This document shows positions 1 through 64,000 of a stretch of 64,000 nt of DNA, piece by piece (within the stretch, counting starts at the first letter, position 1; each line of letters begins with the position of its first letter). A model generated the notes under the pieces. The model was not told where the DNA came from. It did not search any database and was given only the letters and a program-made list of their open reading frames with translations. The translations under genes and the position numbers were made by a program. Source of the stretch: Sulfuricurvum kujiense DSM 16994 (lineage in GTDB: Bacteria; Campylobacterota; Campylobacteria; Campylobacterales; Sulfurimonadaceae); NCBI RefSeq assembly GCF_000183725.1, contig NC_014762.1:992001-1056000 (forward strand). The letters are read 5' to 3'.

Positions 1-52
1 GAATGATCTAAATAAAGACGCGATTGAAAAACTCGCGGTAACACGTCGATAA
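1..52 (+). CDS. 3' end of an upstream gene, product unknown
   Basis: An open frame enters from the left edge and ends with TAA at 50-52, giving the C-terminal residues NDLNKDAIEKLAVTRR. Its stop lies 17 bases before flgG, so the two are probably co-transcribed and this may be another flagellar gene. The visible tail is too short to identify the family. Confidence 0.5.
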   Translation, partial: NDLNKDAIEKLAVTRR

Positions 53-69
53 GATAAGGAAATAAGACT

Positions 70-858
70 ATGATGCAATCACTTTATACCAGCTCAACGG
101 GGATGCTCTCTATGCAAACCCAAATCGATACCACTGCCAATAATATTGCCAACGTTAACACTATGGGATATAAAAAATCCCGTGCCGAATTTGCCGATTT
201 GATGTATAAAGTCATGACCTATGCCGGAACCTCCACCAGCGATACGACCAAATCACCGACGGGGATCGAAGTGGGGCTTGGGGTACGTCCTACATCAATC
301 AATAAAATCTTTACCGAGGGGAGTCTAAAACAAACGGATAATTCTCTTGATTTGGCGATTACCGGAAAAGGTTTTTTCAAACTTGAACTGCCGAACGGAA
401 CCGAAGTCTACAGCCGCAACGGTTCTTTTAAAATAGATGAAAACGGAACGATCGTAAACTCTGACGGGTACAAACTGGTTCCGGAAGTCGTTATTCCCGA
501 AGATGCAACCAACATCAGCATCGGTACCGACGGTATCGTCAGCGTTACCCAATCGGGGCAGGCCCAAGCAACCCAAGTGGGGCAAATCTCTTTGACCAGC
601 TTTATCAATCCGGCCGGTTTGCATGCGATGGGAGATAACCTTTTTGTTGAAACCGACAGTTCAGGTCAGCCGATCGAGGGGACTCCCGGTGAGAACGGGA
701 TCGGAAATATCCGACAAGGGTTCGTGGAACTCTCAAACGTACAATTGGTTGTCGAGCTTACCGATTTGATTACGGGACAGCGTGCCTATGATGCCAATTC
801 CAAAGTGATCACCACGAGTGATGAAATGCTTGCGACAACGAACGGCTTGAAACGTTAA
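70..858 (+). CDS. flgG: Flagellar basal-body distal rod protein FlgG
   Basis: FlgG builds the distal rod that carries torque from the motor to the hook. The 262-residue length is normal for the family. The N-terminus carries the rod/hook signature (TTANNIANVNTMGYKK, about residues 21-36), the middle has the family motif ITGKGFF (about 97-103), and the C-terminus ends with the conserved helix GQRAYDANSKVITTSDEML. Two ATG codons are adjacent at 70 and 73; either can start the protein. A hairpin terminator follows the stop. The next gene is a chemoreceptor, so motility functions are grouped here. Confidence 0.95.
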   Translation: MMQSLYTSSTGMLSMQTQIDTTANNIANVNTMGYKKSRAEFADLMYKVMTYAGTSTSDTTKSPTGIEVGLGVRPTSINKIFTEGSLKQTDNSLDLAITGKGFFKLELPNGTEVYSRNGSFKIDENGTIVNSDGYKLVPEVVIPEDATNISIGTDGIVSVTQSGQAQATQVGQISLTSFINPAGLHAMGDNLFVETDSSGQPIEGTPGENGIGNIRQGFVELSNVQLVVELTDLITGQRAYDANSKVITTSDEMLATTNGLKR

Positions 859-869
859 TAAATCTTCCT

Positions 870-900
870 AATCAGTGCCATTATGATGGCTTCTGATTTT
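870..900 (+). terminator. Rho-independent terminator after flgG
   Basis: AATCAG-T-GCCAT, loop TATG, then ATGGC-TT-CTGATT form an 11-pair stem with a small internal mismatch, followed by a short T run. It lies 12 bases after the flgG stop and would separate flgG from the chemoreceptor gene. Confidence 0.75.
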
Positions 901-1013
901 TAAATTCTACTTTACTGTAATCTTACTCGTTTATAACTCATTTACTATTTATTCCAGCTAATTTTTTATTGTTCCAAAGTATTAAATAAAAGGAATCATA
1001 AAGAGAAAGGGAA

Positions 1014-1047
1014 TATAATCGTTTTCAATTGTGAAATGATAGGAGGG
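1014..1047 (+). promoter_or_regulatory. -10-like TATAAT and strong ribosome binding site before the chemoreceptor
   Basis: TATAAT sits at 1014-1019 and AGGAGGG at 1041-1047. The second decides the start at ATG 1054 (six-base spacing) rather than the in-frame ATG at 1036, which lies upstream of the binding site. The -10 call is by sequence match only; no convincing -35 was seen. Confidence 0.5.
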
Positions 1048-1053
1048 TATATC

Positions 1054-2658
1054 ATGAGTTTTGGAACTATCAAGAGTAAATTAACGCTTTTTTTTACGCT
1101 ATTAATTTTAGGATTTTCAATCATTGCGTATCTGACTTTCAAAGGGAATGCCGATGCCGATAGAGCTATAAAAAGAGTTGGCGACATAGGAAGTTTGGAA
1201 ACCTCAGAAGCAAAACTTATGATGAATTTAAGAGGATATCAGCTCTTATTTGATGAGACATATGCACAAAACTATGAAGATGAGTATGTATCAATTGTCA
1301 AAAATTTAAATTCCCTTCTTAAACAATCCCGTGCAGAAATGGCAAAAACTCAAATTAAAGAGATATTAGTATTAATAAAAGAGTGGAAGGAGAGTAATGA
1401 TGAGAGGGTTAAGCTAATTAAACAGTACAAAAAAGAGATCAATAGTGACGCTTTTTCTGTTTCTGAAAATGGAAAAAGACTAGCTGCCCTCACACTCTTG
1501 TCTGCTGATAGATACAAAATCATAGAAGAAAAAATTTCTATTTTTAAAGAAGGTGTAGAGAAAAGAAATCTTAAATATATAAGAGATAGCTCTGTATTCT
1601 CAGAACTAATGATAGCTCTTATTGTACTACTCTCTATCGGAACTTTTTTACTACTTTTGAAGTCTATAAACTTTTCCATTTCAGCAGCAAAAAAAGGGTG
1701 TGAGGAGATTAAGAACAGTAAGGATTTAACAAAAAAAATTGTGACCGGGACTAAAGATGAAATTGCTGAAACAATGGACTATGTTAATGAACTTTTAGGC
1801 GATCTTGCCAAAGCAATAGACGATGCAAAAAAATCGGCAACAGAAAATGCTTCAGTAGCGGAAGAATTATCTGCGACAAGTCTACAGATAGGAAAACGCA
1901 CTGAAGATACTTCAATTGTTGTAGATGAGACAAAACAAAGTTCAAATGATGTTTCTGAATTGCTAAGCAATAGTGAAGATGAGTCCAAAAAAGCTGAAGA
2001 GGAAATAAGAGAAGCTTCATCCGAGGTGTCCGATGCTGCTAAAGATGTCTTGTCCGTGTCAGGTGCATTGCAGCTTATTGTTGTTGAACAGATGGAACTG
2101 TCAGGACAGTTAGAGAGACTATCATCTGAAGCAGAACAGGTAAAAACAGTACTTTCGGTAATTACGGATATTGCAGATCAAACAAATTTATTGGCACTGA
2201 ATGCCGCAATTGAAGCGGCTCGTGCCGGAGAACATGGAAGAGGCTTTGCTGTAGTAGCCGATGAAGTTAGAAAACTGGCAGAGAGAACTTAGCAAAGTTT
2301 GACCGAAAGCAATGCTACCGTATCCGTAATTGTTCAATCTGTCCTAGAGGCAACAGAGTCTATGTCTAAAAGTGCGAAAAAACTTGAAGAGTTAGGAAAA
2401 CGCTCCAAGGAAGTAGAATCTACAATGAATAAAACAGTCAATATCATTGCCGATGCAGCAAAAATAGCTAACCAAACGGCAGAAGATGCATCTAACGGTA
2501 ACTCAAAAACCAAAGATGTAATCATGCGAATCGATACTATCAACAAATTATCAATGACAAATGCCAGAAGCGTAGAAGAGATTGCAGCCGCCGCTGAACA
2601 TTTGGCAAAAAGAGCAGAAAGTTTAAGCTTGTCACTGGCGCAGTTTAAAACATCATAA
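1054..2658 (+). pseudogene. Methyl-accepting chemotaxis protein, interrupted by an in-frame TAG
   Basis: An inner-membrane chemoreceptor that would signal to CheA/CheW. Frame 1054-2658 encodes 534 residues: TM1 about 9-28, a helical periplasmic domain, TM2 about 184-205, then a long signalling coiled coil with the MCP hairpin ([20 protein letters not shown], ending [12 protein letters not shown]). The next codon, at 2290-2292, is TAG where the paralogue at 53450 has CAA (Gln: RTQKSL). The same frame continues as a normal MCP tail to TAA at 2656-2658. A single CAG-to-TAG change explains this. Truncation just after the tip would remove the returning helix, so the product is probably inactive. 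The gene is richer in A+T and AGA codons than its neighbours, which suggests transfer. Confidence 0.85.
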
Positions 2659-2676
2659 TTTGCACCAACAGACATA

Positions 2677-2696
2677 AAAGCCTTTTAATAGGCTTT
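2677..2696 (+). terminator. Hairpin after the chemoreceptor gene
   Basis: AAAGCC, loop TTTTAATA, GGCTTT form a six-pair stem 18 bases after the stop. There is no T run after it, so it is a weak terminator candidate. Confidence 0.35.
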
Positions 2697-2720
2697 AAAA
2701 CTCTTTCAACACATCTTTGC

Positions 2721-2726
2721 TATAAT
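2721..2726 (+). promoter_or_regulatory. -10 box upstream of leuD
   Basis: TATAAT preceded by TTTGC lies 32 bases upstream of the leuD ATG. This is the usual strong Campylobacterota housekeeping -10, which often lacks a clear -35. Transcription from here would cover leuD, leuB and the small genes behind them. Confidence 0.6.
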
Positions 2727-2757
2727 CCAGTCAATTTTACGTACCATAGGATTTTTG

Positions 2758-3261
2758 ATGCAAAAAATTGAAGGGAAAGTTTGGAATTTCGGTAAAGATA
2801 TCGATACAGACTTGATTATTGCTGCCCGTTATCTCAACACCTCAGACCCGAAAGAGCTTGCTAAACATGTCATGGAAGATGCCGATCCGACATTCGTAAG
2901 CAAAATGATACCGGGCGATATTATCGTAGCCGATGAAAATTTCGGATGCGGCTCGTCACGCGAACATGCTCCTATCGCACTTAAAGCGGCAGGTGTAGCA
3001 GCGGTTATCGCACCGACATTCGCCCGTATTTTTTACCGTAATGCTTTTAACATGGGATTGCCGATTTTTGAACTTCCCGAATCTTTAGAGATCAAAGAGG
3101 GAGAATCGGTCAGTATCGACATGGATGCAGGGACGATTACCAATACTACCAACGGGAAAGTCTACAAATTTATTCCGATCCCGCCTTTTATGCAAGAACT
3201 AATCGCGGCAGGCGGTTTGATGAATTATGCAGAAGCCGAAATTGCCGCACAGGAGAAATAA
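2758..3261 (+). CDS. leuD: 3-isopropylmalate dehydratase small subunit
   Basis: The small subunit of isopropylmalate isomerase, which with LeuC converts 2- to 3-isopropylmalate in leucine synthesis. The protein has 167 residues. It shows the small-subunit signature FGCGSSREHAP and the upstream DIDTD motif. The start is ATG 2758; a TTG directly before it is less likely. leuB starts three bases after the stop, so the two are translated together. leuC is not in the window. Confidence 0.95.
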   Translation: MQKIEGKVWNFGKDIDTDLIIAARYLNTSDPKELAKHVMEDADPTFVSKMIPGDIIVADENFGCGSSREHAPIALKAAGVAAVIAPTFARIFYRNAFNMGLPIFELPESLEIKEGESVSIDMDAGTITNTTNGKVYKFIPIPPFMQELIAAGGLMNYAEAEIAAQEK

Positions 3262-3264
3262 TTG

Positions 3265-4341
3265 ATGAAAAGTTACAATATTGCCTTGATTAAAGGGGAC
3301 GGAATCGGTCCTGAGATCATTGATGAAGCCGTTAAAGTTTTAGATGCGGTTGCAGCGTGCGAAAATATCGAGTTTAACTATCAAGAAGCCCTGATGGGAG
3401 GGTGTGCTTACGACGTAACGGGCGATCCGCTTCCTCAAGAGACGATCGATATCTCATTATCCAGCAATGCGGTACTGTTCGGAGCTATCGGAGGCCAAAA
3501 ATGGGACACTCTTCCGCGTGAAAAACGACCTGAGAGCGGATTGCTTCGTTTCCGTAAAGAATTGGGTGTTTTCGCCAATCTTCGTCCGGCTAACGTCTAT
3601 GATGAACTTGTAAATGCCAGCTCATTGAAACCTGAAATCGTCAAAGGTGTCGATTTGATGGTTGTACGTGAACTGATCGGCGGGATTTATTTCGGAGAAC
3701 CGAAAGGACGTGATGAGAATAAGGGATGGAACACTATGGTGTATACCCGTCCTGAGATTGAACGGATTGCACATGTCGCGTTCAAAATTGCGATGGAACG
3801 CTCTAAAAAAGTGTGTTCGGTCGATAAAGCCAATGTCCTTGATGTCAGCCAGTTATGGCGCGAAGTGGTTGAAGAAGTTGCCAAAGAGTATCCTGAAGTC
3901 GAACTCAGCCATATGTATGTCGATAATGCGGCGATGCAGCTGATCCGCGATCCGAAACAATTCGACGTCATTTTGACCGGAAATATTTTCGGTGATATTC
4001 TCAGTGACGAAGCAAGTATGCTATCAGGCTCCATCGGGTTGCTTCCATCGGCATCGGTAGGTTCTTCAATCGGTGTGTATGAGCCGATTCACGGTTCAGC
4101 GCCGGATATTGCAGGGCAGGGGATTGCCAATCCGATCGCGACCATTGCGAGCGCTTCGATGATGCTTCGTTTCGCATTGGGCGAAAATCGTGCGGCAGAC
4201 CGTATCGATTACGGTATCAAACAAGCTCTTGCTGAGGGATATCGTACCAAAGATATCGCGGGATTTGACGCTAAAGAAGTTTGCTCAACTAGCGAGATGG
4301 GATCCATCATCGCTAATTTCGCAGCCAAATGCAAACTCTAA
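3265..4341 (+). CDS. leuB: 3-isopropylmalate dehydrogenase
   Basis: NAD-dependent oxidative decarboxylation of 3-isopropylmalate, a step of leucine synthesis. It has 358 residues, a normal length. It carries the N-terminal GDGIGPEI motif, the substrate loop [10 protein letters not shown], the arginine-rich segment [16 protein letters not shown], and the metal/NAD region [11 protein letters not shown] with [12 protein letters not shown]. The start is ATG 3265, behind AGGAGA at 3251. Its last 13 bases overlap the next small gene. Confidence 0.96.
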
Positions 4342-4577
4342 CCCTCGCCAATATTTACGAGCTTCAAGGGCTCAAAGAAGATGCTCTTGAAATATACAAA
4401 GAGATTTTGAAAAAAGATCCTTCTAATGCCGATGCAAAAATTGCGATTCGCCGACTTTCGGGTATGCGAAAAAAGTTTTTAGGGGTCAATAACGAAATGA
4501 AGACTTTTTTTATTCAGATGGAAGAAGAGGCTGAATTTATTCAATTTGAAAGGTGGTTGATGAAAGCATGGAACTAA
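4329..4577 (+). CDS. Small TPR-like protein of unknown function
   Basis: An 82-residue soluble protein. Residues about 4-33 ([20 protein letters not shown] followed by [11 protein letters not shown]) form one clear tetratricopeptide-like repeat, a helix pair used for protein contacts. The rest is charged and helical. It overlaps the end of leuB and the start of the next gene, so all three are probably translated together. I do not recognise a specific role; it may serve the CiaD-like partner behind it. Confidence 0.7.
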
Positions 4578-4933
4578 AAGATGTCATATTATCTACATTA
4601 GCCGAAATTGAAGAGTTATCAAGCGTACCCGAGAAGAGCGAATATCTTGAACGTATTATTGAAGAGAAACCGCTTCAGTCTGTAGAAGAAACGGCCGTTC
4701 CTAAACCGCCGATTATAGAGACGATTCAAACCGTGATTGAAACGGTACATGCCGTTCGCGATGATGAAGCACGGATGCTTGAGGGGATCCGGGAACGGCT
4801 ACTTGTTCTCTTCGAAGGATTTCAGTCTCCGAATAACACGCAAATAGAAGCCAAAGTAGATTTGACACTCAACTTTTTTGAATATCTTTTAGCTACCATA
4901 GACAATCGCTTAGAAACGATAAAAGAATCGTAG
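4568..4933 (+). CDS. CiaD-like domain protein
   Basis: A 121-residue acidic protein starting [17 protein letters not shown]. The C-terminal half (ARMLEGIRERLLVLFEGF, then a helical segment LTLNFFEYLLATIDNRLETI) resembles, from memory, the domain shared with Campylobacter CiaD-like proteins. In Campylobacter jejuni CiaD is a secreted effector; in free-living relatives the role is unknown. No signal peptide is seen. The start is placed at ATG 4568; GTG 4553 is the alternative. It overlaps the TPR-like gene by ten bases. Confidence 0.6.
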   Translation: MELKDVILSTLAEIEELSSVPEKSEYLERIIEEKPLQSVEETAVPKPPIIETIQTVIETVHAVRDDEARMLEGIRERLLVLFEGFQSPNNTQIEAKVDLTLNFFEYLLATIDNRLETIKES

Positions 4934-4957
4934 CCGCTTTCAATCCGAGGATAAGAA

Positions 4958-5797
4958 ATGAATGAACATTACCGTATATTAATCCATTGCAATGATGAAA
5001 AAGGGCTGGTCTACAAAGTATCCAGCATTTTTTTCCACCGCAATCTTAATATTATTTCCAATAACGAATTTGTCGATAAAACACACAATAAATTTTTCAT
5101 GCGCAGCGAAGTAGCCGGTGAAATTGCACCGGATATGCTCAAAAGCGAACTAAGCGCAATTTTGCCGAAGAATACCCATCTTGAAGTGATCGCTCCCCGA
5201 AAAAAACGGATTGTTCTGATGGCGACCAAAGAGTCGCATGCCCTAGGTGATATTCTAATACGATACGAAGCGGGTGAGCTGGACTGCCACATCGTCGGTG
5301 TCGTTTCCAACTATGATTTGCTTGAACCGCTGGTCTCTAAATTTGACATCCCATTTTATACGGTATCTCATGAGGGGTGTGACAGGGATGAACATGAGCA
5401 GCGTGTTCTGCAAAAGCTTTCTGAATTAGGCGAAATCGACTATATCGTTTTGGCAAAATATATGAGGATTTTAACTCCGCGGTTTGTTGAAACGTACGAA
5501 GACAAGATCATCAACATCCACCACTCGTTTCTTCCCGCTTTTATCGGAGCCAATCCTTATAAACAAGCGTATGAGCGCGGCGTAAAAATTATCGGAGCTA
5601 CGGCGCACTTTGTCAATAATCATCTTGATGAGGGGCCGATTATCGCTCAGGATGTCATTCATGTCAATCATGCCTATGGATGGGAAGAGATGCAGCGTCT
5701 GGGGCGTGATGTGGAGAAAATCGTTTTATCCAAAGCGTTAAAGATGGCGCTGGAGGATCGTATATTTGTCCATGCAAACAAAACGATCATTTTTTAA
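4958..5797 (+). CDS. purU: Formyltetrahydrofolate deformylase
   Basis: Hydrolyses 10-formyl-tetrahydrofolate to formate and tetrahydrofolate, balancing one-carbon pools and feeding formate to purine synthesis. It has 279 residues. The N-terminal ACT domain (about 5-80) is followed by the formyltransferase-type domain with the catalytic Asn-His-Asp set in INIHHSFLPAF and GATAHFVNNHLDEGPII. GAGGATAAG at 4948 is a good ribosome binding site. The stop is directly followed by trmL, so the pair is translated together. Confidence 0.93.
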   Translation: MNEHYRILIHCNDEKGLVYKVSSIFFHRNLNIISNNEFVDKTHNKFFMRSEVAGEIAPDMLKSELSAILPKNTHLEVIAPRKKRIVLMATKESHALGDILIRYEAGELDCHIVGVVSNYDLLEPLVSKFDIPFYTVSHEGCDRDEHEQRVLQKLSELGEIDYIVLAKYMRILTPRFVETYEDKIINIHHSFLPAFIGANPYKQAYERGVKIIGATAHFVNNHLDEGPIIAQDVIHVNHAYGWEEMQRLGRDVEKIVLSKALKMALEDRIFVHANKTIIF

Positions 5798-6268
5798 ATG
5801 TTTCATATCGTTTTAGTAAATCCTCAAATTCCCAATAATACCGGTGCAATCGGCCGGCTTTGCGTTAATACCGGTTCTTCGCTCCACCTTATCAAACCGA
5901 TCGGTTTCGATATCGATGAAAAAGCGGTACGTCGTGCCGGCTTGGATTATTGGCATAAAATCGATTTGCATGTCTGGGAAAGTATAGAAGAATTTATGGA
6001 TGCCCATCCGATCAAGGAGCGTTTTTTCTTTGCTACGACCAAAACGGACATCCCTTATTTCGAGCATGAGTTTCAAGAGGGGGACTATCTGTTTTTCGGG
6101 AGTGAGACCGCCGGGATCCCCTCAGAAATTTTAGAAGCTTATCCGAAGCAGACAATGACGATTCCGATGACCAAAGAGGGACGTAGTCTGAACCTCGCCA
6201 TTAGTAGCGGAATAATCCTCTACGAAGCGATTAAACAAAATTTTAATTCCTACAGAAAGATGATGTAA
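5798..6268 (+). CDS. trmL: tRNA (cytidine/uridine-34 2'-O)-methyltransferase
   Basis: A SPOUT-fold enzyme that uses SAM to methylate the wobble-base ribose of leucine tRNAs. It has 156 residues, typical of TrmL. Family motifs visible are NPQIPNNTGAIGRLC near the N-terminus, FGSETAGIP in the middle and LNLAISSGIILYEA in the C-terminal knot. Its ATG comes immediately after the purU stop. Confidence 0.93.
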   Translation: MFHIVLVNPQIPNNTGAIGRLCVNTGSSLHLIKPIGFDIDEKAVRRAGLDYWHKIDLHVWESIEEFMDAHPIKERFFFATTKTDIPYFEHEFQEGDYLFFGSETAGIPSEILEAYPKQTMTIPMTKEGRSLNLAISSGIILYEAIKQNFNSYRKMM

Positions 6269-6271
6269 ACC

Positions 6272-6382
6272 ATGATGCAAATACTTGATACGGTAATGAC
6301 CGTACTGTTCATTCTATTTCTCGTCTATATTTTTCGCGGATACCATATATCTCGCCGTGAGAAAGATATGAACGAAGATTAA
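6272..6382 (+). CDS. 36-residue single-span membrane peptide
   Basis: ATG 6272 to TAA 6380-6382 encodes MMQILDTVMTVLFILFLVYI followed by FRGYHISRREKDMNED. This is one hydrophobic span (about 4-21) and a charged cytoplasmic-looking tail, a plausible real small membrane protein. It starts three bases after the trmL stop, so coupling is possible; there is no strong ribosome binding site of its own. Its last four bases overlap the 3' end of the opposing small gene. Function unknown. Confidence 0.5.
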   Translation: MMQILDTVMTVLFILFLVYIFRGYHISRREKDMNED

Positions 6383-6462
6383 AATAATCTCTCGGCCCAT
6401 TTCTCCATTTTGACCTCTAGTCTCTCCATCCAACCGTTAGCTTTAATAATAACCATTGCCAT
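6379..6462 (-). CDS. 27-residue amphipathic peptide divergent from the S24 repressor
   Basis: On the minus strand ATG 6462 to TAA 6379 encodes MAMVIIKANGWMERLEVKME then KWAERLF. The gene has a very good ribosome binding site (CAAGGAG, six bases before ATG). The peptide has a short hydrophobic start and an amphipathic, aromatic and basic helix. It is divergent from the repressor gene at 6604 and shares its control region. I do not recognise a family. The size and placement resemble regulated membrane-active peptides, but that is only inference. Confidence 0.5.
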   Translation of the reverse strand: MAMVIIKANGWMERLEVKMEKWAERLF

Positions 6463-6532
6463 TGTCAACTCCTTGAGTGATATTAGGCAAATAGTAAAAT
6501 AATTTTATCTATCCTTTTAAAAATATTTCAAA

Positions 6533-6561
6533 ATGACATATTATTCTAAAATCTATGTCAT
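6533..6561. promoter_or_regulatory. Palindromic operator candidate for the S24 repressor
   Basis: ATGACATA (6533-6540) and its exact inverse TATGTCAT (6554-6561) are separated by 13 bases, with centres 21 bases apart, as expected for a dimeric repressor. The right arm runs into CATAAT (6559-6564), a possible -10 box for the repressor gene 40 bases downstream. Binding here would block that promoter and could also control the divergent peptide gene. Confidence 0.55.
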
Positions 6562-6603
6562 AATTCCTACAATACACTATCGATAATAGAAAAGGATTTC
6601 ACT

Positions 6604-7263
6604 ATGAAAACATTCAGTGATATTGTCGAGACGATAAAAGATATCGTCTCTTCCGAATTTCCGGAAAAAAAGGTATTCGATAAAGATGTAGCAGAACTAT
6701 TGGATATTTCGCAAATGAATTTTGCAACGATGAAAAAGCGCAATAAAATCCCCTTTACGGAATTACTCGACTTTTGTGCCAAACGTTCCATCGCCATTAA
6801 CTGGCTTTTATATAACCAATCTCCAGAGAGTTTGATTGAACCGACAAACCGCTTTTACATGGTACGTTATTTCTCTTCGGTAAATGCCTCGGCAGGGGGA
6901 GGCGCCGATAATGAAGAATTGGATTATGAGCCTCTGATGCTTGAAGATAATTTTGTACTCTCTTTAGGCGGTGAAAAAGAACTGCGCCATATTGAAGCTA
7001 TAAATGTATCGGGTGATTCGATGGAACCCTCTTTCAGTTATAACGATATCATTTTTATAAATCGTTCAAAGACCGATATTAGTCGTGGAGGAATTTTTAC
7101 GATTCGTACCGAACACGGGTTGTTTATCAAAAGAATACAAGTTCGAATTGATGGCAAACTTGATATCATTTCGGATAATAAAGATTATCCGACCTATGTT
7201 GCACGACGGGATGAAGTCGAAGTGATCGGAAGAGTGGTCGGGCGGTTCGGCGGAATAGAATAA
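6604..7263 (+). CDS. CI/LexA-type self-cleaving repressor (S24 family)
   Basis: A 219-residue transcription factor. Residues about 5-75 form a phage-CI-type helix-turn-helix domain (DVAELLDISQMNFATMKKR). Residues about 90-215 are an S24 peptidase domain with a candidate self-cleavage site Ala97-Gly98 (NASAGGG), catalytic Ser139 in GDSMEP and Lys176 in FIKRIQ. Such proteins repress until they cut themselves after damage or stress. No phage genes are nearby. The NlpC/P60 lipoprotein gene starts 14 bases after its stop and is probably in the same transcript. Campylobacterota generally lack LexA, so this could act as a stress switch; that is inference. Confidence 0.88.
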   Translation: MKTFSDIVETIKDIVSSEFPEKKVFDKDVAELLDISQMNFATMKKRNKIPFTELLDFCAKRSIAINWLLYNQSPESLIEPTNRFYMVRYFSSVNASAGGGADNEELDYEPLMLEDNFVLSLGGEKELRHIEAINVSGDSMEPSFSYNDIIFINRSKTDISRGGIFTIRTEHGLFIKRIQVRIDGKLDIISDNKDYPTYVARRDEVEVIGRVVGRFGGIE

Positions 7264-7277
7264 TATTGGAAATACAA

Positions 7278-8747
7278 ATGAAAACAACGATGTGGATGAG
7301 CGGCATATTATTGATGGCTTTAGGAGGATGCAGTACACATACCCCTGATCTGCTTCCTACACCGAAATTATCGTTGCCCCCTTCCAAAACAGATGTTAAT
7401 CAAAGCGGTTTAGAAGATCCGTTTTGTTGTATGCTCCCCCAAGATATCGGCGTTAAATTACCTGAATTCGGTCCGAAAGTGAATGATTTAGACCGTTTTG
7501 AGCAATCGTTAGTCCCTTATGTGGAACAAAACGGTGTGGATAGAGATAATTTATTGGAGGTACAGACTGCATTTGATGCCCGTTATTACGCCCCGTGGAG
7601 CTATGGTGCTCCACCGGAAAAAAGAGAAAATGCTTCATGGCCTCTTCGTGCGTTTAGGGGAGGATACGGGAGCAATCTAAGACCGGTACCTCCGTCTTGG
7701 TTTGAAGAGATATCTAATCAGAGTAATTTTGATGCGTACGGGACATTAAACCAAAAAGCCGTTACTTTAAGATGGATGGATATACGTGCACTCCCGACCG
7801 ATAAACCTCTCTATAAAAATCCGGAAAAAGCGGGAGACGGATATCCGTTTGATCTGCTCCAAAACAGCAGTGTGAACTATAATGAGCCCATTTTTGTGTC
7901 TCATACCACCAAAGACGGAGCGTGGAGCTATATATTTACCAATAACGCATCAGGCTGGGTAAAATCTGACGGTATCAGTATTGTAGACAATCAAACGATT
8001 ACAAGCATTCAAAAGTCTGATAAAGTCTTTATTATTGAAGACAACTTTCCGATGCGTGATGCTAAAAATCGTTTTATCGCTTATACGCGAATCGGAATGA
8101 TTCTTCCTCTGGAACGTGAAGAAGGGGATAATTATTTGGTTAAAACGTACGATCAAAACAATATCGTTACTGTCGTAACCATTCCGAAGCACTCTGCACA
8201 TTTAGGTGCCAGTAAAATCAATAAAAAAGATTTAATTACGATAGGGAATCAATTACTCAAAAATACATATGGCTGGGGCGGAATGTACGGTGAACGTGAT
8301 TGTTCGTCAATGATTCGGGATATGTTCGCCCCGTTTGGCATTTGGCTTCCCCGAAATTCTGCAGCACAGTCTCGCAAAGGAGAGGTGATTTCGTTTGCTA
8401 AATTCTCTAATGACGAGAAACTAGCAGCGATCAAATCCAAAGGGGTCCCTTTTGAGACGATCATTTATCTAAAAGGACATGTCTTGCTGTATATCGGTAC
8501 CTATCAGGACAATGTTTTGGTAATGCATAATTTTTGGGGTGTTCGTACCGTTGATAATGAGGGGAACACGGGGAGACACATTATCGGCAGAGCCGTTATC
8601 AGTACACTGGAACTTGGGGCTGAATTAGACAACTACGATCCGACTATGAAGTTATTAAACCGTGTGGAGAGCATGAATATTTTTACACATGCACCTCTTA
8701 AATTGACTCGGAATGCTAAAGCTGCAAGCACTAAAAAGCAGCTTTAA
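7278..8747 (+). CDS. SH3/NlpC-P60 lipoprotein, predicted cell-wall hydrolase
   Basis: A 489-residue exported protein with a lipoprotein signal (hydrophobic stretch ending LGGC, Cys18). The middle holds SH3-like segments, and the C-terminal half holds an NlpC/P60 domain with YGWGGMYGERDCSSMIRDMF (catalytic Cys near residue 341) and the His region GHVLLYIG. These enzymes cut peptide cross-links in peptidoglycan. The start at ATG 7278 gives the signal peptide at the very N-terminus; TTG 7266 is possible. It follows the S24 repressor closely, which suggests stress-linked expression. Confidence 0.85.
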   Translation: MKTTMWMSGILLMALGGCSTHTPDLLPTPKLSLPPSKTDVNQSGLEDPFCCMLPQDIGVKLPEFGPKVNDLDRFEQSLVPYVEQNGVDRDNLLEVQTAFDARYYAPWSYGAPPEKRENASWPLRAFRGGYGSNLRPVPPSWFEEISNQSNFDAYGTLNQKAVTLRWMDIRALPTDKPLYKNPEKAGDGYPFDLLQNSSVNYNEPIFVSHTTKDGAWSYIFTNNASGWVKSDGISIVDNQTITSIQKSDKVFIIEDNFPMRDAKNRFIAYTRIGMILPLEREEGDNYLVKTYDQNNIVTVVTIPKHSAHLGASKINKKDLITIGNQLLKNTYGWGGMYGERDCSSMIRDMFAPFGIWLPRNSAAQSRKGEVISFAKFSNDEKLAAIKSKGVPFETIIYLKGHVLLYIGTYQDNVLVMHNFWGVRTVDNEGNTGRHIIGRAVISTLELGAELDNYDPTMKLLNRVESMNIFTHAPLKLTRNAKAASTKKQL

Positions 8748-8752
8748 ATCCT

Positions 8753-9058
8753 TTATCCTCGCATATCTAAGAGGGAACCGAGCATCTCGTCTTGTGTACG
8801 GATAGCTTGTACATTGGAAGCGGCAATTTTTTCAATGCTGATTTGATCCGTCATCTCTTTGGATAAATCGGTTTGAGATCTTTCACTTCCGTTTGAATCA
8901 GCCTGTTTGGTATTAGCCTGTGTCGAGCCGTTTTGCGTTTCGCTTATAGTTGTTTGGCGAGGAACATACCCGTCCGTATTGACATTTGCAACATTCTGAG
9001 CATTATTGTTCATATAGACTTGATTGGACATCAAAGAAGAGACGTTTGAGCTTATCAT
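8753..9058 (-). CDS. Miniature flagellar rod/hook-like protein
   Basis: A 101-residue protein. Residues about 1-35 carry the flagellar rod/hook signature (NNNAQNVANVNTDGYVPR), a polar Ser/Thr/Gln/Asn linker follows, and the end is a helix like the FlgC/FlgG C-terminus (IAASNVQAIRTQDEMLGSLL). True FlgB and FlgC are 130 residues or more, so the central part is nearly absent. AAGGAGCTTTAG precedes the ATG. It stands alone next to dapD and converges on the NlpC gene. It may be a rod component or an export-apparatus substrate; specific role unknown. Confidence 0.75.
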   Translation of the reverse strand: MISSNVSSLMSNQVYMNNNAQNVANVNTDGYVPRQTTISETQNGSTQANTKQADSNGSERSQTDLSKEMTDQISIEKIAASNVQAIRTQDEMLGSLLDMRG

Positions 9059-9138
9059 CTAAAGCTCCTTGTATATCAGATAAAGAAAGTATAATCCCGG
9101 CTACCTTAAGAGATAGCAGGGAAATCAAATTAGTCCGA

Positions 9139-10335
9139 TCAGTGCAAATCGGCGTTTAGCTTGACCTCTCGGGTTGAGCGGCGTATAAGCAGCTGTCCCG
9201 TTGTCGAGTCTTGGCGGTAGTGAATGCCGTTCAATCCGACCAAATCTTTCCCTTTGAAACTGCTTCCGTTCAGCGTCGCACTCGGGTTGGCTTCTTGTAT
9301 TTTTGCCAATTCTTGCGGATCAACCGCAAATTTGGTTCCGGCTAATACCGCGATTCCCGCATCGACAATACATCCGTCTCCTAATGCGATACCGGTAACC
9401 GAGTTGGCTCCCAAAAGGGTATTTTTCCCGATGGTGACAGGAATACCGTCCGTTCCGCTGAGAACTCCGAGGATCGATGCCCCTCCGCCGACGTCTGAGC
9501 CGTCACCGACAACGGCAGAACTTGAAATACGCCCTTCAACCATGCTGACTCCGGTCGTTCCCGCATTGAAGTTCACATAGCTCGCACCCGGCATGATGGT
9601 TGTTCCTGCATGAAGCTGCGCACCGAAACGAACTTTTGAATCGTCCAATACACGCGTATTATTGGCCGGGATAATATGTTGGAGATAGCGAGGGAATTTA
9701 TCGACGAAATCGATCTTCGGATATTCGTTGGCAAATTTTAGTTCGATTTCGTTTTCGCGAAGCCACTCAAGTTCGATAGGCTGCCCGTCCGACCAAGCAA
9801 CGTTGTGAAGTGCACCGAACGCACCGTTAAGATTGAGAGAACGAAGAGCCGCTTTTGATGTTGAGAGGGCGTAGAGTTTCAAGTACGTCCCTTCGACACT
9901 TGTGCAGGCCACATCGTTAAACAAAATAACCAGGCGAAATTCGCCTTCGCGCATACCGCGCTCTTTAACTTGGTTGTAAAGCGCTGAGATCATTTGGATA
10001 TTTTTGTGGGCATCACCGAATGCCTCATCGGCGTACGGAGTAAAAGCGTTCAAGCATCCCTCTAAAAATTTCAACGTTACGGGGATAATGACTTCATCGG
10101 CGTTAAAATCGACGACGTATCCTTGTTCTTGGGCACTTTTGATAAAAATAGCCGCACTGCCGAAGTTTTCGTTCCAGTTGATATGCGGATAGGTAGCCTG
10201 GAGGATTTTATCGCTGTTGAGTTGACCGAAATCGACACGGCAAATACCGAATGCAAGGGGATTTTTGTATCCTGAAGTGTTTTGAATCTCTTGAACGCAT
10301 GCTTTGAAAGCCGCTTCGGTCTCTAAAATTTCCAT
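9139..10335 (-). CDS. dapD: Tetrahydrodipicolinate N-succinyltransferase
   Basis: Transfers succinyl from succinyl-CoA to tetrahydrodipicolinate in lysine and diaminopimelate synthesis. It has 398 residues, the long Campylobacterota form with an extra N-terminal domain (about 1-200), longer than the enterobacterial enzyme. The C-terminal half is a left-handed beta helix of hexapeptide repeats (GAQLHAGTTIMPGASYVNFN, GDGSDVGGGASILG, GDGCIVDAGI). It stands alone, divergent from the ankyrin gene. Confidence 0.93.
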   Translation of the reverse strand: MEILETEAAFKACVQEIQNTSGYKNPLAFGICRVDFGQLNSDKILQATYPHINWNENFGSAAIFIKSAQEQGYVVDFNADEVIIPVTLKFLEGCLNAFTPYADEAFGDAHKNIQMISALYNQVKERGMREGEFRLVILFNDVACTSVEGTYLKLYALSTSKAALRSLNLNGAFGALHNVAWSDGQPIELEWLRENEIELKFANEYPKIDFVDKFPRYLQHIIPANNTRVLDDSKVRFGAQLHAGTTIMPGASYVNFNAGTTGVSMVEGRISSSAVVGDGSDVGGGASILGVLSGTDGIPVTIGKNTLLGANSVTGIALGDGCIVDAGIAVLAGTKFAVDPQELAKIQEANPSATLNGSSFKGKDLVGLNGIHYRQDSTTGQLLIRRSTREVKLNADLH

Positions 10336-10439
10336 ATTGTCTCACTTGGTGTAAAATTAATAGGTAATTTTACCACAATCGCCTATGGATGGGTTGAAGG
10401 TTGCGTGTTATACTACGATAAATTATTATTGGAATGTTT

Positions 10440-10928
10440 ATGGAAGAATGGATCACATTATTAAAAGCAAATGATTATCTCGGTATCAAAAAATATCTCA
10501 AAAGCGGCGGCAATCCGAATGAGGTGGAAGAGAACGGGGAATCGGTTATCTGTTTTGCTCTGCGCTATCATTGTGATCAAGAAATTATTGATCTTCTCAT
10601 CGAAAGCGGAGCCGATGTCACTCATACTGATAATGAAGGGGTGAGTGTCTTTGATGTTGCGGTCACCTATAATAATCTTAGTTTGATTGAGCGTTTGATT
10701 AAGAGCGGGTTTGATGTGAACCATCCGACACGCCAAAGCGGATTTACCCCATTAATGGGGGCTGTATGCTACGGGCGAACGGAAGTTATTAAAAAACTAT
10801 TGGAACTTGGGGTAGATGTACATGCGCGGGATGCGTATGGACTCAATGCGATTGATTTTGCCCGTAAAATGCATAAAAAATCTATTTTAGATTTATTGCA
10901 GGGAGAAGAAAAGAATGGAACAGATTAA
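10440..10928 (+). CDS. Ankyrin-repeat protein
   Basis: A 162-residue protein made almost entirely of ankyrin repeats (for example [20 protein letters not shown] then [12 protein letters not shown], and [20 protein letters not shown] then [13 protein letters not shown]), about four in all. Such repeats bind partner proteins. No signal peptide is seen. The start is placed at ATG 10440 behind GGAA; ATG 10434 would add two residues. Its end overlaps htpX by 14 bases, so the two are translated together and may act together at the membrane; the partner is not known. Confidence 0.85.
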
Positions 10929-11808
10929 AACCTTTTTGTTGCTCGGATCGCTTAGTGTACTGCTTGTATTTATCGGCGGATATCTTGGCGGGCAGGGGGG
11001 AATGGTACTCGCGCTACTTTTTGCGGGAGGGATGAATTTCTATGCCTATTATTTCTCCGATAAGATGATTTTGAAACACTATAATGCCCAAGAAGTCGAT
11101 CCCCGCGAAGCGCCGATGCTCTATCGGGTCGTTGAGCGGTTGGCGGAACGCGGTTCATTGCCGATGCCGAAAGTTTATATTATACACGATCATATTCCCA
11201 ATGCATTTGCTACCGGACGCAATCCTGAACATGCTGCGGTTGCGATTACGACAGGATTGCTGGAACTGTTGAATGAAGATGAAATCGAGGGGGTTATGGC
11301 GCATGAGCTTTCCCATGTAGGACATCGCGATATTCTGATTGCTACCATAGCGGCGACGATTGCGGGAGCGGTCGCTTTTATCGCCAATATGCTTCAGTTC
11401 GGGGCAATGTTCGGGAATCGAAACAATCGTAACGGAAATCCGATATTAATGATCGCTATGGCAATCATCCTCCCGCTGGCGGCGAGTATTATACAGATGA
11501 CCATCAGCCGTTCACGCGAGTTTATGGCGGATGAGGGTGCGGCACGCTTAACCGGACATCCCGAATGGCTCCAAGATGCTCTGATAAAACTTTCAAATTA
11601 TAATTTAAGAGGAGAAGTACAGGGGGCTACGCCGGAAAATGCCCATATGTTTATTATTAGCCCGTTTGACGGCAAGAATATTTCATTTGCGAATTTATTT
11701 CGCACCCACCCGACGACCGAACAACGACTTGAACGGTTGGAACAGCTCAAAAGAGAGTTTAATACACTTCAGGAACGTAATAAACTTTATGATCGTCATT
11801 ACGTCTGA
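10915..11808 (+). CDS. htpX: Membrane zinc metalloprotease HtpX
   Basis: An M48-family inner-membrane protease that removes damaged membrane proteins. It has 297 residues. TM segments lie near 7-24, 28-46 and 142-195. The zinc site HELSH is at 130-134, with a downstream Glu in [11 protein letters not shown] cytoplasmic or periplasmic tail follows. It overlaps the ankyrin gene upstream. Confidence 0.93.
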
Positions 11809-11817
11809 GAAAAGATG

Positions 11818-11958
11818 TTATTCAGATTCGACTTTCAGGGTGAAATGGGGTTTATGCGGCATCTTTTTTTTTGGTTGCTTTAAAAAAGTATGACGATATA
11901 TTAAGTAAATAATGACACTGATCCCAAGCCCGATAATTAAAAAATTTATTTTACCCAT
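11818..11958 (-). CDS. 46-residue single-span membrane protein
   Basis: Minus-strand ATG 11958 to TAA 11818 encodes MGKINFLIIGLGISVIIYLI, then a basic, His/Lys/Pro-rich tail (YRHTFLKQPKKKMPHKPHFT). One membrane span covers about 5-21. A strong ribosome binding site (GGAGGAAG) lies just upstream. The gene converges with htpX. It is probably a genuine small protein; the function is unknown. Confidence 0.65.
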   Translation of the reverse strand: MGKINFLIIGLGISVIIYLIYRHTFLKQPKKKMPHKPHFTLKVESE

Positions 11959-12017
11959 AATCTTCCTCCATCCTTGGCTTAATTATATCGGCAAAATTTT
12001 TTAAATGTTTATTTTTA

Positions 12018-12764
12018 TTAGTTTACGATAATTTTATAAGAAATTGTTTTTTTCTCCAAAGCATGGATGAAAAATTGAAAACTTTTATCACACAGTTCTT
12101 TATCTTCTGAAGCAACGGAAATTTCAACGATCGGATTTCCGCCGTTAATCATCGGAAGGGATGAAAAATCGACGCTAGGGTCTAATTGATGCATACACTC
12201 AATCAGTGTATTTTCCGAGGTTTGAGCAATCAGCGTTTGACGATAAATCGTTTTACCCCGGGGATAAAAGCGGCTTAGGGCTTCATTAACCATCGGATGT
12301 GACATTTCGGGAAAACCCGGCATGAAAAAATAGCGTTTCTCGAGATAAAATCCCGACATGTTATTTATGACATTATGGAGCAATTCGGAATTTTTCGGCA
12401 GTGCCGCCATATGGATACGGTGCGGGTAGGCTGCATCGCCGAAGCGTTCGATAATATCGGAACAAAACTGTGCATGGGAGACTAAGATACCGTCACTGAA
12501 AACATCGGATGCGATCTGACGGGTTAAATCATCGGGGGTAGAACCGATCCCTCCGAAACTGAACATCACCGCATAGGGATCATTTTTAATCATGGAAAAT
12601 GTATTTCGGATTAAAACGGGATCATCTTTGATAATGAATGAAGCAAAGAGGGTATGCCCCAGCTGCAGCAGAGTATCGCGAAGATACAGAAAATGTTTGT
12701 CTTCCCGACGGCCGTTAAGAATTTCAGAACCGATAATGACGGCGTAAAAATGGGGTGTTTTCAT
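12018..12764 (-). CDS. CinA-like molybdopterin-binding domain protein
   Basis: A 248-residue protein. The N-terminal part is a MoCF/CinA-type domain: VIIGSEILNGRREDKH, then FSFGGIGSTPDDLTRQIA, the loop that binds pterin or nucleotide. The second half is a short divergent CinA tail and lacks the deamidase domain of full CinA. Relatives act in NMN or ADP-ribose recycling or are uncharacterised. It is transcribed away from htpX and stands alone. Confidence 0.8.
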   Translation of the reverse strand: MKTPHFYAVIIGSEILNGRREDKHFLYLRDTLLQLGHTLFASFIIKDDPVLIRNTFSMIKNDPYAVMFSFGGIGSTPDDLTRQIASDVFSDGILVSHAQFCSDIIERFGDAAYPHRIHMAALPKNSELLHNVINNMSGFYLEKRYFFMPGFPEMSHPMVNEALSRFYPRGKTIYRQTLIAQTSENTLIECMHQLDPSVDFSSLPMINGGNPIVEISVASEDKELCDKSFQFFIHALEKKTISYKIIVN

Positions 12765-12820
12765 GGAAAGATTATAACACGAGAAGATAAAGTAAAATCA
12801 TAATCCGGTTGACTGGACGT

Positions 12821-12880
12821 GAGCTCTCTGCTGAAGAGAACTCAGCGTTAGCGTAGCCCGATGGGCTTGGCTCATCGGGC
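12821..12880. terminator. Two hairpins downstream of the long adenylate kinase
   Basis: GAGCTCTC...GAGAACTC (12821-12843, one wobble pair) and GCCCGATG...CATCGGGC (12856-12880, eight perfect pairs) sit between the adk stop at 12898 and the start of the CinA-like gene. Neither has a T run, so termination strength is uncertain; an mRNA-end stabiliser is equally possible. Confidence 0.5.
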
Positions 12881-12897
12881 GTATATAATTGAAGCCG

Positions 12898-13569
<672 letters not shown>

Positions 13570-13603
13570 TTATCGGTCATCGGAATAAAATTCCGGTGAA
13601 TAC

Positions 13604-14176
13604 TCAGATTTTACTTTCGATAAAGAGTTCCATCTCGTTGACGATGGCGTCGATTGAGCGTTCGCCGTCGATTTTTTTGAGGAGGTTTTTGCTCTCGTAA
13701 AAGTTTTGAATATCCGCTAAAGGGTCTGTATAGACTTTCATTCGGTTATTAAAGACTTCTTCTTTATCATCCGCTCCGCGTGAACGACCCAATACACGTT
13801 CCCGTGCCACTTCCTCGCTGACGACGACTTCAATGACGCTGACAAGCTCAATATCGGTGTCGTGCGAGAGAAATTTGTCAAGTTCGTTCATTTGTTCTGA
13901 CGAACGCGGATAGCCGTCAAAAAGAATGATATTGCTCGGGGCATTTTTGATTGCCGTAACAATGGTTTCGATCGCTATTTCAATCGGAACAATCATCCCT
14001 TTGCTGATGAAACTGTCAATCAGCTTTCCGCGCTCGCTTCCGCTGGCTACTTCAGCGCGGAGAAGATCTCCGGTAGAGTAGTGAATGATCTCATCGCTGT
14101 TGCGTTCCGCAATCATTTCCGCATCGGTTGTTTTCCCTGAACCCGGTGCACCGATGATTAAGAAGAGTTGTTTCAT
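13604..14176 (-). CDS. adk: Adenylate kinase, short Campylobacterota form
   Basis: A 190-residue P-loop nucleoside monophosphate kinase: [42 protein letters not shown] and [19 protein letters not shown]. It has a short loop in place of the LID domain. From memory this form matches the single adk of Campylobacter closely, so it is probably the ancestral housekeeping enzyme. Its ATG at 14176 is a few bases beyond the aspS stop, so the two are co-transcribed. Confidence 0.9.
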
Positions 14177-14179
14177 CAA

Positions 14180-15934
14180 TTATTTCACACTTTCACGAAG
14201 GCGAATATGAAGTTCACGAAGTTGTGTCAACTCTACAGGACTCGGTGCCTGAGTCATGATACAAGAAGCCTTTTGAGTTTTCGGGAATGCGATAACATCA
14301 CGGATACTCTCTTTTTTAGACAATAGCATCATGAAACGGTCAAATCCGATCGCAAAACCGCCGTGTGGCGGTGCACCGAATTTCAACGCATCGAGAAGGA
14401 AGCCGAATTTCTCTTGCGCTTCTTCTTCGCCGATACCCAAAAGGGTAAATATTTGCTCTTGCAACGCCTGTTTATGGATACGGATCGATCCGCCGCCGAG
14501 TTCGGTTCCGTTGAGGACGATGTCATAGGCGATCGATTCGATATCTTCAAGGTGCTCGTGATTCAAATCACGCGGCATGGTGAACGGATGGTGAAGGGCT
14601 TTGACACGCCCGTCTTCGATTTCGAACATCGGGAAATCGACAACCCAGACAAACTCGAAGCGGTCTTGGTCAATCAGGTTCATTTTTTCGTGTTCGGCAA
14701 TAAAGATACGGAAACGTCCCATATAATCCCAAACGGTTTTCTTGTCACCCGCACCGAAGAAGACGACGTCGCCCACTTCCATACCGGTACGCTCTACGAG
14801 AAGCTGCAAATCTTCAGGGGCAAAGAATTTTTCCAGCGGTCCTTTAAGGCCGTCTTCTTTCATTTGGAAGTATCCGAGCCCTTTGGCTCCGAACTTGCGG
14901 ACGTAATCTTCAAAACTTTTCATTTCACGTTTGGAAAATACCAAATCGGCACCCGGAACGCGGAGCGCTTTAATGCGGTTCATTTTCGGGTTAGCGGCGA
15001 TAGAGGTGAAAATCTCATTGTCGCAGCGTGCGAAAATATCGATTACGTCGATCATTTTCAGGTCATATCGGAGATCGGGTTTGTCTGAACCGTACCATTC
15101 CATCGCATCGTTGTATTTGATACGGTTGAACGGTGTATGAACTTCGTGTCCTGCTGCAGCAAACATCCCGGTAATCAGCTCTTCGGCGACACGGATAACG
15201 TCTTCTTGGTTACAGAAGCTCATTTCGACGTCGATTTGAGTAAATTCAGGTTGACGGTCGGCACGCAAATCTTCGTCACGGAAACATTTTGCGATTTGGA
15301 AATAGCGGTCAAATCCGCCCACCATCAAAAGCTGTTTGAATAATTGGGGAGACTGCGGGAGGGCATAGAACTCACCCTCATGCACACGGCTCGGCACGAG
15401 ATAGTCACGTGCACCCTCAGGAGTCGATTTGGTCAAAATAGGGGTTTCAACTTCCAAAAATCCGAGACGATCGAGTACGTTACGTGCCGCAATCGCCGCT
15501 TTTGAACGGAGCATAAAGGTGTTGTACATGGACGGGTTACGCAGATCCAGGTAGCGATATTTAAGACGGATCTCTTCGCCGACACTGTTGTCACCGATGC
15601 CGAAAGGGACAGGTTCAGAGCGGTTTTCAATGATGAGTTCTTCAACAACTACTTCGATTGCTCCGGTTTTAAGACGCGGGTTGACGAGACCTTCACCGCG
15701 GTTACGAACGCGTCCGTGGGCGATAAGGACGAATTCGTCACGCACTTCACTGGCAAGTTTGTGGGCATGTGCATTGTCTGCAGGGTCACAAACGAGTTGA
15801 ATCAGGCCGCTTTTATCGCGCAAATCGATAAAAACAATTCCTCCGTGGTCGCGGTAACTGTTCGCCCAACCGCACAAAATGACATTGTCGCCTACGTTTG
15901 CTTCACTTAAATCAGTACAAAAATGACTTCTCAA
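14180..15934 (-). CDS. aspS: Aspartyl-tRNA synthetase
   Basis: A class II synthetase that charges tRNA-Asp (and often tRNA-Asn in this lineage, followed by GatCAB). It has 584 residues from TTG 15934: OB-fold anticodon domain first ([23 protein letters not shown]), then the bacterial insertion domain, then the catalytic motifs [16 protein letters not shown] and [12 protein letters not shown]. The TTG has AAGGA seven bases upstream and matches the usual family N-terminus. An in-frame ATG at 16021 would add 29 unrelated residues. Confidence 0.93.
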
Positions 15935-16120
15935 ATCAAAGTCCTTGTGAAAATTTTTTGCAATTATAGCGGGTGGAAACTTTTGGTTTGATAATATGCT
16001 GATTAATCTGTGCTGATCCATAATCTACGTGCGGCGGTTTACGTTGGATAAAAATGTTTAATATTACAACAAGGCTACATGCACTATCATGTATGAATAG
16101 CTAAATAAAAAGGGGTGCAG

Positions 16121-16264
16121 ATGAGTAGTAAAATCAAAAAAATCGTTAAGAAACAAGTCAAGAATTTGCTCAAAAAAGAGTTAAAACAAGAGATCAAAAA
16201 ACAAATCAAAAGCTATAAGAAAAAAGAGAAGATAGAAAAGGGTGAAAGAATCGCGACAGAGTAG
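16121..16264 (+). CDS. 47-residue lysine-rich helical protein
   Basis: ATG 16121 to TAG 16262-16264 encodes MSSKIKKIVKKQVKNLLKKE followed by more Lys/Glu/Gln and a tail GERIATE. About 40 percent of residues are lysine, with hydrophobic residues at regular spacing, so a basic amphipathic or coiled-coil helix is likely. AGGGGTG precedes the ATG. It could bind nucleic acid or membrane; there is no recognised family. Confidence 0.55.
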   Translation: MSSKIKKIVKKQVKNLLKKELKQEIKKQIKSYKKKEKIEKGERIATE

Positions 16265-16302
16265 CCGAGACGGCATATCGGTCGGGAAAATCCAGAAAAC
16301 TT

Positions 16303-16333
16303 CTCTCAGCGCTGCTGAGAGCTAATCGTTAGC
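16303..16333. terminator. Twin hairpins at the PII-like gene end
   Basis: CTCTCAGC-GCT-GCTGAGAG (16303-16321, eight perfect pairs) and GCTAA-TCG-TTAGC (16321-16333) abut. They lie between the lysine-rich gene and the 3' end of the PII-like gene and could serve both strands. There are no long T runs. Confidence 0.5.
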
Positions 16334-16724
16334 TTGATGGCGTATCGACAGCAGTGAAGTGAGTGTTGCTTTTGGCGATAGCGCGCGGAATAGGTTGCGT
16401 TAACGCCGATTCGTCTTTTTCTCCCGTACGGATACGTTCCACTTCGAGTACCGGAGTGACCCACATTTTTCCTGCACCGTGACCCAGATCCTGTGTATGC
16501 GCACGGATCGCTTCCATAGTAATCTCTTTGGTTTTATCATTGGATACGACAATAAGGAGCATGACTTTCGGATACAAGTCGGGCGCATTGTTTTTTTCCG
16601 CAATTCCCAAGGAACCTTTTCCGATAACATCGGTAACGGTTACCCCTTCGATTTCGTTATCAAATAGTTCGCGAAGAACATCATTTAGACAGTGTTTATT
16701 AAATACGGCAGTAATCTGGACCAT
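16329..16724 (-). CDS. PII-family nitrogen regulator-like protein
   Basis: A 131-residue PII-fold protein, probably trimeric. The B-loop region reads GHGAGKMWVTPVLEVERIRT, like GlnB/GlnK ATP-binding sequence. The T-loop (KGSLGIAEKNNAPDLYP) lacks the usual Tyr51 context for uridylylation, and the C-terminus is extended by about 20 residues. PII proteins sense ATP/ADP and 2-oxoglutarate. A ribosome binding site (AAGGGG) precedes the start. It is divergent from nifU, which suggests nitrogen control. Confidence 0.85.
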   Translation of the reverse strand: MVQITAVFNKHCLNDVLRELFDNEIEGVTVTDVIGKGSLGIAEKNNAPDLYPKVMLLIVVSNDKTKEITMEAIRAHTQDLGHGAGKMWVTPVLEVERIRTGEKDESALTQPIPRAIAKSNTHFTAVDTPSS

Positions 16725-16855
16725 TTCGGACCCCTTTTAGTGGTTTGTGATAATGTCATTATAAATTGATTCTTTATGAGCTATTACCGATAAGCTGATT
16801 ATTTTATAAACAACTCATGCCCAAAACACTGCATATTTTGTTCGCAGCTTCAAGG

Positions 16856-16875
16856 ACGACAAAAATGTCGTTTTT
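16856..16875 (+). terminator. Small hairpin with T run upstream of nifU
   Basis: ACGACA, loop AAAA, TGTCGT and then TTTT. It lies 56 bases before the nifU ATG, inside the leader. It could be an attenuator or just a terminator for transcripts entering from the left. Confidence 0.4.
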
Positions 16876-16930
16876 GAACAAGAACGGCACTTGCAATCTA
16901 GCCGATAATATCATCCATCAAGGAGCAACA

Positions 16931-17908
16931 ATGGCACGGGACACATTAATCGGCGGAGCGTTATGGGAAGAGTACTCCAGTGAAGTGCAACGGCGGATGA
17001 ACGATCCAATCAATATGGGTGAAATTACTCAAGAAGAAGCCGATGCGGCCGAGAAACAACTTGTAATTGCCGATTTCGGTGCGGAGAGCTGCGGGGACGC
17101 TGTACGGCTTTATTGGATGATCGATCCGAAAAATGATGTTATCATCAAAAGCCGATTTAAAAGTTTCGGTTGCGGAACGGCGATTGCCAGCTCGGATATG
17201 ATGGCAGAGCTTTGTATGGATAAAACGGTCGACGAAGCTTTGAAAATTACGAATATCGATGTTGAAAAAGCATTGCGTGATCATGAAGATATCCCTGCGG
17301 TTCCGGGACAAAAAATGCACTGTTCGGTTATGGCGTATGATGTGATCAAAAAAGCGGCATCGATCTATAAAGGGGTCGATATGAGCGAGTTCGAGACCGA
17401 ATTTATCGTCTGCGAATGTGCCCGTGTCAGCCTCGATACCCTCAAAGAAGTCATTCGTCTGAACAAACTTGAAACAATTGAACAAATTACCGACTACACC
17501 AAAGCGGGCGGATTTTGTAAATCGTGTATCAAACCGGGCGGACATGAGAAAAAAGATGTCTATCTCGTCGATATGCTCTCAGAAATCACTGCAGAGCTTC
17601 AAAAAGAGGCAATCAGCAAAAAAATCAAAGAGGCTAAAGGGGATGGAAACTTCAATGCGATGAGTCTGGTTCAAAAACTCCGCAGCATCGAATCGATTCT
17701 AGAAGAGTATATCCGTCCGACACTCAAAGCCGACCACGGCGATGTCGAAGTGATCGATCTTAAAGAGACCGAAGAGGGACATGAACTCTACATCCAGTAC
17801 AAAGGAGAGTGTATGAGCTGTTCGATGAACACAACGACAACGCTTGCCGGTATGCAGGATATGCTCAATTTCAAACTTAAATCCAATTTGCGAGTGATGG
17901 TGGTCTAA
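16931..17908 (+). CDS. nifU: Iron-sulfur cluster scaffold NifU
   Basis: A scaffold that builds Fe-S clusters on sulfur supplied by NifS. It has 325 residues with the three NifU parts: an IscU-like domain (Cys in FGAESCGD, FGCGTAIASSDMMAE), a central 2Fe-2S domain (CECARVS...AGGFCKSCIKPGG) and a C-terminal Nfu domain with CMSC. Campylobacterota use NifU for general Fe-S assembly, but NifT nearby also fits nitrogenase. The start is ATG 16931 behind AAGGAG; the in-frame ATG at 16817 is not supported. nifS is not adjacent. The stop overlaps the next ATG. Confidence 0.93.
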   Translation: MARDTLIGGALWEEYSSEVQRRMNDPINMGEITQEEADAAEKQLVIADFGAESCGDAVRLYWMIDPKNDVIIKSRFKSFGCGTAIASSDMMAELCMDKTVDEALKITNIDVEKALRDHEDIPAVPGQKMHCSVMAYDVIKKAASIYKGVDMSEFETEFIVCECARVSLDTLKEVIRLNKLETIEQITDYTKAGGFCKSCIKPGGHEKKDVYLVDMLSEITAELQKEAISKKIKEAKGDGNFNAMSLVQKLRSIESILEEYIRPTLKADHGDVEVIDLKETEEGHELYIQYKGECMSCSMNTTTTLAGMQDMLNFKLKSNLRVMVV

Positions 17909-19029
17909 TGTCTGGCGCAACCAAAGAGGGAACCTTCGGGTATCTGAAAAAATTCGGTAAATATTCTAAAGATTTTTACCGTTTTAACGGAGAACTCTTT
18001 TTCCCGACACTTGGAATCGGAACCTATAAACCTGAGCCGTATAAAGAGGATAATTATATTATCAACTATGCCGAAGCTATCAAAGCAGCGCTTCGCAACG
18101 GAATCAATCTGATCGATACGGCGATAAATTACCGCTATCAGATGTCGGAGAGGGAAATTGCCGAAGCGCTGAATGAGATGTTTGCAAACGGCGAGATCAA
18201 ACGTGAAGAGGTCATTATCGCTTCCAAAGCAGGTTTTGTCCCCCTCGATTTTCCTTTTCCGAATAATCCGTACGGATGGATTCAGGAGAATATGATCGAT
18301 AAAGCTCTGGCACTAAAAGAAGAAGTGATTATCGATCAGCACTGTATGTCGCCGGGATTTTTGCGTTGGAGCTGCGAACAGTCATTGAAAAATCTTGAAA
18401 TCGATACGATTGATATTTTCTTTTTGCATAATCCCGAAACGCAGCTCGGATATGTCGATCAAGAGACGTTTTATGCACGGATAAAGGCGGCATTCGAACT
18501 TTTTGAAACCTTGCGCGAAGAGGGGAAAATCGGATCATACGGGGTAGCGGCATGGAACGGATTTTTGTACGAAGAGGATCACACCGAGTATATTTCTCTT
18601 GGCAAAATCGTAAAAATCGCAGAGGATGTCGGAGGAGAAAATCACGGGTTTAAATACCTGCAAAGTCCGTTTAATCTGGCTAAACCGCATGCGTACGGCT
18701 ATACCAATCAGCAATGCGAAGACGGAAAATATTATCCGCTGATGCATGCGTGCATGAAATACGGAATTAGCTATATCGGTTCATCTCCGCTGCTTCAGAA
18801 AAATCTTTTTAAGCGGCCGTTTGCTCCGAAAATCGGTGAGTTGATGAATACCTCAGAGCTTAGCGATGTGGCGAGTGCATTACAGTTTGCCCGCTCAGCC
18901 GGTGCCATTAGTGCGGTATTCGGAGCCGTGGACCCTTCTCACGTGATCGACAATACAATTTTGGCATATATTCCTGCCGCTTCTTCAGAGGCTATGAATA
19001 TGTTGATGGGCGACAGCTATGCTGTATGA
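17908..19029 (+). CDS. Aldo/keto reductase family protein
   Basis: A 373-residue TIM-barrel oxidoreductase. The AKR pattern is visible: LGIGTYKP, NLIDTAINYR (catalytic Asp and Tyr), DIFFLHNPET (active-site His), and GSSPL near the nucleotide site. It is longer than the usual 280-330 residues because of inserts near residues 100-140. It overlaps nifU by one base and the next gene by 11, so it belongs to the nifU transcript. The substrate is unknown. Confidence 0.85.
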   Translation: MSGATKEGTFGYLKKFGKYSKDFYRFNGELFFPTLGIGTYKPEPYKEDNYIINYAEAIKAALRNGINLIDTAINYRYQMSEREIAEALNEMFANGEIKREEVIIASKAGFVPLDFPFPNNPYGWIQENMIDKALALKEEVIIDQHCMSPGFLRWSCEQSLKNLEIDTIDIFFLHNPETQLGYVDQETFYARIKAAFELFETLREEGKIGSYGVAAWNGFLYEEDHTEYISLGKIVKIAEDVGGENHGFKYLQSPFNLAKPHAYGYTNQQCEDGKYYPLMHACMKYGISYIGSSPLLQKNLFKRPFAPKIGELMNTSELSDVASALQFARSAGAISAVFGAVDPSHVIDNTILAYIPAASSEAMNMLMGDSYAV

Positions 19030-20683
19030 CGTAATTGTAGTCGGGAGCGGCATTTCAGGACTGTATGCGGCGTTGAATGCCCGTCGTGCGGGATTGCATG
19101 TCGCACTTGTCTGTAAAAGCAATCCGCTCAGATCTAATTCCGCCGTTGCTTCGGGCGGTATCAATGCCGTATTAAAAACAACCCGCAACGATTCGATACG
19201 AGAACATATCGCCGATACGTTAAACGGTGCGGATAAGTTAGGACGTTTCTCGGCAGCCAGCGCAATGGCAGCCGGCGCCGGAGAGATTATTGAAGAGCTT
19301 CAATCTTTAGGGGTCAAATTCGATACCGATGAAAACGGTGCTATCGCGCAAAGACCTTTCGGGGGAACAAAAGCAAAGCGGACCTGTTATATCGCCGACC
19401 GAACGGGTGCATCGATCACTCAAACGCTCCTCGTACAATGCCGTAAAGAGGGGGTTGAAATATTTCAAAACCATGTAATGCTCTCTATTGCGACGTTTGA
19501 CGGCAAATTATCGGGAATTACGCTGTTACGGAGACGGGATTCGAATGTCATCGCTTTTGCCTGTAAATCACTTGTATTGGCCGGGGGCGGTTTTGCCGGA
19601 ATATATCGGGGGCATTCGACGAACTCGCAAGAATCCAGCGGTGATATTCTCGCCATCGCCTTACGGTCTAAAATGCGATTGGTCAATATGGAGTTTGTAC
19701 AATTCCATCCGACGACTTTGGCCAACAGCGGAACATTGATCAGTGAAGCGGCACGGGGTGAGGGAGCCTATATCGTCGATGAAAACGGAGTCCGTTTTAC
19801 CGATGAGCTTCAAACCCGTGACAAACTCTCCCGTGATATCGTACGCCATCAGTTGGCAGGGCACACTATCTATCTTGATTTCCGCCATTTAGGGGAAGAA
19901 CTGATCGATAAAAAACTCCCATCAGCGCGTAAACATGCCCTTAACGGAGCGGGAATCGACATCTGCAGCGAACTTTTGCCTATAACCCCATCGGCTCACT
20001 ACACGATGGGGGGAATCTGGAGCCGAAACGATACGTCAACGGATATCCCTAATGTATTTGTATGCGGAGAATGTGCCTACAGCGGTGTGCACGGCGCCAA
20101 CCGATTAGGGGGAAACAGTTTGCTCGAAGCGGCCTATTTTGGTCGTCTAGCGGGAAGCGAAGCGGCAACAGCGGCTAAAAAAGGGGTATTCCACCCGATC
20201 GATTATGCAATCGTAGCCAAAGAGCTTCGGTATGTCGAGTCTATTTTAGAGGGTGAAAACCGATTTAATATCAATACGATGCGCCGTAACCTCGGAAACA
20301 ACCTCTATAATAATGCCGGGGTATTCCGAACACATGACTCTTTGGCCAATGCATTGGAATATGTCCATTATCTGATGAAAATGTCATCCGGATTGTGCTG
20401 TATTAACAAAGAACGCAATGACAATGTAGAGCTTTTATCGATCATCGAGTTTCGAAATTCTCTTACCGTCGCCGAAGCGATGGTGATGTCGGCATTGGCG
20501 CGTGAAGAGTCACGTGGGAGCCATTATCGCAACGATTTTCCCGAAAAAGATGACAAGAATTATGAGACAAATACTATTATACGCCGTTTGGCAAAAGCGT
20601 TTTTACGAATCAGTTTCGAGAGTCACCTCTCTTCGGACTGGTGGGATCGAATACGGCGGCTTTTTCATACCCAAATCGGGTAG
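19019..20683 (+). CDS. FAD flavoprotein of the FrdA/SdhA/NadB family
   Basis: A 554-residue dicarboxylate flavoprotein. FAD site VVGSGISGLYAALNARRAG, substrate loop EFVQFHPTTL, SEAARGEGAYIVDENGVRF, and HGANRLGGNSLLEAAYFGRLAG near the C-terminus. The covalent-flavin His of FrdA/SdhA is absent (RSNSAVASGGINA), as in L-aspartate oxidase. The GANRLGG motif is of the FrdA type, where NadB has GANRLAS. No iron-sulfur or membrane subunit is adjacent. It could make iminoaspartate for NAD or reduce fumarate; the exact reaction is open. Confidence 0.8.
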   Translation: MLYDVIVVGSGISGLYAALNARRAGLHVALVCKSNPLRSNSAVASGGINAVLKTTRNDSIREHIADTLNGADKLGRFSAASAMAAGAGEIIEELQSLGVKFDTDENGAIAQRPFGGTKAKRTCYIADRTGASITQTLLVQCRKEGVEIFQNHVMLSIATFDGKLSGITLLRRRDSNVIAFACKSLVLAGGGFAGIYRGHSTNSQESSGDILAIALRSKMRLVNMEFVQFHPTTLANSGTLISEAARGEGAYIVDENGVRFTDELQTRDKLSRDIVRHQLAGHTIYLDFRHLGEELIDKKLPSARKHALNGAGIDICSELLPITPSAHYTMGGIWSRNDTSTDIPNVFVCGECAYSGVHGANRLGGNSLLEAAYFGRLAGSEAATAAKKGVFHPIDYAIVAKELRYVESILEGENRFNINTMRRNLGNNLYNNAGVFRTHDSLANALEYVHYLMKMSSGLCCINKERNDNVELLSIIEFRNSLTVAEAMVMSALAREESRGSHYRNDFPEKDDKNYETNTIIRRLAKAFLRISFESHLSSDWWDRIRRLFHTQIG

Positions 20684-20797
20684 TGAATTTATGTAATATT
20701 GAATGAATTTTGGCCTATTGCCGAAGTTGACTCAGTATTAAGTCAGCCAATCGGGGTTTGATTCCGATGGCGTTCAAACAATAAAAAAGGAAATATT

Positions 20798-21010
20798 ATG
20801 GCAAAAGTTATGCTACGTTACGACTCTAAAGGCTCAATCTCATTTTATGTCGCTAAAAAAGACATGGAAGAGACAATTGTAAAAAGCGAGTTCGATACGG
20901 ACGAAAAATGGGGCGGTGAAGTAGAACTTTCAAACGGTGAAACATGGTTTATTGAACCGTGTGCGAAAAAATTTCCTTCTGAAGTTGTAGCTGTTCGACG
21001 AGGTGAATAA
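20798..21010 (+). CDS. nifT: NifT/FixU family protein
   Basis: A 70-residue protein, MAKVMLRYDSKGSISFYVAK followed by KDMEETIV and KWGGEVELSNGETWFI. This matches the pattern of NifT/FixU (KVMIR..., YVAKKDLEE, WGG.v.L..G...), a small protein normally encoded just after nifHDK. Its precise role is not established even where it is studied. AAAAAAGGAA precedes the ATG. The presence of nifU 2.9 kb upstream and a PII-like gene suggests a detached piece of a nif cluster. Confidence 0.8.
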   Translation: MAKVMLRYDSKGSISFYVAKKDMEETIVKSEFDTDEKWGGEVELSNGETWFIEPCAKKFPSEVVAVRRGE

Positions 21011-21078
21011 GCCTATCGGTATAGTGTGAATTCAAGTTCCATTTTATTGGGTCATAAAACTACCATTGTCAATTGTGG

Positions 21079-21084
21079 TACAAT
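21079..21084 (+). promoter_or_regulatory. -10-like box upstream of the TrkA-like gene
   Basis: TACAAT, 40 bases before the ATG at 21125. Sequence match only. Confidence 0.35.
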
Positions 21085-21124
21085 CTCGTCCATAAATTTA
21101 GAACGCTAAGAAGTTTACGCTTTA

Positions 21125-22531
21125 ATGAAAAAAATTTTAATCGTCACAGACGGAGCTATCGGTCAACACTTTATTGAACGTGTTATCGGTACCTACACGA
21201 GTGAAAATCTCTACTATATTGTCCAAACTACCGAAAAAAATTTCGAAGGGTACAATCCCGGACGGTATAAATTTTTTCAATTTGATCCTACCAGTTTTTA
21301 CAAAATTTCTAATTTGTTAAAAATGGATTTTTGGCAAGTGGTTTTAGTAATGGAAAACCAGAACGATTTGGAACAGACGATCAAGAATATCCGTTTGTAT
21401 AAGCCCTCCATCCGGATCATCGCGCTTGATTTGTGGAATACAATCAGTCCGTGCGATGATATCGAATGGGTAAATATGCAAGAACTCATTGCCGCCAATT
21501 TGATCGATTATCTCCCGAATATCCCGGTTTTGGCAAAAAATATCGGGTTGGGCTCGGGTGAGATTATGGAGGTTTTGGTTCCGTTCGGAAACTCTTTCGT
21601 ATACCGTCATATAGGTTCTATAGAGCAAAAAAACTGGAAAATTGCGGCTATCTACCGTAATCGTCAGCTTATCATCCCCAGCGACAATAAAATGATTCAG
21701 CCCAATGATACGTTGGTACTGGTCGGCGATCCGGCAGTTTTACGTTCTATCTATCGGGCGATTAAACGGGAATTGGGACAGTTTCCTGCACCGTTCGGAT
21801 CTAAAATCTACCTCTATATCGATATGAGTATTGAAAAAACTTCCTCCATTATGGCGTTGGTCAGACGGAGCATTTATATCCAAAAGAAGCTTCGCCAACC
21901 GCTGATTATAAAGGTGGTCAATCCCGGAAATATTGATATTTTACGGATGATCAAAGCCTCATCGGGGGTGGATGTTTCGGTTGAAATCGATTATGCTCCA
22001 CTCAGTGATGAAGGGACTATACTCAACGATATTAAGAAATATCACATCGGTCTTTTTCTGGTGTCTCGCAAGATTTTTTCCCTAAAATCGATTCGTAAAA
22101 AGCTTTATGCGGGGAATGTTCCGGTACTGAAGCTTGCCGAGAGATCATTCTCATCCTTGCATGAAAGCGTCGTAATACTGAGCGAAGAGGGGCATATCGA
22201 AAATATTTCAACGACCATATTTGACGTTTCTTCCCAGTTCGGATTTAATTTGGAACTGATCGATTACGTCAATGAAGAGGGAACTCATAAACGTGAGGTG
22301 ATTGAACATTTTAACAACCTCTCCGCCATCTTTTCCAAATCGATTCATGTTTCCGCTCAGGAGACAAATCCGATTCGGGAATTGCGTGAAAAAGAGAATT
22401 TTCTGCATGTAATGCCGTTTACCTCTAAAATGTTTATGAACCCGTTTACCGCCTATTTTTCGACCGATCCGGAAGTGCTTTATCGTAAGCTCGGCCACTA
22501 TCACCAACTTTTCATCCCTACCCAAATTTAA
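21125..22531 (+). CDS. TrkA-like NAD-binding regulatory protein
   Basis: A 468-residue cytoplasmic protein. Residues about 1-125 form a TrkA-N-like Rossmann domain with an atypical ILIVTDGAIGQHFIE loop. About 135-215 is a TrkA-C-like domain (VLVPFGNSFVYRHIGSI, then LIIPSDNKMIQPNDTLVLVG). The rest is a third domain without a clear match. It resembles a Campylobacterota-specific TrkA-like family. It may gate a potassium or other ion channel. It precedes aroB and mscS; a link to the mechanosensitive channel is possible but unproven. Confidence 0.7.
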   Translation: MKKILIVTDGAIGQHFIERVIGTYTSENLYYIVQTTEKNFEGYNPGRYKFFQFDPTSFYKISNLLKMDFWQVVLVMENQNDLEQTIKNIRLYKPSIRIIALDLWNTISPCDDIEWVNMQELIAANLIDYLPNIPVLAKNIGLGSGEIMEVLVPFGNSFVYRHIGSIEQKNWKIAAIYRNRQLIIPSDNKMIQPNDTLVLVGDPAVLRSIYRAIKRELGQFPAPFGSKIYLYIDMSIEKTSSIMALVRRSIYIQKKLRQPLIIKVVNPGNIDILRMIKASSGVDVSVEIDYAPLSDEGTILNDIKKYHIGLFLVSRKIFSLKSIRKKLYAGNVPVLKLAERSFSSLHESVVILSEEGHIENISTTIFDVSSQFGFNLELIDYVNEEGTHKREVIEHFNNLSAIFSKSIHVSAQETNPIRELREKENFLHVMPFTSKMFMNPFTAYFSTDPEVLYRKLGHYHQLFIPTQI

Positions 22532-22610
22532 CCCTTGACAAGAGGGTTTTAAGTCATTTTTTAGTATCATAGTTCTGCTTGCACAACAACTTAATTTATC
22601 AGGTTTTTTT

Positions 22611-23666
22611 ATGACGGTATCTATCAATCTCAAACGTATTGTTGACGACTCTTATTCCATCCAGATCGGTCCATTGCCGGAGATTAATTTTGAGGGCAAG
22701 GTAGCGGTTCTGACCAATCCGAAAGTGGCGGGTCTACATCTGCACACTTTGCTTTCCCGCATAAGTGCTAAAGAGGTCTACGTCATCACTATACCCGACG
22801 GCGAACACTACAAAACACTTGAGACGATTGAATTTATATTGGACCGTATGTTCGATCATCGGCTTAACCGAAAATCGTTGCTGGTCGCTTTCGGCGGCGG
22901 AGTCATCGGCGATATGGGGGGATTTAGCGCAAGCCTCTATAACCGAGGGATCGATTTTATTCAAATCCCGACAACGCTTCTCTCTCAAGTCGATGCCAGT
23001 GTCGGCGGAAAAACGGGGATCAATAACCGTTACGGCAAAAATCTGATCGGTGCGTTTCATCAGCCTCGCGCGGTTTACATCGATCCGAGTTTTCTCAAAA
23101 CACTCCCGTCCCGTGAATTCGGAGCCGGTGTCGCGGAGATCGTCAAAATGGCGGTGACGTTTAACGCACCGTTTTTCGAGTGGCTGGAACTTCACGATCT
23201 GCGTGAAGGGGACAATCTGTTGGTCGCAATCAAAAAAGCGGTTGAGACCAAAGCGGCGGTTGTTGAAGAAGATGAAAAAGAGCAGGGGCTTCGTGCCGCA
23301 TTAAACTACGGGCATACGTTCGGTCACGTCATCGAAAATGAAACAAAGTATGAGACTTATCTGCACGGTGAGAGCGTTGCAATCGGAATGGTTATGGCGA
23401 ATGAACTGGCGTGTGAGTGCGGACTGATGGAGCGTTCGGAAGCTGAGCGGGTTAAAGCTCTTTTGGAACGTTACGAATTGCCGCTTTCGTATCCGATAAC
23501 GGATATTGAGAAATTTTACCAAGCATTCTTCCTGGATAAAAAAAGTGCCGACAGCGCTATCACGTTTATCCTCCCCCGCGGAATCGGCGGAGTTGAAATT
23601 ACCGATAAAATCGAAGCTGACACGGTGAAAAAAATATTAACGATGTTTAAAGGAGCCGGTGCGTGA
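22611..23666 (+). CDS. aroB: 3-dehydroquinate synthase
   Basis: Converts DAHP to 3-dehydroquinate, the second step of the shikimate pathway, using NAD and a metal. It has 351 residues. Motifs: VAFGGGVIGDMGGFSASLY, IPTTLLSQVDASVGGKTGIN, EIVKMAV and the metal-binding LNYGHTFGHVIE and HGESVAIGM. The 3' end overlaps mscS by four bases. Confidence 0.96.
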   Translation: MTVSINLKRIVDDSYSIQIGPLPEINFEGKVAVLTNPKVAGLHLHTLLSRISAKEVYVITIPDGEHYKTLETIEFILDRMFDHRLNRKSLLVAFGGGVIGDMGGFSASLYNRGIDFIQIPTTLLSQVDASVGGKTGINNRYGKNLIGAFHQPRAVYIDPSFLKTLPSREFGAGVAEIVKMAVTFNAPFFEWLELHDLREGDNLLVAIKKAVETKAAVVEEDEKEQGLRAALNYGHTFGHVIENETKYETYLHGESVAIGMVMANELACECGLMERSEAERVKALLERYELPLSYPITDIEKFYQAFFLDKKSADSAITFILPRGIGGVEITDKIEADTVKKILTMFKGAGA

Positions 23667-25291
23667 GAGGATATCGATTTCTTTTAGCGGCATTGTTTGT
23701 ATCCGTATTAACCCTCAATGCCGCCAAAAATGAAGAGAAAGCGGTAGAAGAGCCGGTCGTTACGGAATTGCCAAAAGAGGTACAGCTCCAAAACACGCAA
23801 GACGAGCTTTCCAAAATACAAAAAGAGCTTTCACGCGGAAACAGCGTATGGCTCAAAAGCTACAACTCCTATATGGCCTATCAGGAATCGCGCAAAAGCC
23901 TCCGAGAGGTACAGCACCGTATAAACCAACTCGAAGATCGCTCTCCGACCGTAGAACGCAAACTGGAAATCGAAGCGCTGCAGGCCAAGCAAAAAGTCTT
24001 AACCGATCAGATCGAGCTTCTGAAAGCGCAGGGGGCATCTCCGTTTGTATCGTTGCTGAAACCGGATGAAGCGGGGGAACTCCCGAATATCACCAACCCG
24101 TTTGAAATCGTGACCGGATTGTCGTATGTCAAACGGATAAACAGCCAGTACAAAGATTATGTCCTCCGTGAAGAGGAGCTTCAAGAGATCATTGGATTAT
24201 TGGAGCGTCAAGTCGCACTCTACAAAGATATGATGCGCCTGAATCCGAAAGAGGATTATGAGGTTGAGCTGGATGCGACGCTGCTGCAGGTCGAAAAGTT
24301 TAAACTCGCACTCGATACCCTTATCTCTACGGCAGATCTGTATCAAAAGCGGATCGAGTCGACCGAGGCGAAAATCAACAAAGAGATTAAAGATCAGCTC
24401 TACAAACTTCTCAATATTGGTGTCATCATTGTCGTTCTTTTCGGTATTTCACTTCTTTTGAAGCGGATCGCCAAGCGTTACATCACCGATAATGAACGCT
24501 TTTATACCGCCAATAAAATCGTGACCTTTATCAATGTGTCACTGATTATTCTCATTATCTTGTTCAGCTATATCGATAATGTCGGCTATTTGGCGACGGT
24601 TCTCGGGTTCGCATCTGCAGGTTTGGCGATTGCGATGCGTGATTGGTTTATGAGTGCATTGGGGTGGCTGGTGATCATAATGGGCGGTTCCATTCATGTC
24701 GGTGATCGTGTCCGTTTTGAAAAAGACGGGATGATCTATGTCGGGGACGTACTCGATATTTCGCTTCAGCGCATTACGCTGATGGAAGATGTTACAATAA
24801 CGACTCTTGAGACAAACCGCCGGGCCGGACGGATTATATTTGTCCCGAACAACTACATTTTTACCTCTATGATCGCCAACTATACGCATGGAGCCCTGAA
24901 AACGGTTTGGGACGGAATCGACATTATTATCACTTTTGATTCGAACCATAAAAAGGCGGCCCATCTGGTCAAAGAGATCTGCCGTAAATACTCGAAAGGG
25001 TATACCGACATTACCCGAAAGCAGCTCAATAAGCTCCGAGACAAATACAGTCTGAAAAACAGCAATGTTGAACCGCGTGTCTTTACGCTGATCGCTCCTC
25101 ACGGGATAAAAGTGAGCGCGTGGTATCTTACCAACGCGTATGCGACACTGACACTGCGCAGTACGATTTCTGCCGATATCGTCGATGCGTTTAACGCTGA
25201 ACCGGACATCACGATCGCTTATCCGACGCAGACGTTCTATACGGGGCCGATCCCTCCTAAAGCTCCGATGCCGTCGATGGAAGATCAATGA
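23663..25291 (+). CDS. MscS-family mechanosensitive channel
   Basis: An inner-membrane channel of 542 residues that releases solutes on hypo-osmotic shock. It starts with GTG overlapping aroB. A signal peptide (about 1-18), a long periplasmic coiled coil (about 35-240), then TM segments near 250-265, 287-306 and 310-345. The pore helix region reads LGFASAGLAIAMRDWFMSAL and is followed by the beta domain (GGSIHVGDRVRF). It is of the large MscK-like plan rather than small MscS. Gene order aroB-mscS-mtaB is shared with Helicobacter. Confidence 0.9.
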   Translation: MRGYRFLLAALFVSVLTLNAAKNEEKAVEEPVVTELPKEVQLQNTQDELSKIQKELSRGNSVWLKSYNSYMAYQESRKSLREVQHRINQLEDRSPTVERKLEIEALQAKQKVLTDQIELLKAQGASPFVSLLKPDEAGELPNITNPFEIVTGLSYVKRINSQYKDYVLREEELQEIIGLLERQVALYKDMMRLNPKEDYEVELDATLLQVEKFKLALDTLISTADLYQKRIESTEAKINKEIKDQLYKLLNIGVIIVVLFGISLLLKRIAKRYITDNERFYTANKIVTFINVSLIILIILFSYIDNVGYLATVLGFASAGLAIAMRDWFMSALGWLVIIMGGSIHVGDRVRFEKDGMIYVGDVLDISLQRITLMEDVTITTLETNRRAGRIIFVPNNYIFTSMIANYTHGALKTVWDGIDIIITFDSNHKKAAHLVKEICRKYSKGYTDITRKQLNKLRDKYSLKNSNVEPRVFTLIAPHGIKVSAWYLTNAYATLTLRSTISADIVDAFNAEPDITIAYPTQTFYTGPIPPKAPMPSMEDQ

Positions 25292-26535
25292 AGCCGAAAG
25301 TCTATTTCAAAACGTTCGGGTGCCGCACGAATGTTTTTGACTCTCAGGTGATGATGAGCGCTTTGAGTGATTACGAGGTGACTGAAATCGAAGGGGAAGC
25401 TGATATCGTCATCGTCAACTCCTGCACGGTGACCAACGGTGCGGATGTAAGTGTGCGAGGCTATATCAATCAAATGGATAAGCAGGGAAAAAAACTCTTT
25501 CTAACCGGATGCGGCGCACATACCAAAGGGGAATCTTTATTCGGCGCCGGGAAGATACAGGGTGTTTTCGGCCCTTCGGAGAAAATGAAGATCAATACCC
25601 TCATTTCACAGGAGAGCCGATTTTATGAGATCGGTGATTTGAACTATATCGATGACGCGATCGTTGATGAATTTGTCGGAAAATCGCGTGCATTCATCAA
25701 AATCCAAGAGGGATGCAACTTTCGGTGCAGCTACTGTATCATCCCTTTTGTGCGCGGTGACGCTCGCAGTATGGATGAAGCAAAAATACTCGAGCAGATT
25801 CAACGTCTTGCCTCCAACGGTTTCGGCGAATTTGTCCTCACCGGGACGAATGTCGGAAGCTACGGACAGGGAGAGGGACGCAATATAGCCGAACTCATGA
25901 AAAAAATGTCATTGATCCGCGGTGTTCGCCGCATCCGTGTGGGGAGTTTGGAGCCGATTCAGATCAACGAATCGTTTCGGGAAATTTTGAGTGAGCCGTG
26001 GCTGGAGCGGCATCTTCACATCGCGATCCAGCACAGCAGTGACGAAATGCTTCGCTTGATGAACCGCCGTAACCGCCATAAAAGCGATGAGGAATTGTTC
26101 GGAATGCTCCATTCTAAAGGATTCGCATTGGGGACCGATTTTATCGTCGGGCATCCCGGAGAGAGTGACGCGATATGGAGGGAGGCGATGGAAAACATCC
26201 GTTCCCTTCACCTGACCCATATCCACCCTTTTACCTATTCCAAGCGTGACGGAACGCCGAGTGCATCGATGAAGCCGGAAGTCAACGGGGCTGTCTCCTC
26301 ACAGCGGATGGCGGAGCTTAACGCATTGATAGAATCGAACAACTATACTTTCCGCAAAGCGATGAAAGCTGTCCCATTGGAGGTATTGATCGAATCGGGT
26401 GAAGACAACCGTTACATCGGGTACGATCAGTTTTACAACAAGGTAGTGATAGAATCGAATGAAGATATCAGCGGCGACTGGATGACACTGGAAGATTACG
26501 AGGTACACAATGAATATAACATGGCCAAATTTTAA
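25288..26535 (+). CDS. mtaB: tRNA t6A37 methylthiotransferase
   Basis: A radical-SAM enzyme that adds a methylthio group to t6A37 of ANN-decoding tRNAs. It has 415 residues. The N-terminal UPF0004 domain has its cluster cysteines in FGCRTN, NSCTVTN and LTGCGAH. The radical-SAM motif CNFRCSYC is followed by GTNVGSYG. The C-terminus is TRAM-like. It overlaps mscS by four bases and the next gene by 26. Confidence 0.92.
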   Translation: MKPKVYFKTFGCRTNVFDSQVMMSALSDYEVTEIEGEADIVIVNSCTVTNGADVSVRGYINQMDKQGKKLFLTGCGAHTKGESLFGAGKIQGVFGPSEKMKINTLISQESRFYEIGDLNYIDDAIVDEFVGKSRAFIKIQEGCNFRCSYCIIPFVRGDARSMDEAKILEQIQRLASNGFGEFVLTGTNVGSYGQGEGRNIAELMKKMSLIRGVRRIRVGSLEPIQINESFREILSEPWLERHLHIAIQHSSDEMLRLMNRRNRHKSDEELFGMLHSKGFALGTDFIVGHPGESDAIWREAMENIRSLHLTHIHPFTYSKRDGTPSASMKPEVNGAVSSQRMAELNALIESNNYTFRKAMKAVPLEVLIESGEDNRYIGYDQFYNKVVIESNEDISGDWMTLEDYEVHNEYNMAKF

Positions 26536-28177
26536 CCGAAATCAGCTTATTCTCATCGTTTCGGGGGGTATTGTTTTACTGTTGCTGCTATTTGCACTAT
26601 TGCGTAACAGCGACAATACCGTAACCCTCGAAGAAGCCACCAAACTTATTGAAAACAATCAGATAGAAAAAGCGTTCAGCGATAACGGGTATACCTATTT
26701 TGCGACTAAAAATGAGGGTGTCGTCAAGATTTCTTCTTCCCAACTGCCGCCGGAATTAACGGCAAATCTGGTAATTGAGCCTAAAAGCGGCAACGGCTGG
26801 ATATGGTTTTTCCTCTTTTTTGCCGTTATCGGCGGTGCAGGGTATTGGGCATGGAAAAACAGGCTCGGATTTGAGGATGATTCCCCGTTGGAGGCTCCGA
26901 TAGTCAAAGCAGCGGCTGCAGCTGAACCGGAAGTCCCCTCAACCAATGTCACCCCCGCAAAATCGACGGTACGTTTCAGCGATATCGGCGGAATCGGCGA
27001 TGTGAAAGAGGAACTCGAGGAGATTATCGACTTTTTGCGCAATCCGAAGCGCTATTACAGTTTCGGTGCCCGTATGCCGCGCGGCGTATTGCTCGTAGGT
27101 CCTCCGGGTGTTGGAAAAACGATGATCGCCAAAGCGGTTGCCGCCGAAGCGGATGTTCCGTTTTTCTACCAAAGCGGTGCCTCGTTCGTGCAGATTTACG
27201 TCGGTATGGGGGCAAAACGGGTGAGCGAACTTTTCTCCGCCGCCAAGAAAAATGCCCCTGCGATTATCTTTATCGATGAGATCGATGCCGTCGGCAAAAA
27301 ACGCGAGGGGGGGCGAAACGACGAACGCGAAGGAACTCTCAATCAGCTTCTCACCGAGATGGACGGGTTTGAAGAGACGAGCGGTATCGTCGTGATCGCC
27401 GCGACGAACAATATCGATGTGATGGATGCGGCACTTTTGCGTGCGGGGCGGTTTGACCGCCGTATTTTTGTCGAGCTTCCGACCGCGAGCGAGCGCGAAG
27501 CGATTTTGCAAAAATATCTCCGCCATATTCCCCATGATCTCTCCGTGAGCGATGTCGCCAAAATGACGGTCGGGTTTAACGGTGCGTCGTTGGCGGCATT
27601 GGTCAACGAAGCGGCATTGCTGTGTATGCGCCAAAAAGAGATTCAGGTAAAACAGGAGCATTTTCTGGCGGTCAAAGACAAAGTGATGTTCGGGAAAAAG
27701 AAGATCGCGATGCTCAGTGACGAGCAGCGGCGCTATCAGGTGCGCTATCAGGCGGGGAAAGTGTTTGCCGCGACATGGTTCGATCTCCCTTACGAAAAAA
27801 TCACCCTCACCAACGATGCGATCACCCCACCGACGGCGGAACCGCAGCTGCGGCATGAGATCGAGGCACACGTTCGGGTGCATTTGGCCGGTATCGCCTC
27901 CTCGCATCTACGCTTCGGCGAACATGCCAGCAACGCGTCGCATGATCTCTCCGTCGCCAAAGATCTGGTGCATGCAATGATTTACGAATACGGCATGGGG
28001 AGCAGTGTCCTCCCCTCAGAAGAGGATGAAGCCAAACTGATGGATCGTCTCTACACCGAGATGAGTACGCTTCTGGAGCGGAATGAAAAAATCCTATCCA
28101 AATTCGAAGCGATTTTAGACGAGTACGAACATATTTCCAAAGCCCTTGCCCGAGCCACGATGCATGAGATTTTATAG
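26510..28177 (+). CDS. FtsH-like membrane AAA protein lacking the protease zinc site
   Basis: A 555-residue protein with FtsH layout: TM1 (about 12-31), a short periplasmic part, TM2 (about 97-114), then a complete AAA+ module with Walker A GPPGVGKT (197-204), pore loop [13 protein letters not shown], Walker [10 protein letters not shown] and [23 protein letters not shown]. In the M41 region the zinc motif HEAGH is replaced by QAGK (about 414-417), so proteolysis is not expected. It is shorter than FtsH. A related ftsH-like gene follows mtaB in Helicobacter. It may act as an unfoldase or partner of true FtsH. Confidence 0.88.
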
Positions 28178-28679
28178 CGGATTCGCCCTCGCGGATGATC
28201 AGCACTTCTTTGATCCGTATTTAAAGCACAGTGACTACACGGTAGCGGGATTCAGCTACGGTGCGATCAAAGCGGCGCAGTATGCGTTATATGCCCGTGA
28301 GAGGATCGATACCCTTCAACTTTTTTCCCCCGCTTTTTTTCAGACGAAAAAAGAGTCGTTTCGCCGCCTGCAGATGGGGGGATACTTTAAAGATGCCGAA
28401 CGGTATCTCGATAACTTTATCACGAGCTGTTTCGCACCTTCTCCGATCAAACCGATTACCTTAGGGAACAACGATGCGGAGTCGCTTCAGGAACTGCTCT
28501 ATTTTGAGTGGACGGGTGAACTGATGGAATCTATCCGTGCCAAAGGGATCATTATTGAGGTTTATTTAGGGCTGGAAGATCAGGTTATCGATGTTGCGGG
28601 GGCACGGGAGTTTTTTCTCCCCTATGCTACCGTCACCTCTATTAAACGGGGAAACCATTTTTTACAAACAGGAGTTTAA
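28164..28679 (+). CDS. bioV: Pimeloyl-ACP methyl ester esterase BioV
   Basis: Cleaves the methyl ester of pimeloyl-ACP, closing the BioC-started route to biotin. BioV is the Helicobacter/Campylobacterota form. It has 171 residues, a compact alpha/beta hydrolase without the usual first strands: the protein opens [16 protein letters not shown], the nucleophile Ser is in GFSYGAIKA, Asp in GLEDQVIDV and His in RGNHFLQT. The start is ATG 28164, inside the last 14 bases of the FtsH-like gene. mogA follows directly. Confidence 0.85.
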   Translation: MRFYSGFALADDQHFFDPYLKHSDYTVAGFSYGAIKAAQYALYARERIDTLQLFSPAFFQTKKESFRRLQMGGYFKDAERYLDNFITSCFAPSPIKPITLGNNDAESLQELLYFEWTGELMESIRAKGIIIEVYLGLEDQVIDVAGAREFFLPYATVTSIKRGNHFLQTGV

Positions 28680-29207
28680 ATGATAAAGATAGGGGTTATT
28701 ACCGCGTCAGACCGCGCGAGTGCGGGGATTTACGAAGATATTTCAGGGGTAGCGATCCAGGACACGATGAGAGATTACCTCAAATCCGAACACGAGATCG
28801 TCTACCGCTGTATCCCTGATAATCAAGACACGATCGAAGAGACGATGATGGAATTGTGTGACCGCGAGGGGTGCTGTCTCGTCGTAACGACGGGGGGAAC
28901 GGGTCCTGCAAAGCGCGACGTGACCCCCGAAGCGACGGAGAACGTCTGCGAGAAGATGATGCCGGGTTTCGGCGAGTTGATGCGTCAAGTGAGCCTCAAA
29001 TACGTTCCTACGGCAATTTTGTCACGTCAGACGGCGGGAATCCGAGGTAAAAGCCTTATCATCAATCTTCCGGGGAAACCGAAATCGATCCGTGAGTGTC
29101 TGGACGCGGTATTTCCCGCTGTGCCGTACTGTATCGATCTGATCGATGGGCCGTATCTGGAGTGCAACGAAGAGGTTATCAAAGCGTTTCGCCCGAAACA
29201 GTCGTAA
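28680..29207 (+). CDS. mogA: Molybdopterin adenylyltransferase
   Basis: Adenylates molybdopterin before molybdate insertion. It has 175 residues with the MoCF fold: GVITASDRASAGIYEDISG, VVTTGGTGPAKRDVTPEAT and INLPGKPKSIRECLDAV. The ATG directly follows the bioV stop, so it sits in the same operon. It implies molybdoenzymes such as nitrate reductase elsewhere in the genome. Confidence 0.93.
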   Translation: MIKIGVITASDRASAGIYEDISGVAIQDTMRDYLKSEHEIVYRCIPDNQDTIEETMMELCDREGCCLVVTTGGTGPAKRDVTPEATENVCEKMMPGFGELMRQVSLKYVPTAILSRQTAGIRGKSLIINLPGKPKSIRECLDAVFPAVPYCIDLIDGPYLECNEEVIKAFRPKQS

Positions 29208-29238
29208 AATATCAATACACCTGCTATAAGGAGTTTGT

Positions 29239-29676
29239 ATGGATCCGTTTATGAAAGAGGCTCTTTTAGAAGCCCAAAAAGGTTTAGAGGAGGGGGGAAT
29301 CCCCATCGGATCGGTATTGGTGCATAACGGGAAGATTATCGGCAGAGGACACAACCGCCGTATCCAAAAGGGGAGTGTGATTTTGCACGGCGAGATGGAT
29401 GCCCTTGAAAATGCCGGAAGGCTCAGTGCTTCGCTCTATAAAGAGTGCACCCTCTACACGACACTTTCTCCGTGTCCGATGTGCTCGGGTGCGATAGCGC
29501 TTTACGGTATTCCGAAGGTAGTCGTCGGTGAAAACGAAAATTTCATGGGGGAAGAGGAACTGCTTCAATCCCGCGGTGTGACAATCGATGTCCTCAATGA
29601 TCATAACTGCATCGAAATGATGAAAAATTTCATTCATGAAAATCCGATACTTTGGGACGAAGATATCGGCGAATAA
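29239..29676 (+). CDS. Cytosine deaminase-like nucleoside/base deaminase
   Basis: A 145-residue zinc deaminase: HGEMDALENAGRL (zinc His and catalytic Glu), and TTLSPCPMCSGAI (zinc cysteines). The remainder, including YGIPKVVVGENENFMGEEEL and the very end EDIGE, resembles the yeast FCY1 cytosine deaminase type more than TadA. It would convert cytosine to uracil for salvage. AAGGAG lies just upstream. It overlaps the next ATG by one base. Confidence 0.8.
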   Translation: MDPFMKEALLEAQKGLEEGGIPIGSVLVHNGKIIGRGHNRRIQKGSVILHGEMDALENAGRLSASLYKECTLYTTLSPCPMCSGAIALYGIPKVVVGENENFMGEEELLQSRGVTIDVLNDHNCIEMMKNFIHENPILWDEDIGE

Positions 29677-30542
29677 TGATGAAAGTTCTAATTGCGCTCA
29701 TTTTTCTTTATGTACACCTTTGTGCCCAATCGAGTGTCTGGAAAATCAGCGATAAGGACAACCATGCGATCTATATCGCTGGAACGATCCACGTCCTTCG
29801 CTCAGGCGATTTCCCTTTGCCAAAAGAGTTTGACGAAGCGTATAAACGATCCGAATACGTCGTATTTGAGACCGACTTGGCTTTGGCAAACAGCCAGACG
29901 CTTCAGCGCACATTGGCACAAAAAATGATGCTTCCCCCAAACCGGAATCTATCCGCCGTACTTTCCGCGAAGACCTATGCAAAGCTCAAAGATTATGTCA
30001 ATAAACAAGGCTACAAAATCGAAATGTTCGATCGTATGCGGCCCTGGGCGGTGATACTGACCCTTTCGCAATTAAAACTCTCATCCATCGGGATAGATCA
30101 AAACGGGGTGGATGGCTACTACAACCGGCGCTCCCTTGCTGACCGCCTCCCGCAGCGCTATCTGGAGAGTATAGAGGAGCAGAGTGCGATCATAACCGAG
30201 ATCGGAAAAGGGGAAGAGGATGCGGTGATTCTGCAGACTCTGAGGGATATGGATGCATTTCCCTCCATGATGGAATGGATGGTAAAAGAGTGGCGTGAAG
30301 GAAAAACCGAGCGCTTGAAGCGCGAGCTGGTAGACGAGATGCGAAACAGCTCGCCGGAAATGTACCGCATCATTTTAAAACAGCGAAATGAGGCGTGGAT
30401 GCCGAAACTCATTGCGCTGTTACATGAGGAGAAGAGGGGATTCGTTCTTGTGGGTGCGATGCATCTATTGGGTCGGGACGGATTATTGGAGCAATTTCGA
30501 AAACAAGGATACAAAGTCGAGTATTTTGAAAAAGGAAAATAA
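29676..30542 (+). CDS. TraB/GumN family exported protein
   Basis: A 288-residue protein with an N-terminal signal peptide (MMKVLIALIFLYVHLCAQS), then the TraB/GumN fold: IYIAGTIHVLRSGDFPLP (GxxH motif), YVVFETDL (E), and the C-terminal FVLVGAMHLLGRDGL. Family members resemble Tiki metalloproteases, with His/Glu residues thought to bind metal. Role in bacteria poorly known. ATG 29676 shares its A with the TAA of the deaminase gene; ATG 29679 is the alternative. Confidence 0.85.
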   Translation: MMKVLIALIFLYVHLCAQSSVWKISDKDNHAIYIAGTIHVLRSGDFPLPKEFDEAYKRSEYVVFETDLALANSQTLQRTLAQKMMLPPNRNLSAVLSAKTYAKLKDYVNKQGYKIEMFDRMRPWAVILTLSQLKLSSIGIDQNGVDGYYNRRSLADRLPQRYLESIEEQSAIITEIGKGEEDAVILQTLRDMDAFPSMMEWMVKEWREGKTERLKRELVDEMRNSSPEMYRIILKQRNEAWMPKLIALLHEEKRGFVLVGAMHLLGRDGLLEQFRKQGYKVEYFEKGK

Positions 30543-30552
30543 GCAGCTTATG

Positions 30553-30577
30553 GATACGGCGTAAGCCGTACCTTTTT
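30553..30577 (+). terminator. Rho-independent terminator after the TraB/GumN gene
   Basis: TACGGC, tetraloop GTAA, GCCGTA, then CCTTTTT. It has a six-pair GC-rich stem with a stable GNRA-type loop and a T run. It sits at the meeting point with the opposing cytochrome gene. Confidence 0.8.
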
Positions 30578-30986
30578 ACCAGTCGCGTACGAGGTTATGA
30601 CAGCGCATACACGCGCGTTGAATATCAAGATATGCATTTTGTGCCGTATCCCGACGCACGTTGTCCATACTTGTTTTGATTATTTCGACATTGTCGGCAA
30701 TCAAATGTGCCGAGGTTGATGCGATACGGGCTTTGTGAGCTTTATCTTTAGGAAGTTTATTGCGCATCATCTCTTCATTTCCCAGGAGCTTTTCACTCTC
30801 TACCCCGAGTGCTTCCGCTGCATGTAATGCTTTTTGCTTATCCCCTTCAATAAAACCGGCTTGCATCGTCTTCATATAAGTATTAAGCTTCAGCATATTA
30901 TCTTTTAAATCATATTGCCCTGCAGCGCTTGCTGCTGTGGATAATGTTAAAACCGCAATGGCACTTATTAAAAATCTTTTACCCAT
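30576..30986 (-). CDS. Periplasmic c'-like monohaem cytochrome
   Basis: A 136-residue exported protein. A signal peptide (about 1-21, ending ASAAG) precedes an all-helical body, and a single haem motif CMRCH lies at 126-130 near the C-terminus, as in cytochromes c', followed by NLVRDW. The gene at 45379 encodes a paralogue of exactly the same length with LPKD at 78-81 and the haem at the same positions. The iron may be five-coordinate and bind NO or sense ligands; that is inference. It stands alone, divergent from thrC. Confidence 0.8.
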   Translation of the reverse strand: MGKRFLISAIAVLTLSTAASAAGQYDLKDNMLKLNTYMKTMQAGFIEGDKQKALHAAEALGVESEKLLGNEEMMRNKLPKDKAHKARIASTSAHLIADNVEIIKTSMDNVRRDTAQNAYLDIQRACMRCHNLVRDW

Positions 30987-31124
30987 GAAAACTCCTTGAA
31001 TGACGTTACCAATACTATATGTGAATGTTTATTAAATATAAATTAATCCTATCGTCACTCACACAATGGAGCATCCTTTTTGATTATCTCTTGATTTCTA
31101 AGCGTTCCCTGATGGCCACTTTGT

Positions 31125-31130
31125 TATAAT
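31125..31130 (+). promoter_or_regulatory. -10 box upstream of thrC
   Basis: TATAAT preceded by TTTGT, 27 bases before the thrC ATG, the usual Campylobacterota form. Confidence 0.6.
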
Positions 31131-31156
31131 CACGAAAATTTTATAAAGCGGATCTA

Positions 31157-32626
31157 ATGAAATTTATTGAAACACGCGGAAATGACGGAATCCATCCACA
31201 GCAGGTGACTTTTTCAGAGGCGATTTTAAGTCCTATCGCATCGTTCGGCGGGTTGTATGTCCCCAGCAGCCTTCCGATGTTGGGTGAGCCGTTTCTTACG
31301 AAACATCTGAATTCATCCTATAAAGAGTTGGCAAAAGATTTGTTGACAACACTTGCGATCGATATTGACGGATCGGTCATTGACGAAGCACTGTCACTTT
31401 ACGATAAATTTGATGATCCGACCAATCCTGTACCGGTTGTCAAAGTTCGTGATGATCTTTATGTAAGCGAGCTCTATCACGGTCCGACCCGTGCGTTCAA
31501 AGACATGGCGTTGCAGCCGTTCGGTGTCGTACTCAGCTCCATCGCCCAAAAGCGCGGTGAAGAGTATCTGATTTTGGCAGCAACCAGCGGTGATACCGGT
31601 CCTGCGGCGCTAGAGACGTTCAAAAACAGAGCGAACGTCCGTGTCGCCTGCCTCTATCCTGACGGCGGTACGTCGGATGTTCAGCGTCTTCAGATGGTGA
31701 CCGAGGATGCCTCAAATCTCAAAGTAATCGGGATCAAAGGGGATTTTGATGATGCTCAAAGCGCATTGAAAAAGCTTTTGGCGTCTCAAACGTTTAAGGA
31801 TGCCCTGAAAGCGAAAAATATCTCCCTCTCTGCGGCAAACTCGGTCAACTTCGGACGGATCATTTTTCAAATCATCTATCACATCCACAGCTACCTTGAA
31901 CTCGTTCGCCAAAACGTCATCGCAATGGGTGAAAAAGTCTATCTTGATGTTCCGAGCGGGAATTTCGGGAATGCGCTGGGCGGATATTACGCCTATAAAA
32001 TGGGTCTTCCGGTCGAGAAAATCATTATCGCTTCGAATGAGAACAATGTTTTGACCCGTTTGATCAATACGGGGCGCTATGATCTGCGTGGGGAGCATGT
32101 CGTCGCTACGACATCCCCGGCTATGGATATTTTGATCTCCAGCAATGTCGAGCGCATCTTGTTCGATCTCTTCGGATATGAGCGTACCAAAGAGCTGATG
32201 GCAGGGTTGGAAGCGGAACGTTTCTATGCGCTTAGCGATAATGAGACGATGAAACTGCAAAACCTTTTTACGGCCGATTACTGTAACGGCGCCGAGGGGA
32301 AAGGGTATATCAAAGAGGCATTCGATCACGGCTATTTGATGGATCCGCATACGGCGACCTGTTTCAAAGCGTATGACTGCTGTGCGACCAAACCGCTTAA
32401 AACAATCGTTTACTCGACTGCCGAGTGGACGAAGTTTTCTCCGACGATCGCCAATGCTCTTACGGGTGAGAAAGACGCTAACGATATCGATGCATTGGAA
32501 TCCATTTCAACGACAGCTAAAACACCGATCCCTGCGATGATTAAAGGGCTGTTTAGCAAACCGGTTACTCAGGCAACGGTAATCGAAAAAGAGAATATTG
32601 AAGCTGAAATTCTAAAATTTTTATAA
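31157..32626 (+). CDS. thrC: Threonine synthase
   Basis: A PLP enzyme converting O-phosphohomoserine to threonine. It has 489 residues, the long form. The PLP lysine lies in YHGPTRAFKDMALQPFG, the phosphate loop in AATSGDTGPAALE, and VPSGNFGNALGGYYA is also conserved. It has its own promoter and a long hairpin behind it. Confidence 0.95.
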   Translation: MKFIETRGNDGIHPQQVTFSEAILSPIASFGGLYVPSSLPMLGEPFLTKHLNSSYKELAKDLLTTLAIDIDGSVIDEALSLYDKFDDPTNPVPVVKVRDDLYVSELYHGPTRAFKDMALQPFGVVLSSIAQKRGEEYLILAATSGDTGPAALETFKNRANVRVACLYPDGGTSDVQRLQMVTEDASNLKVIGIKGDFDDAQSALKKLLASQTFKDALKAKNISLSAANSVNFGRIIFQIIYHIHSYLELVRQNVIAMGEKVYLDVPSGNFGNALGGYYAYKMGLPVEKIIIASNENNVLTRLINTGRYDLRGEHVVATTSPAMDILISSNVERILFDLFGYERTKELMAGLEAERFYALSDNETMKLQNLFTADYCNGAEGKGYIKEAFDHGYLMDPHTATCFKAYDCCATKPLKTIVYSTAEWTKFSPTIANALTGEKDANDIDALESISTTAKTPIPAMIKGLFSKPVTQATVIEKENIEAEILKFL

Positions 32627-32635
32627 TTTTAGAAC

Positions 32636-32700
32636 GCCAACGGAGTAATACTTTAAAGAGTACGTGAACTCCGTTTGGCTACACTTGCCTCTATCGAGGC
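32636..32700. terminator. Long and short hairpins between thrC and ppk2
   Basis: GCCAACGGAGT (32636-32646) pairs with ACTCCGTTTGGC (32668-32679) with one bulge, and GCCTC-TATC-GAGGC (32687-32700) follows. They lie at the convergent ends of thrC and ppk2. T runs are absent, so they may act as bidirectional mRNA ends. Confidence 0.55.
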
Positions 32701-32708
32701 AAAAATAT

Positions 32709-33647
32709 TTAGCCTTTTTTCTGCGACTCTTTTGCCAGCATACTCGGTTCCATCAAGTTAATCTCTTCATCTCCCCAAATCAGAACTTTTTTTGACGTTT
32801 TTAGATCCGGCGGATTTTTTGTCGGGTATTGAACACTTGATAGTATATGCTTGATACAGTTGATACGGGCTTTTTTCTTGTTGTCGGATCGGATAATGAT
32901 CCATGGTGACGTGCCGGTATGAGACGCACGGAGCATAGAGTACTTGGCAACGGTATATTTGTCCCACATCTCTTGTGATCTGGCATCGACAGGGGAGAGT
33001 TTGTATTGTTTCAACGGATCGGTTTTACGCTCTTTAAACCGTCTTGCCTGTTCGGCTTTTGAGACCGAAAAATAAAATTTAAAGAGGATGATTCCCGAGT
33101 TGACGAGCATCCGTTCAAACTCGCTGACATGGTTCAAAAAGTCCTGATGCTCTTCGGGAGTACAAAATCCCATAACGGGCTCAACTCCACCGCGATTGTA
33201 CCAGCTGCGGTCAAACAGGACGATTTCCCCGGCACTTGGCAAGTGTTCGGCGTAGCGCTGAAAATACCATTGTGTTTTTTCGACGTCAGAGGGTTTGTCA
33301 AGCGCCACGACACGCGCGCCGCGGGGATTGAGGTGTTCGGTGATCCGTTTGATCGTCCCCCCTTTGCCTGCCGCATCGCGCCCTTCGAAAATCATCAGGA
33401 TTTTCAACCCCTGGTCTTTTACATGGTTTTGAAGTTTAAGAAGTTCGATTTGGAGATCTTTCAGCTCTTTTTCGTATTCTAAAACCGATTTTTTGACCCA
33501 TACGGGGAGCCTCTCTTCGGCTTTGCTCTTTGTTCGGCGTTCCTGTTCGTTCTCTTCTTTTGTTTTTCGCCGATCATCGTGAATAACATCTTCTATTTTT
33601 TGAGCTTCGGCTATTTCTGTTTTTGCCATCGCACGTGTTGCACCCAT
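32709..33647 (-). CDS. ppk2: Polyphosphate kinase 2
   Basis: Transfers phosphate between polyphosphate and nucleotides, usually to make GTP or ATP. It has 312 residues. The N-terminal 60 are charged. The P-loop-type core reads IFEGRDAAGKGGTIKRITEH (Walker A), then LFDRSWYNRGGVEPVMGFC (Walker B/lid) and WDKYTVAKYSMLRAS. GAGGAG precedes the ATG. It probably forms a unit with the following minus-strand YyaL-type gene upstream of it. Confidence 0.93.
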   Translation of the reverse strand: MGATRAMAKTEIAEAQKIEDVIHDDRRKTKEENEQERRTKSKAEERLPVWVKKSVLEYEKELKDLQIELLKLQNHVKDQGLKILMIFEGRDAAGKGGTIKRITEHLNPRGARVVALDKPSDVEKTQWYFQRYAEHLPSAGEIVLFDRSWYNRGGVEPVMGFCTPEEHQDFLNHVSEFERMLVNSGIILFKFYFSVSKAEQARRFKERKTDPLKQYKLSPVDARSQEMWDKYTVAKYSMLRASHTGTSPWIIIRSDNKKKARINCIKHILSSVQYPTKNPPDLKTSKKVLIWGDEEINLMEPSMLAKESQKKG

Positions 33648-33669
33648 ATATAGCTCCTCGTTTTTTTGA

Positions 33670-35586
33670 TTATAACGTTGAAGTGATTAATTCATCAAGT
33701 TCTTCACCTTTTTTTGTCGCCGCAAAGCAGGAATTTTCGCCGCAAACCGTATATTCCTGCAGCGTTTCATCGTTTTTTAGAAGGACGAACGGATAAGTGA
33801 CGTGAAAATCGTTTTCGAGAAGGTTTTCGGAACTGCTTTTGATAACACGAAGCCCCTTGAGATGGGTGATCGCTTCGGCGGCGAGTGTCGGATAGTAAAT
33901 CGGAGTTTTCATCAGATTCAGCGAGACGTATTCGAGGCTTTTAAAGCCGAATCGGGTGTATTTTGGATCGATCAGTATGCCGAGGCCAAGAAGCACATTG
34001 ACCATGATTCCAAGTGCGCTCGGATAGGTGCCGTCATCCATTTCGGCAGCCGTGGTGAACGCTCCGCGGCTGAAATACCATTTACCCTCTTCGTAAAAAA
34101 GTTCCAACGCTTTATGGGCAAAACGCTGTGCGTCGATGAGATAACTCTCATCAAGCGTCGACTGGTACCCTTCGATCAAAGCGCTGCATAAATAGGCATA
34201 ATCTTCCAAAAAGGCATCGATTTTAGGGGTTTTATGAATAAGCGCAGAGTGCTTGAGCCGCTCATCCAAAAACATCGTTGTTTTGAGTTTTTCCAAAGAG
34301 CGTATCGCCTGAGCTTGGTAGCGGGAGTCCGCTTTGCCCAATACGAAGAGGGCTTTGATCATCATTGCATTCCATGCCGTAATCACTTTTTTGTCGATAA
34401 AGGGATAGGTGCGTGTTTGACGAAGAGCGCGTAATTGTGATTTTAGCGCTTCAAACCATTCGGGGCGTTCGTTGTCGGAGAGACGGATGATGCAATGAGC
34501 CTCGAAATTTCCCTCAGCGGATGCCCCGATCATCATGGCGGCTTGATCGATATCGGCTACGCCGCACGCTTTGAGCGCTTGGGTGATCTCCTCATACGAA
34601 TAGACGAAATATTTTCCCTCCTCTCCTTCACTGTCGGCATCGCTGGCACTGTAAAAGAGATCGTCTTCCATCATGAAATCCATCATAAAATCGGCACACT
34701 CGCGGGCAATGCGGAGATAGCGGTCGTTTTGATAATGAATAGCGGCTTTGGCGTATAGCTGACACAGCAGTGCGTTGTCGTAGGTCATTTTCTCAAAATG
34801 GGGAACCAGCCACGCCTCATCGGTACTGTAGCGGCAAAAACCGCCGTCGATCAGGTCGTACATCCCGCCCAGCGACATAGAGTCGAGAGTGTGAAAGAGG
34901 ATGTTTTTGACTTTCTCATCCGATCCGAGACGTTCGATATGCATGAGAGTTTGAAGCGTCGATACATGGGGGAATTTCGGCGACTTTGAAAAGCCTCCGT
35001 TCGTTTCATCGTAGTTGTGCTGGGCTTGGAGGGTAAATTGAGTAATGATTTTATCGTTCAATACGGCCGCCTGTACGCTCTCGTTCTTCGGGCGAAGATA
35101 GCCTGTGATCTCATCGGCGTTTTGGAAAAGCTTCTCATCGTTTTGGGCTATTTTTTCGGCGATGATGGCGGTCAGCTCACTAAAGCCCATCATCCGGTCC
35201 CGAGAGTAGGGGGGGATATAGGTAGCGGCGTAAAAGGGTTTGTTTTCTGGGGTGCAGAATACCGACAAAGGCCATCCGCCGCTGCGCCGATTGAGAAGGT
35301 TATGGAGTTCTTGGTAGTGTTTGTCGATATCGGGGCGCTCTTCGCGATCCACTTTGATACAGACGAAATGCTGATTGACGAATGCGGCGATTTCGGTGTT
35401 TTCAAATACCTCATGTTCCATTACATGGCACCAGTGGCAGCTGCTATAACCGATAGAAATAAAAATCCCTTTGTGCTCAGTGCGCGCTTTCTCGAACGCT
35501 TTGTCACACCACGGATACCAATCGAGCGGATTGTTTTTGTGCTGTTGAAGGTATGGGGAATCTTCAAGTGAGAGACGGTTTGACAT
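33670..35586 (-). CDS. YyaL/SSP411 thioredoxin-domain protein
   Basis: A 638-residue cytoplasmic protein. Residues about 1-160 are a DUF255 thioredoxin-like domain starting [21 protein letters not shown], with the motif [16 protein letters not shown]. The rest is an (alpha/alpha)6 glycosidase-like barrel (for example [20 protein letters not shown]). The family is widespread; biochemical role not settled. It is 22 bases upstream of ppk2 on the same strand. Confidence 0.88.
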
Positions 35587-35726
35587 AAAAGATGCTCCGT
35601 TTGAAATTGGAGTAGTGTAGCATTTCAGGCTATAGGTAACCTGAAAAATATTAACAATGTTGCTCTGTGAGAAATGTAACAGCTTTATGCGGTAAAATAA
35701 GGGTGAAATTCAAATGAGGTTTATTT

Positions 35727-37532
35727 ATGCGTTTTCTATTGTTTTTACTTATTTCTTTGAATGTTTGGGGATTCGGGTTTCTACAGCCTGAAGAGGCATT
35801 TAAACCCTCTGCCAAGATGATTGACGACAAAACGCTCGGAGTAGAGATCGTTATGGGGGATCAAATCCACGTATATGCCGATAAGCTGAAAGTGGAAGAC
35901 GCGGACAAAAGTGACGGGATCGATTTTCAAAAAATCACGATGGCCGATCCGATCGAACTCGACGGTGAAAAAGTGTTTGAAGCGTCTCCCTCAGTCCGCA
36001 TCGTTTTGGTCAAAACCAAAGAACTCGGCGGTGAACAAAAGGTAAAAGTCAAACTCTCCTATCAGGGGTGTTCATCGGCGGGACTCTGCTATGAGCCGAT
36101 TGAGACAGTTTTGAGCGTCAGCGTGAATACCGACAAAATTCCGATGCAGCAGCCCTCCGTTATCAACGCTCCTGCAACGACGGCTCCGGTTGCGGATATT
36201 ATCGAAAAAAATTCTACGGCCGCACCTGTTGAGAAAAAATCGGAAACCGATCAAATCGCAGGGGTAATCGAAGGGGGAAGCCTTTGGTTTATTATCCTCA
36301 GTTTCTTTGGATTCGGCCTTTTACTGGCGTTGACCCCGTGTGTATTCCCGATGATCCCGATTATATCCTCGGTTATCATGGCTCAGGGTGCAGGACTGGG
36401 TACGAAACGGGCATTTTGGCTTTCTGTCGTCTACGTTCTATCGATGGCGGTTGCCTATACGATTGCCGGTATTTTGGCAGGACTGTTCGGTGCAAATCTG
36501 CAGGCGGCATTTCAAACACCGTGGATAATTACCCTCTTTTCTCTGATCTTTGTCGTGTTGGCGATGTCAATGTTCGATCTGTTCGAACTTCAAATCCCCA
36601 ATGCGATTCAATCTCGTATCACTAAAATCAGCGGATCCCAAAGCGGTGTTATCGGCATTGCGATTATGGGATTTTTATCGGCTCTTATCGTTGGACCGTG
36701 TGTCGCGGCACCGTTGGCCGGAGCATTGATCTATATCGGTCAAACGGGGGATGCGCTGCTCGGAGGTGTAGCTCTTTTCTCTCTCAGTATCGGGATGGGG
36801 ATTCCGTTGATCGCCATCGGAACGAGTGCCGGGAAGTTTATGCCTCGTCCCGGCGTATGGATGGATAATATCAAATCCATTTTCGGCGTGATGCTGATCG
36901 GTATTTCGATTTGGATGATCAGCCGTATCCTCGATGAGAATATCTCAATGATGCTGTGGGGGGGATTGGCGGTATTCATCGCGATCAATATCGGTGCACT
37001 GGAACCGATACGGGGGCGCTGTATCCGTTGCCACCGTGCCAATAAGAAAGCGCTGGGGATTATCATTTTGCTTTACGGTATGTCGCTGCTTTTGGGCGGT
37101 ATGGCCGGTGCTAAAGATCCGCTCCATCCGTTGAATCCGTTTCTCCCTTCACAGGGTGCAGCGGTTGTCAGTGCACCTTTGCACAACACGTTCGAGCGCA
37201 TTACTTCGATCGAAGAACTCGATGCTATTTTGGCGGAGAACAAAGGGAAAAAAGTAATGGTTGATTTTTACGCCGACTGGTGTACGGCATGTAAAGAACT
37301 TGAAGAAAAAACATTCAGCGACGAGAATGTAAAAACAGCGATGGATAGCTATGTTCTCGTGCAGGTCAATCTGACCGCCAACGACGATGCTGCCAAAGCT
37401 ATCAGCTCAAAATACGGTATTTTCGGCCCTCCGGCGATTTTGTTTTTCGATGAAAACGGCGTACGCCAAAAAAATGCCGATATCATAGGGTTCAAAGAGC
37501 CTCAAGAATTCATTAAACTTTTAGGAAAATAG
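35727..37532 (+). CDS. dsbD: Thiol:disulfide interchange protein DsbD
   Basis: Carries electrons from cytoplasmic thioredoxin across the inner membrane to keep periplasmic thiols reduced, which cytochrome c assembly needs. It has 601 residues. After a signal peptide comes the alpha domain (Cys pair in GCSSAGLCYEP), a linker, eight TM helices with the two conserved Cys in TPCVFPMIP and VGPCVAAPL, and a C-terminal thioredoxin domain with WCTACKELEEKTF. A small thioredoxin gene follows after two bases. Confidence 0.94.
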   Translation: MRFLLFLLISLNVWGFGFLQPEEAFKPSAKMIDDKTLGVEIVMGDQIHVYADKLKVEDADKSDGIDFQKITMADPIELDGEKVFEASPSVRIVLVKTKELGGEQKVKVKLSYQGCSSAGLCYEPIETVLSVSVNTDKIPMQQPSVINAPATTAPVADIIEKNSTAAPVEKKSETDQIAGVIEGGSLWFIILSFFGFGLLLALTPCVFPMIPIISSVIMAQGAGLGTKRAFWLSVVYVLSMAVAYTIAGILAGLFGANLQAAFQTPWIITLFSLIFVVLAMSMFDLFELQIPNAIQSRITKISGSQSGVIGIAIMGFLSALIVGPCVAAPLAGALIYIGQTGDALLGGVALFSLSIGMGIPLIAIGTSAGKFMPRPGVWMDNIKSIFGVMLIGISIWMISRILDENISMMLWGGLAVFIAINIGALEPIRGRCIRCHRANKKALGIIILLYGMSLLLGGMAGAKDPLHPLNPFLPSQGAAVVSAPLHNTFERITSIEELDAILAENKGKKVMVDFYADWCTACKELEEKTFSDENVKTAMDSYVLVQVNLTANDDAAKAISSKYGIFGPPAILFFDENGVRQKNADIIGFKEPQEFIKLLGK

Positions 37533-37534
37533 TC

Positions 37535-37918
37535 ATGAGAAAAATTATTTTAGCGCTTTCATTGTTGGCAAGCTGTGCTTTGGCGGAACTCAAATGGGCA
37601 CCGTCGTATGACGCCGCATTGGCGCAGGCGAAAAAAGAGAAGAAAAAAGTGATGGTAATGCTATCGAAAGAGGGGTGTCCGGCGTGTGAATATATGAGCG
37701 ACATCGTTTTCGAAGAGAAAATGGTGGTATCTGAAGTCGAAAAATCGTATGTCCCCGTCCATATCGATGTTCATAACGACTTTGTGCCGGAGGGCTTGGG
37801 ATACATCGGAACGCCGACGTTCCATTTTCTCGATGCTTCGGGAAAGAAACTCGGACGTTATGACGGCGGAGCGAATGTTCCTACCTTTATGGGTGTCTTG
37901 GGTAAATATAAAAAATAA
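37535..37918 (+). CDS. Periplasmic thioredoxin-fold protein
   Basis: A 127-residue protein with a signal peptide (about 1-17, ending CALAE) and a thioredoxin domain with active site CPAC (KEGCPACEYM) and cis-Pro segment GTPTFHF. It is directly behind dsbD and is probably one of its electron acceptors in the periplasm, reducing cytochrome or other protein thiols. Confidence 0.88.
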   Translation: MRKIILALSLLASCALAELKWAPSYDAALAQAKKEKKKVMVMLSKEGCPACEYMSDIVFEEKMVVSEVEKSYVPVHIDVHNDFVPEGLGYIGTPTFHFLDASGKKLGRYDGGANVPTFMGVLGKYKK

Positions 37919-37949
37919 TTTCTGTCTGATTTATACGCGCTCTTTTCTC

Positions 37950-37973
37950 CGCCCGCTCTCTTTGCCGCGGGCG
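37950..37973 (+). terminator. Terminator-like hairpin after the dsbD operon
   Basis: CGCCCGC, ten-base loop, GCGGGCG, then TTT. Seven strong GC pairs 31 bases after the thioredoxin stop. Confidence 0.65.
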
Positions 37974-38046
37974 TTTGCAAACCTCTTATCCCCAGCTTTT
38001 CAGCGAGTAGAACAATAATTGAATACCGTACTAAAAAAGGCTCTCT

Positions 38047-38433
38047 ATGTCACCGTTACCGGATAACCTGAAAGTCGGGATAGATTCAATCGATCAAAGA
38101 CATGAAGAGTTCTATACTCTTTTCGAAGTTTTGAAAAAAGCCGGCGATGGCGAGTTCTTGGAGGCTTTTGATGCAGTGATACTGCATACGCAGGGGCATT
38201 TTTCCGAAGAAGAGGCGGATATGGAGAAGATTGTTTATCCTAATAAAGCCGAACATATCCAAGAACACAAAAAAGCGCTGGAAGAGATGAATTATTTTAG
38301 AGAAAAAGCCTCAAGCGGCAAGCTGATGTTTGCCAAAGCGTATGTAAAAGATCGGCTAGGAGACTGGTTTCGCAACCATCTGCTCAATATGGACAGCGAT
38401 TTGGCCCGGGTGATCAACAAATCTTCTTATTAA
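38047..38433 (+). CDS. Bacteriohemerythrin
   Basis: A 128-residue four-helix di-iron protein that binds O2, often as an oxygen carrier or sensor. Iron ligands are visible: His in DQRHEEFYTLFE, His and Glu in HTQGHFSEEEADM, then HIQEHKKAL, and the final Asp/His region. No signal peptide, so it is cytoplasmic. Its single-gene position says little about the partner. Confidence 0.9.
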   Translation: MSPLPDNLKVGIDSIDQRHEEFYTLFEVLKKAGDGEFLEAFDAVILHTQGHFSEEEADMEKIVYPNKAEHIQEHKKALEEMNYFREKASSGKLMFAKAYVKDRLGDWFRNHLLNMDSDLARVINKSSY

Positions 38434-38468
38434 CTATATTTAGATACATTTTTAAACTATAAAGAAAA

Positions 38469-39284
38469 ATGCTGTTTAATAGGTGTCGATTGGTGCGAAG
38501 GAGTGCTTTTGTTTGGGTTGTGTTTGTAACTGCATTATCAGGAGCGGATTATAACAGTGCTGTCTTTCCCTGTAATAAGATGCTTCCCTCATGGGCATAC
38601 AACCGTGGAGAATGCAGTGATCAAAAAACCGTACATTTCACCCATAACAAGGCCCTAATACAGTTATTCGGCGGTCAAACGAGCATGAATTACGATTTAA
38701 AGAAAAATAATTCTACTGAAACCGTCTCAATGGGTGCCAAGTATTCGTACGATCAGTTTTTCGCGCAGCTGCAAGGCTCCTACGTCAAAGGAAGATTTGA
38801 CAATACCCCATCAATAGGCAATACGAATATATCGGTGCGATATCACAAGAAACTATGGGATTCGCTGGCTTTAAGCGCTACGGAAAACGTTTATATTCCT
38901 GTTAAGTCAGCCAATGATCAAACCGATCCGCTAAAATATACGAGTCTGCTTAAAGCACTTTATCCGCTCAACGATTTTTATAATGTGTTTGCCGAGGGGA
39001 GCTACTCTTTGTTACAGGTCCCGTCGTCGGAAAATGTGGAATATCGCAACCCCTACAGCTATACTACAGGGTTAACGTATGCCGACGGGAGTGATACGGC
39101 GATCAATGCTTCTTATATGTTGATTCAGGATACGAATCCGGCACAAAGAGCCTATAAAAAAATTAAATTTGCCCATAAACATAAACTGAATAAAAAAATC
39201 AAAACATCGCTCAGCGTTACGAAAAGTTTAGAGCGTGATGAGCCCGATAATAAGGCATCTTTTGATTTTATCTATGTTTATTAA
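38469..39284 (+). CDS. Predicted outer-membrane beta-barrel protein
   Basis: A 271-residue protein. The N-terminus has a signal-like hydrophobic stretch (FVWVVFVTALSGADYNS). The rest shows alternating polar/aromatic strands such as GAKYSYDQFFAQLQGSYVKG and ISVRYHKKLWDSLALSATEN, and the last residue is an aromatic Tyr (FDFIYVY), as needed for barrel insertion. Two cysteines (CNKML, GECSD) sit just after the signal. I do not recognise a specific family. There is no strong ribosome binding site; the start may be a later codon. Confidence 0.6.
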   Translation: MLFNRCRLVRRSAFVWVVFVTALSGADYNSAVFPCNKMLPSWAYNRGECSDQKTVHFTHNKALIQLFGGQTSMNYDLKKNNSTETVSMGAKYSYDQFFAQLQGSYVKGRFDNTPSIGNTNISVRYHKKLWDSLALSATENVYIPVKSANDQTDPLKYTSLLKALYPLNDFYNVFAEGSYSLLQVPSSENVEYRNPYSYTTGLTYADGSDTAINASYMLIQDTNPAQRAYKKIKFAHKHKLNKKIKTSLSVTKSLERDEPDNKASFDFIYVY

Positions 39285-39291
39285 CTGAAGA

Positions 39292-39819
39292 CTATTTGTT
39301 TTCGACCAGTTTATCCAAAATATAGAGCTGCATATTTTTATGCGGTATCTCTTTTTCCAGCGCTTCGGAGTATATTTTTGCTACCTCTTTGGCGTGCAGG
39401 TCGTAATCAAAATGGGGAAAGTGATTTTCCCATCCGTTTTTGATGATTTTCAAGGCGACCGTGTCGATCAGATACTCTTTAAAAATAGCGTAGGTTGCAA
39501 AAAACATCCCCGTAAACAAGATTGCCATTATGATGAGCAAATGGCAGTCGATTTTAGCCAGAAACGGGTGGAATACGACCGATACGGGCAAAATAAACAG
39601 ATGCCAAAGGGCGATGAAGACGAGGTAGCTTCTTCCGATGCTAAGGCGAAATCCCGGTATTTTCCCTTCCAGTTTCAGCCCCTCTTGATACATTTTATTG
39701 GTTCTGAGCAGATCGCGAAAGAGCATTGGACCGTCACTCAGGGTAAAGACATAAGGGATAATCTTCTCATCGGTAAAGGCACGGCTTTTGTTTTTCATCC
39801 ATGAACAAATTCTAAACAT
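39292..39819 (-). CDS. Two-span membrane protein of unknown function
   Basis: A 175-residue protein with two hydrophobic spans (about 68-83 and 92-110) and charged ends. Its ATG overlaps the lpxB stop (TAATG), so it is translated with lpxB. A role in the envelope is plausible from context only; no family is recognised. Confidence 0.65.
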   Translation of the reverse strand: MFRICSWMKNKSRAFTDEKIIPYVFTLSDGPMLFRDLLRTNKMYQEGLKLEGKIPGFRLSIGRSYLVFIALWHLFILPVSVVFHPFLAKIDCHLLIIMAILFTGMFFATYAIFKEYLIDTVALKIIKNGWENHFPHFDYDLHAKEVAKIYSEALEKEIPHKNMQLYILDKLVENK

Positions 39820-40862
39820 TATAATTCCTTGATAATCTGGCTGACACGGAGGGCACTTCCGTGTTTTAAGAGCTCACGCAAGCGCGCGGCATCGTTGATA
39901 AAAGCGGTTTTATCCATTTGTTGATACGCATTATACAGATTTTGTGCCGTGACTTCCTTTTGAAGGAGCTCGGGATGGAGCGCTTTTCCGTAAGCATGGG
40001 AGAACAAAATATTTCCAAGCCCCACATATTTGAGTTTAACCAATGTTTTGGCGATGGTGTAATCCAGTGTTTTGGCAATATAGGTCAGTACAAACGGTGT
40101 TCCGATAAGGCATGCTTCGAGCGTTGCCGTACCGCTGCAGATAAAGGCGAAATCCGACTCAGCCAAACTTTTATGCGCTTCATGGGTAATTTTGAACATG
40201 GAGATATCTCCGTAAAGCTCTTCGATTTGTTTGTTATTAAAATGGGGAGGAATGACGATGAGCGCATGCGTGTCCAGCATAGGGCAAAGTTCTCTGAAAA
40301 TCGGCATCAGCCGTTTAATTTCCCCCGGACGGCTCCCGGGCATAAAGGTGATTTTTCCGCTGTAGGCAATATCGCTCTTGTGTACCGTAATCTCATCGAG
40401 GAGAGGATGCCCGACATATTCGATAGGTGCATCCGGCGAATAATAGGAGGGTTCAAACGGCAAGATGGAACAGAGTTTCGTAATCGTTTTTTCGAGTACC
40501 GGGATTCGTTTTTTCTTCCATGCCCATGCCTGCGGCAGGATATAGTAGATAATCTCTTTATCGGGATAGCGTTTGCGGATCGCACGTGCGAGAGGAAGAT
40601 TAAAGCCTGAAGAGTCGATAAGGAGCACTTTGTCGGCATCCTGAGCTAATTCCACCATCCGATCTTTGAGATCAAAAAAGAAGGGAAGCTTTTTGAGCGC
40701 ATCGACAAATCCCATGATTGAGGTTGAACGCAGATCGACGATACTTTTCCCGAGTGATGAATCGAAGATCCCTGATAAATCTACCTCGTTTCCGAGTTCT
40801 TTGACAAGATATTTGAGATGAATGTTTGCAGAGTGCTCTAACGCACTGACGAGTAATTTCAT
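39819..40862 (-). CDS. lpxB: Lipid-A-disaccharide synthase
   Basis: A GT-B glycosyltransferase that joins UDP-diacylglucosamine and lipid X in lipid A synthesis. It has 347 residues, typical for Campylobacterota. Visible: YYILPQAWAWKKKRIP, FEPSYYSPDAPIEYVGHPLLDE, and the donor site FAFICSGTATLEACLIGTPFV. It starts inside the 3' end of a cytochrome c gene (four-base overlap), an unusual partner. Confidence 0.93.
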   Translation of the reverse strand: MKLLVSALEHSANIHLKYLVKELGNEVDLSGIFDSSLGKSIVDLRSTSIMGFVDALKKLPFFFDLKDRMVELAQDADKVLLIDSSGFNLPLARAIRKRYPDKEIIYYILPQAWAWKKKRIPVLEKTITKLCSILPFEPSYYSPDAPIEYVGHPLLDEITVHKSDIAYSGKITFMPGSRPGEIKRLMPIFRELCPMLDTHALIVIPPHFNNKQIEELYGDISMFKITHEAHKSLAESDFAFICSGTATLEACLIGTPFVLTYIAKTLDYTIAKTLVKLKYVGLGNILFSHAYGKALHPELLQKEVTAQNLYNAYQQMDKTAFINDAARLRELLKHGSALRVSQIIKEL

Positions 40863-41215
40863 GATCCTCCGTCTCCCCGTGTACTTGAATCAGGCTTGTA
40901 ATTGCTTTTGTTCTCATGGTAGTCACTCAAAAAAGTGCTCAAGGCATCAATCTCTTTATCGCTTAGCCCCATGGCAAAAGGGATCATTATCTGAGATTGC
41001 TGGGTAGTACTTTTTTTAGCACGGTAATCTTTTAGTTTGGAGGTTAAAAACGGTTTGCGCCGATAGGCCAGAGGGGGGTATTGATTGGTTCCGCCTGCCG
41101 AAATACCGTGACATCCGCTGCACCCTTTTTCAAAATAGAGATTTTTACCCATTTTATACGTATCTACTGCACCAAAGAGGAGTATCGGCATTAAAAACAT
41201 CATAAATCTGAGCAC
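40859..41215 (-). CDS. Small class I cytochrome c
   Basis: A 118-residue periplasmic protein with a signal peptide (about 1-16). The haem motif CSGCH is in FEKGCSGCHGIS, and the axial Met is probably in IPFAMGLSDKEIDAL, followed by the C-terminal helix. It is a single-haem electron shuttle. It overlaps lpxB by four bases on the same strand. Confidence 0.88.
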   Translation of the reverse strand: MLRFMMFLMPILLFGAVDTYKMGKNLYFEKGCSGCHGISAGGTNQYPPLAYRRKPFLTSKLKDYRAKKSTTQQSQIMIPFAMGLSDKEIDALSTFLSDYHENKSNYKPDSSTRGDGGS

Positions 41216-41290
41216 TTTAGAGGTACCTTTAACATTTTTTGGACTAAAATACCGTAATTATACCTGCAAAAGAGTAATGGGAGCGTTGAG

Positions 41291-42508
41291 ATGATCATTA
41301 GAGGTGCAATTATCTGTGATATCCACGGAGAACGTTGTAGCGACATTCAGATAGAAAATGGGGTTGTGACACGGATCGGAGACAATCTGAGCGGGGATGA
41401 TGTTATCCAAGCGCAGGGGTGCTATTTGATCCCGGGGTTGGTCGATACCGATGTACGCCTCAAAGATTCTCAGCTCAATGGTACTAATCTCGAAAAGCTC
41501 TCTTCGCGTGCCCTCAGCGGCGGAGTTACCACAGCTCTTTTGGCAAGTGACTGCGCACCGCGCATCGATAATGAGATAACGCTGGAATTTATTCAGCAGC
41601 ATCGAAAATTGAGCAACGGTGCGACGATTGAAACAGCTGTCAGTGCGTTGAACGATTCGGGTGCACTGAGCAACATTGCGATCATGCTTAAAAAAGGCTC
41701 CCTGTGCGTTCATACCTCGACACTGAACGATTACAACCTGATCACCCGAATCGCTCAGTATCTCAAAATGGCCGATAAGACGCTGTTTTACAAAGCGGAA
41801 GAGAAAAGTCTTATTGACAGCGGTGTTATGGCGGACGGTGCAATAGCCGCTCAGCTCGGTCTGCCGGGGATTTCTCCGATTTCAGAGGTCGTTCATGTCG
41901 CTTCCATGATTGAAATAGCGCGCCATTTCGGAATTAAAATCGTTTTCAAGAGCATTACGGAGCCTCGATCGATCGAATTGATCGCCGATGCGCGCAAGGC
42001 GGGAATAGAGGTGGAATGCGAAGCGGCAATCCATCATCTGTTTAAAAACGATTCGGCATGTGCAGGATTTGATACCGATGCAAAAATCAACCCTCCGTTG
42101 GTAAGTGAAACCAAACGTCTTTTACTGATCGACGCACTTGTGAGAGGAGATATCCACTCCCTAACCGCGCTCCATCAGCCCAACTCCGATGTTCATAAAG
42201 ATATCACCTTTTACGATACGAATGTCGGGACGACCTCTATTGCCGAATATCTGCCGCTGCTTTATACCTATTTGATTAAAACGGATGTGATAGATATGCC
42301 GAAATTGGTACAGGTCGCTTCTTATGCTCCGGCAAGACATATCGGGCTGAGTTCAGGAGAGATTACGGTAGGATTGCCGTTCGACTGCATCCTCTTTGAC
42401 CCTTCGCAGACGACGGAAGTTCCTCACCATCACAGTCTTTATAAAAACGAAACGCTGCAAGGAAAAGTGATCATGGCGATTTGCCGAGGCGAAGTGACAA
42501 AATTCTAA
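41291..42508 (+). CDS. Dihydroorotase-like protein without the HxH metal motif
   Basis: A 405-residue amidohydrolase-fold protein of the PyrC type. The strand that normally reads PGLIDLHVHL reads PGLVDTDVRL, so both metal histidines are changed (Asp54, Arg56). Only a His-rich C-terminal stretch (VPHHHSLY) remains in a surface-like position. Such non-catalytic dihydroorotases support aspartate transcarbamoylase (PyrB) as structural partners in some bacteria; a true PyrC must exist elsewhere if so. It is transcribed alone, convergent with chorismate mutase. Confidence 0.85.
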   Translation: MIIRGAIICDIHGERCSDIQIENGVVTRIGDNLSGDDVIQAQGCYLIPGLVDTDVRLKDSQLNGTNLEKLSSRALSGGVTTALLASDCAPRIDNEITLEFIQQHRKLSNGATIETAVSALNDSGALSNIAIMLKKGSLCVHTSTLNDYNLITRIAQYLKMADKTLFYKAEEKSLIDSGVMADGAIAAQLGLPGISPISEVVHVASMIEIARHFGIKIVFKSITEPRSIELIADARKAGIEVECEAAIHHLFKNDSACAGFDTDAKINPPLVSETKRLLLIDALVRGDIHSLTALHQPNSDVHKDITFYDTNVGTTSIAEYLPLLYTYLIKTDVIDMPKLVQVASYAPARHIGLSSGEITVGLPFDCILFDPSQTTEVPHHHSLYKNETLQGKVIMAICRGEVTKF

Positions 42509-42511
42509 ATA

Positions 42512-42811
42512 TTAAAGTGACTTGGCATTTCTGAACTCAGAGATTTCCGATTCGACCATCGCATCGATCATGATTCCGTAAAGTTTTGTGAGAAGATTAG
42601 GAGAGACACCGAACTCCATTGCTTTATTTCTTACCCGATCCATTATCGCTTCCATTCTCTCATTCGCTTTGATCTCTTCGACGGAATGTTTGAAATTGGC
42701 AGCCTGTTTGACGTACGCGTTACGAGCGGCAATCAGCTCAACGATCTGATCATCCAATCCGTCAATATGGTGACGTACCTCTTCTAAGCTTTGGCAATTG
42801 TTAATTTGCAT
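42512..42811 (-). CDS. Chorismate mutase (AroQ type)
   Basis: A 99-residue helical protein starting MQINNCQSLEEVRHHIDGLD, with DQIVELIAARNAYVKQAANF and ISEFRNAK at the end. It has the AroQ fold, converting chorismate to prephenate for Phe/Tyr synthesis; an isochorismate-lyase relative is the alternative. The start is ATG 42811 behind GGAGGATAAGG; an upstream in-frame start is not supported. Confidence 0.85.
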   Translation of the reverse strand: MQINNCQSLEEVRHHIDGLDDQIVELIAARNAYVKQAANFKHSVEEIKANERMEAIMDRVRNKAMEFGVSPNLLTKLYGIMIDAMVESEISEFRNAKSL

Positions 42812-42885
42812 CCCCTTATCCTCCCACTTCAAATTATTTCCTACTATCATAGCATTTTGTACATTAAGGCCTCATCGTTTTGCTA

Positions 42886-43028
42886 ATCACATTTTTATCA
42901 CCAAAAAAGATGATTTTGTTGTGATTATAAAAATAAAATTGTGCCAAAAAAGTGATAAATGCACCAAAAAATGGGGATTATCAACCAAAAACAGTGATAA
43001 AAATTTGAGATTTAACATGTAGTGATAA
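42886..43028 (+). repeat. A-rich direct repeats and GTGATAA sites upstream of the FccB-like operon
   Basis: CCAAAAA occurs at 42901, 42944, 42964 and 42985, spaced 43, 20 and 21 bases, i.e. multiples of about 21. GTGATAA follows or lies near at 42952, 42994 and 43022, with an inverted copy TTATCAC at 42895-42901. The array fills the middle of the 328-base gap 42812-43139 before the operon, with no gene in it. It looks like a multi-site operator read on one face of the helix. The rest of the gap, toward 43139, is AT-rich with no clear further feature. Confidence 0.55.
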
Positions 43029-43139
43029 TTTCTATAAGATAAGTATTATTAATATTTAAAAAGCATTAAGGTTTGCACGGATACACTACTGCTCGATACA
43101 AAAATCTTATATCATACAAAAGACGAGGGAGAACTCAAA

Positions 43140-44552
43140 ATGAATATTTCAAGACGGGACTTATTTAAATTTGCCGGGCTTAGTGTAGCAGCGGCTGCAG
43201 TAACAGGATGCAGTACGACTGCTTTTGACCCACTACCAAAGGGATCATCACAAGGCACTTCAAGTAAAATGCTCGGTAAGCATCAAGTTGTAATTATCGG
43301 GGGCGGTTTCGGCGGCTTGACAGTTGCAAAAGAGTTGAAAAAAATCGATCCAAGTTTTGATGTTGCTATTATTGAGAAGAACGATAGTTTTATGTCATGC
43401 CCATTCTCCAACTGTAACTTGGGCGGAATCAAAGGGGTTAGCCTCAGCACGTTGACGCATGATTACTCTCAGGCGATCGAAAATAACGGGTATGGGATGT
43501 TGACTGCGGTTGTAACCGGAATTGACCGTGAGAAAAAAGTTGTTTATACCTCTAAAGGCGGCGTAGGCTACGATATTCTCGTTCTCGCACCGGGTATCGA
43601 CTATAACTATAAAGGGCAATTCCCGACATGGTCTGATGCGAAAATTGCAAAAGCAAAACGTGTAGCACCTGCTGCATTGATGCCGGGCGGTGAACACGTA
43701 GCGCTGGATCGTATGGTTAAAAATATGGAAGACGGCGATGTGGTCATTACCGTACCTGCAGGTAAATACCGTTGCCCTCCGGCTCCGTTTGAGCGTGCGA
43801 GCATGATTGCAAACTACATGAAAACAGAAGGCTTCAAAGGAAAAGTTATTATCTTGAATGAAACGGCTGAAGTTGCAAAAGGTGCGGCATTCAAAGAGAC
43901 ATGGAAAGACCTTTATGCCGGAATCGTAGATCACCAAGATAACTGTAAAATCGTAGATGTTGATTTTGATAAAAAAGAGATCACCTATGTTCAAACCGTA
44001 TTTGCCAATAAAGAGGATACGGAGGGGGTAAAAACGACTAAGACATTGAAATACGGGATTTTCAATTTTATCCCTCACAATATGTCCAGCCCGGTTATCG
44101 AAATGTCAGGAGTCGCAACTACTCCGGACGGGTTCAAAAAAGTTAAAATGGCAACCAGTCCTGAAAAACCGGTCTCTTTCCAAACCGCTACCGATGCTAA
44201 CGTATTTGCGGTCGGCGATGTTGTCGGACATGCGATTCCTCCGAGCGGACAATCGGCCATTTGGTCAGGAAAAGAGTGTGCAAAAGAGATCGCCCACAAA
44301 CTTCACGGTAAGTCGTACAGCGTTGCATCCGCACTACCGTACAAAAGTGCAAACGTCTGTTACTCAATGGTCAACGGGAATCCTGAAGAAGCAATCATGG
44401 TTAACCATGAATTCATGGTTCAAGGACCGGTTATCGGATCTAAAGGATCGGTTCCAAAAGGTGACGAAGCGAATAATAAATTTCGCTCAACCGGACTTGG
44501 AAAAGCAACTCGTGACTGGTACAAAGGGGCTATGCGCGACCTTTTCAACTAA
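43140..44552 (+). CDS. Tat-exported flavoprotein, flavocytochrome-c sulfide dehydrogenase FccB-like
   Basis: A 470-residue periplasmic FAD/NAD-fold protein. The N-terminus combines a twin-arginine signal (SRRDLFKFAG) with a lipobox-like VTGC (Cys24), so it may be a Tat lipoprotein. FAD motif VVIIGGGFGGLTVAKEL at 50-66. The conserved RCPPAPFERA holds Cys212, the first redox Cys of FccB, but the second (usually in GFCPV) is Lys333 here (GFKKVK). Extra Cys are in SCPFSNCN. It probably handles sulfide or another sulfur donor by a modified mechanism. Confidence 0.82.
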   Translation: MNISRRDLFKFAGLSVAAAAVTGCSTTAFDPLPKGSSQGTSSKMLGKHQVVIIGGGFGGLTVAKELKKIDPSFDVAIIEKNDSFMSCPFSNCNLGGIKGVSLSTLTHDYSQAIENNGYGMLTAVVTGIDREKKVVYTSKGGVGYDILVLAPGIDYNYKGQFPTWSDAKIAKAKRVAPAALMPGGEHVALDRMVKNMEDGDVVITVPAGKYRCPPAPFERASMIANYMKTEGFKGKVIILNETAEVAKGAAFKETWKDLYAGIVDHQDNCKIVDVDFDKKEITYVQTVFANKEDTEGVKTTKTLKYGIFNFIPHNMSSPVIEMSGVATTPDGFKKVKMATSPEKPVSFQTATDANVFAVGDVVGHAIPPSGQSAIWSGKECAKEIAHKLHGKSYSVASALPYKSANVCYSMVNGNPEEAIMVNHEFMVQGPVIGSKGSVPKGDEANNKFRSTGLGKATRDWYKGAMRDLFN

Positions 44553-44563
44553 GATCGAGTTTG

Positions 44564-44587
44564 TGTACTCTTCTTTTGGAGAGTACA
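44564..44587 (+). terminator. Hairpin between the FccB-like and Rieske genes
   Basis: TGTACTCT and AGAGTACA (eight perfect pairs) with an eight-base loop lie 12 bases after the flavoprotein stop and 53 bases before the next ATG. It has no T run. It may set unequal expression of the two genes rather than stop transcription. Confidence 0.5.
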
Positions 44588-44639
44588 AAGCTAATTCTGC
44601 TACACTAATCTACTCAAAATAATTCACACGGAAAATATC

Positions 44640-45365
44640 ATGGATAGAAGAAATTTTTTAAAAGTCGTTGCGGGTGCAACGGTTATTGCGGTCAGCCCGT
44701 CACTTATACGGGGAAATCTTTACGCGGCTGATGGTATGTTGTTTAGTGCCTATGAAAAAGCACAGCTGGTTGATGCGGCAGGAAAACCGATAAAAGCGTC
44801 GGCACTTCAAAAAGAGGTTACGTATATTTTTAATTATCCGTATGCTTCTACCCCTTGTATGTTAATCAATCTTCCGAAACCGACTGGCAAAGATGTTGAA
44901 TTAACCTCTGAATCCGGTGAAAAATATGTATGGAAAAGCGGTGTCGGAAAAGAACGAACCATTGTCGCATACGTTGCCATTTGTACGCATCAAATGACCC
45001 ATCCTACTCCAAATGACAGCTTTATCACGTATGTACCGACAGCTAAAAAAACAATGGCATACGAAAAAAGCGGCATTATCGTCTGCTCATCGCATCTTTC
45101 TGCCTTTGATGCCGGTGCAGGTGCTAAAGTATTAGGCGGTGCGGCTACGCAACCGCTAAATGCAGTTGTCCTTGAGCATGCGGCAGATGATACGTTATGG
45201 GCAGTCGGTATTTTAGGCTCTGATAAGTTTCAAGATTATTTCAAAAGTTTCCGTCCTGAACTTAAAGAGTTTTACGGCGGACCGGCAGAAGCAAAAAAAC
45301 TGGTTTCTATTTCTGCAAAAACGGTCAAACTCACTGAGTATTCTAAAGAAGTAATTCAATACTAA
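44640..45365 (+). CDS. Tat-exported Rieske iron-sulfur protein
   Basis: A 241-residue protein with a twin-arginine signal (MDRRNFLKVVAGATVI) and a Rieske-type 2Fe-2S domain. Ligands are C115-T-H117 and C149-S-S-H152 (VCSSHLSAFDAG). The spacing H117 to C149 is 31 residues, about twice the usual 15-17, so an insert sits between the two ligand loops. The disulfide cysteines of bc1-type Rieske proteins are absent, so it is like arsenite-oxidase-small-subunit-type Rieske proteins. It may be an electron partner of the FccB-like protein. Confidence 0.8.
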   Translation: MDRRNFLKVVAGATVIAVSPSLIRGNLYAADGMLFSAYEKAQLVDAAGKPIKASALQKEVTYIFNYPYASTPCMLINLPKPTGKDVELTSESGEKYVWKSGVGKERTIVAYVAICTHQMTHPTPNDSFITYVPTAKKTMAYEKSGIIVCSSHLSAFDAGAGAKVLGGAATQPLNAVVLEHAADDTLWAVGILGSDKFQDYFKSFRPELKEFYGGPAEAKKLVSISAKTVKLTEYSKEVIQY

Positions 45366-45378
45366 TAAAAGGGTCATT

Positions 45379-45789
45379 ATGAAAAAAATATTAATAGCAT
45401 TAGTGACGGCAACGACTTTATTCGGAGCGCCGAATGGTTCAGGAACAGATCACCGAACGATGTTGATGAAAGATATGCGTACGATGTTGGATGCTATGGA
45501 AGAGATCCAGCGGGGAGGTTTGTACAGTTCAACGGATGATATGAAAGCCGGGATAAAAAAACTTCAATCCACGCTTAAAACACTTGAAAGTGAAGAGATT
45601 AAATTTATTCTCCCGAAGGATCAAGTGTATGCCTATAAGTTTGCCCAAAAAACAGCACATATGCTGCGCCTCTATTCAGACGACATGATCGTTTTTATTG
45701 AAGCGGGCCGGATGGATGAGGCGTTGGATGATTATTCGCAACTGCTAAAACAATGCACTTCTTGCCATATTCGAATTAGAAATTGGTGA
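45379..45789 (+). CDS. Periplasmic c'-like monohaem cytochrome
   Basis: A 136-residue protein: signal peptide (about 1-17), helical body, and a single haem motif CTSCH at 126-130 with HIRIRNW at the end. It matches the paralogue at 30576-30986 in length, LPKD position and haem position. It is 13 bases behind the Rieske gene, so the flavoprotein, Rieske and cytochrome genes form one operon. It is probably the soluble electron acceptor or a ligand sensor. Confidence 0.8.
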   Translation: MKKILIALVTATTLFGAPNGSGTDHRTMLMKDMRTMLDAMEEIQRGGLYSSTDDMKAGIKKLQSTLKTLESEEIKFILPKDQVYAYKFAQKTAHMLRLYSDDMIVFIEAGRMDEALDDYSQLLKQCTSCHIRIRNW

Positions 45790-45805
45790 TAAAGCTTCAT
45801 TAATG

Positions 45806-45840
45806 AATCTCCGAAAAAATCGGAGATTTCAAATTTTTTT
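45806..45840 (+). terminator. Strong terminator after the FccB-Rieske-cytochrome operon
   Basis: AATCTCCGA, loop AAAAA, TCGGAGATT (nine perfect pairs), then TCAAATTTTTTT. It closes the operon. Confidence 0.85.
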
Positions 45841-46099
45841 CTTCTTTATAAAAAACAAAATAGTCTAGAAAAATAAATTTAAATAATATTATAAATTCAA
45901 ATTTATAAATCTCTTAAAACTCCATGTGCAGCGTAATTTTTATAGATATCACATTTTTATCAATCGAAATTGTAAAATTACAATTATATTAAAAAAATTA
46001 ATATAAATAAAGAAAAAATAAAGAAATGCCTGTTATCATTCTTGCACGATTCGCAATAAGAAAATCTTATTCGTGAATTTTTTTTCAGAGGGAGAACGA
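45841..46099 (+). other. AT-rich leader region before the porin gene
   Basis: About 260 bases of very AT-rich DNA with no open reading frame of note, between the terminator and the porin start. It contains the 15-mer at 45948-45962 that is also present upstream of the FccB-like operon, and GAGGGAG (46088-46094), the ribosome binding site of the porin. It is probably the porin promoter and 5' leader. Confidence 0.5.
45948..45962 (+). promoter_or_regulatory. 15-base motif shared with the FccB-like operon control region
   Basis: ATCACATTTTTATCA occurs here and, identical, at 42886-42900. Both lie in gene-free control regions, about 150 and 240 bases before the downstream ATG. A common regulator is possible; in AT-rich DNA a chance match cannot be ruled out. 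Confidence 0.4.
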
Positions 46100-47352
46100 A
46101 TGAAGTTAGGAAAACTTAGTTTGTAGCTGTAATGGCTCTTGGAACAAGTGCATTTGCTATTGATAATGCAAAAGTAAATGGTGGAATTAAATTTATCTAT
46201 CAAACTGCCGATTGGGAATTGACAAGCGCTGAAAAAGCAAGTGGATTATATGAAACCGGTTTGTTCAAGCAAGGTAATATTAATAATCCTATAAGCGGAG
46301 CTTCCTATGGCGGAGCTGCATCAGGCGGTCTTTCTTTTTCTGTCGGCGGAACAGCTGATCTTACTCAAGGTGTCAGTGCCGGTGCTGAAGTGCAAGGATT
46401 CACAACACTCGGTTTAGAAAACAACCTAGTAATCGGTTCTATGCAAGGAAGCAGACTGGATGTGGATGATGCTGCCTCTATGGCACAATTGTGGATGGCA
46501 ACCACTTTGGGCAAAACAACGGTAAAAGCAGGACGTATGGAACTTGATACACCGCTTGCATTTACAGAAAAATGGAATTTGATTAAAAATACATTTGATG
46601 CGGCCGTTGTATTGAATAATGATCTTCCGAATACAACTTTGGTTGCAGCTTGGGTTGGAAAACATAATGGTGACACTACAGGTGCAGGTTATGTAGCTCA
46701 TCTAAATACATATACAACTTTCGGTGTAAGCGGTGCTTATGCATTCGGTGCGATTAACAAGTCTATTCCAAATACAACCGCACAAGCATGGTATTACAAC
46801 GTTTGTGACGTTGCAGATGCCTATTGGTTGCAAGCAGACGCAAAATTGGTAGGTATGATAGATGTCGGCGCTCAATATGCAAATTTGGATCCTAAAGCTT
46901 CTGGTCCTAAAGATTCTAGCATTTGGGCCGTTAAGGCTTCTGCTGATGTAGCAGGATTCAATGTTTACGCAGCATATTCAGATGCTGACGAAGACGGTAC
47001 TGCAAGTTTTGCTAACGTTTCAACAAACGATAAAACTAAAATTTATACGGGCGATGGTTCAATCTACATGGATGGAATTGTAACTCGACCGGGTACAGAG
47101 GCATTTAAAATCGGTGCATCAACAAAAATGGTTCCGGGTGTAAGTTTAGCTGCAAGTTATTGTGATGCAAGCGATGTTTCAGTGCAAAATCATGACATCT
47201 CAGCATGGGATGTATCTGCGAGCGGAAAAATCGGTGCACTTGGTTTGACAGCGATTTATACGCAAGTTAACAATGATACGGATGGAACATCACAAGTGTA
47301 TGCAGGTCGTGACAACGATACTCTCCGCCTTATTGCTACATTGGCTTTCTAA
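46100..47352 (+). pseudogene. Major outer-membrane porin, frameshifted in the signal peptide
   Basis: ATG 46100 with a good ribosome binding site begins MKLGKLSL and then meets TAG at 46124. The next frame carries on as VAVMALGTSAFAIDNAKVNG and runs to TAA at 47350-47352. One missing G after TTG (TTGGTAGCT expected, TTGTAGCT seen) explains this. The rest is a complete beta-barrel of about 410 residues with alternating strands, ending in Phe (LRLIATLAF), like Campylobacterota porins. As written, no signal peptide is made; an internal start at ATG 46132 would give a partial one. Confidence 0.85.
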
Positions 47353-47363
47353 AAGCTTTTTAA

Positions 47364-47381
47364 AAGGGCCTTCGGGCTCTT
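47364..47381 (+). terminator. Terminator after the porin gene
   Basis: AAGGGCC, tetraloop TTCG, GGCTCTT (seven pairs with one wobble), followed by a pyrimidine-rich tract. It has the very stable TTCG loop and lies 11 bases after the stop, a normal end for a highly expressed porin. Confidence 0.75.
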
Positions 47382-47461
47382 CACTCTTCTTCTTATGTTA
47401 AGCTTTCCGCCTGAGAATTCGTCACTCTCGGGCACCTTTCTTTTACGTCCTTTTGAGACAC

Positions 47462-48013
47462 TTAATAGCAGTTATTGGCTACCGGAATTTCAAATCCGAT
47501 TTCGACATCCTGCCATGTTTTTCCGCCGTGGAGATTAAAACAGGTCGTATTGATGGCTTGAAGCGATTTTAGCATCGTAAAGTCACTAAGATCGATCACC
47601 CCTTTACCTACAATTTTCCCCTCTTGAACCGTATAACTCATCGGAATCGTTTTGGTAACACCGTTCATCGTTATTTCTACCTGAGCTTTTGAATCTTTTG
47701 CCGATGTAATCTTGGCCGTAATCACATCAATGTTCTGCACTTTAAAAAACGAGGAGACGAGTGTGGCATCCCGTCCCGCATTGCCTGAATTGACAGTTGC
47801 GGTTTGTATTGTTATATGGCTGTTTGTCAGGAACTCTTCTACTGTTTTTGATGATTTCGGTGAGAATACGGCATCGTTAAACGTTCCGCCGACCCCGATT
47901 TTTTCATAGGTCTTGAACGCTTTCCATGTCACTTTGGCGTTTTCAGAGTAATAGGTACACTCCCCAAAAGCACTGCTTACGATGAGTAACCCGGCTAAAA
48001 TAAACGTTTTCAT
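47462..48013 (-). CDS. YceI-family periplasmic protein
   Basis: A 183-residue lipocalin-like protein with a signal peptide (about 1-17). The YceI pattern is seen in KVTWKAFKTYEKIGVGGTFN and ITSAKDSKAQVEITMNGVTK. The family binds isoprenoid-type lipids in the periplasm. Two Cys (GECTY, TTCFNLHGG) are additional. It converges with the porin gene. Confidence 0.9.
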   Translation of the reverse strand: MKTFILAGLLIVSSAFGECTYYSENAKVTWKAFKTYEKIGVGGTFNDAVFSPKSSKTVEEFLTNSHITIQTATVNSGNAGRDATLVSSFFKVQNIDVITAKITSAKDSKAQVEITMNGVTKTIPMSYTVQEGKIVGKGVIDLSDFTMLKSLQAINTTCFNLHGGKTWQDVEIGFEIPVANNCY

Positions 48014-48109
48014 TGAAATCCTTTGGAGATAAATTATTGATAGTTATAGCTTAAACTTATTGCCAAATGATTAATGAAGCGGCATTAGCTTTAAGTTTTA
48101 AGGAGAAAG

Positions 48110-49609
48110 CTAAGCGCGTTTGGACTGACGTTTGGGGGTAACGGAAGCAGCCTCTTTGTTTTTTTTCTCTTGCGTCGATTGCCGTAAAAAGAACGGAATG
48201 GTTTTTTCGGGCCGCTGCGACAAATCATCGCTCAAAGCCGCTTCGACAATCGCTTTATCGTGACGCAGGCACAGATAGGTGTGGAGCAAAGCAATCTGCC
48301 GTTCCAGAGAAATCTTCCATGTCGAGAGGGTTTGATCAAATATCCATTCGCTAAAGGTGTAGAACCCATCGAAAACTTTCCCGTCACTCCACACCAGCGG
48401 AATACTCTTGTTAAAGCTTCCGCTGTTGTAAAAGATATCCCAAAAACGTGCAAACCGTTTCATTTTTTGGATTTGGGCGAAACTCAGAAGATTGTTTTGG
48501 AGGATGTCATAGGGGGGAATATCGGAGTAGACCATGCCATGCGCTTTATCGTGGCGCGAGAGGGTGGTTCCCGAGAGGTTTTTAAGGATGCCGATCTGAA
48601 TTTCGCTGTGGGTCAAAGAGACCAGTGTATCGAGATTTCGTCCGAATCCTTCGATACTTTCTCCCGGGAGTCCTACGATCAGATCAAGGTGCATATGCGC
48701 ACGCGTCTCATTTTCCAAAAAACGGATATTGTCCATTATTTTATCAAGTTTGAGCGGTCGGTTGATCCCTTTGGCTATGAGGGGATCGAGGGTTTGAATG
48801 CCGATTTCGAGCTGTAAAGAGCCTGCGGGGAAACGGGCGATTTTTTCTTTGAGTACATCGGGAAAATGATCGGGGATCACTTCAAAATGGGCAAAATAGG
48901 GCGGTTCTTTGGAGAGGAAAAAATCCAAGATTCGGTTGGCAAAGGTCATATTGAGATTAAAAGTACGGTCGATAAATTTGAAGCTGCGTGCTCCCCGCTG
49001 CCAAAGAATTTCAAACTCTTCGAGGAGCTGATCGAGGGGAAAGTTTCGCACTTTCTCATCAATGGAAGAGAGGCAGAATTCGCATTCGAACGGACATCCC
49101 CGTGAGGCTTCGACATAGATATAGCGATGTTCTACATCTTCGTCCTCATAAGCATTATAAGGGAGGTTAATCGATTTTAAATCGGGGAGGGGAGCTTTGA
49201 TGAAATGTTCCTGCGGTGCGTCATTGGAGAGAATGCTTTTGCACAATTCATAAAAAGCCACTTCTCCTTCACCGCTGATAATATAATCGGCTTTGCTTAA
49301 ATCGACGCGGTGGGGCAGATACCCGGCTTCGGGGCCGCCGAGGATGATGATCGTATCCGGGGAGACTTTTTTAAGGGTTTGGATCAGTTCGGACGTTTGT
49401 GCGGCATTCCAGATATAAACACCGATACCGATAATGCGGGGAGAATGGCTTAAAAGAGATTCGGCAATACTCTGTATCTGTTCATTCATCGTAAATTCGA
49501 CAATTTTTGCTATTGGTTGCAGTTCGTGCAGGTTGGCATAGAGATAGCGCAGACCTAACGCGGTATGGGCGTAGCGGGCATTGAGTGTCGTGAGGAGAAT
49601 TGTGTGCAT
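48110..49609 (-). CDS. B12-binding-domain radical SAM protein
   Basis: A 499-residue enzyme. Residues about 1-135 are a B12-binding-like domain (TTLNARYAHTALGLRYLYAN, with GGPEAGY). The radical-SAM cluster motif is CPFECEFC (YVEASRGCPFECEFC). Then a TIM barrel (LQLEIGIQTLDPLIAKGINR) and a DUF4080-like C-terminal domain. Substrate unknown; relatives are called methyltransferases or hopanoid-type enzymes, but this subgroup is uncharacterised. It stands alone on the minus strand. Confidence 0.85.
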   Translation of the reverse strand: MHTILLTTLNARYAHTALGLRYLYANLHELQPIAKIVEFTMNEQIQSIAESLLSHSPRIIGIGVYIWNAAQTSELIQTLKKVSPDTIIILGGPEAGYLPHRVDLSKADYIISGEGEVAFYELCKSILSNDAPQEHFIKAPLPDLKSINLPYNAYEDEDVEHRYIYVEASRGCPFECEFCLSSIDEKVRNFPLDQLLEEFEILWQRGARSFKFIDRTFNLNMTFANRILDFFLSKEPPYFAHFEVIPDHFPDVLKEKIARFPAGSLQLEIGIQTLDPLIAKGINRPLKLDKIMDNIRFLENETRAHMHLDLIVGLPGESIEGFGRNLDTLVSLTHSEIQIGILKNLSGTTLSRHDKAHGMVYSDIPPYDILQNNLLSFAQIQKMKRFARFWDIFYNSGSFNKSIPLVWSDGKVFDGFYTFSEWIFDQTLSTWKISLERQIALLHTYLCLRHDKAIVEAALSDDLSQRPEKTIPFFLRQSTQEKKNKEAASVTPKRQSKRA

Positions 49610-49715
49610 TCGCTATCCGATAAAATATTTCTATATTCGTATAGTAACGCTAAGAAGCTTATTGGAACATTCTACGGTACGATTTTTGCTTGTAGGACGT
49701 AGTATATTCGAAGCT

Positions 49716-49746
49716 AAAAGCCGTAAGACGGATATTGTACGGTTTT
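49716..49746. repeat. Inverted repeat in the control region before the EF-hand gene
   Basis: AAAA-G-CCGTA and TACGG-TTTT form a nine-pair stem with one bulged base, loop of 12. It lies 41 bases before the EF-hand ATG. It is either a transcription terminator for the left side or an operator; no T run beyond TTTT. Confidence 0.4.
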
Positions 49747-49786
49747 GAGAATTTCCCATATGTGTTTTATTTTCAAAGGAGACCCC

Positions 49787-50560
49787 ATGACGATCAATGG
49801 CGGAGCCGGATGGGCGGTTTCATCACAGTCTTACGGTAATACTGTCCAGCGTCAAAGCGGTGCATGCGGTACGGCTTCCACTGATTATACATCGATGTTG
49901 CAGAAAGCATCAGATACTCTGATGTCAACATCAGATACTGATAAAAGCGGTACGATCGATAAAGCCGAGTTTAGACAAGCGGCGCAGGCATTGACCGAAA
50001 AAACCGGAAAGACTTACAATGATGCCGATACCGTATTTAACAGTATTGATATCAATACTGACGGTGCTATCAGTTCGGATGAATTGATGAAAGCGCTTCA
50101 GCAGTCACAAAAAAAACACGCACACGATGGGTTTCATCGTCTTAAGACGGAGGCATTGGATACGACGGCACAATCAACATTGAGCGATACGACACAAAGT
50201 ACGTTGGAAGAGTCATTATTCTCAAAAGTTCAAACAGTTCCTGCTCAGAAAGTTACCGAAGAACATAGTAAAAATACGTCTACAGGCAATAAAAATTCAG
50301 TGTCAATATTTACAATTATATATCAAATGAAGCAAATGACAGTGGACGCACAAGCGTATAAGGATGCATCAACTAAAGCAGGAGCTCTTGGTAAAGCATA
50401 TATCGATGGGCCAATGAATGCAGAAAATGCAGAAGCTCTGAATAAAGCAAATGCTGATGTGGTTACTTATTCACTAGCTCTGCATAAAGATTCTCAACTT
50501 TTGACAAAATATCGAGAAACTTATTTCCACCTTTCAAGAAGCAATACAAAAAATACTTAG
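49787..50560 (+). CDS. EF-hand calcium-binding protein
   Basis: A 257-residue protein with two canonical EF-hand loops at about 45-57 (DTDKSGTIDKAEF) and 83-94 (DINTDGAISSDEL), an acidic/polar linker, then a helical C-terminal region. No classical signal peptide is seen; the Gly/Ser-rich N-terminus (INGGAGWAVSSQSYGNT) resembles non-classically secreted proteins. Start chosen at ATG 49787 behind AAAGGAG; the in-frame 49745 start is not supported. It precedes an ApbE-like fragment. Confidence 0.8.
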   Translation: MTINGGAGWAVSSQSYGNTVQRQSGACGTASTDYTSMLQKASDTLMSTSDTDKSGTIDKAEFRQAAQALTEKTGKTYNDADTVFNSIDINTDGAISSDELMKALQQSQKKHAHDGFHRLKTEALDTTAQSTLSDTTQSTLEESLFSKVQTVPAQKVTEEHSKNTSTGNKNSVSIFTIIYQMKQMTVDAQAYKDASTKAGALGKAYIDGPMNAENAEALNKANADVVTYSLALHKDSQLLTKYRETYFHLSRSNTKNT

Positions 50561-50642
50561 AGGTATCGTATTTTTATCGTTTATAATACTTTTGAAACTC
50601 CGATAAGAGCCTTTTTCGAGAGGGTTAATCTCACTGACATCT

Positions 50643-51314
50643 TTGTCAATTGTTGTGTGCATATGTGCCCATCATCTCCTCAGCGATGAACTTGCCGGTC
50701 TTATTCAGCTCGCCATCTTTTATGCCGATGCGACCAAAGGTGCTTTTGATATTGCTTTGGCGGGGACATTTAAAAGTCTCTCTAACCTTGCAACGCTTGA
50801 TGATTATCGGGTTCAAAAAAAGAAATTAGCCCCTTTTGCCTCGTGTGCTCACCTTATACTGGAAGGAAATCATTTGACGTTTGCCAATGAATATACCAAA
50901 ATTGATCTCGGAGGCTTGGTAAAAGAGTATGCGGTCGATCAGAGTATTCTCATCCTGCAATCCGCGGGCGTCTCATCGGCTCTTGTCAATTTTGGCGGTG
51001 ATATAGCGGCAATCGGAAAATATGAAGATTCTTTGTGGAAAATCGGTATACAGGACCCTGAGAATTTTGATTGTAATCTAATGGAAGTCGAGTTGAATGA
51101 TACATCTTTGTGTACTTCGGGCCATTCCAAGCGCTATGTGATGTTTGAAGATGAGAAAATATCCCATGTCATAGCCTCTAAAGAGTGTTCAAAGCATTAT
51201 TCCCAAGTGAGCATCATTGCACCGACAACGGTTGATGCAGGAGTATGGAGTACGGCTTTGTTGAGTAATTCTCATATCGTTTTGCCTGAACATATTAAAG
51301 TATTTGCCGTATAA
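50643..51314 (+). pseudogene. ApbE-like (FAD:protein FMN transferase) fragment, N-terminus missing
   Basis: About 223 residues in frame from TTG 50643, without a ribosome binding site. The ApbE core is clear: ADATKGAFDIALAGTFKSL (family TxGxFDxxxxP-like), YTKIDLGGLVKEYAVD, SALVNFGGDIAAIG, and TSGHSKRYVMF. Full ApbE is about 280-330 residues with a signal or lipobox and a Mg/FAD site before this point. Only about 80 bases separate this from the EF-hand gene, too few to hold the missing part. An out-of-frame stretch at 50561-50640 (PIRAFFERVNLTDIFVN) may be a remnant. Probably a decayed gene. Confidence 0.6.
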
Positions 51315-51350
51315 TCGATTCTTTATTTAACTTATTTGCATAATCGTCGC

Positions 51351-51356
51351 TATAAT
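51351..51356 (+). promoter_or_regulatory. -10 box upstream of the REC-PP2C-HATPase gene
   Basis: TATAAT, with TTTGC earlier, lies 25 bases before the first in-frame ATG (51382). It is the probable promoter of the three-gene signalling block. Confidence 0.55.
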
Positions 51357-51381
51357 TGAGTTAAGAACATTTAACGTGCGG

Positions 51382-53082
51382 ATGATGATGCAAAATACTT
51401 TTTATAATGAATATCTCAGTGAAATGACACTGTTGTGCGTAGAAAACGATGAATTCTCACGTGTATTGTATGCTTCGTTCTTTGACACTTTGGTATCAAA
51501 AGTGATCGTTGTGGATAATGAAGAAGAGGGATACGCACAATACAAAAAGCAGCATATAGATATCATCATTACAGATCATCATATGCCTCAGCTGGACGGC
51601 TTTGAACTGATTCGAAAAGTTCGTGCCGATAATCCCTCTATGCCTATCATTTTAGTAACGGCAATCGATTCGACGGATAGTATCATTAAGGCTTTAAAGC
51701 TGCATGTATCGAATTTTGTCCATAAACCAGTTGATACCGAAGAGTTGTTTGATGCTGTTCTTACGGCTGCGCGCATTGTACTTTCTAAACGCTATGTTGA
51801 GGCGGAACGAAACAAAAAAATCAAAGAGTTTCAAGAGAAAGAACGCTATTCGGCCTACCAGGAACGGCTTGCTTTCGATAAAGAACTTTCAATTTTACGG
51901 AATGATTTTTACTATCAGCTTCTTGAAAGTCACTGTCGCAGTACGGATACAGGGGTCATTATTCCTGATTTTATCTATCGTCCTCTCGATATTCTTAGCG
52001 GTGATGCTTATTCGGCACGTAAAATCGATGACTACACTACGTTTTACCTGCTAGTTGACGGAATGGGTAAGGGGGTGTCGGCGTCGTTGAGCGCGATGTT
52101 GATGACGGCACATATAAACTATTCGATCGACAATATGCTTAAACAAGGGAATTTCGATCTGCATAATCTTATAGATGACGCGATTGCGTATATTCAACCG
52201 ATTTTGCTTGAAGATGAGATGATATCGGTTGATTTTATTGTGATGAACCAATATGAGACTTCAATGCATTATGCAAAATTTGCGATGCCCCCTTCGCTGT
52301 TGCAGGATAATACGAGAAAAATTATCAAACTAAAGTCGAATAATCCGCCATTAAACAGGTATCAAAAAGAATTTAATATTATGCGAATCGATATTTCATC
52401 GATTGTAAAATTTCTTTTTTGTACGGACGGATTGGTCGAAAATACCCTTAAAAACGGGCAGGGCAGTTATGAATCGGTGATCGAAGATGATTTTGCCGAT
52501 GCGTTTACACAAAAAGAGTTGAAAACACTTTTTTTAAATAGGATTGATAAACAAGAAGATGACGTGACGCTGATTTTTATCAATTGCTTCGATTTTGGGA
52601 ACAGCACTCCCTACCATCGAAAATTTTCGACATCGCTAATCGCTATCGACGAGGCCGGGGATTGGTATGAATCGCTTTGCACGTCAATAACGGATAATAA
52701 ATCCATGATTAACAATGCACTGGTTGTTTTTAACGAATTAATGATGAATGCTTATGAACACGGAAATCTCGGTATAGAGTCGCTTGAAAAGCATCGTCTT
52801 TTGGAAGAAGACCGTTATATTGAGACGCTGATGTCATACGAAAACGAATGTATCAAACAAATCGATATCACAGTGCACGTTCTCAAAAATGACCCATCGG
52901 TCTATATCGTGACGCAAATTACGGATGAGGGGAACGGTTTTAACACGAAACTCCTGAGTCAGATATTCAGAAATACAAGTCGCTATAACGGCAAAGGGGT
53001 TTATCTTTCGCGTCAATCGTCATTGGGGATCTATTACAATCAAACCGGAAATTCAGTGCTGTTTTTACACAAAATAGAATAA
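51382..53082 (+). CDS. Response regulator with PP2C phosphatase and HATPase (HsbR-like)
   Basis: About 566 residues in three domains. REC (about 15-130) with phospho-Asp in DIIITDHHMPQLDGFEL. A PP2C/SpoIIE phosphatase (about 190-410) with LVDGMGKGVSASLSAML and EDDVTLIFI. A C-terminal HATPase (about 425-565) of the RsbW anti-sigma type with N-box NELMMNAYEHGNLG and DEGNGFN. Such proteins dephosphorylate and phosphorylate a STAS partner to switch a sigma or anti-sigma factor, as HsbR does with HsbA in Pseudomonas. The STAS gene follows at 53127. The start is not sharply set (ATG 51382, 51385 or 51388). Confidence 0.85.
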   Translation: MMMQNTFYNEYLSEMTLLCVENDEFSRVLYASFFDTLVSKVIVVDNEEEGYAQYKKQHIDIIITDHHMPQLDGFELIRKVRADNPSMPIILVTAIDSTDSIIKALKLHVSNFVHKPVDTEELFDAVLTAARIVLSKRYVEAERNKKIKEFQEKERYSAYQERLAFDKELSILRNDFYYQLLESHCRSTDTGVIIPDFIYRPLDILSGDAYSARKIDDYTTFYLLVDGMGKGVSASLSAMLMTAHINYSIDNMLKQGNFDLHNLIDDAIAYIQPILLEDEMISVDFIVMNQYETSMHYAKFAMPPSLLQDNTRKIIKLKSNNPPLNRYQKEFNIMRIDISSIVKFLFCTDGLVENTLKNGQGSYESVIEDDFADAFTQKELKTLFLNRIDKQEDDVTLIFINCFDFGNSTPYHRKFSTSLIAIDEAGDWYESLCTSITDNKSMINNALVVFNELMMNAYEHGNLGIESLEKHRLLEEDRYIETLMSYENECIKQIDITVHVLKNDPSVYIVTQITDEGNGFNTKLLSQIFRNTSRYNGKGVYLSRQSSLGIYYNQTGNSVLFLHKIE

Positions 53083-53126
53083 TAACCGGAAAAAGTGCTA
53101 GAATAATTTAACTGAAAGGTGTAGAT

Positions 53127-53438
53127 ATGGATATTAGAGTAAATAATGAAAGTACAGCTACTGTTATAGTTGTAGAAGGGATCGTAAAAACGATAGCCGA
53201 TACGATTTCCATAAAAGAGCAGATTGCATCATTGCTTCAGCGTGAACCGCAGAAAAAGATCATTATCGATTTTGTCGATACATTCGTAATCCCTTCGGCC
53301 TTGATAGGTGCGCTTCAAAAATTTATTCTCGGAGATAATGCCAAAATATCGGTAATAGCGGGGGAACCTCAATTGTATGAGCTGCTGGATAATCTGTGTC
53401 TTGTTTCACAACTCAGCGTAACAAAAAAAATACGGTAA
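53127..53438 (+). CDS. STAS-domain anti-sigma-factor antagonist
   Basis: A 103-residue STAS protein. Beta strands and the phospho-serine region are visible: KKIIIDFVDTFVIPSALIGA, with the likely phosphorylated Ser57. It is 44 bases behind the REC-PP2C-HATPase gene and 11 bases before the chemoreceptor, so all three are one operon. It is the expected substrate of the upstream phosphatase/kinase, as HsbA is of HsbR. Its downstream target is not visible. Confidence 0.82.
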   Translation: MDIRVNNESTATVIVVEGIVKTIADTISIKEQIASLLQREPQKKIIIDFVDTFVIPSALIGALQKFILGDNAKISVIAGEPQLYELLDNLCLVSQLSVTKKIR

Positions 53439-53449
53439 TGGGATTTTAA

Positions 53450-55042
53450 ATGGATAGTATTCGCCGTTCGATCGGATTAAAAATTGTATTGTCATTGATT
53501 GCGATTTTGCTTATAACGTCTGCGATGCTGCAGTGGGTAGTGACACGTGAATTTAAAGAGTCACAGCTTGAATCGGGAAAAAAACATCTACAGATGCTGA
53601 GTGAATCCGTCTTTCAAACCGTACGCGGCGCAATGAATCTTGGCGATCCCGTTGTGGTTGAAGAGACGCTGAAAAAAGCCGGAGAAATCAAAGGGGTAAA
53701 AAAACTGACTATTTACAAATCACCGCAGGTCATTGAATTATTTAATCTTCAAAACACCGGTACGATTTCACAAGAGGTTGCCGGTGTATTTAAAAACTCT
53801 AAGCAGGAAACGCTGATCAGTGACGGCGGACATGCATTAAAAATTCTTAGTCCGCTTGTGGCGACGCAAGAGTGTATGGCGTGTCATACCAATGCCAAAG
53901 TGGGGGATGTCCTCGGAGTAATGGATCTGGAATATTCACTTGCAGATCTTGAAAATGATATTGCCGCGATGATGACGAAAACAGTTTTAACGATGATTGC
54001 GGGAGCAATTTTCACTATCATCTTTTTGATGTTGATTTTACGCCGTATCATAGGCACACCGCTTAAGGAACTTTTGGAAAGAGTTAAGGACCTTGCGGGA
54101 GGTGAGGGGGATCTTACGTCTCGCGTCAGCGTTAACAGCAAAGACGAATTAGGCGAAATCGCGAGTAATATCAATTTGTTTATTGAAAAAATACAGCAGG
54201 TTATTGTAACGGTTCTTGCGACGGCATCGGATTCAAAGGAAATTGCTTCTGTTTTGTCCAAACATGCTACAGCACTGCAAAGCAGTACCGTTACTCAGAG
54301 CATCAAAGTAGATGAGTCGAAAAAACTCACTGAACTGGTCGAAAAAGATCTGGATCGAAGCGAAGAATATTCCATTCAAACCGCAGAAGAGATGCTTACG
54401 AGTTATCAGACGCTGGAAAAAATGGTCTCCTCTTTGGACCGCGTAGTCGAAGATATTCTTATGGCCAGCCGCCGCGAGCTTGATACGAGTGCAAAAGTGG
54501 TTACAACCGCGCAGCAAACGGTAGAAATCAAACAGATTCTGACTATTATTCGTGATATTGCGGATCAGACAAATTTATTGGCTCTCAACGCCGCTATCGA
54601 GGCAGCACGTGCGGGTGAACACGGACGGGGTTTTGCCGTGGTGGCGGATGAGGTACGCAAACTTGCCGAGCGGACACAAAAGAGTTTGTCTGAAATCGAT
54701 GCGACAGTAAACGTTGTTGTTCAAAGTGTCGAGGACGTGAGTCAGACAATGCATGAGAATGCGGAATGGATTAACGGAGTGAGCGTAGAGGCCACCTTGG
54801 TCAAAGATCAAGCGGATACCACTAAAAATACCAATAAAGAGACAAGTGAAATAGCGAAAAAGGCATCGATGGAAGTGGTGGCGATCGGACAGCGAACCAA
54901 GGAACTGATGCAAATGATGACCGAAACATCAAGTCTTGCGAGCGAAAACGAACAGATCGCCAATGAGTTGCAGCAAATTGCGGGTAAACTTGACGCTGTT
55001 ACGCATGAGCTTACCGAGGAACTGAGTGCCTTCAAGGTCTGA
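53450..55042 (+). CDS. Chemoreceptor with a periplasmic c-type haem motif
   Basis: A 530-residue methyl-accepting protein. TM1 about 8-30, a periplasmic sensor with CMACH at 142-146 ([15 protein letters not shown]), TM2 about 170-198, a HAMP domain ([18 protein letters not shown]), and the MCP coiled coil with [20 protein letters not shown]. The CxxCH would bind haem covalently in the periplasm, as in haem-PAS chemoreceptors known from Geobacter. It may sense redox or gas ligands. It is co-transcribed with the partner-switch genes. Confidence 0.85.
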
Positions 55043-55083
55043 ATAAAGATTAGTAATCTTAAAAAGAGTGGGGAGTGTGCATT

Positions 55084-57480
55084 ATGAACTATATTCGCCG
55101 TTTGGATTCGTTGAGATTAGAAGACATAGCTTTAGTCGGAGGCAAAAATGCCTCTTTGGGGGAGATGATCGGTTCTCTTAAATCGCTTGGGGTCAAAGTA
55201 CCCGAAGGGTTTGCTGTCACGGCAGATGGGTATCGCGCTTTTATTGCTCATAATCAGTTTGAACCTAAAATCCGAGACTCTTTCAAAGGGGTCGATCTCA
55301 CCGATATCGAAGAACTCAACCGATGCGGAAACTCTATCCGCACTTTGATGCTTACCGGTGAGATGCCCGAAGTCCTCAAAAACGAAATTTCCGAAAGCTA
55401 CCGAATCATGGAAAAAGAGTACGGCATGGCTTCCGTCGATGTTGCGGTACGCTCTTCCGCAACGGCGGAAGATCTGCCCGATGCGAGTTTTGCGGGGCAG
55501 CAGGAGAGTTATCTGAATGTGCGCGGGGAGACGATGCTGATTGAGCATGTCAAACGGTGTTTCGCATCGCTGTTCACCGACCGTGCGATCAGCTATCGCC
55601 ACAGTCGGGGGTATGACCATTTTGCCGTTGCCCTCTCCGTGGGAGTTCAGAAAATGGTACGCAGTGATCTGTCCAGCAGCGGAATTATGTTCACGATCGA
55701 TACCGAAAATGGATCGGATAAGCTGATTTTGATCAATTCGATCTGGGGCTTGGGTGAAAATATCGTCGGCGGTCGGGTTAATCCCGATGAATTTTATGTC
55801 TACAAACCGACACTCAAAGCAAACCAAGTCTCCATTCTAAAACGTCAGCTCGGCTCCAAAGCGCTGACGATGACGTATGATGAACGCCATCATACGATGA
55901 ATCTCTCCACCCCCAAAGAGCTGCAGGAACAATTTTCGATTAATGACGATGAGGTTGCGACGTTGGCTAGATATGCACTCCTCATTGAGGATCATTACAC
56001 CATTCTTGCGGGAGAATATCGCCCGATGGATATCGAATGGGCCAAAGACGGCATGAGCGGCGAGCTGTTTATCGTTCAGGCACGGCCTGAAACGGTTCAA
56101 AGCCAAAAACTCAGTAACAATACGCTCGAACAATACCGTTTTAAAGAGGAAGTCAAAGCAAAAATACTTCTCAGCGGGAAAGCCATCGGTGAGAAAATCG
56201 GCTCGGGGAATGTCAAGATTATCCACTCACCTGCCGAGGGGGAGAGGTTTAACGTCGGAGATGTCCTCGTCGCCGATATCACCGATCCCGATTGGGAACC
56301 GATCATGAAGAAAGCCTCCGCCGTGATCACCAACCGCGGCGGTCGGACGTGCCATGCCGCCATCGTCGCGCGTGAAATCGGTGTCCCCGCCATTGTAGGG
56401 ACGGTTAATGCGACCGAGCTTCTGTATGAGAACGAAGAGGTGAGCGTGAGCTGTGCGGAGGGGGAGAACGGCCATGTGTATGAGGGGTTAATCCCCTATG
56501 AGATCACTAAGATCGATCTGGGCAATCTTGCTCCGACGAAAACGAAACTCTATATGAACGTCGGGAATCCCGACAGTGCGTTTAAGGTCGCCAAACTGCC
56601 CAATGACGGGGTAGGTCTGGCACGTATGGAGTTTATTATCACCAACTACGTCAAGGCCCATCCAATGGCATTGGTGGAACTCTCTCGCGGCAAAAAAATA
56701 CGTGAATATAAAGCGGTGAAAGCGGCGATGAAAGGGTATGACGATCCCAAAATGTTTTTTATCGACAAGCTCTCTGAGGGGGTAGGGATGATCGCGGCGG
56801 CTTTTTATCCCCGTCCCGTAGTCGTCCGTACCTCAGATTTTAAATCCAATGAGTATAAACACATGGTCGGCGGTGCGGCGTATGAGTCTGACGAAGAGAA
56901 CCCGATGATCGGATTTCGGGGAGCCAGCCGCTATTACTCGCAGCAGTACCGCGAAGCATTTGAATGGGAGTGTGAAGCGTTGAAACGGGTTCGCGATGAT
57001 ATGGGGCTCGATAATGTCAAAGTGATGCTCCCCTTTGTCCGTACTCCCGAGGAGGGGCGCAAAGCGATTGCCGTGATGAACGAAGCGGGATTGGTGCAAG
57101 GGGAGAATGCTCTGGAAATCTATGCAATGTGCGAAATCCCCTCCAACGTCATTCTTGCCGATCAGTTTTTGGAAATCTTTGACGGCTACAGTATCGGCTC
57201 AAACGATTTAACCCAACTTACCCTCGGAGTAGATCGGGACAGTACATTGGTTGCGGCGGTATTCGATGAGCGCAATGATGCGGTAACACGGATGCTCTCT
57301 CAGGCGATACGCGCATGCAAAGAGCGGGGCAAATACATCGGTATCTGCGGCCAGGCTCCCTCAGATTATCCCGAAATCACCCGATTTTTGGTAGAGGAGG
57401 GAATCGATTCGATCTCTCTTAACCCCGATTCGCTTCTTAAAATGCGACAAGTCGTGAGTGCGTTTGAGGCTAAACAATAA
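55084..57480 (+). CDS. ppsA: Phosphoenolpyruvate synthase
   Basis: Makes PEP from pyruvate and ATP, the entry to gluconeogenesis in autotrophs using the reductive TCA cycle. It has 798 residues from ATG 55084. Domains: N-terminal ATP-grasp (VGGKNASLGEMI, SSATAEDLPDASFAGQQESY), the phospho-His swivel domain (TNRGGRTCHAAIVARE, catalytic His), and the C-terminal PEP/pyruvate barrel (EFIITNYVKAHPMAL, SIGSNDLTQLTLGVDRDS, GICGQAPSDYPEI). GTG 55075 would add three residues. Confidence 0.95.
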   Translation: MNYIRRLDSLRLEDIALVGGKNASLGEMIGSLKSLGVKVPEGFAVTADGYRAFIAHNQFEPKIRDSFKGVDLTDIEELNRCGNSIRTLMLTGEMPEVLKNEISESYRIMEKEYGMASVDVAVRSSATAEDLPDASFAGQQESYLNVRGETMLIEHVKRCFASLFTDRAISYRHSRGYDHFAVALSVGVQKMVRSDLSSSGIMFTIDTENGSDKLILINSIWGLGENIVGGRVNPDEFYVYKPTLKANQVSILKRQLGSKALTMTYDERHHTMNLSTPKELQEQFSINDDEVATLARYALLIEDHYTILAGEYRPMDIEWAKDGMSGELFIVQARPETVQSQKLSNNTLEQYRFKEEVKAKILLSGKAIGEKIGSGNVKIIHSPAEGERFNVGDVLVADITDPDWEPIMKKASAVITNRGGRTCHAAIVAREIGVPAIVGTVNATELLYENEEVSVSCAEGENGHVYEGLIPYEITKIDLGNLAPTKTKLYMNVGNPDSAFKVAKLPNDGVGLARMEFIITNYVKAHPMALVELSRGKKIREYKAVKAAMKGYDDPKMFFIDKLSEGVGMIAAAFYPRPVVVRTSDFKSNEYKHMVGGAAYESDEENPMIGFRGASRYYSQQYREAFEWECEALKRVRDDMGLDNVKVMLPFVRTPEEGRKAIAVMNEAGLVQGENALEIYAMCEIPSNVILADQFLEIFDGYSIGSNDLTQLTLGVDRDSTLVAAVFDERNDAVTRMLSQAIRACKERGKYIGICGQAPSDYPEITRFLVEEGIDSISLNPDSLLKMRQVVSAFEAKQ

Positions 57481-57623
57481 TTTTTGCAATTAGTTTGATT
57501 TTATATTTTTGTATTTACCAAGTTGGACTAAAGTATCTGTAACGATTAGAGTGTTTTTGTAGATGGTTTGATATGTATCAATCAATGCTGATATAAGCAT
57601 TTATGAAGCGTAAGCAGGAATCT

Positions 57624-58322
57624 ATGCACCAATTTAACGAGATAGAGCTTTTAGAGTACAACGGTCAAGAGGGTAAGCCTGCCTATATCGCCTATAAAGG
57701 ACGGGTGTACGATGTCAGCGAGTCCAAGCTTTGGAAAAACGGTTCTCATTTTAAAAAGCATTTTGCAGGTTGTGATCTGACACCCGAGTTGGCGAATGCA
57801 CCGCACAGCGACGAAGTGTTTGAAAACTTTCCGTGTGTCGGTGAATTTATCGCTATCTCTCATGCTGTAGACGAAAGCAAAAAAGAGCGCTATCGACGGT
57901 GGTACGCGGCTTATCATCCTCATCCTATGGTCATCCATTTCCCGATAGCACTGCACTATTTCAGCGCGGGCGCGGATGTTTTGTTCCTTGCCAACCCCTC
58001 AGCAGAGTATGAAGCGGCTGTTTTTTTATCATTTCTTATCGCAACAATAATGGGATTCTTCGCATTAATAACAGGGGTTTTCAGCTGGTGGATCAATTAT
58101 GATCTAGTCAAATCCAAGCCTTTTATGATTAAGCTTTATGGTGCATCTTTTACCCTTGTTGTCGGGTTGATTCCGATTGCTCAAAAAATGATGAATCAGG
58201 ATGTCCCTTTTAGCCAGGGGATAGACGGGTTTATCTATCACTCTATAATTTTTGTTACGGTTATTTCGATTACCGTAGTGGCGTATTACGGTGGAAAAAT
58301 CACCTGGGGGGCGAGACAATGA
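57624..58322 (+). CDS. Cytochrome-b5-like domain fused to a DUF2231 membrane domain
   Basis: About 232 residues. The N-terminal 80 carry a b5-like haem-binding domain (YNGQEGKPAYIAYKGRVYDV, then SHFKKHFAGCDLTPELANAP with His ligands likely in this part). After a linker, a DUF2231 domain holds four TM helices from about 105 (HPHPMVIHFPIALHYFSAGA onward). It could pass electrons at the membrane. Start chosen at ATG 57624 near AGGA; ATG 57603 is the alternative. It overlaps korA by four bases, so it belongs to that operon. Confidence 0.75.
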   Translation: MHQFNEIELLEYNGQEGKPAYIAYKGRVYDVSESKLWKNGSHFKKHFAGCDLTPELANAPHSDEVFENFPCVGEFIAISHAVDESKKERYRRWYAAYHPHPMVIHFPIALHYFSAGADVLFLANPSAEYEAAVFLSFLIATIMGFFALITGVFSWWINYDLVKSKPFMIKLYGASFTLVVGLIPIAQKMMNQDVPFSQGIDGFIYHSIIFVTVISITVVAYYGGKITWGARQ

Positions 58323-59998
58323 AAGATTCGGTTTCGGTATTGATCGGGGGGAAAGCGGGTCAGGGGATCGCGAGTATAGAGACTTTGCTCACCAAAGGGT
58401 TTAAAAGAGCGGGTTTTTACACTTTTTCAACCAAAGAGTTTATGTCCAGAATCCGAGGCGGAAGCAATACGACATTGATTCGTATTTCGAAGCGTCCTGT
58501 TAACGCCCCTGTATTCAAGGTGGACATCTTTGTCCCGCTGGACACGGATTCATACTATCATGCCCTAGAGAGGATAAGCCAAGAGACATTTTTGATCGCC
58601 AAAAAAGGGGATTTTGAGTGTGACTGTACCCTCTATGATCATGATTTGCCCTCACTGGCCAAAAGTATCGGAAGTCCGATCGTCTCCAATACGATAGCCG
58701 CGGCACTGGTTTTCGGAATGCTCGGATGCGATTTAGGTATATTAAAAGAGATTGTGTCGGAGCTGTATCAAGATGAGATGCTTGAGATAAATCTTAGAGC
58801 ATTGGATATCGGAGCGCAGCTGGCTGAAGATAACGGAAATTGCCGCTATTGTATCGAACCGAATCCAATTTCAAGAAAAGCCGGAGATTTCTTTTTAAGC
58901 GGTACGGAAGGGGTAGGATTCGGCTCTATTGCGGGAGGATGCAATTTTATCTGTAGCTATCCGATGAGCCCTTCGACGGGGGTATTAACCTTTTTGGCGA
59001 AGCAGAGCCGAACGTTCGGTATCTGTGTCGAACAAGCCGAAGATGAGATTGCCGCGTTTCAGATGGGGCTAGGTGCCTGGTACAGCGGTGGACGGGCAAT
59101 TACGACGACGAGCGGCGGCGGATTTGCCCTGATGGGTGAGGGACTCAGTCTCAGCGGGATAACCGAAACTCCGATGGTTGTCTATCTGGCGCAGCGTCCC
59201 GGACCCGCGACCGGACTTCCCACACGGACGGAACAGGGGGATTTGGAACTCTCCATTTATAGCGGCCACGGTGAATTTCCGCGGATTGTACTGGCTCCGG
59301 GTGATCCTAAAGAGTGTTTTGAGTTGACCCGCATGGCATTCGATCTCGCCGATCAGTATCAGATTCCGGTGATAATCTTGAGCGATCAGTATTTGGCGGA
59401 TAGCTATTTTCATATCGAGCGGTTTGAAATCGGTTCCCGACAGCCAGTTTCTCGCATCGTTAAAACCGATGCGGAGTATAAACGCTATTGTTTGAGCGAC
59501 AATGGGATCAGTCCGCGCGGAATTCCGGGGTACGGCGAGGGGCTGGTATTGGTCGATTCGGACGAACATACCGAAGAAGGGCTGATCACCGAGAGTATGT
59601 CGGTACGTAACGAACAAAACGGCAAACGGTTACAAAAGATAAATTTGATCTTTGATGAAGCGATTGTTCCCGAAGTTGAGGGGGAGGGCGATATTATTGT
59701 TCTCGGATGGGGGAGTACGAAACACATTATCAAAGAGGCCGTTGAGAGAATCGGCGATGAGAGGGTATCGATAATCCATTTTTCGTGGGTCCATCCGCTG
59801 AGCGAATCTCAGCTGACTCCGCTGAGAGAGGATAAAACGATCGTGGTGGTTGAGAATAACGCCACGGGGCAGTTTGCAAAACTTTTACGATTGCACGGTA
59901 TTAGAGTGGATCATCAGATTCTGAAATCCGACGGCTTGAGTTTTTTTGTCGATGAACTCTCTAAAAAACTCGCATCCGCATTAAAGGAGATACGATGA
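58319..59998 (+). CDS. korA: 2-oxoacid:ferredoxin oxidoreductase, fused gamma-alpha subunit
   Basis: A 559-residue subunit. Residues about 1-190 are a gamma domain (IGGKAGQGIASIETLLTKGF), then the alpha pyrimidine-binding part (GTEGVGFGSIAGGCNFICSY with PMSPSTGV, QAEDEIAAFQMGLGAWYSG). The enzyme cleaves or makes 2-oxoglutarate (or pyruvate) with ferredoxin. The two-subunit plan lacks the separate delta ferredoxin subunit of the usual Campylobacterota OorDABC. It overlaps the b5-like gene and korB by four bases each. Confidence 0.9.
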   Translation: MKDSVSVLIGGKAGQGIASIETLLTKGFKRAGFYTFSTKEFMSRIRGGSNTTLIRISKRPVNAPVFKVDIFVPLDTDSYYHALERISQETFLIAKKGDFECDCTLYDHDLPSLAKSIGSPIVSNTIAAALVFGMLGCDLGILKEIVSELYQDEMLEINLRALDIGAQLAEDNGNCRYCIEPNPISRKAGDFFLSGTEGVGFGSIAGGCNFICSYPMSPSTGVLTFLAKQSRTFGICVEQAEDEIAAFQMGLGAWYSGGRAITTTSGGGFALMGEGLSLSGITETPMVVYLAQRPGPATGLPTRTEQGDLELSIYSGHGEFPRIVLAPGDPKECFELTRMAFDLADQYQIPVIILSDQYLADSYFHIERFEIGSRQPVSRIVKTDAEYKRYCLSDNGISPRGIPGYGEGLVLVDSDEHTEEGLITESMSVRNEQNGKRLQKINLIFDEAIVPEVEGEGDIIVLGWGSTKHIIKEAVERIGDERVSIIHFSWVHPLSESQLTPLREDKTIVVVENNATGQFAKLLRLHGIRVDHQILKSDGLSFFVDELSKKLASALKEIR

Positions 59999-60855
59999 AT
60001 ACACGCTTTGATCGAATTGTCGAAGACAATGCATGGTGTCCCGGATGCGGAAATTTTTCGATTCTGGCCCATCTAAAAGAGGCACTGGATGAAATGGGGC
60101 TTGACCCGCTTAACACGGTAGTGGTTTCGGGGATAGGGCAGGCGGCGAAAACACCGCAATATATGTCTGTTCATATGTTCAACGGTCTTCACGGCAGAGC
60201 GCTCCCCGTCGCGCAGGGGGTAAAAGTATCCAATCCTTCACTCACGGTCATTGCCGAAGGGGGAGATGGGGATATGTACGGAGAGGGGGGAAACCACTTT
60301 ATGGCCGCAATCCGCCGAAATGCCGATATCATTAATATCGTCCATAACAATATGGTTTACGGCCTCACCAAAGGGCAGGCTTCTCCGACATCTCAGCGGG
60401 AGTTTAAAACGCCCGTGCAGACCGAGGGGGTGCATGTAGAGCCTTTCAATCCGATTGCCACGGCGATATCGCTCGATGCATCGCTCGTGATCCGTACTTT
60501 TTCAGGGAACAAGGAACATTGTAAAAAAATGCTCAAAATCGCTATTGAGCATAAGGGATATGTTTTGATCGATATTTTTCAGCCGTGCATTACATTCAAT
60601 AAAACCAATACCTTTAAGTGGTTTAAGGATAACGTGTACGAGCTGCCGGAGAGTTATGACCCGACGGATAAAGTAAAAGCATTTGAAAAAGCGCTGGAGT
60701 CTCATCCTTTTCCGATCGGCGTACTTTACAAAAGTCCTCCTAAAATGACATTGGAAGATATTTTAAGGATTGAGAACGGAATGGATGAACGTCCTCTCTT
60801 GTTTCATCAGGTTGACTTTCATGCGCTTAGCAAAGAGATGGATAAATATATTTAA
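59995..60855 (+). CDS. korB: 2-oxoacid:ferredoxin oxidoreductase, beta subunit
   Basis: The 286-residue TPP-binding partner of KorA. Motifs: NAWCPGCGNFSILAHLKEAL (4Fe-4S/TPP region), GGDGDMYGEGGNHFMAAIRR, the GDG...N TPP/Mg motif, and NIVHNNMVYGLTKGQASPTS. The beta subunit carries the cluster that reduces ferredoxin. The substrate (2-oxoglutarate or pyruvate) cannot be fixed from sequence by eye. Rubredoxin follows after 14 bases. Confidence 0.92.
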   Translation: MNTRFDRIVEDNAWCPGCGNFSILAHLKEALDEMGLDPLNTVVVSGIGQAAKTPQYMSVHMFNGLHGRALPVAQGVKVSNPSLTVIAEGGDGDMYGEGGNHFMAAIRRNADIINIVHNNMVYGLTKGQASPTSQREFKTPVQTEGVHVEPFNPIATAISLDASLVIRTFSGNKEHCKKMLKIAIEHKGYVLIDIFQPCITFNKTNTFKWFKDNVYELPESYDPTDKVKAFEKALESHPFPIGVLYKSPPKMTLEDILRIENGMDERPLLFHQVDFHALSKEMDKYI

Positions 60856-60869
60856 CAAAGGGGTAGAAA

Positions 60870-61034
60870 ATGACAAAATTTGAGTGCAATGTATGCGGTT
60901 ACATTTATGATCCGGAAGTAGGCGACCTCGATAACGGTATAGAAGCCGGGATGCGTTTTGAGGAACTTCCCGAAGATTGGGTATGCCCTGTCTGCGGTGT
61001 CGGGAAAGAAGATTTTAGCGAATTGGCCGACTAA
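60870..61034 (+). CDS. Rubredoxin
   Basis: A 54-residue one-iron electron carrier. The FeS4 cysteines are in [12 protein letters not shown] and [11 protein letters not shown], the standard CxxC pair of pairs. AAGGGG precedes the ATG. It directly follows korB, so it may carry electrons for that enzyme or for oxygen/superoxide defence; sodB is nearby. Confidence 0.95.
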
Positions 61035-61067
61035 CGCGGCGAATCGCTAAAATGTCAGGTCATTCTT

Positions 61068-61562
61068 TTATTTGGTTTTTTGCACCGATTGAACAGGGTA
61101 TCCCCCTGTTTTCCATTTTGCATAGCCGTTTAGGAGCCAATAGACATTTTTATATCCCTGTTTTCGTACCGATAGAGCTGCTTCATACGAATTGGCACAC
61201 GATTCGCCGTAGCAGTAAAAAACAAGAGGCTGTTTTTTATCTGTAGGGAGTTGCAGAGCCACGTATTGTGCTTTTGATTGATCGAAATAGACAGGATATG
61301 CACCTTTTATATGTTCCTGCGCATAGTGGCGTTTTTCACGTGCGTCGAAAAACAGAGCATTTTGATCATACAGTGATTTTGCTTTTTTTGTATTCACAAC
61401 GTTTATCCCTTGAGCCTTGGCCTCGCTTATTTGCGGAGGAATGACACACATCGCATAGGGAATCTCTGTCAGTGTGCTTTTTTCACCGTCATAATCGACA
61501 CCGTACAGAGCGGCAGAATTTAATAGACCTGAGAGAATCAAAATAGATAATTGTCGTACCAT
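61068..61562 (-). CDS. Periplasmic rhodanese-domain protein
   Basis: A 164-residue exported protein. A signal peptide (about 1-21) is followed by a rhodanese domain: ALFFDAREKRHYAQEHIKGA and VFYCYGESCANSYEAALSVR, with the catalytic Cys in the latter, then NVYWLLNGYAKWKTGGYPV. It may move sulfane sulfur in the periplasm, which fits a sulfur-oxidising cell. It is transcribed toward the rubredoxin gene. Confidence 0.85.
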   Translation of the reverse strand: MVRQLSILILSGLLNSAALYGVDYDGEKSTLTEIPYAMCVIPPQISEAKAQGINVVNTKKAKSLYDQNALFFDAREKRHYAQEHIKGAYPVYFDQSKAQYVALQLPTDKKQPLVFYCYGESCANSYEAALSVRKQGYKNVYWLLNGYAKWKTGGYPVQSVQKTK

Positions 61563-61593
61563 AATATACTCCTTAAAGTAGGTTAGCTGTCAT

Positions 61594-62274
61594 TTAAGAC
61601 GGCATACGTTCATTGTTTTGCATAAAATCGACATACTCACATACTGAATTGAGATCATTGCATGATTGATTATAGCCCGCAATCGGGTCGTTCATAAAAT
61701 CGGAAAGATTATCGGAAACGAAATTCCAATTGATCAGTTTCCACCAATTGGAAAGATATGCCGCCCGACCGTTACGATAATCGATGTAATAAGCATGCTC
61801 CCACACATCACACGTCAATAGCGGAGTGTCTCCGTGTCGTATAGGTGTATCGGCATTAGAGGTCATTTTGATCTCCAGTTTCTTGCTCTTTGAAACAATA
61901 AGCCATACCCATCCCGACCCGAAAAAAGCTGTAGCGGCGGCTAAAAAAGCATCCTCAAAGGCTTTAATCGATCCGAAGTCGTGTTCGATCATGCCTAGTA
62001 GTTCCACAGAGGGAATTGTCGATCCATTTTTAAGCCCCTTCCAGTAAAAGTCGTGGTTGTAGATTTGAGCCGCATTATTGAAAATTGCGTCATGCGCGTA
62101 TTTGATAATGTAATCAAGAGGTTTGTCCTCATATTCTGTCCCCTCAATAAGAGAGTTGAGCTTATTTACATATCCGGCATGGTGTTTGCCGTAGTGATAA
62201 GAAATTGTTTCGGCAGAAATATAAGGTTCTAATTCCGTTTGCCCAAAAGGCAGTTCCATAAGTGAATGTTTCAT
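61594..62274 (-). CDS. sodB: Iron superoxide dismutase, C-terminally extended
   Basis: Converts superoxide to O2 and H2O2. It has 226 residues. Metal ligands lie in YHYGKHHAGYV, NHDFYWKG and DVWEHAYYIDYRNGRAAYLS. The family is usually close to 195 residues; here about 30 extra follow the last helix (DPIAGYNQSCNDLNSVCEYV and onward), with two Cys. Fe is favoured over Mn by the general pattern. It is convergent with the rubredoxin side and divergent from the PAS sensor gene. Confidence 0.92.
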   Translation of the reverse strand: MKHSLMELPFGQTELEPYISAETISYHYGKHHAGYVNKLNSLIEGTEYEDKPLDYIIKYAHDAIFNNAAQIYNHDFYWKGLKNGSTIPSVELLGMIEHDFGSIKAFEDAFLAAATAFFGSGWVWLIVSKSKKLEIKMTSNADTPIRHGDTPLLTCDVWEHAYYIDYRNGRAAYLSNWWKLINWNFVSDNLSDFMNDPIAGYNQSCNDLNSVCEYVDFMQNNERMPS

Positions 62275-62596
62275 ACTGAACCCTTTCCTTAGAGAGATGT
62301 ACTATTATAATAACTAATAGTAATAAATTCAGCTAAATAGTATTTAATAAGATTACGGTTAAGTATTTTTTCAGAAATTGAATTTTTTCAACGTCATAAT
62401 TGATACTTGACTATTTATTAGTCACTTTTTTAAACAATGTGATTTGATGTTATTGTAGTATTGTGTTACAATCGCCAAATTTTTGATCTTTTTTTATGTG
62501 CCGGTAAACAAGTGTTGTTTTTAGACGTAAAAAGAGTATTGACCAAAGTGATTTGATAATTTGCATTAAACTGTGTTTTTGAAACAGGATTGAATA
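62275..62596. promoter_or_regulatory. Divergent control region with a perfect palindrome
   Basis: This 322-base gap between sodB and the sensor gene has no gene. TGACTA-TTTAT-TAGTCA at 62408-62424 is a perfect inverted repeat, followed by CTTTTTT. It is an operator or a small terminator; the position between divergent genes favours an operator. The rest is AT-rich with no clear feature. Confidence 0.4.
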
Positions 62597-64000
62597 ATGA
62601 AAATAGAAACTGCAATTTTTTATCGCTTAGTGGTTTTAGCTGCCGGTACTTTTTTAGTGAGCGGGATCGGCGTAAAGATCCTACAAATGTATGGATTGAT
62701 GGAGAGTGTTCCTCTGCATGTGGCATTGGAAACGTCAGGCTCGTTTATCGCCCTTTTCTTTTCATTTTTCATTTTTAAGTTTGACAACAACAATAACTAT
62801 TATTTAAGCCGATTTCATTATGTTTCGCTTTCACTGATAGCTATCGCGGTAATCGGGCTTTTTCATGCCATAAGTCTTCCGGGGACTATGTTTGTGTGGT
62901 TATATACGACCGGAATGTTCATCGGGAGTCTATTGATGCTTACGGTCTTTATACCCGAAAGAAGAGTTTCGTATTTTGTGTATACGGCACTCCCTTTGGT
63001 TTCTGCGGTTATTTCAGTCATTATTGCCGCATTGTTATTCTATATGCATGACATGCTTCCCGATCCGATTGTTGGTGGGAAATTTTCAAACAGCGAGATT
63101 TTTGTCAGTAACCTTTCTGCTATATTTTTCTTTTTGGCTTCGATCCCTTTTGCATACTATTACCGGCAAAAACACCAATATGAAGACATCTATTTTTTCG
63201 CGCTTGCATTGCTGCTTTCGGCAGCAGCTTTTCTTTTTCAATACTCAATGCTTTGGGGAGCGACATGGTGGTATTGGCATTTTATCCGTTTGTCCGGTTT
63301 CTTTTTTCTCCTTTTGTATTTCATCCGCTTTATTGAAGAAAAAAACCAACTTTTTATTAATCGGGAGATACAGTCGAGCATTATTGAATTTTCTGCCGAT
63401 GCGATTATTACCAAATCTATGGATGGGTTAATTCTGACATGGAATGCGGCGGCGGAAAGTCTTTTTGGATATACGGCCGATGAAGTGATCGGAAAATCGG
63501 TGTCAATTCTTTATAGCCCTTCTGCCGCCATGATGGAGCGTGAAAATATTCGTCAAATCAGAGATGGGGCATCTGTAAAGCAGTTTGAAACGGTATTTAT
63601 TGCAAAAAACGGTGCGTATGTCGATGTCGCCGTAACCCTTTCACCGATAAAAGATTCCAGTAATACGATAATAGGGCTATCAAAAATTGTGAGGGACATT
63701 ACCGAGCGTAAAAAAACGGCTGAAGCATTTAACCGATTGTTTTTGCGGAATGAAGCCATATTGGATTCGGTACCGGACATCATCATGCAGGTGGATAATG
63801 ATAAGAAATATATTTGGGCGAACAAGAGCGGTATCGCTTTTTTCGGAGACGATGTGATCGGAAAAGAGGCATCGTATTATTTTGAAGGGGAACAAGATAC
63901 CTATGAGACGACGAATCCCTTATTTGAGGGAGACCAAAATATAATTTATGTCGAAAGTTTTCAAAGACGCTGTGACGGAGAGATACGTCTTTTGGCTTGG
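62597..64000 (+). CDS. Membrane PAS-domain sensor, cut by the window end
   Basis: An open frame from ATG 62597 (AGGA ten bases upstream) to the end of the window, 468 residues visible. Seven to eight hydrophobic spans fill about 8-245 (for example VVLAAGTFLVSGIGV, LSLIAIAVIGLFHAIS), like a membrane sensory input domain. Two PAS domains follow: SIIEFSADAIITKSMDGLIL with WNAAAESLFGYTADEVIGKS (about 255-370), and LDSVPDIIMQVDNDKKYIWA (about 390 on). The output domain (kinase, GGDEF or other) lies beyond 64000. Confidence 0.8.
   Translation, partial: MKIETAIFYRLVVLAAGTFLVSGIGVKILQMYGLMESVPLHVALETSGSFIALFFSFFIFKFDNNNNYYLSRFHYVSLSLIAIAVIGLFHAISLPGTMFVWLYTTGMFIGSLLMLTVFIPERRVSYFVYTALPLVSAVISVIIAALLFYMHDMLPDPIVGGKFSNSEIFVSNLSAIFFFLASIPFAYYYRQKHQYEDIYFFALALLLSAAAFLFQYSMLWGATWWYWHFIRLSGFFFLLLYFIRFIEEKNQLFINREIQSSIIEFSADAIITKSMDGLILTWNAAAESLFGYTADEVIGKSVSILYSPSAAMMERENIRQIRDGASVKQFETVFIAKNGAYVDVAVTLSPIKDSSNTIIGLSKIVRDITERKKTAEAFNRLFLRNEAILDSVPDIIMQVDNDKKYIWANKSGIAFFGDDVIGKEASYYFEGEQDTYETTNPLFEGDQNIIYVESFQRRCDGEIRLLAW

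Follow-up and report, generated by a model that had tools for sequence, protein, structure and literature searches.

Campylobacterota are major sulfur oxidizers at vents and in caves and aquifers. One member, Sulfuricurvum kujiense, lacks soxCD and can use hydrogen as well as sulfide, S0 and thiosulfate (PMC4288042). We analyzed a window of 64,000 nucleotides from this bacterium, which includes an operon for an FccB-like flavoprotein, a Rieske protein and a small cytochrome.

The flavoprotein shares its FccB family, FAD cysteine, disulfide pair, active-site glutamate and central FCSD (flavocytochrome c sulfide dehydrogenase) domain with FccAB of Allochromatium vinosum (1fcd), Thermochromatium tepidum (3vrd) and Thioalkalivibrio (5n1t). 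In these enzymes Cys42 (A. vinosum numbering) is the covalent FAD site and Cys161 and Cys337 form the disulfide (PMC3504083). Unlike FccAB, the S. kujiense operon has no adjacent FccA gene; a Rieske protein and a predicted single-heme protein of the cytochrome c′ fold are found instead, and a lipid anchor on the flavoprotein is likely.

PMC3504083 also describes a cluster in the Sulfurihydrogenibium-like LSSB in which a Rieske gene stands between two FccB genes (DhsU1 and DhsU2); a flavocytochrome-like gene precedes these and soxXYZAB follows. Produced recombinantly, DhsU1 functions as a monomeric sulfide dehydrogenase with cytochrome c as acceptor and a Km for sulfide of about 16.5 µM (PMC3504083). 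On the basis of this literature, the LSSB cluster resembles the present operon type in placing an FccB homolog by Rieske, cytochrome-like and sox genes, and DhsU1 is Tat-exported and has the same cysteines. It differs in belonging to Aquificae and in having two FccBs around the Rieske gene and the heme gene upstream, and the Rieske proteins are alike by description only. A first-pass annotation of the window had proposed the three S. kujiense genes as a possible new periplasmic unit and looked to a characterized three-gene homolog as the argument against this. The unit is indeed genuine and conserved, but the LSSB cluster largely supplies such a homolog, with one FccB characterized. What we describe is a little-studied form of a known enzyme with a probable variant electron outlet, partly foreshadowed in 2012 by the Sulfurihydrogenibium-like cluster.

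SoxF of Paracoccus pantotrophus and Chlorobaculum tepidum is likewise an FccB-type sulfide dehydrogenase, monomeric and associated with SoxYZ. It is encoded in the sox cluster with no known Rieske partner, unlike the operon examined here, which lies about 600 kb from soxXYZAB. The Rieske protein recalls two further systems. It is similar to Sulfolobales Rieske proteins of the SoxF/SoxL2 type (1jm1; TIGR03171), which provide its top NCBIfam match and also have a long ligand gap, whereas the stabilizing cysteines of 1jm1 are missing from the window's protein. These Sulfolobales proteins belong to complexes analogous to cytochrome bc1. Arsenite oxidase offers the closest fold, AioB (TM by target 0.75–0.85), a small Tat-exported Rieske protein feeding a c-type cytochrome, as its S. 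kujiense counterpart may do. The latter differs from AioB in its ligand gap (31 residues versus 15), in a C-terminal extension of about 45 residues and in having a flavoprotein rather than AioA as partner. The recipient of electrons from AioB is cytochrome c552 (PMC10071563).

For Campylobacterota, published studies list an Fcc homolog for Sulfuricurvum PC08-66, the organism of our locus L047 (PMC4288042), call the Fcc of a Sulfurimonas non-canonical (PMC10066037), and group campylobacterial Fccs with those of Aquificales and thermophilic archaea (PMC12403661). Within the portions consulted, neither these three sources nor PMC3504083 discuss a Rieske protein as acceptor, and the wiring of Fcc in Campylobacterota is not described. 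Our searches found no literature joining a Rieske protein with a flavocytochrome or fccB in Sulfuricurvum or Sulfurimonas, and no biochemical or expression data on this operon type in Campylobacterota. From the comparisons below, we consider that the operon probably encodes an FCSD-type periplasmic sulfide dehydrogenase in which the Rieske protein replaces the FccA heme subunit.

Organization of the operon

The genome, 2.82 Mb in five contigs, includes a 2,574,824-bp contig (C4) that contains the window, with the operon at C4:1035 kb. Its three open reading frames are on one strand (Table 1), with 87 nt between the FccB and Rieske genes and 13 nt between the Rieske and cytochrome genes. Both the strong terminator and the operator array of the first-pass annotation were recovered. 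The array consists of six copies of GTGATWA, a motif picked after looking at the sequence, which occur in both orientations within 145 bp (42884–43028) versus 15 copies elsewhere in the window. A longer pattern, TWTTGTGATWA, is not enriched in the window; only the GTGATWA cluster 5′ of FccB stands out. In some relatives the corresponding region retains isolated TATCAC sites or a pair resembling TATCACATTTxTATCAC. Upstream of FccB, the window's sequence is closer to that of L042 and L051, which carry the other FccB class (see below), than to L035 and L036.

Table 1. Features of the S. kujiense operon and its surroundings (window positions)
Feature	Position	Strand	Evidence
Class I c-type cytochrome, 118 aa	40859–41215	−	
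Upstream regulatory region, GTGATWA heptamers followed by a stretch kept in relatives	42855–43135	+	motif count, repeats
FccB-type flavoprotein, 470 aa; Tat motif and lipobox (Cys24), Cys87, Cys212/Cys407, Glu218	43140–44552	+	profile, alignment, invariance
Intercistronic hairpin (about 44560–44592), then leader conserved in Sulfuricurvum	44553–44639	+	MFE −20 kcal/mol, z −3.6
Tat-exported Rieske [2Fe-2S] protein, 241 aa; ligands Cys115, His117, Cys149, His152	44640–45365	+	invariant ligands, AF2, folds
Single-heme four-helix cytochrome, 136 aa; CTSCH at 126–130, invariant Met33	45379–45789	+	AF2, superposition, invariance
Intrinsic terminator, 10-bp stem followed by T-rich tract	45805–45829	+	stem and T run; z −2.7 for 45785–45860
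OprD-like porin, region of signal peptide	46101–46160		

A hairpin is present between the FccB and Rieske genes in all eight Sulfuricurvum relatives examined, with stems that differ in sequence. Such hairpins would fit unequal expression of FccB and the Rieske protein. No RNA families were found within the 64-kb window. Just downstream of the operon, the signal peptide of an OprD-like porin seems frameshifted, such that the frame of the first ATG reads MKLGKLSL and then a stop. In relatives (L036, L039 and L048) the frame continues into the signal peptide. Either a short stretch has been deleted in the window or the sequence is in error here.

The flavoprotein

FccB matches the FCSD central domain (PF21706) with 91.1 bits against a cut-off of 27. 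The C-terminal FCSD flavin-binding domain (PF09242) is matched at residues 404–469 with 22.8 bits against a cut-off of 26, and the phmmer alignment of FccB to 5n1t spans this region. Among solved structures, the best E values are those of 5n1t (7e-50), 3vrd (9e-40) and 1fcd (7e-38); the nearest solved sulfide:quinone reductases (SQRs) reach 6e-9, versus 1e-38 to 1e-50 for FCSD. Assignment as an SQR was rejected, with a score of 63.7 bits against the family cut-off of 525. Two distant FccB relatives, perhaps SQRs, are encoded elsewhere in the genome (C4:2043686 and C4:2018949).

Alignment to 1fcd equates C87 with Cys42, C212 with Cys161 and C407 with Cys337; the last pair of the printed alignment is query residue 411 with 341. 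The first-pass annotation had correctly recognized Cys212 (in RCPPAPFER), but a hand-alignment error led it to place Lys333 at the site of the disulfide partner and to conclude that the usual Cys–Cys redox center is missing. The second cysteine, whose presence elsewhere in the pocket it had named as an argument against its proposal, is Cys407, in the motif NVCYS. Cys212, Cys407 and Glu218 are invariant in 18 FccB sequences that represent both classes of the protein. The FAD cysteine, Cys87, is retained in most class A rows and is Gly in some of class B. As judged by alignment, the redox center of the window's protein is normal, with all of the catalytic cysteines of flavocytochrome c sulfide dehydrogenase in place.

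Twin-arginine motifs, already noted in the first pass, are present in both FccB (SRRDLFK) and the Rieske protein (MDRRNFLK). A feature overlooked there is the lipobox VTGC, ending in Cys24. Because such a lipobox follows the Tat motif in most class A proteins (20 of 23 rows), as it does here, FccB is probably a Tat lipoprotein anchored at this cysteine.

The Rieske protein

The Rieske protein carries the ligand motif CTH-x31-CSSH and, as had been claimed for it, no extra pair of stabilizing cysteines. Each of the ligands is invariant across 34 sequences, and the 31-residue spacing is found in 42 of 48 units. While the first-pass annotation gave the length of this gap correctly, it is misleading to view the gap as a peculiarity, since Sulfolobus SoxF (1jm1) has 27 residues by the same counting and long gaps thus occur elsewhere. 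The AF2 model (pLDDT 87) has arsenite oxidase AioB as its nearest fold, followed by SoxF. With the best-matching NCBIfam model, TIGR03171 (soxL2), the protein scores 94.2 bits against a cut-off of 582.1, and with arsenite_ox_S it scores 46.8 bits against 95.65. We rejected identity with SoxL2 on the first score, and identity with AioB on the second and because no AioA gene adjoins. Since both scores are far below the respective cut-offs, the protein represents an unnamed branch of the group that holds soxL2 and the arsenite oxidase small subunit. Only two matches to it were found on plasmids, both at 30%, one of which is annotated as an arsenite-oxidase-type small subunit.

It is very improbable that the operon serves a non-sulfur donor such as arsenite, to which the AioB-like fold of the Rieske protein might point, or an organic thiol. 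An AioA-like molybdenum subunit is absent beside the genes, FccB has the full sulfide dehydrogenase active site, and SoxYZ is encoded within the operons of relatives.

The cytochrome

The third protein has a single C-terminal heme motif, CTSCH, and as first described is not FccA. It scores 16.1 bits with the cytochrome c′ family (PF01322), under the cut-off of 26.5, as do its relatives, and a sequence search found no solved relatives. The AF2 model (pLDDT 84) is a four-helix bundle. Structural matches include cytochromes c′ and b562 with weak Foldseek E values, above 0.09, and helical bundles match easily. When residues 1–106 of the b562 chain are superposed on residues 27–134 of the model, Met33 aligns with Met7 and His130 falls near His102, the heme ligands of b562. 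Both Met33 and His130 are invariant among homologs. Because the invariant Met33 falls on the b562 Met7 position, we favor a six-coordinate electron carrier, and the model suggests His130/Met33 ligation of the c556/b562 type.

Proteins of the c′ fold often bind NO or CO. The Rieske protein and cytochrome might be electron sinks or NO- or redox-sensing side proteins of an FccB that keeps periplasmic sulfide low, with no role in energy conservation. The operon's own repeat-rich upstream region would suit such detoxification or sensing, as would the two distant FccB relatives, which could handle bulk sulfide oxidation. We nonetheless regard this reading as improbable, given that the methionine at the b562 ligand position points to a six-coordinate carrier and that the strict FccB–Rieske linkage over many families (see below) suggests a main electron path.

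Linkage of the genes in Campylobacterales

The Rieske protein occurs in 37 of 299 Campylobacterales genomes, a count that leaves out two weak matches (E about 1e-3), and FCSD occurs in 86. The co-occurrence suggested for checking in the first pass is borne out for the FccB and Rieske genes. FccB adjoins the Rieske gene in all 37 genomes, in 36 as detected by the FCSD model and in one as a contig-end fragment (L067). For the 36 of 37, the hypergeometric p is 1.6e-21, a value that ignores relatedness. A homolog of the c′-like cytochrome is adjacent in most genomes. The heme protein is not obligatory, because several of the loci L067–L079 have FccB and Rieske genes with no cytochrome gene nearby. 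FccB genes that lack a Rieske neighbor are solitary or lie behind a small heme gene as in FccAB (L095–L097). The FCSD marker family also matches in Sulfolobus acidocaldarius. Many sulfur bacteria share the gene set, and the combination of FccB with this Rieske protein can serve as an annotation marker for the variant.

Exchange of FccB classes and association with SoxYZ

FccBs linked to the Rieske protein fall into class A (22 units, including the window) and class B (25 units), which are about 33–38% identical to each other, and there is one divergent row. SoxY and SoxZ, both above Pfam cut-offs, are encoded in the operon in 16 of the 25 class B units versus none of the 22 class A units, with some units clipped by short contigs or loci. 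This association was also overlooked in the first-pass annotation.

The Rieske tree shows four or more switches of FccB class, and the AU test rejects monophyly of class B (p 2.2e-9). At one site in Sulfuricurvum, between pyrC-like and chorismate-mutase-like genes on one side and a radical-SAM gene on the other, L036 and L039 carry class A whereas L042 and L045 carry class B, and the Rieske proteins at this site are at least 80% identical to that of the window. On the contig of L085 (3523–8000) both classes lie in tandem, accompanied by separate Rieske and cytochrome genes and, for one of them, by SoxYZ as well. Because the FccB class changes repeatedly beside the same Rieske lineage, the Rieske protein, with or without the heme protein, behaves like a constant electron outlet that serves interchangeable dehydrogenases, a relationship new to this analysis. 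Repeated change of class is as expected if the Rieske/heme part is a common acceptor, and the exchange of classes with and without SoxYZ offers a direct test of how one outlet would be shared by sulfide and carrier-bound sulfur.

These observations bear on the possibility that FccB acts in the manner of SoxF, with SoxYZ-bound sulfur as its main partner (by activation, or by oxidation or release of sulfane sulfur), free sulfide as a secondary one, and the Rieske and heme proteins taking the electrons. Sulfuricurvum species lacking a local SoxYZ would then use that of the distant soxXYZAB cluster, which in this genome is at C4:433.7–437.6 kb and holds its only SoxYZ. The frequent presence of SoxY and SoxZ in class B operons fits this proposal, as do the absence of soxCD from S. 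kujiense (PMC4288042) and the stimulation of thiosulfate oxidation in vitro by C. tepidum SoxF, known from the title of reference 45 in PMC3504083. However, the window's FccB is of class A, never found with SoxYZ in the units examined, and DhsU1 from the analogous LSSB cluster is active with sulfide yet inactive with sulfur, sulfite and thiosulfate (PMC3504083). For the window, we consider a SoxF-like role unlikely. Somewhat less likely still is the broader proposal that the Rieske–heme pair is a general periplasmic outlet for varied FccB-type dehydrogenases and, with the SoxYZ-linked class, forms a SoxCD-independent sulfane dehydrogenase acting on SoxYZ-bound sulfur.

Elsewhere, L107 (4325–5551) and L108 (4307–5542) each encode a molybdoenzyme resembling sulfite oxidase, about 410 aa long, and the two are similar in sequence. 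These lie at distant sites of one genome, with no SoxD or SoxYZ adjoining.

A possible route for electrons from sulfide

For the sulfide dehydrogenase reading that we favor, FccB would be exported folded by the Tat system with FAD on Cys87, probably lipid-anchored at Cys24, and would oxidize sulfide through the Cys212–Cys407 disulfide to sulfane sulfur or S0. Electrons would leave the FAD singly to the AioB/SoxF-like [2Fe-2S] protein, and from there pass to the co-encoded c′-fold cytochrome with its predicted six-coordinate heme, then into the pool of soluble c-type cytochromes and to the terminal reductases. In relatives with a class B FccB and SoxYZ, the same outlet would probably serve an FccB acting in concert with sulfur bound to SoxYZ. 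The first-pass suggestion of a possible sulfur-oxidizing system points to the right area. If FccB feeds the Rieske protein and not FccA, sulfide-derived electrons follow a distinct path in Campylobacterota. The Rieske protein may not be the immediate acceptor, because monomeric FCSDs that lack FccA reduce cytochrome c directly.

Upstream of the operon, the gene for a class I c-type cytochrome (Table 1) keeps its place in Sulfuricurvum relatives, and its product is a possible downstream electron acceptor.
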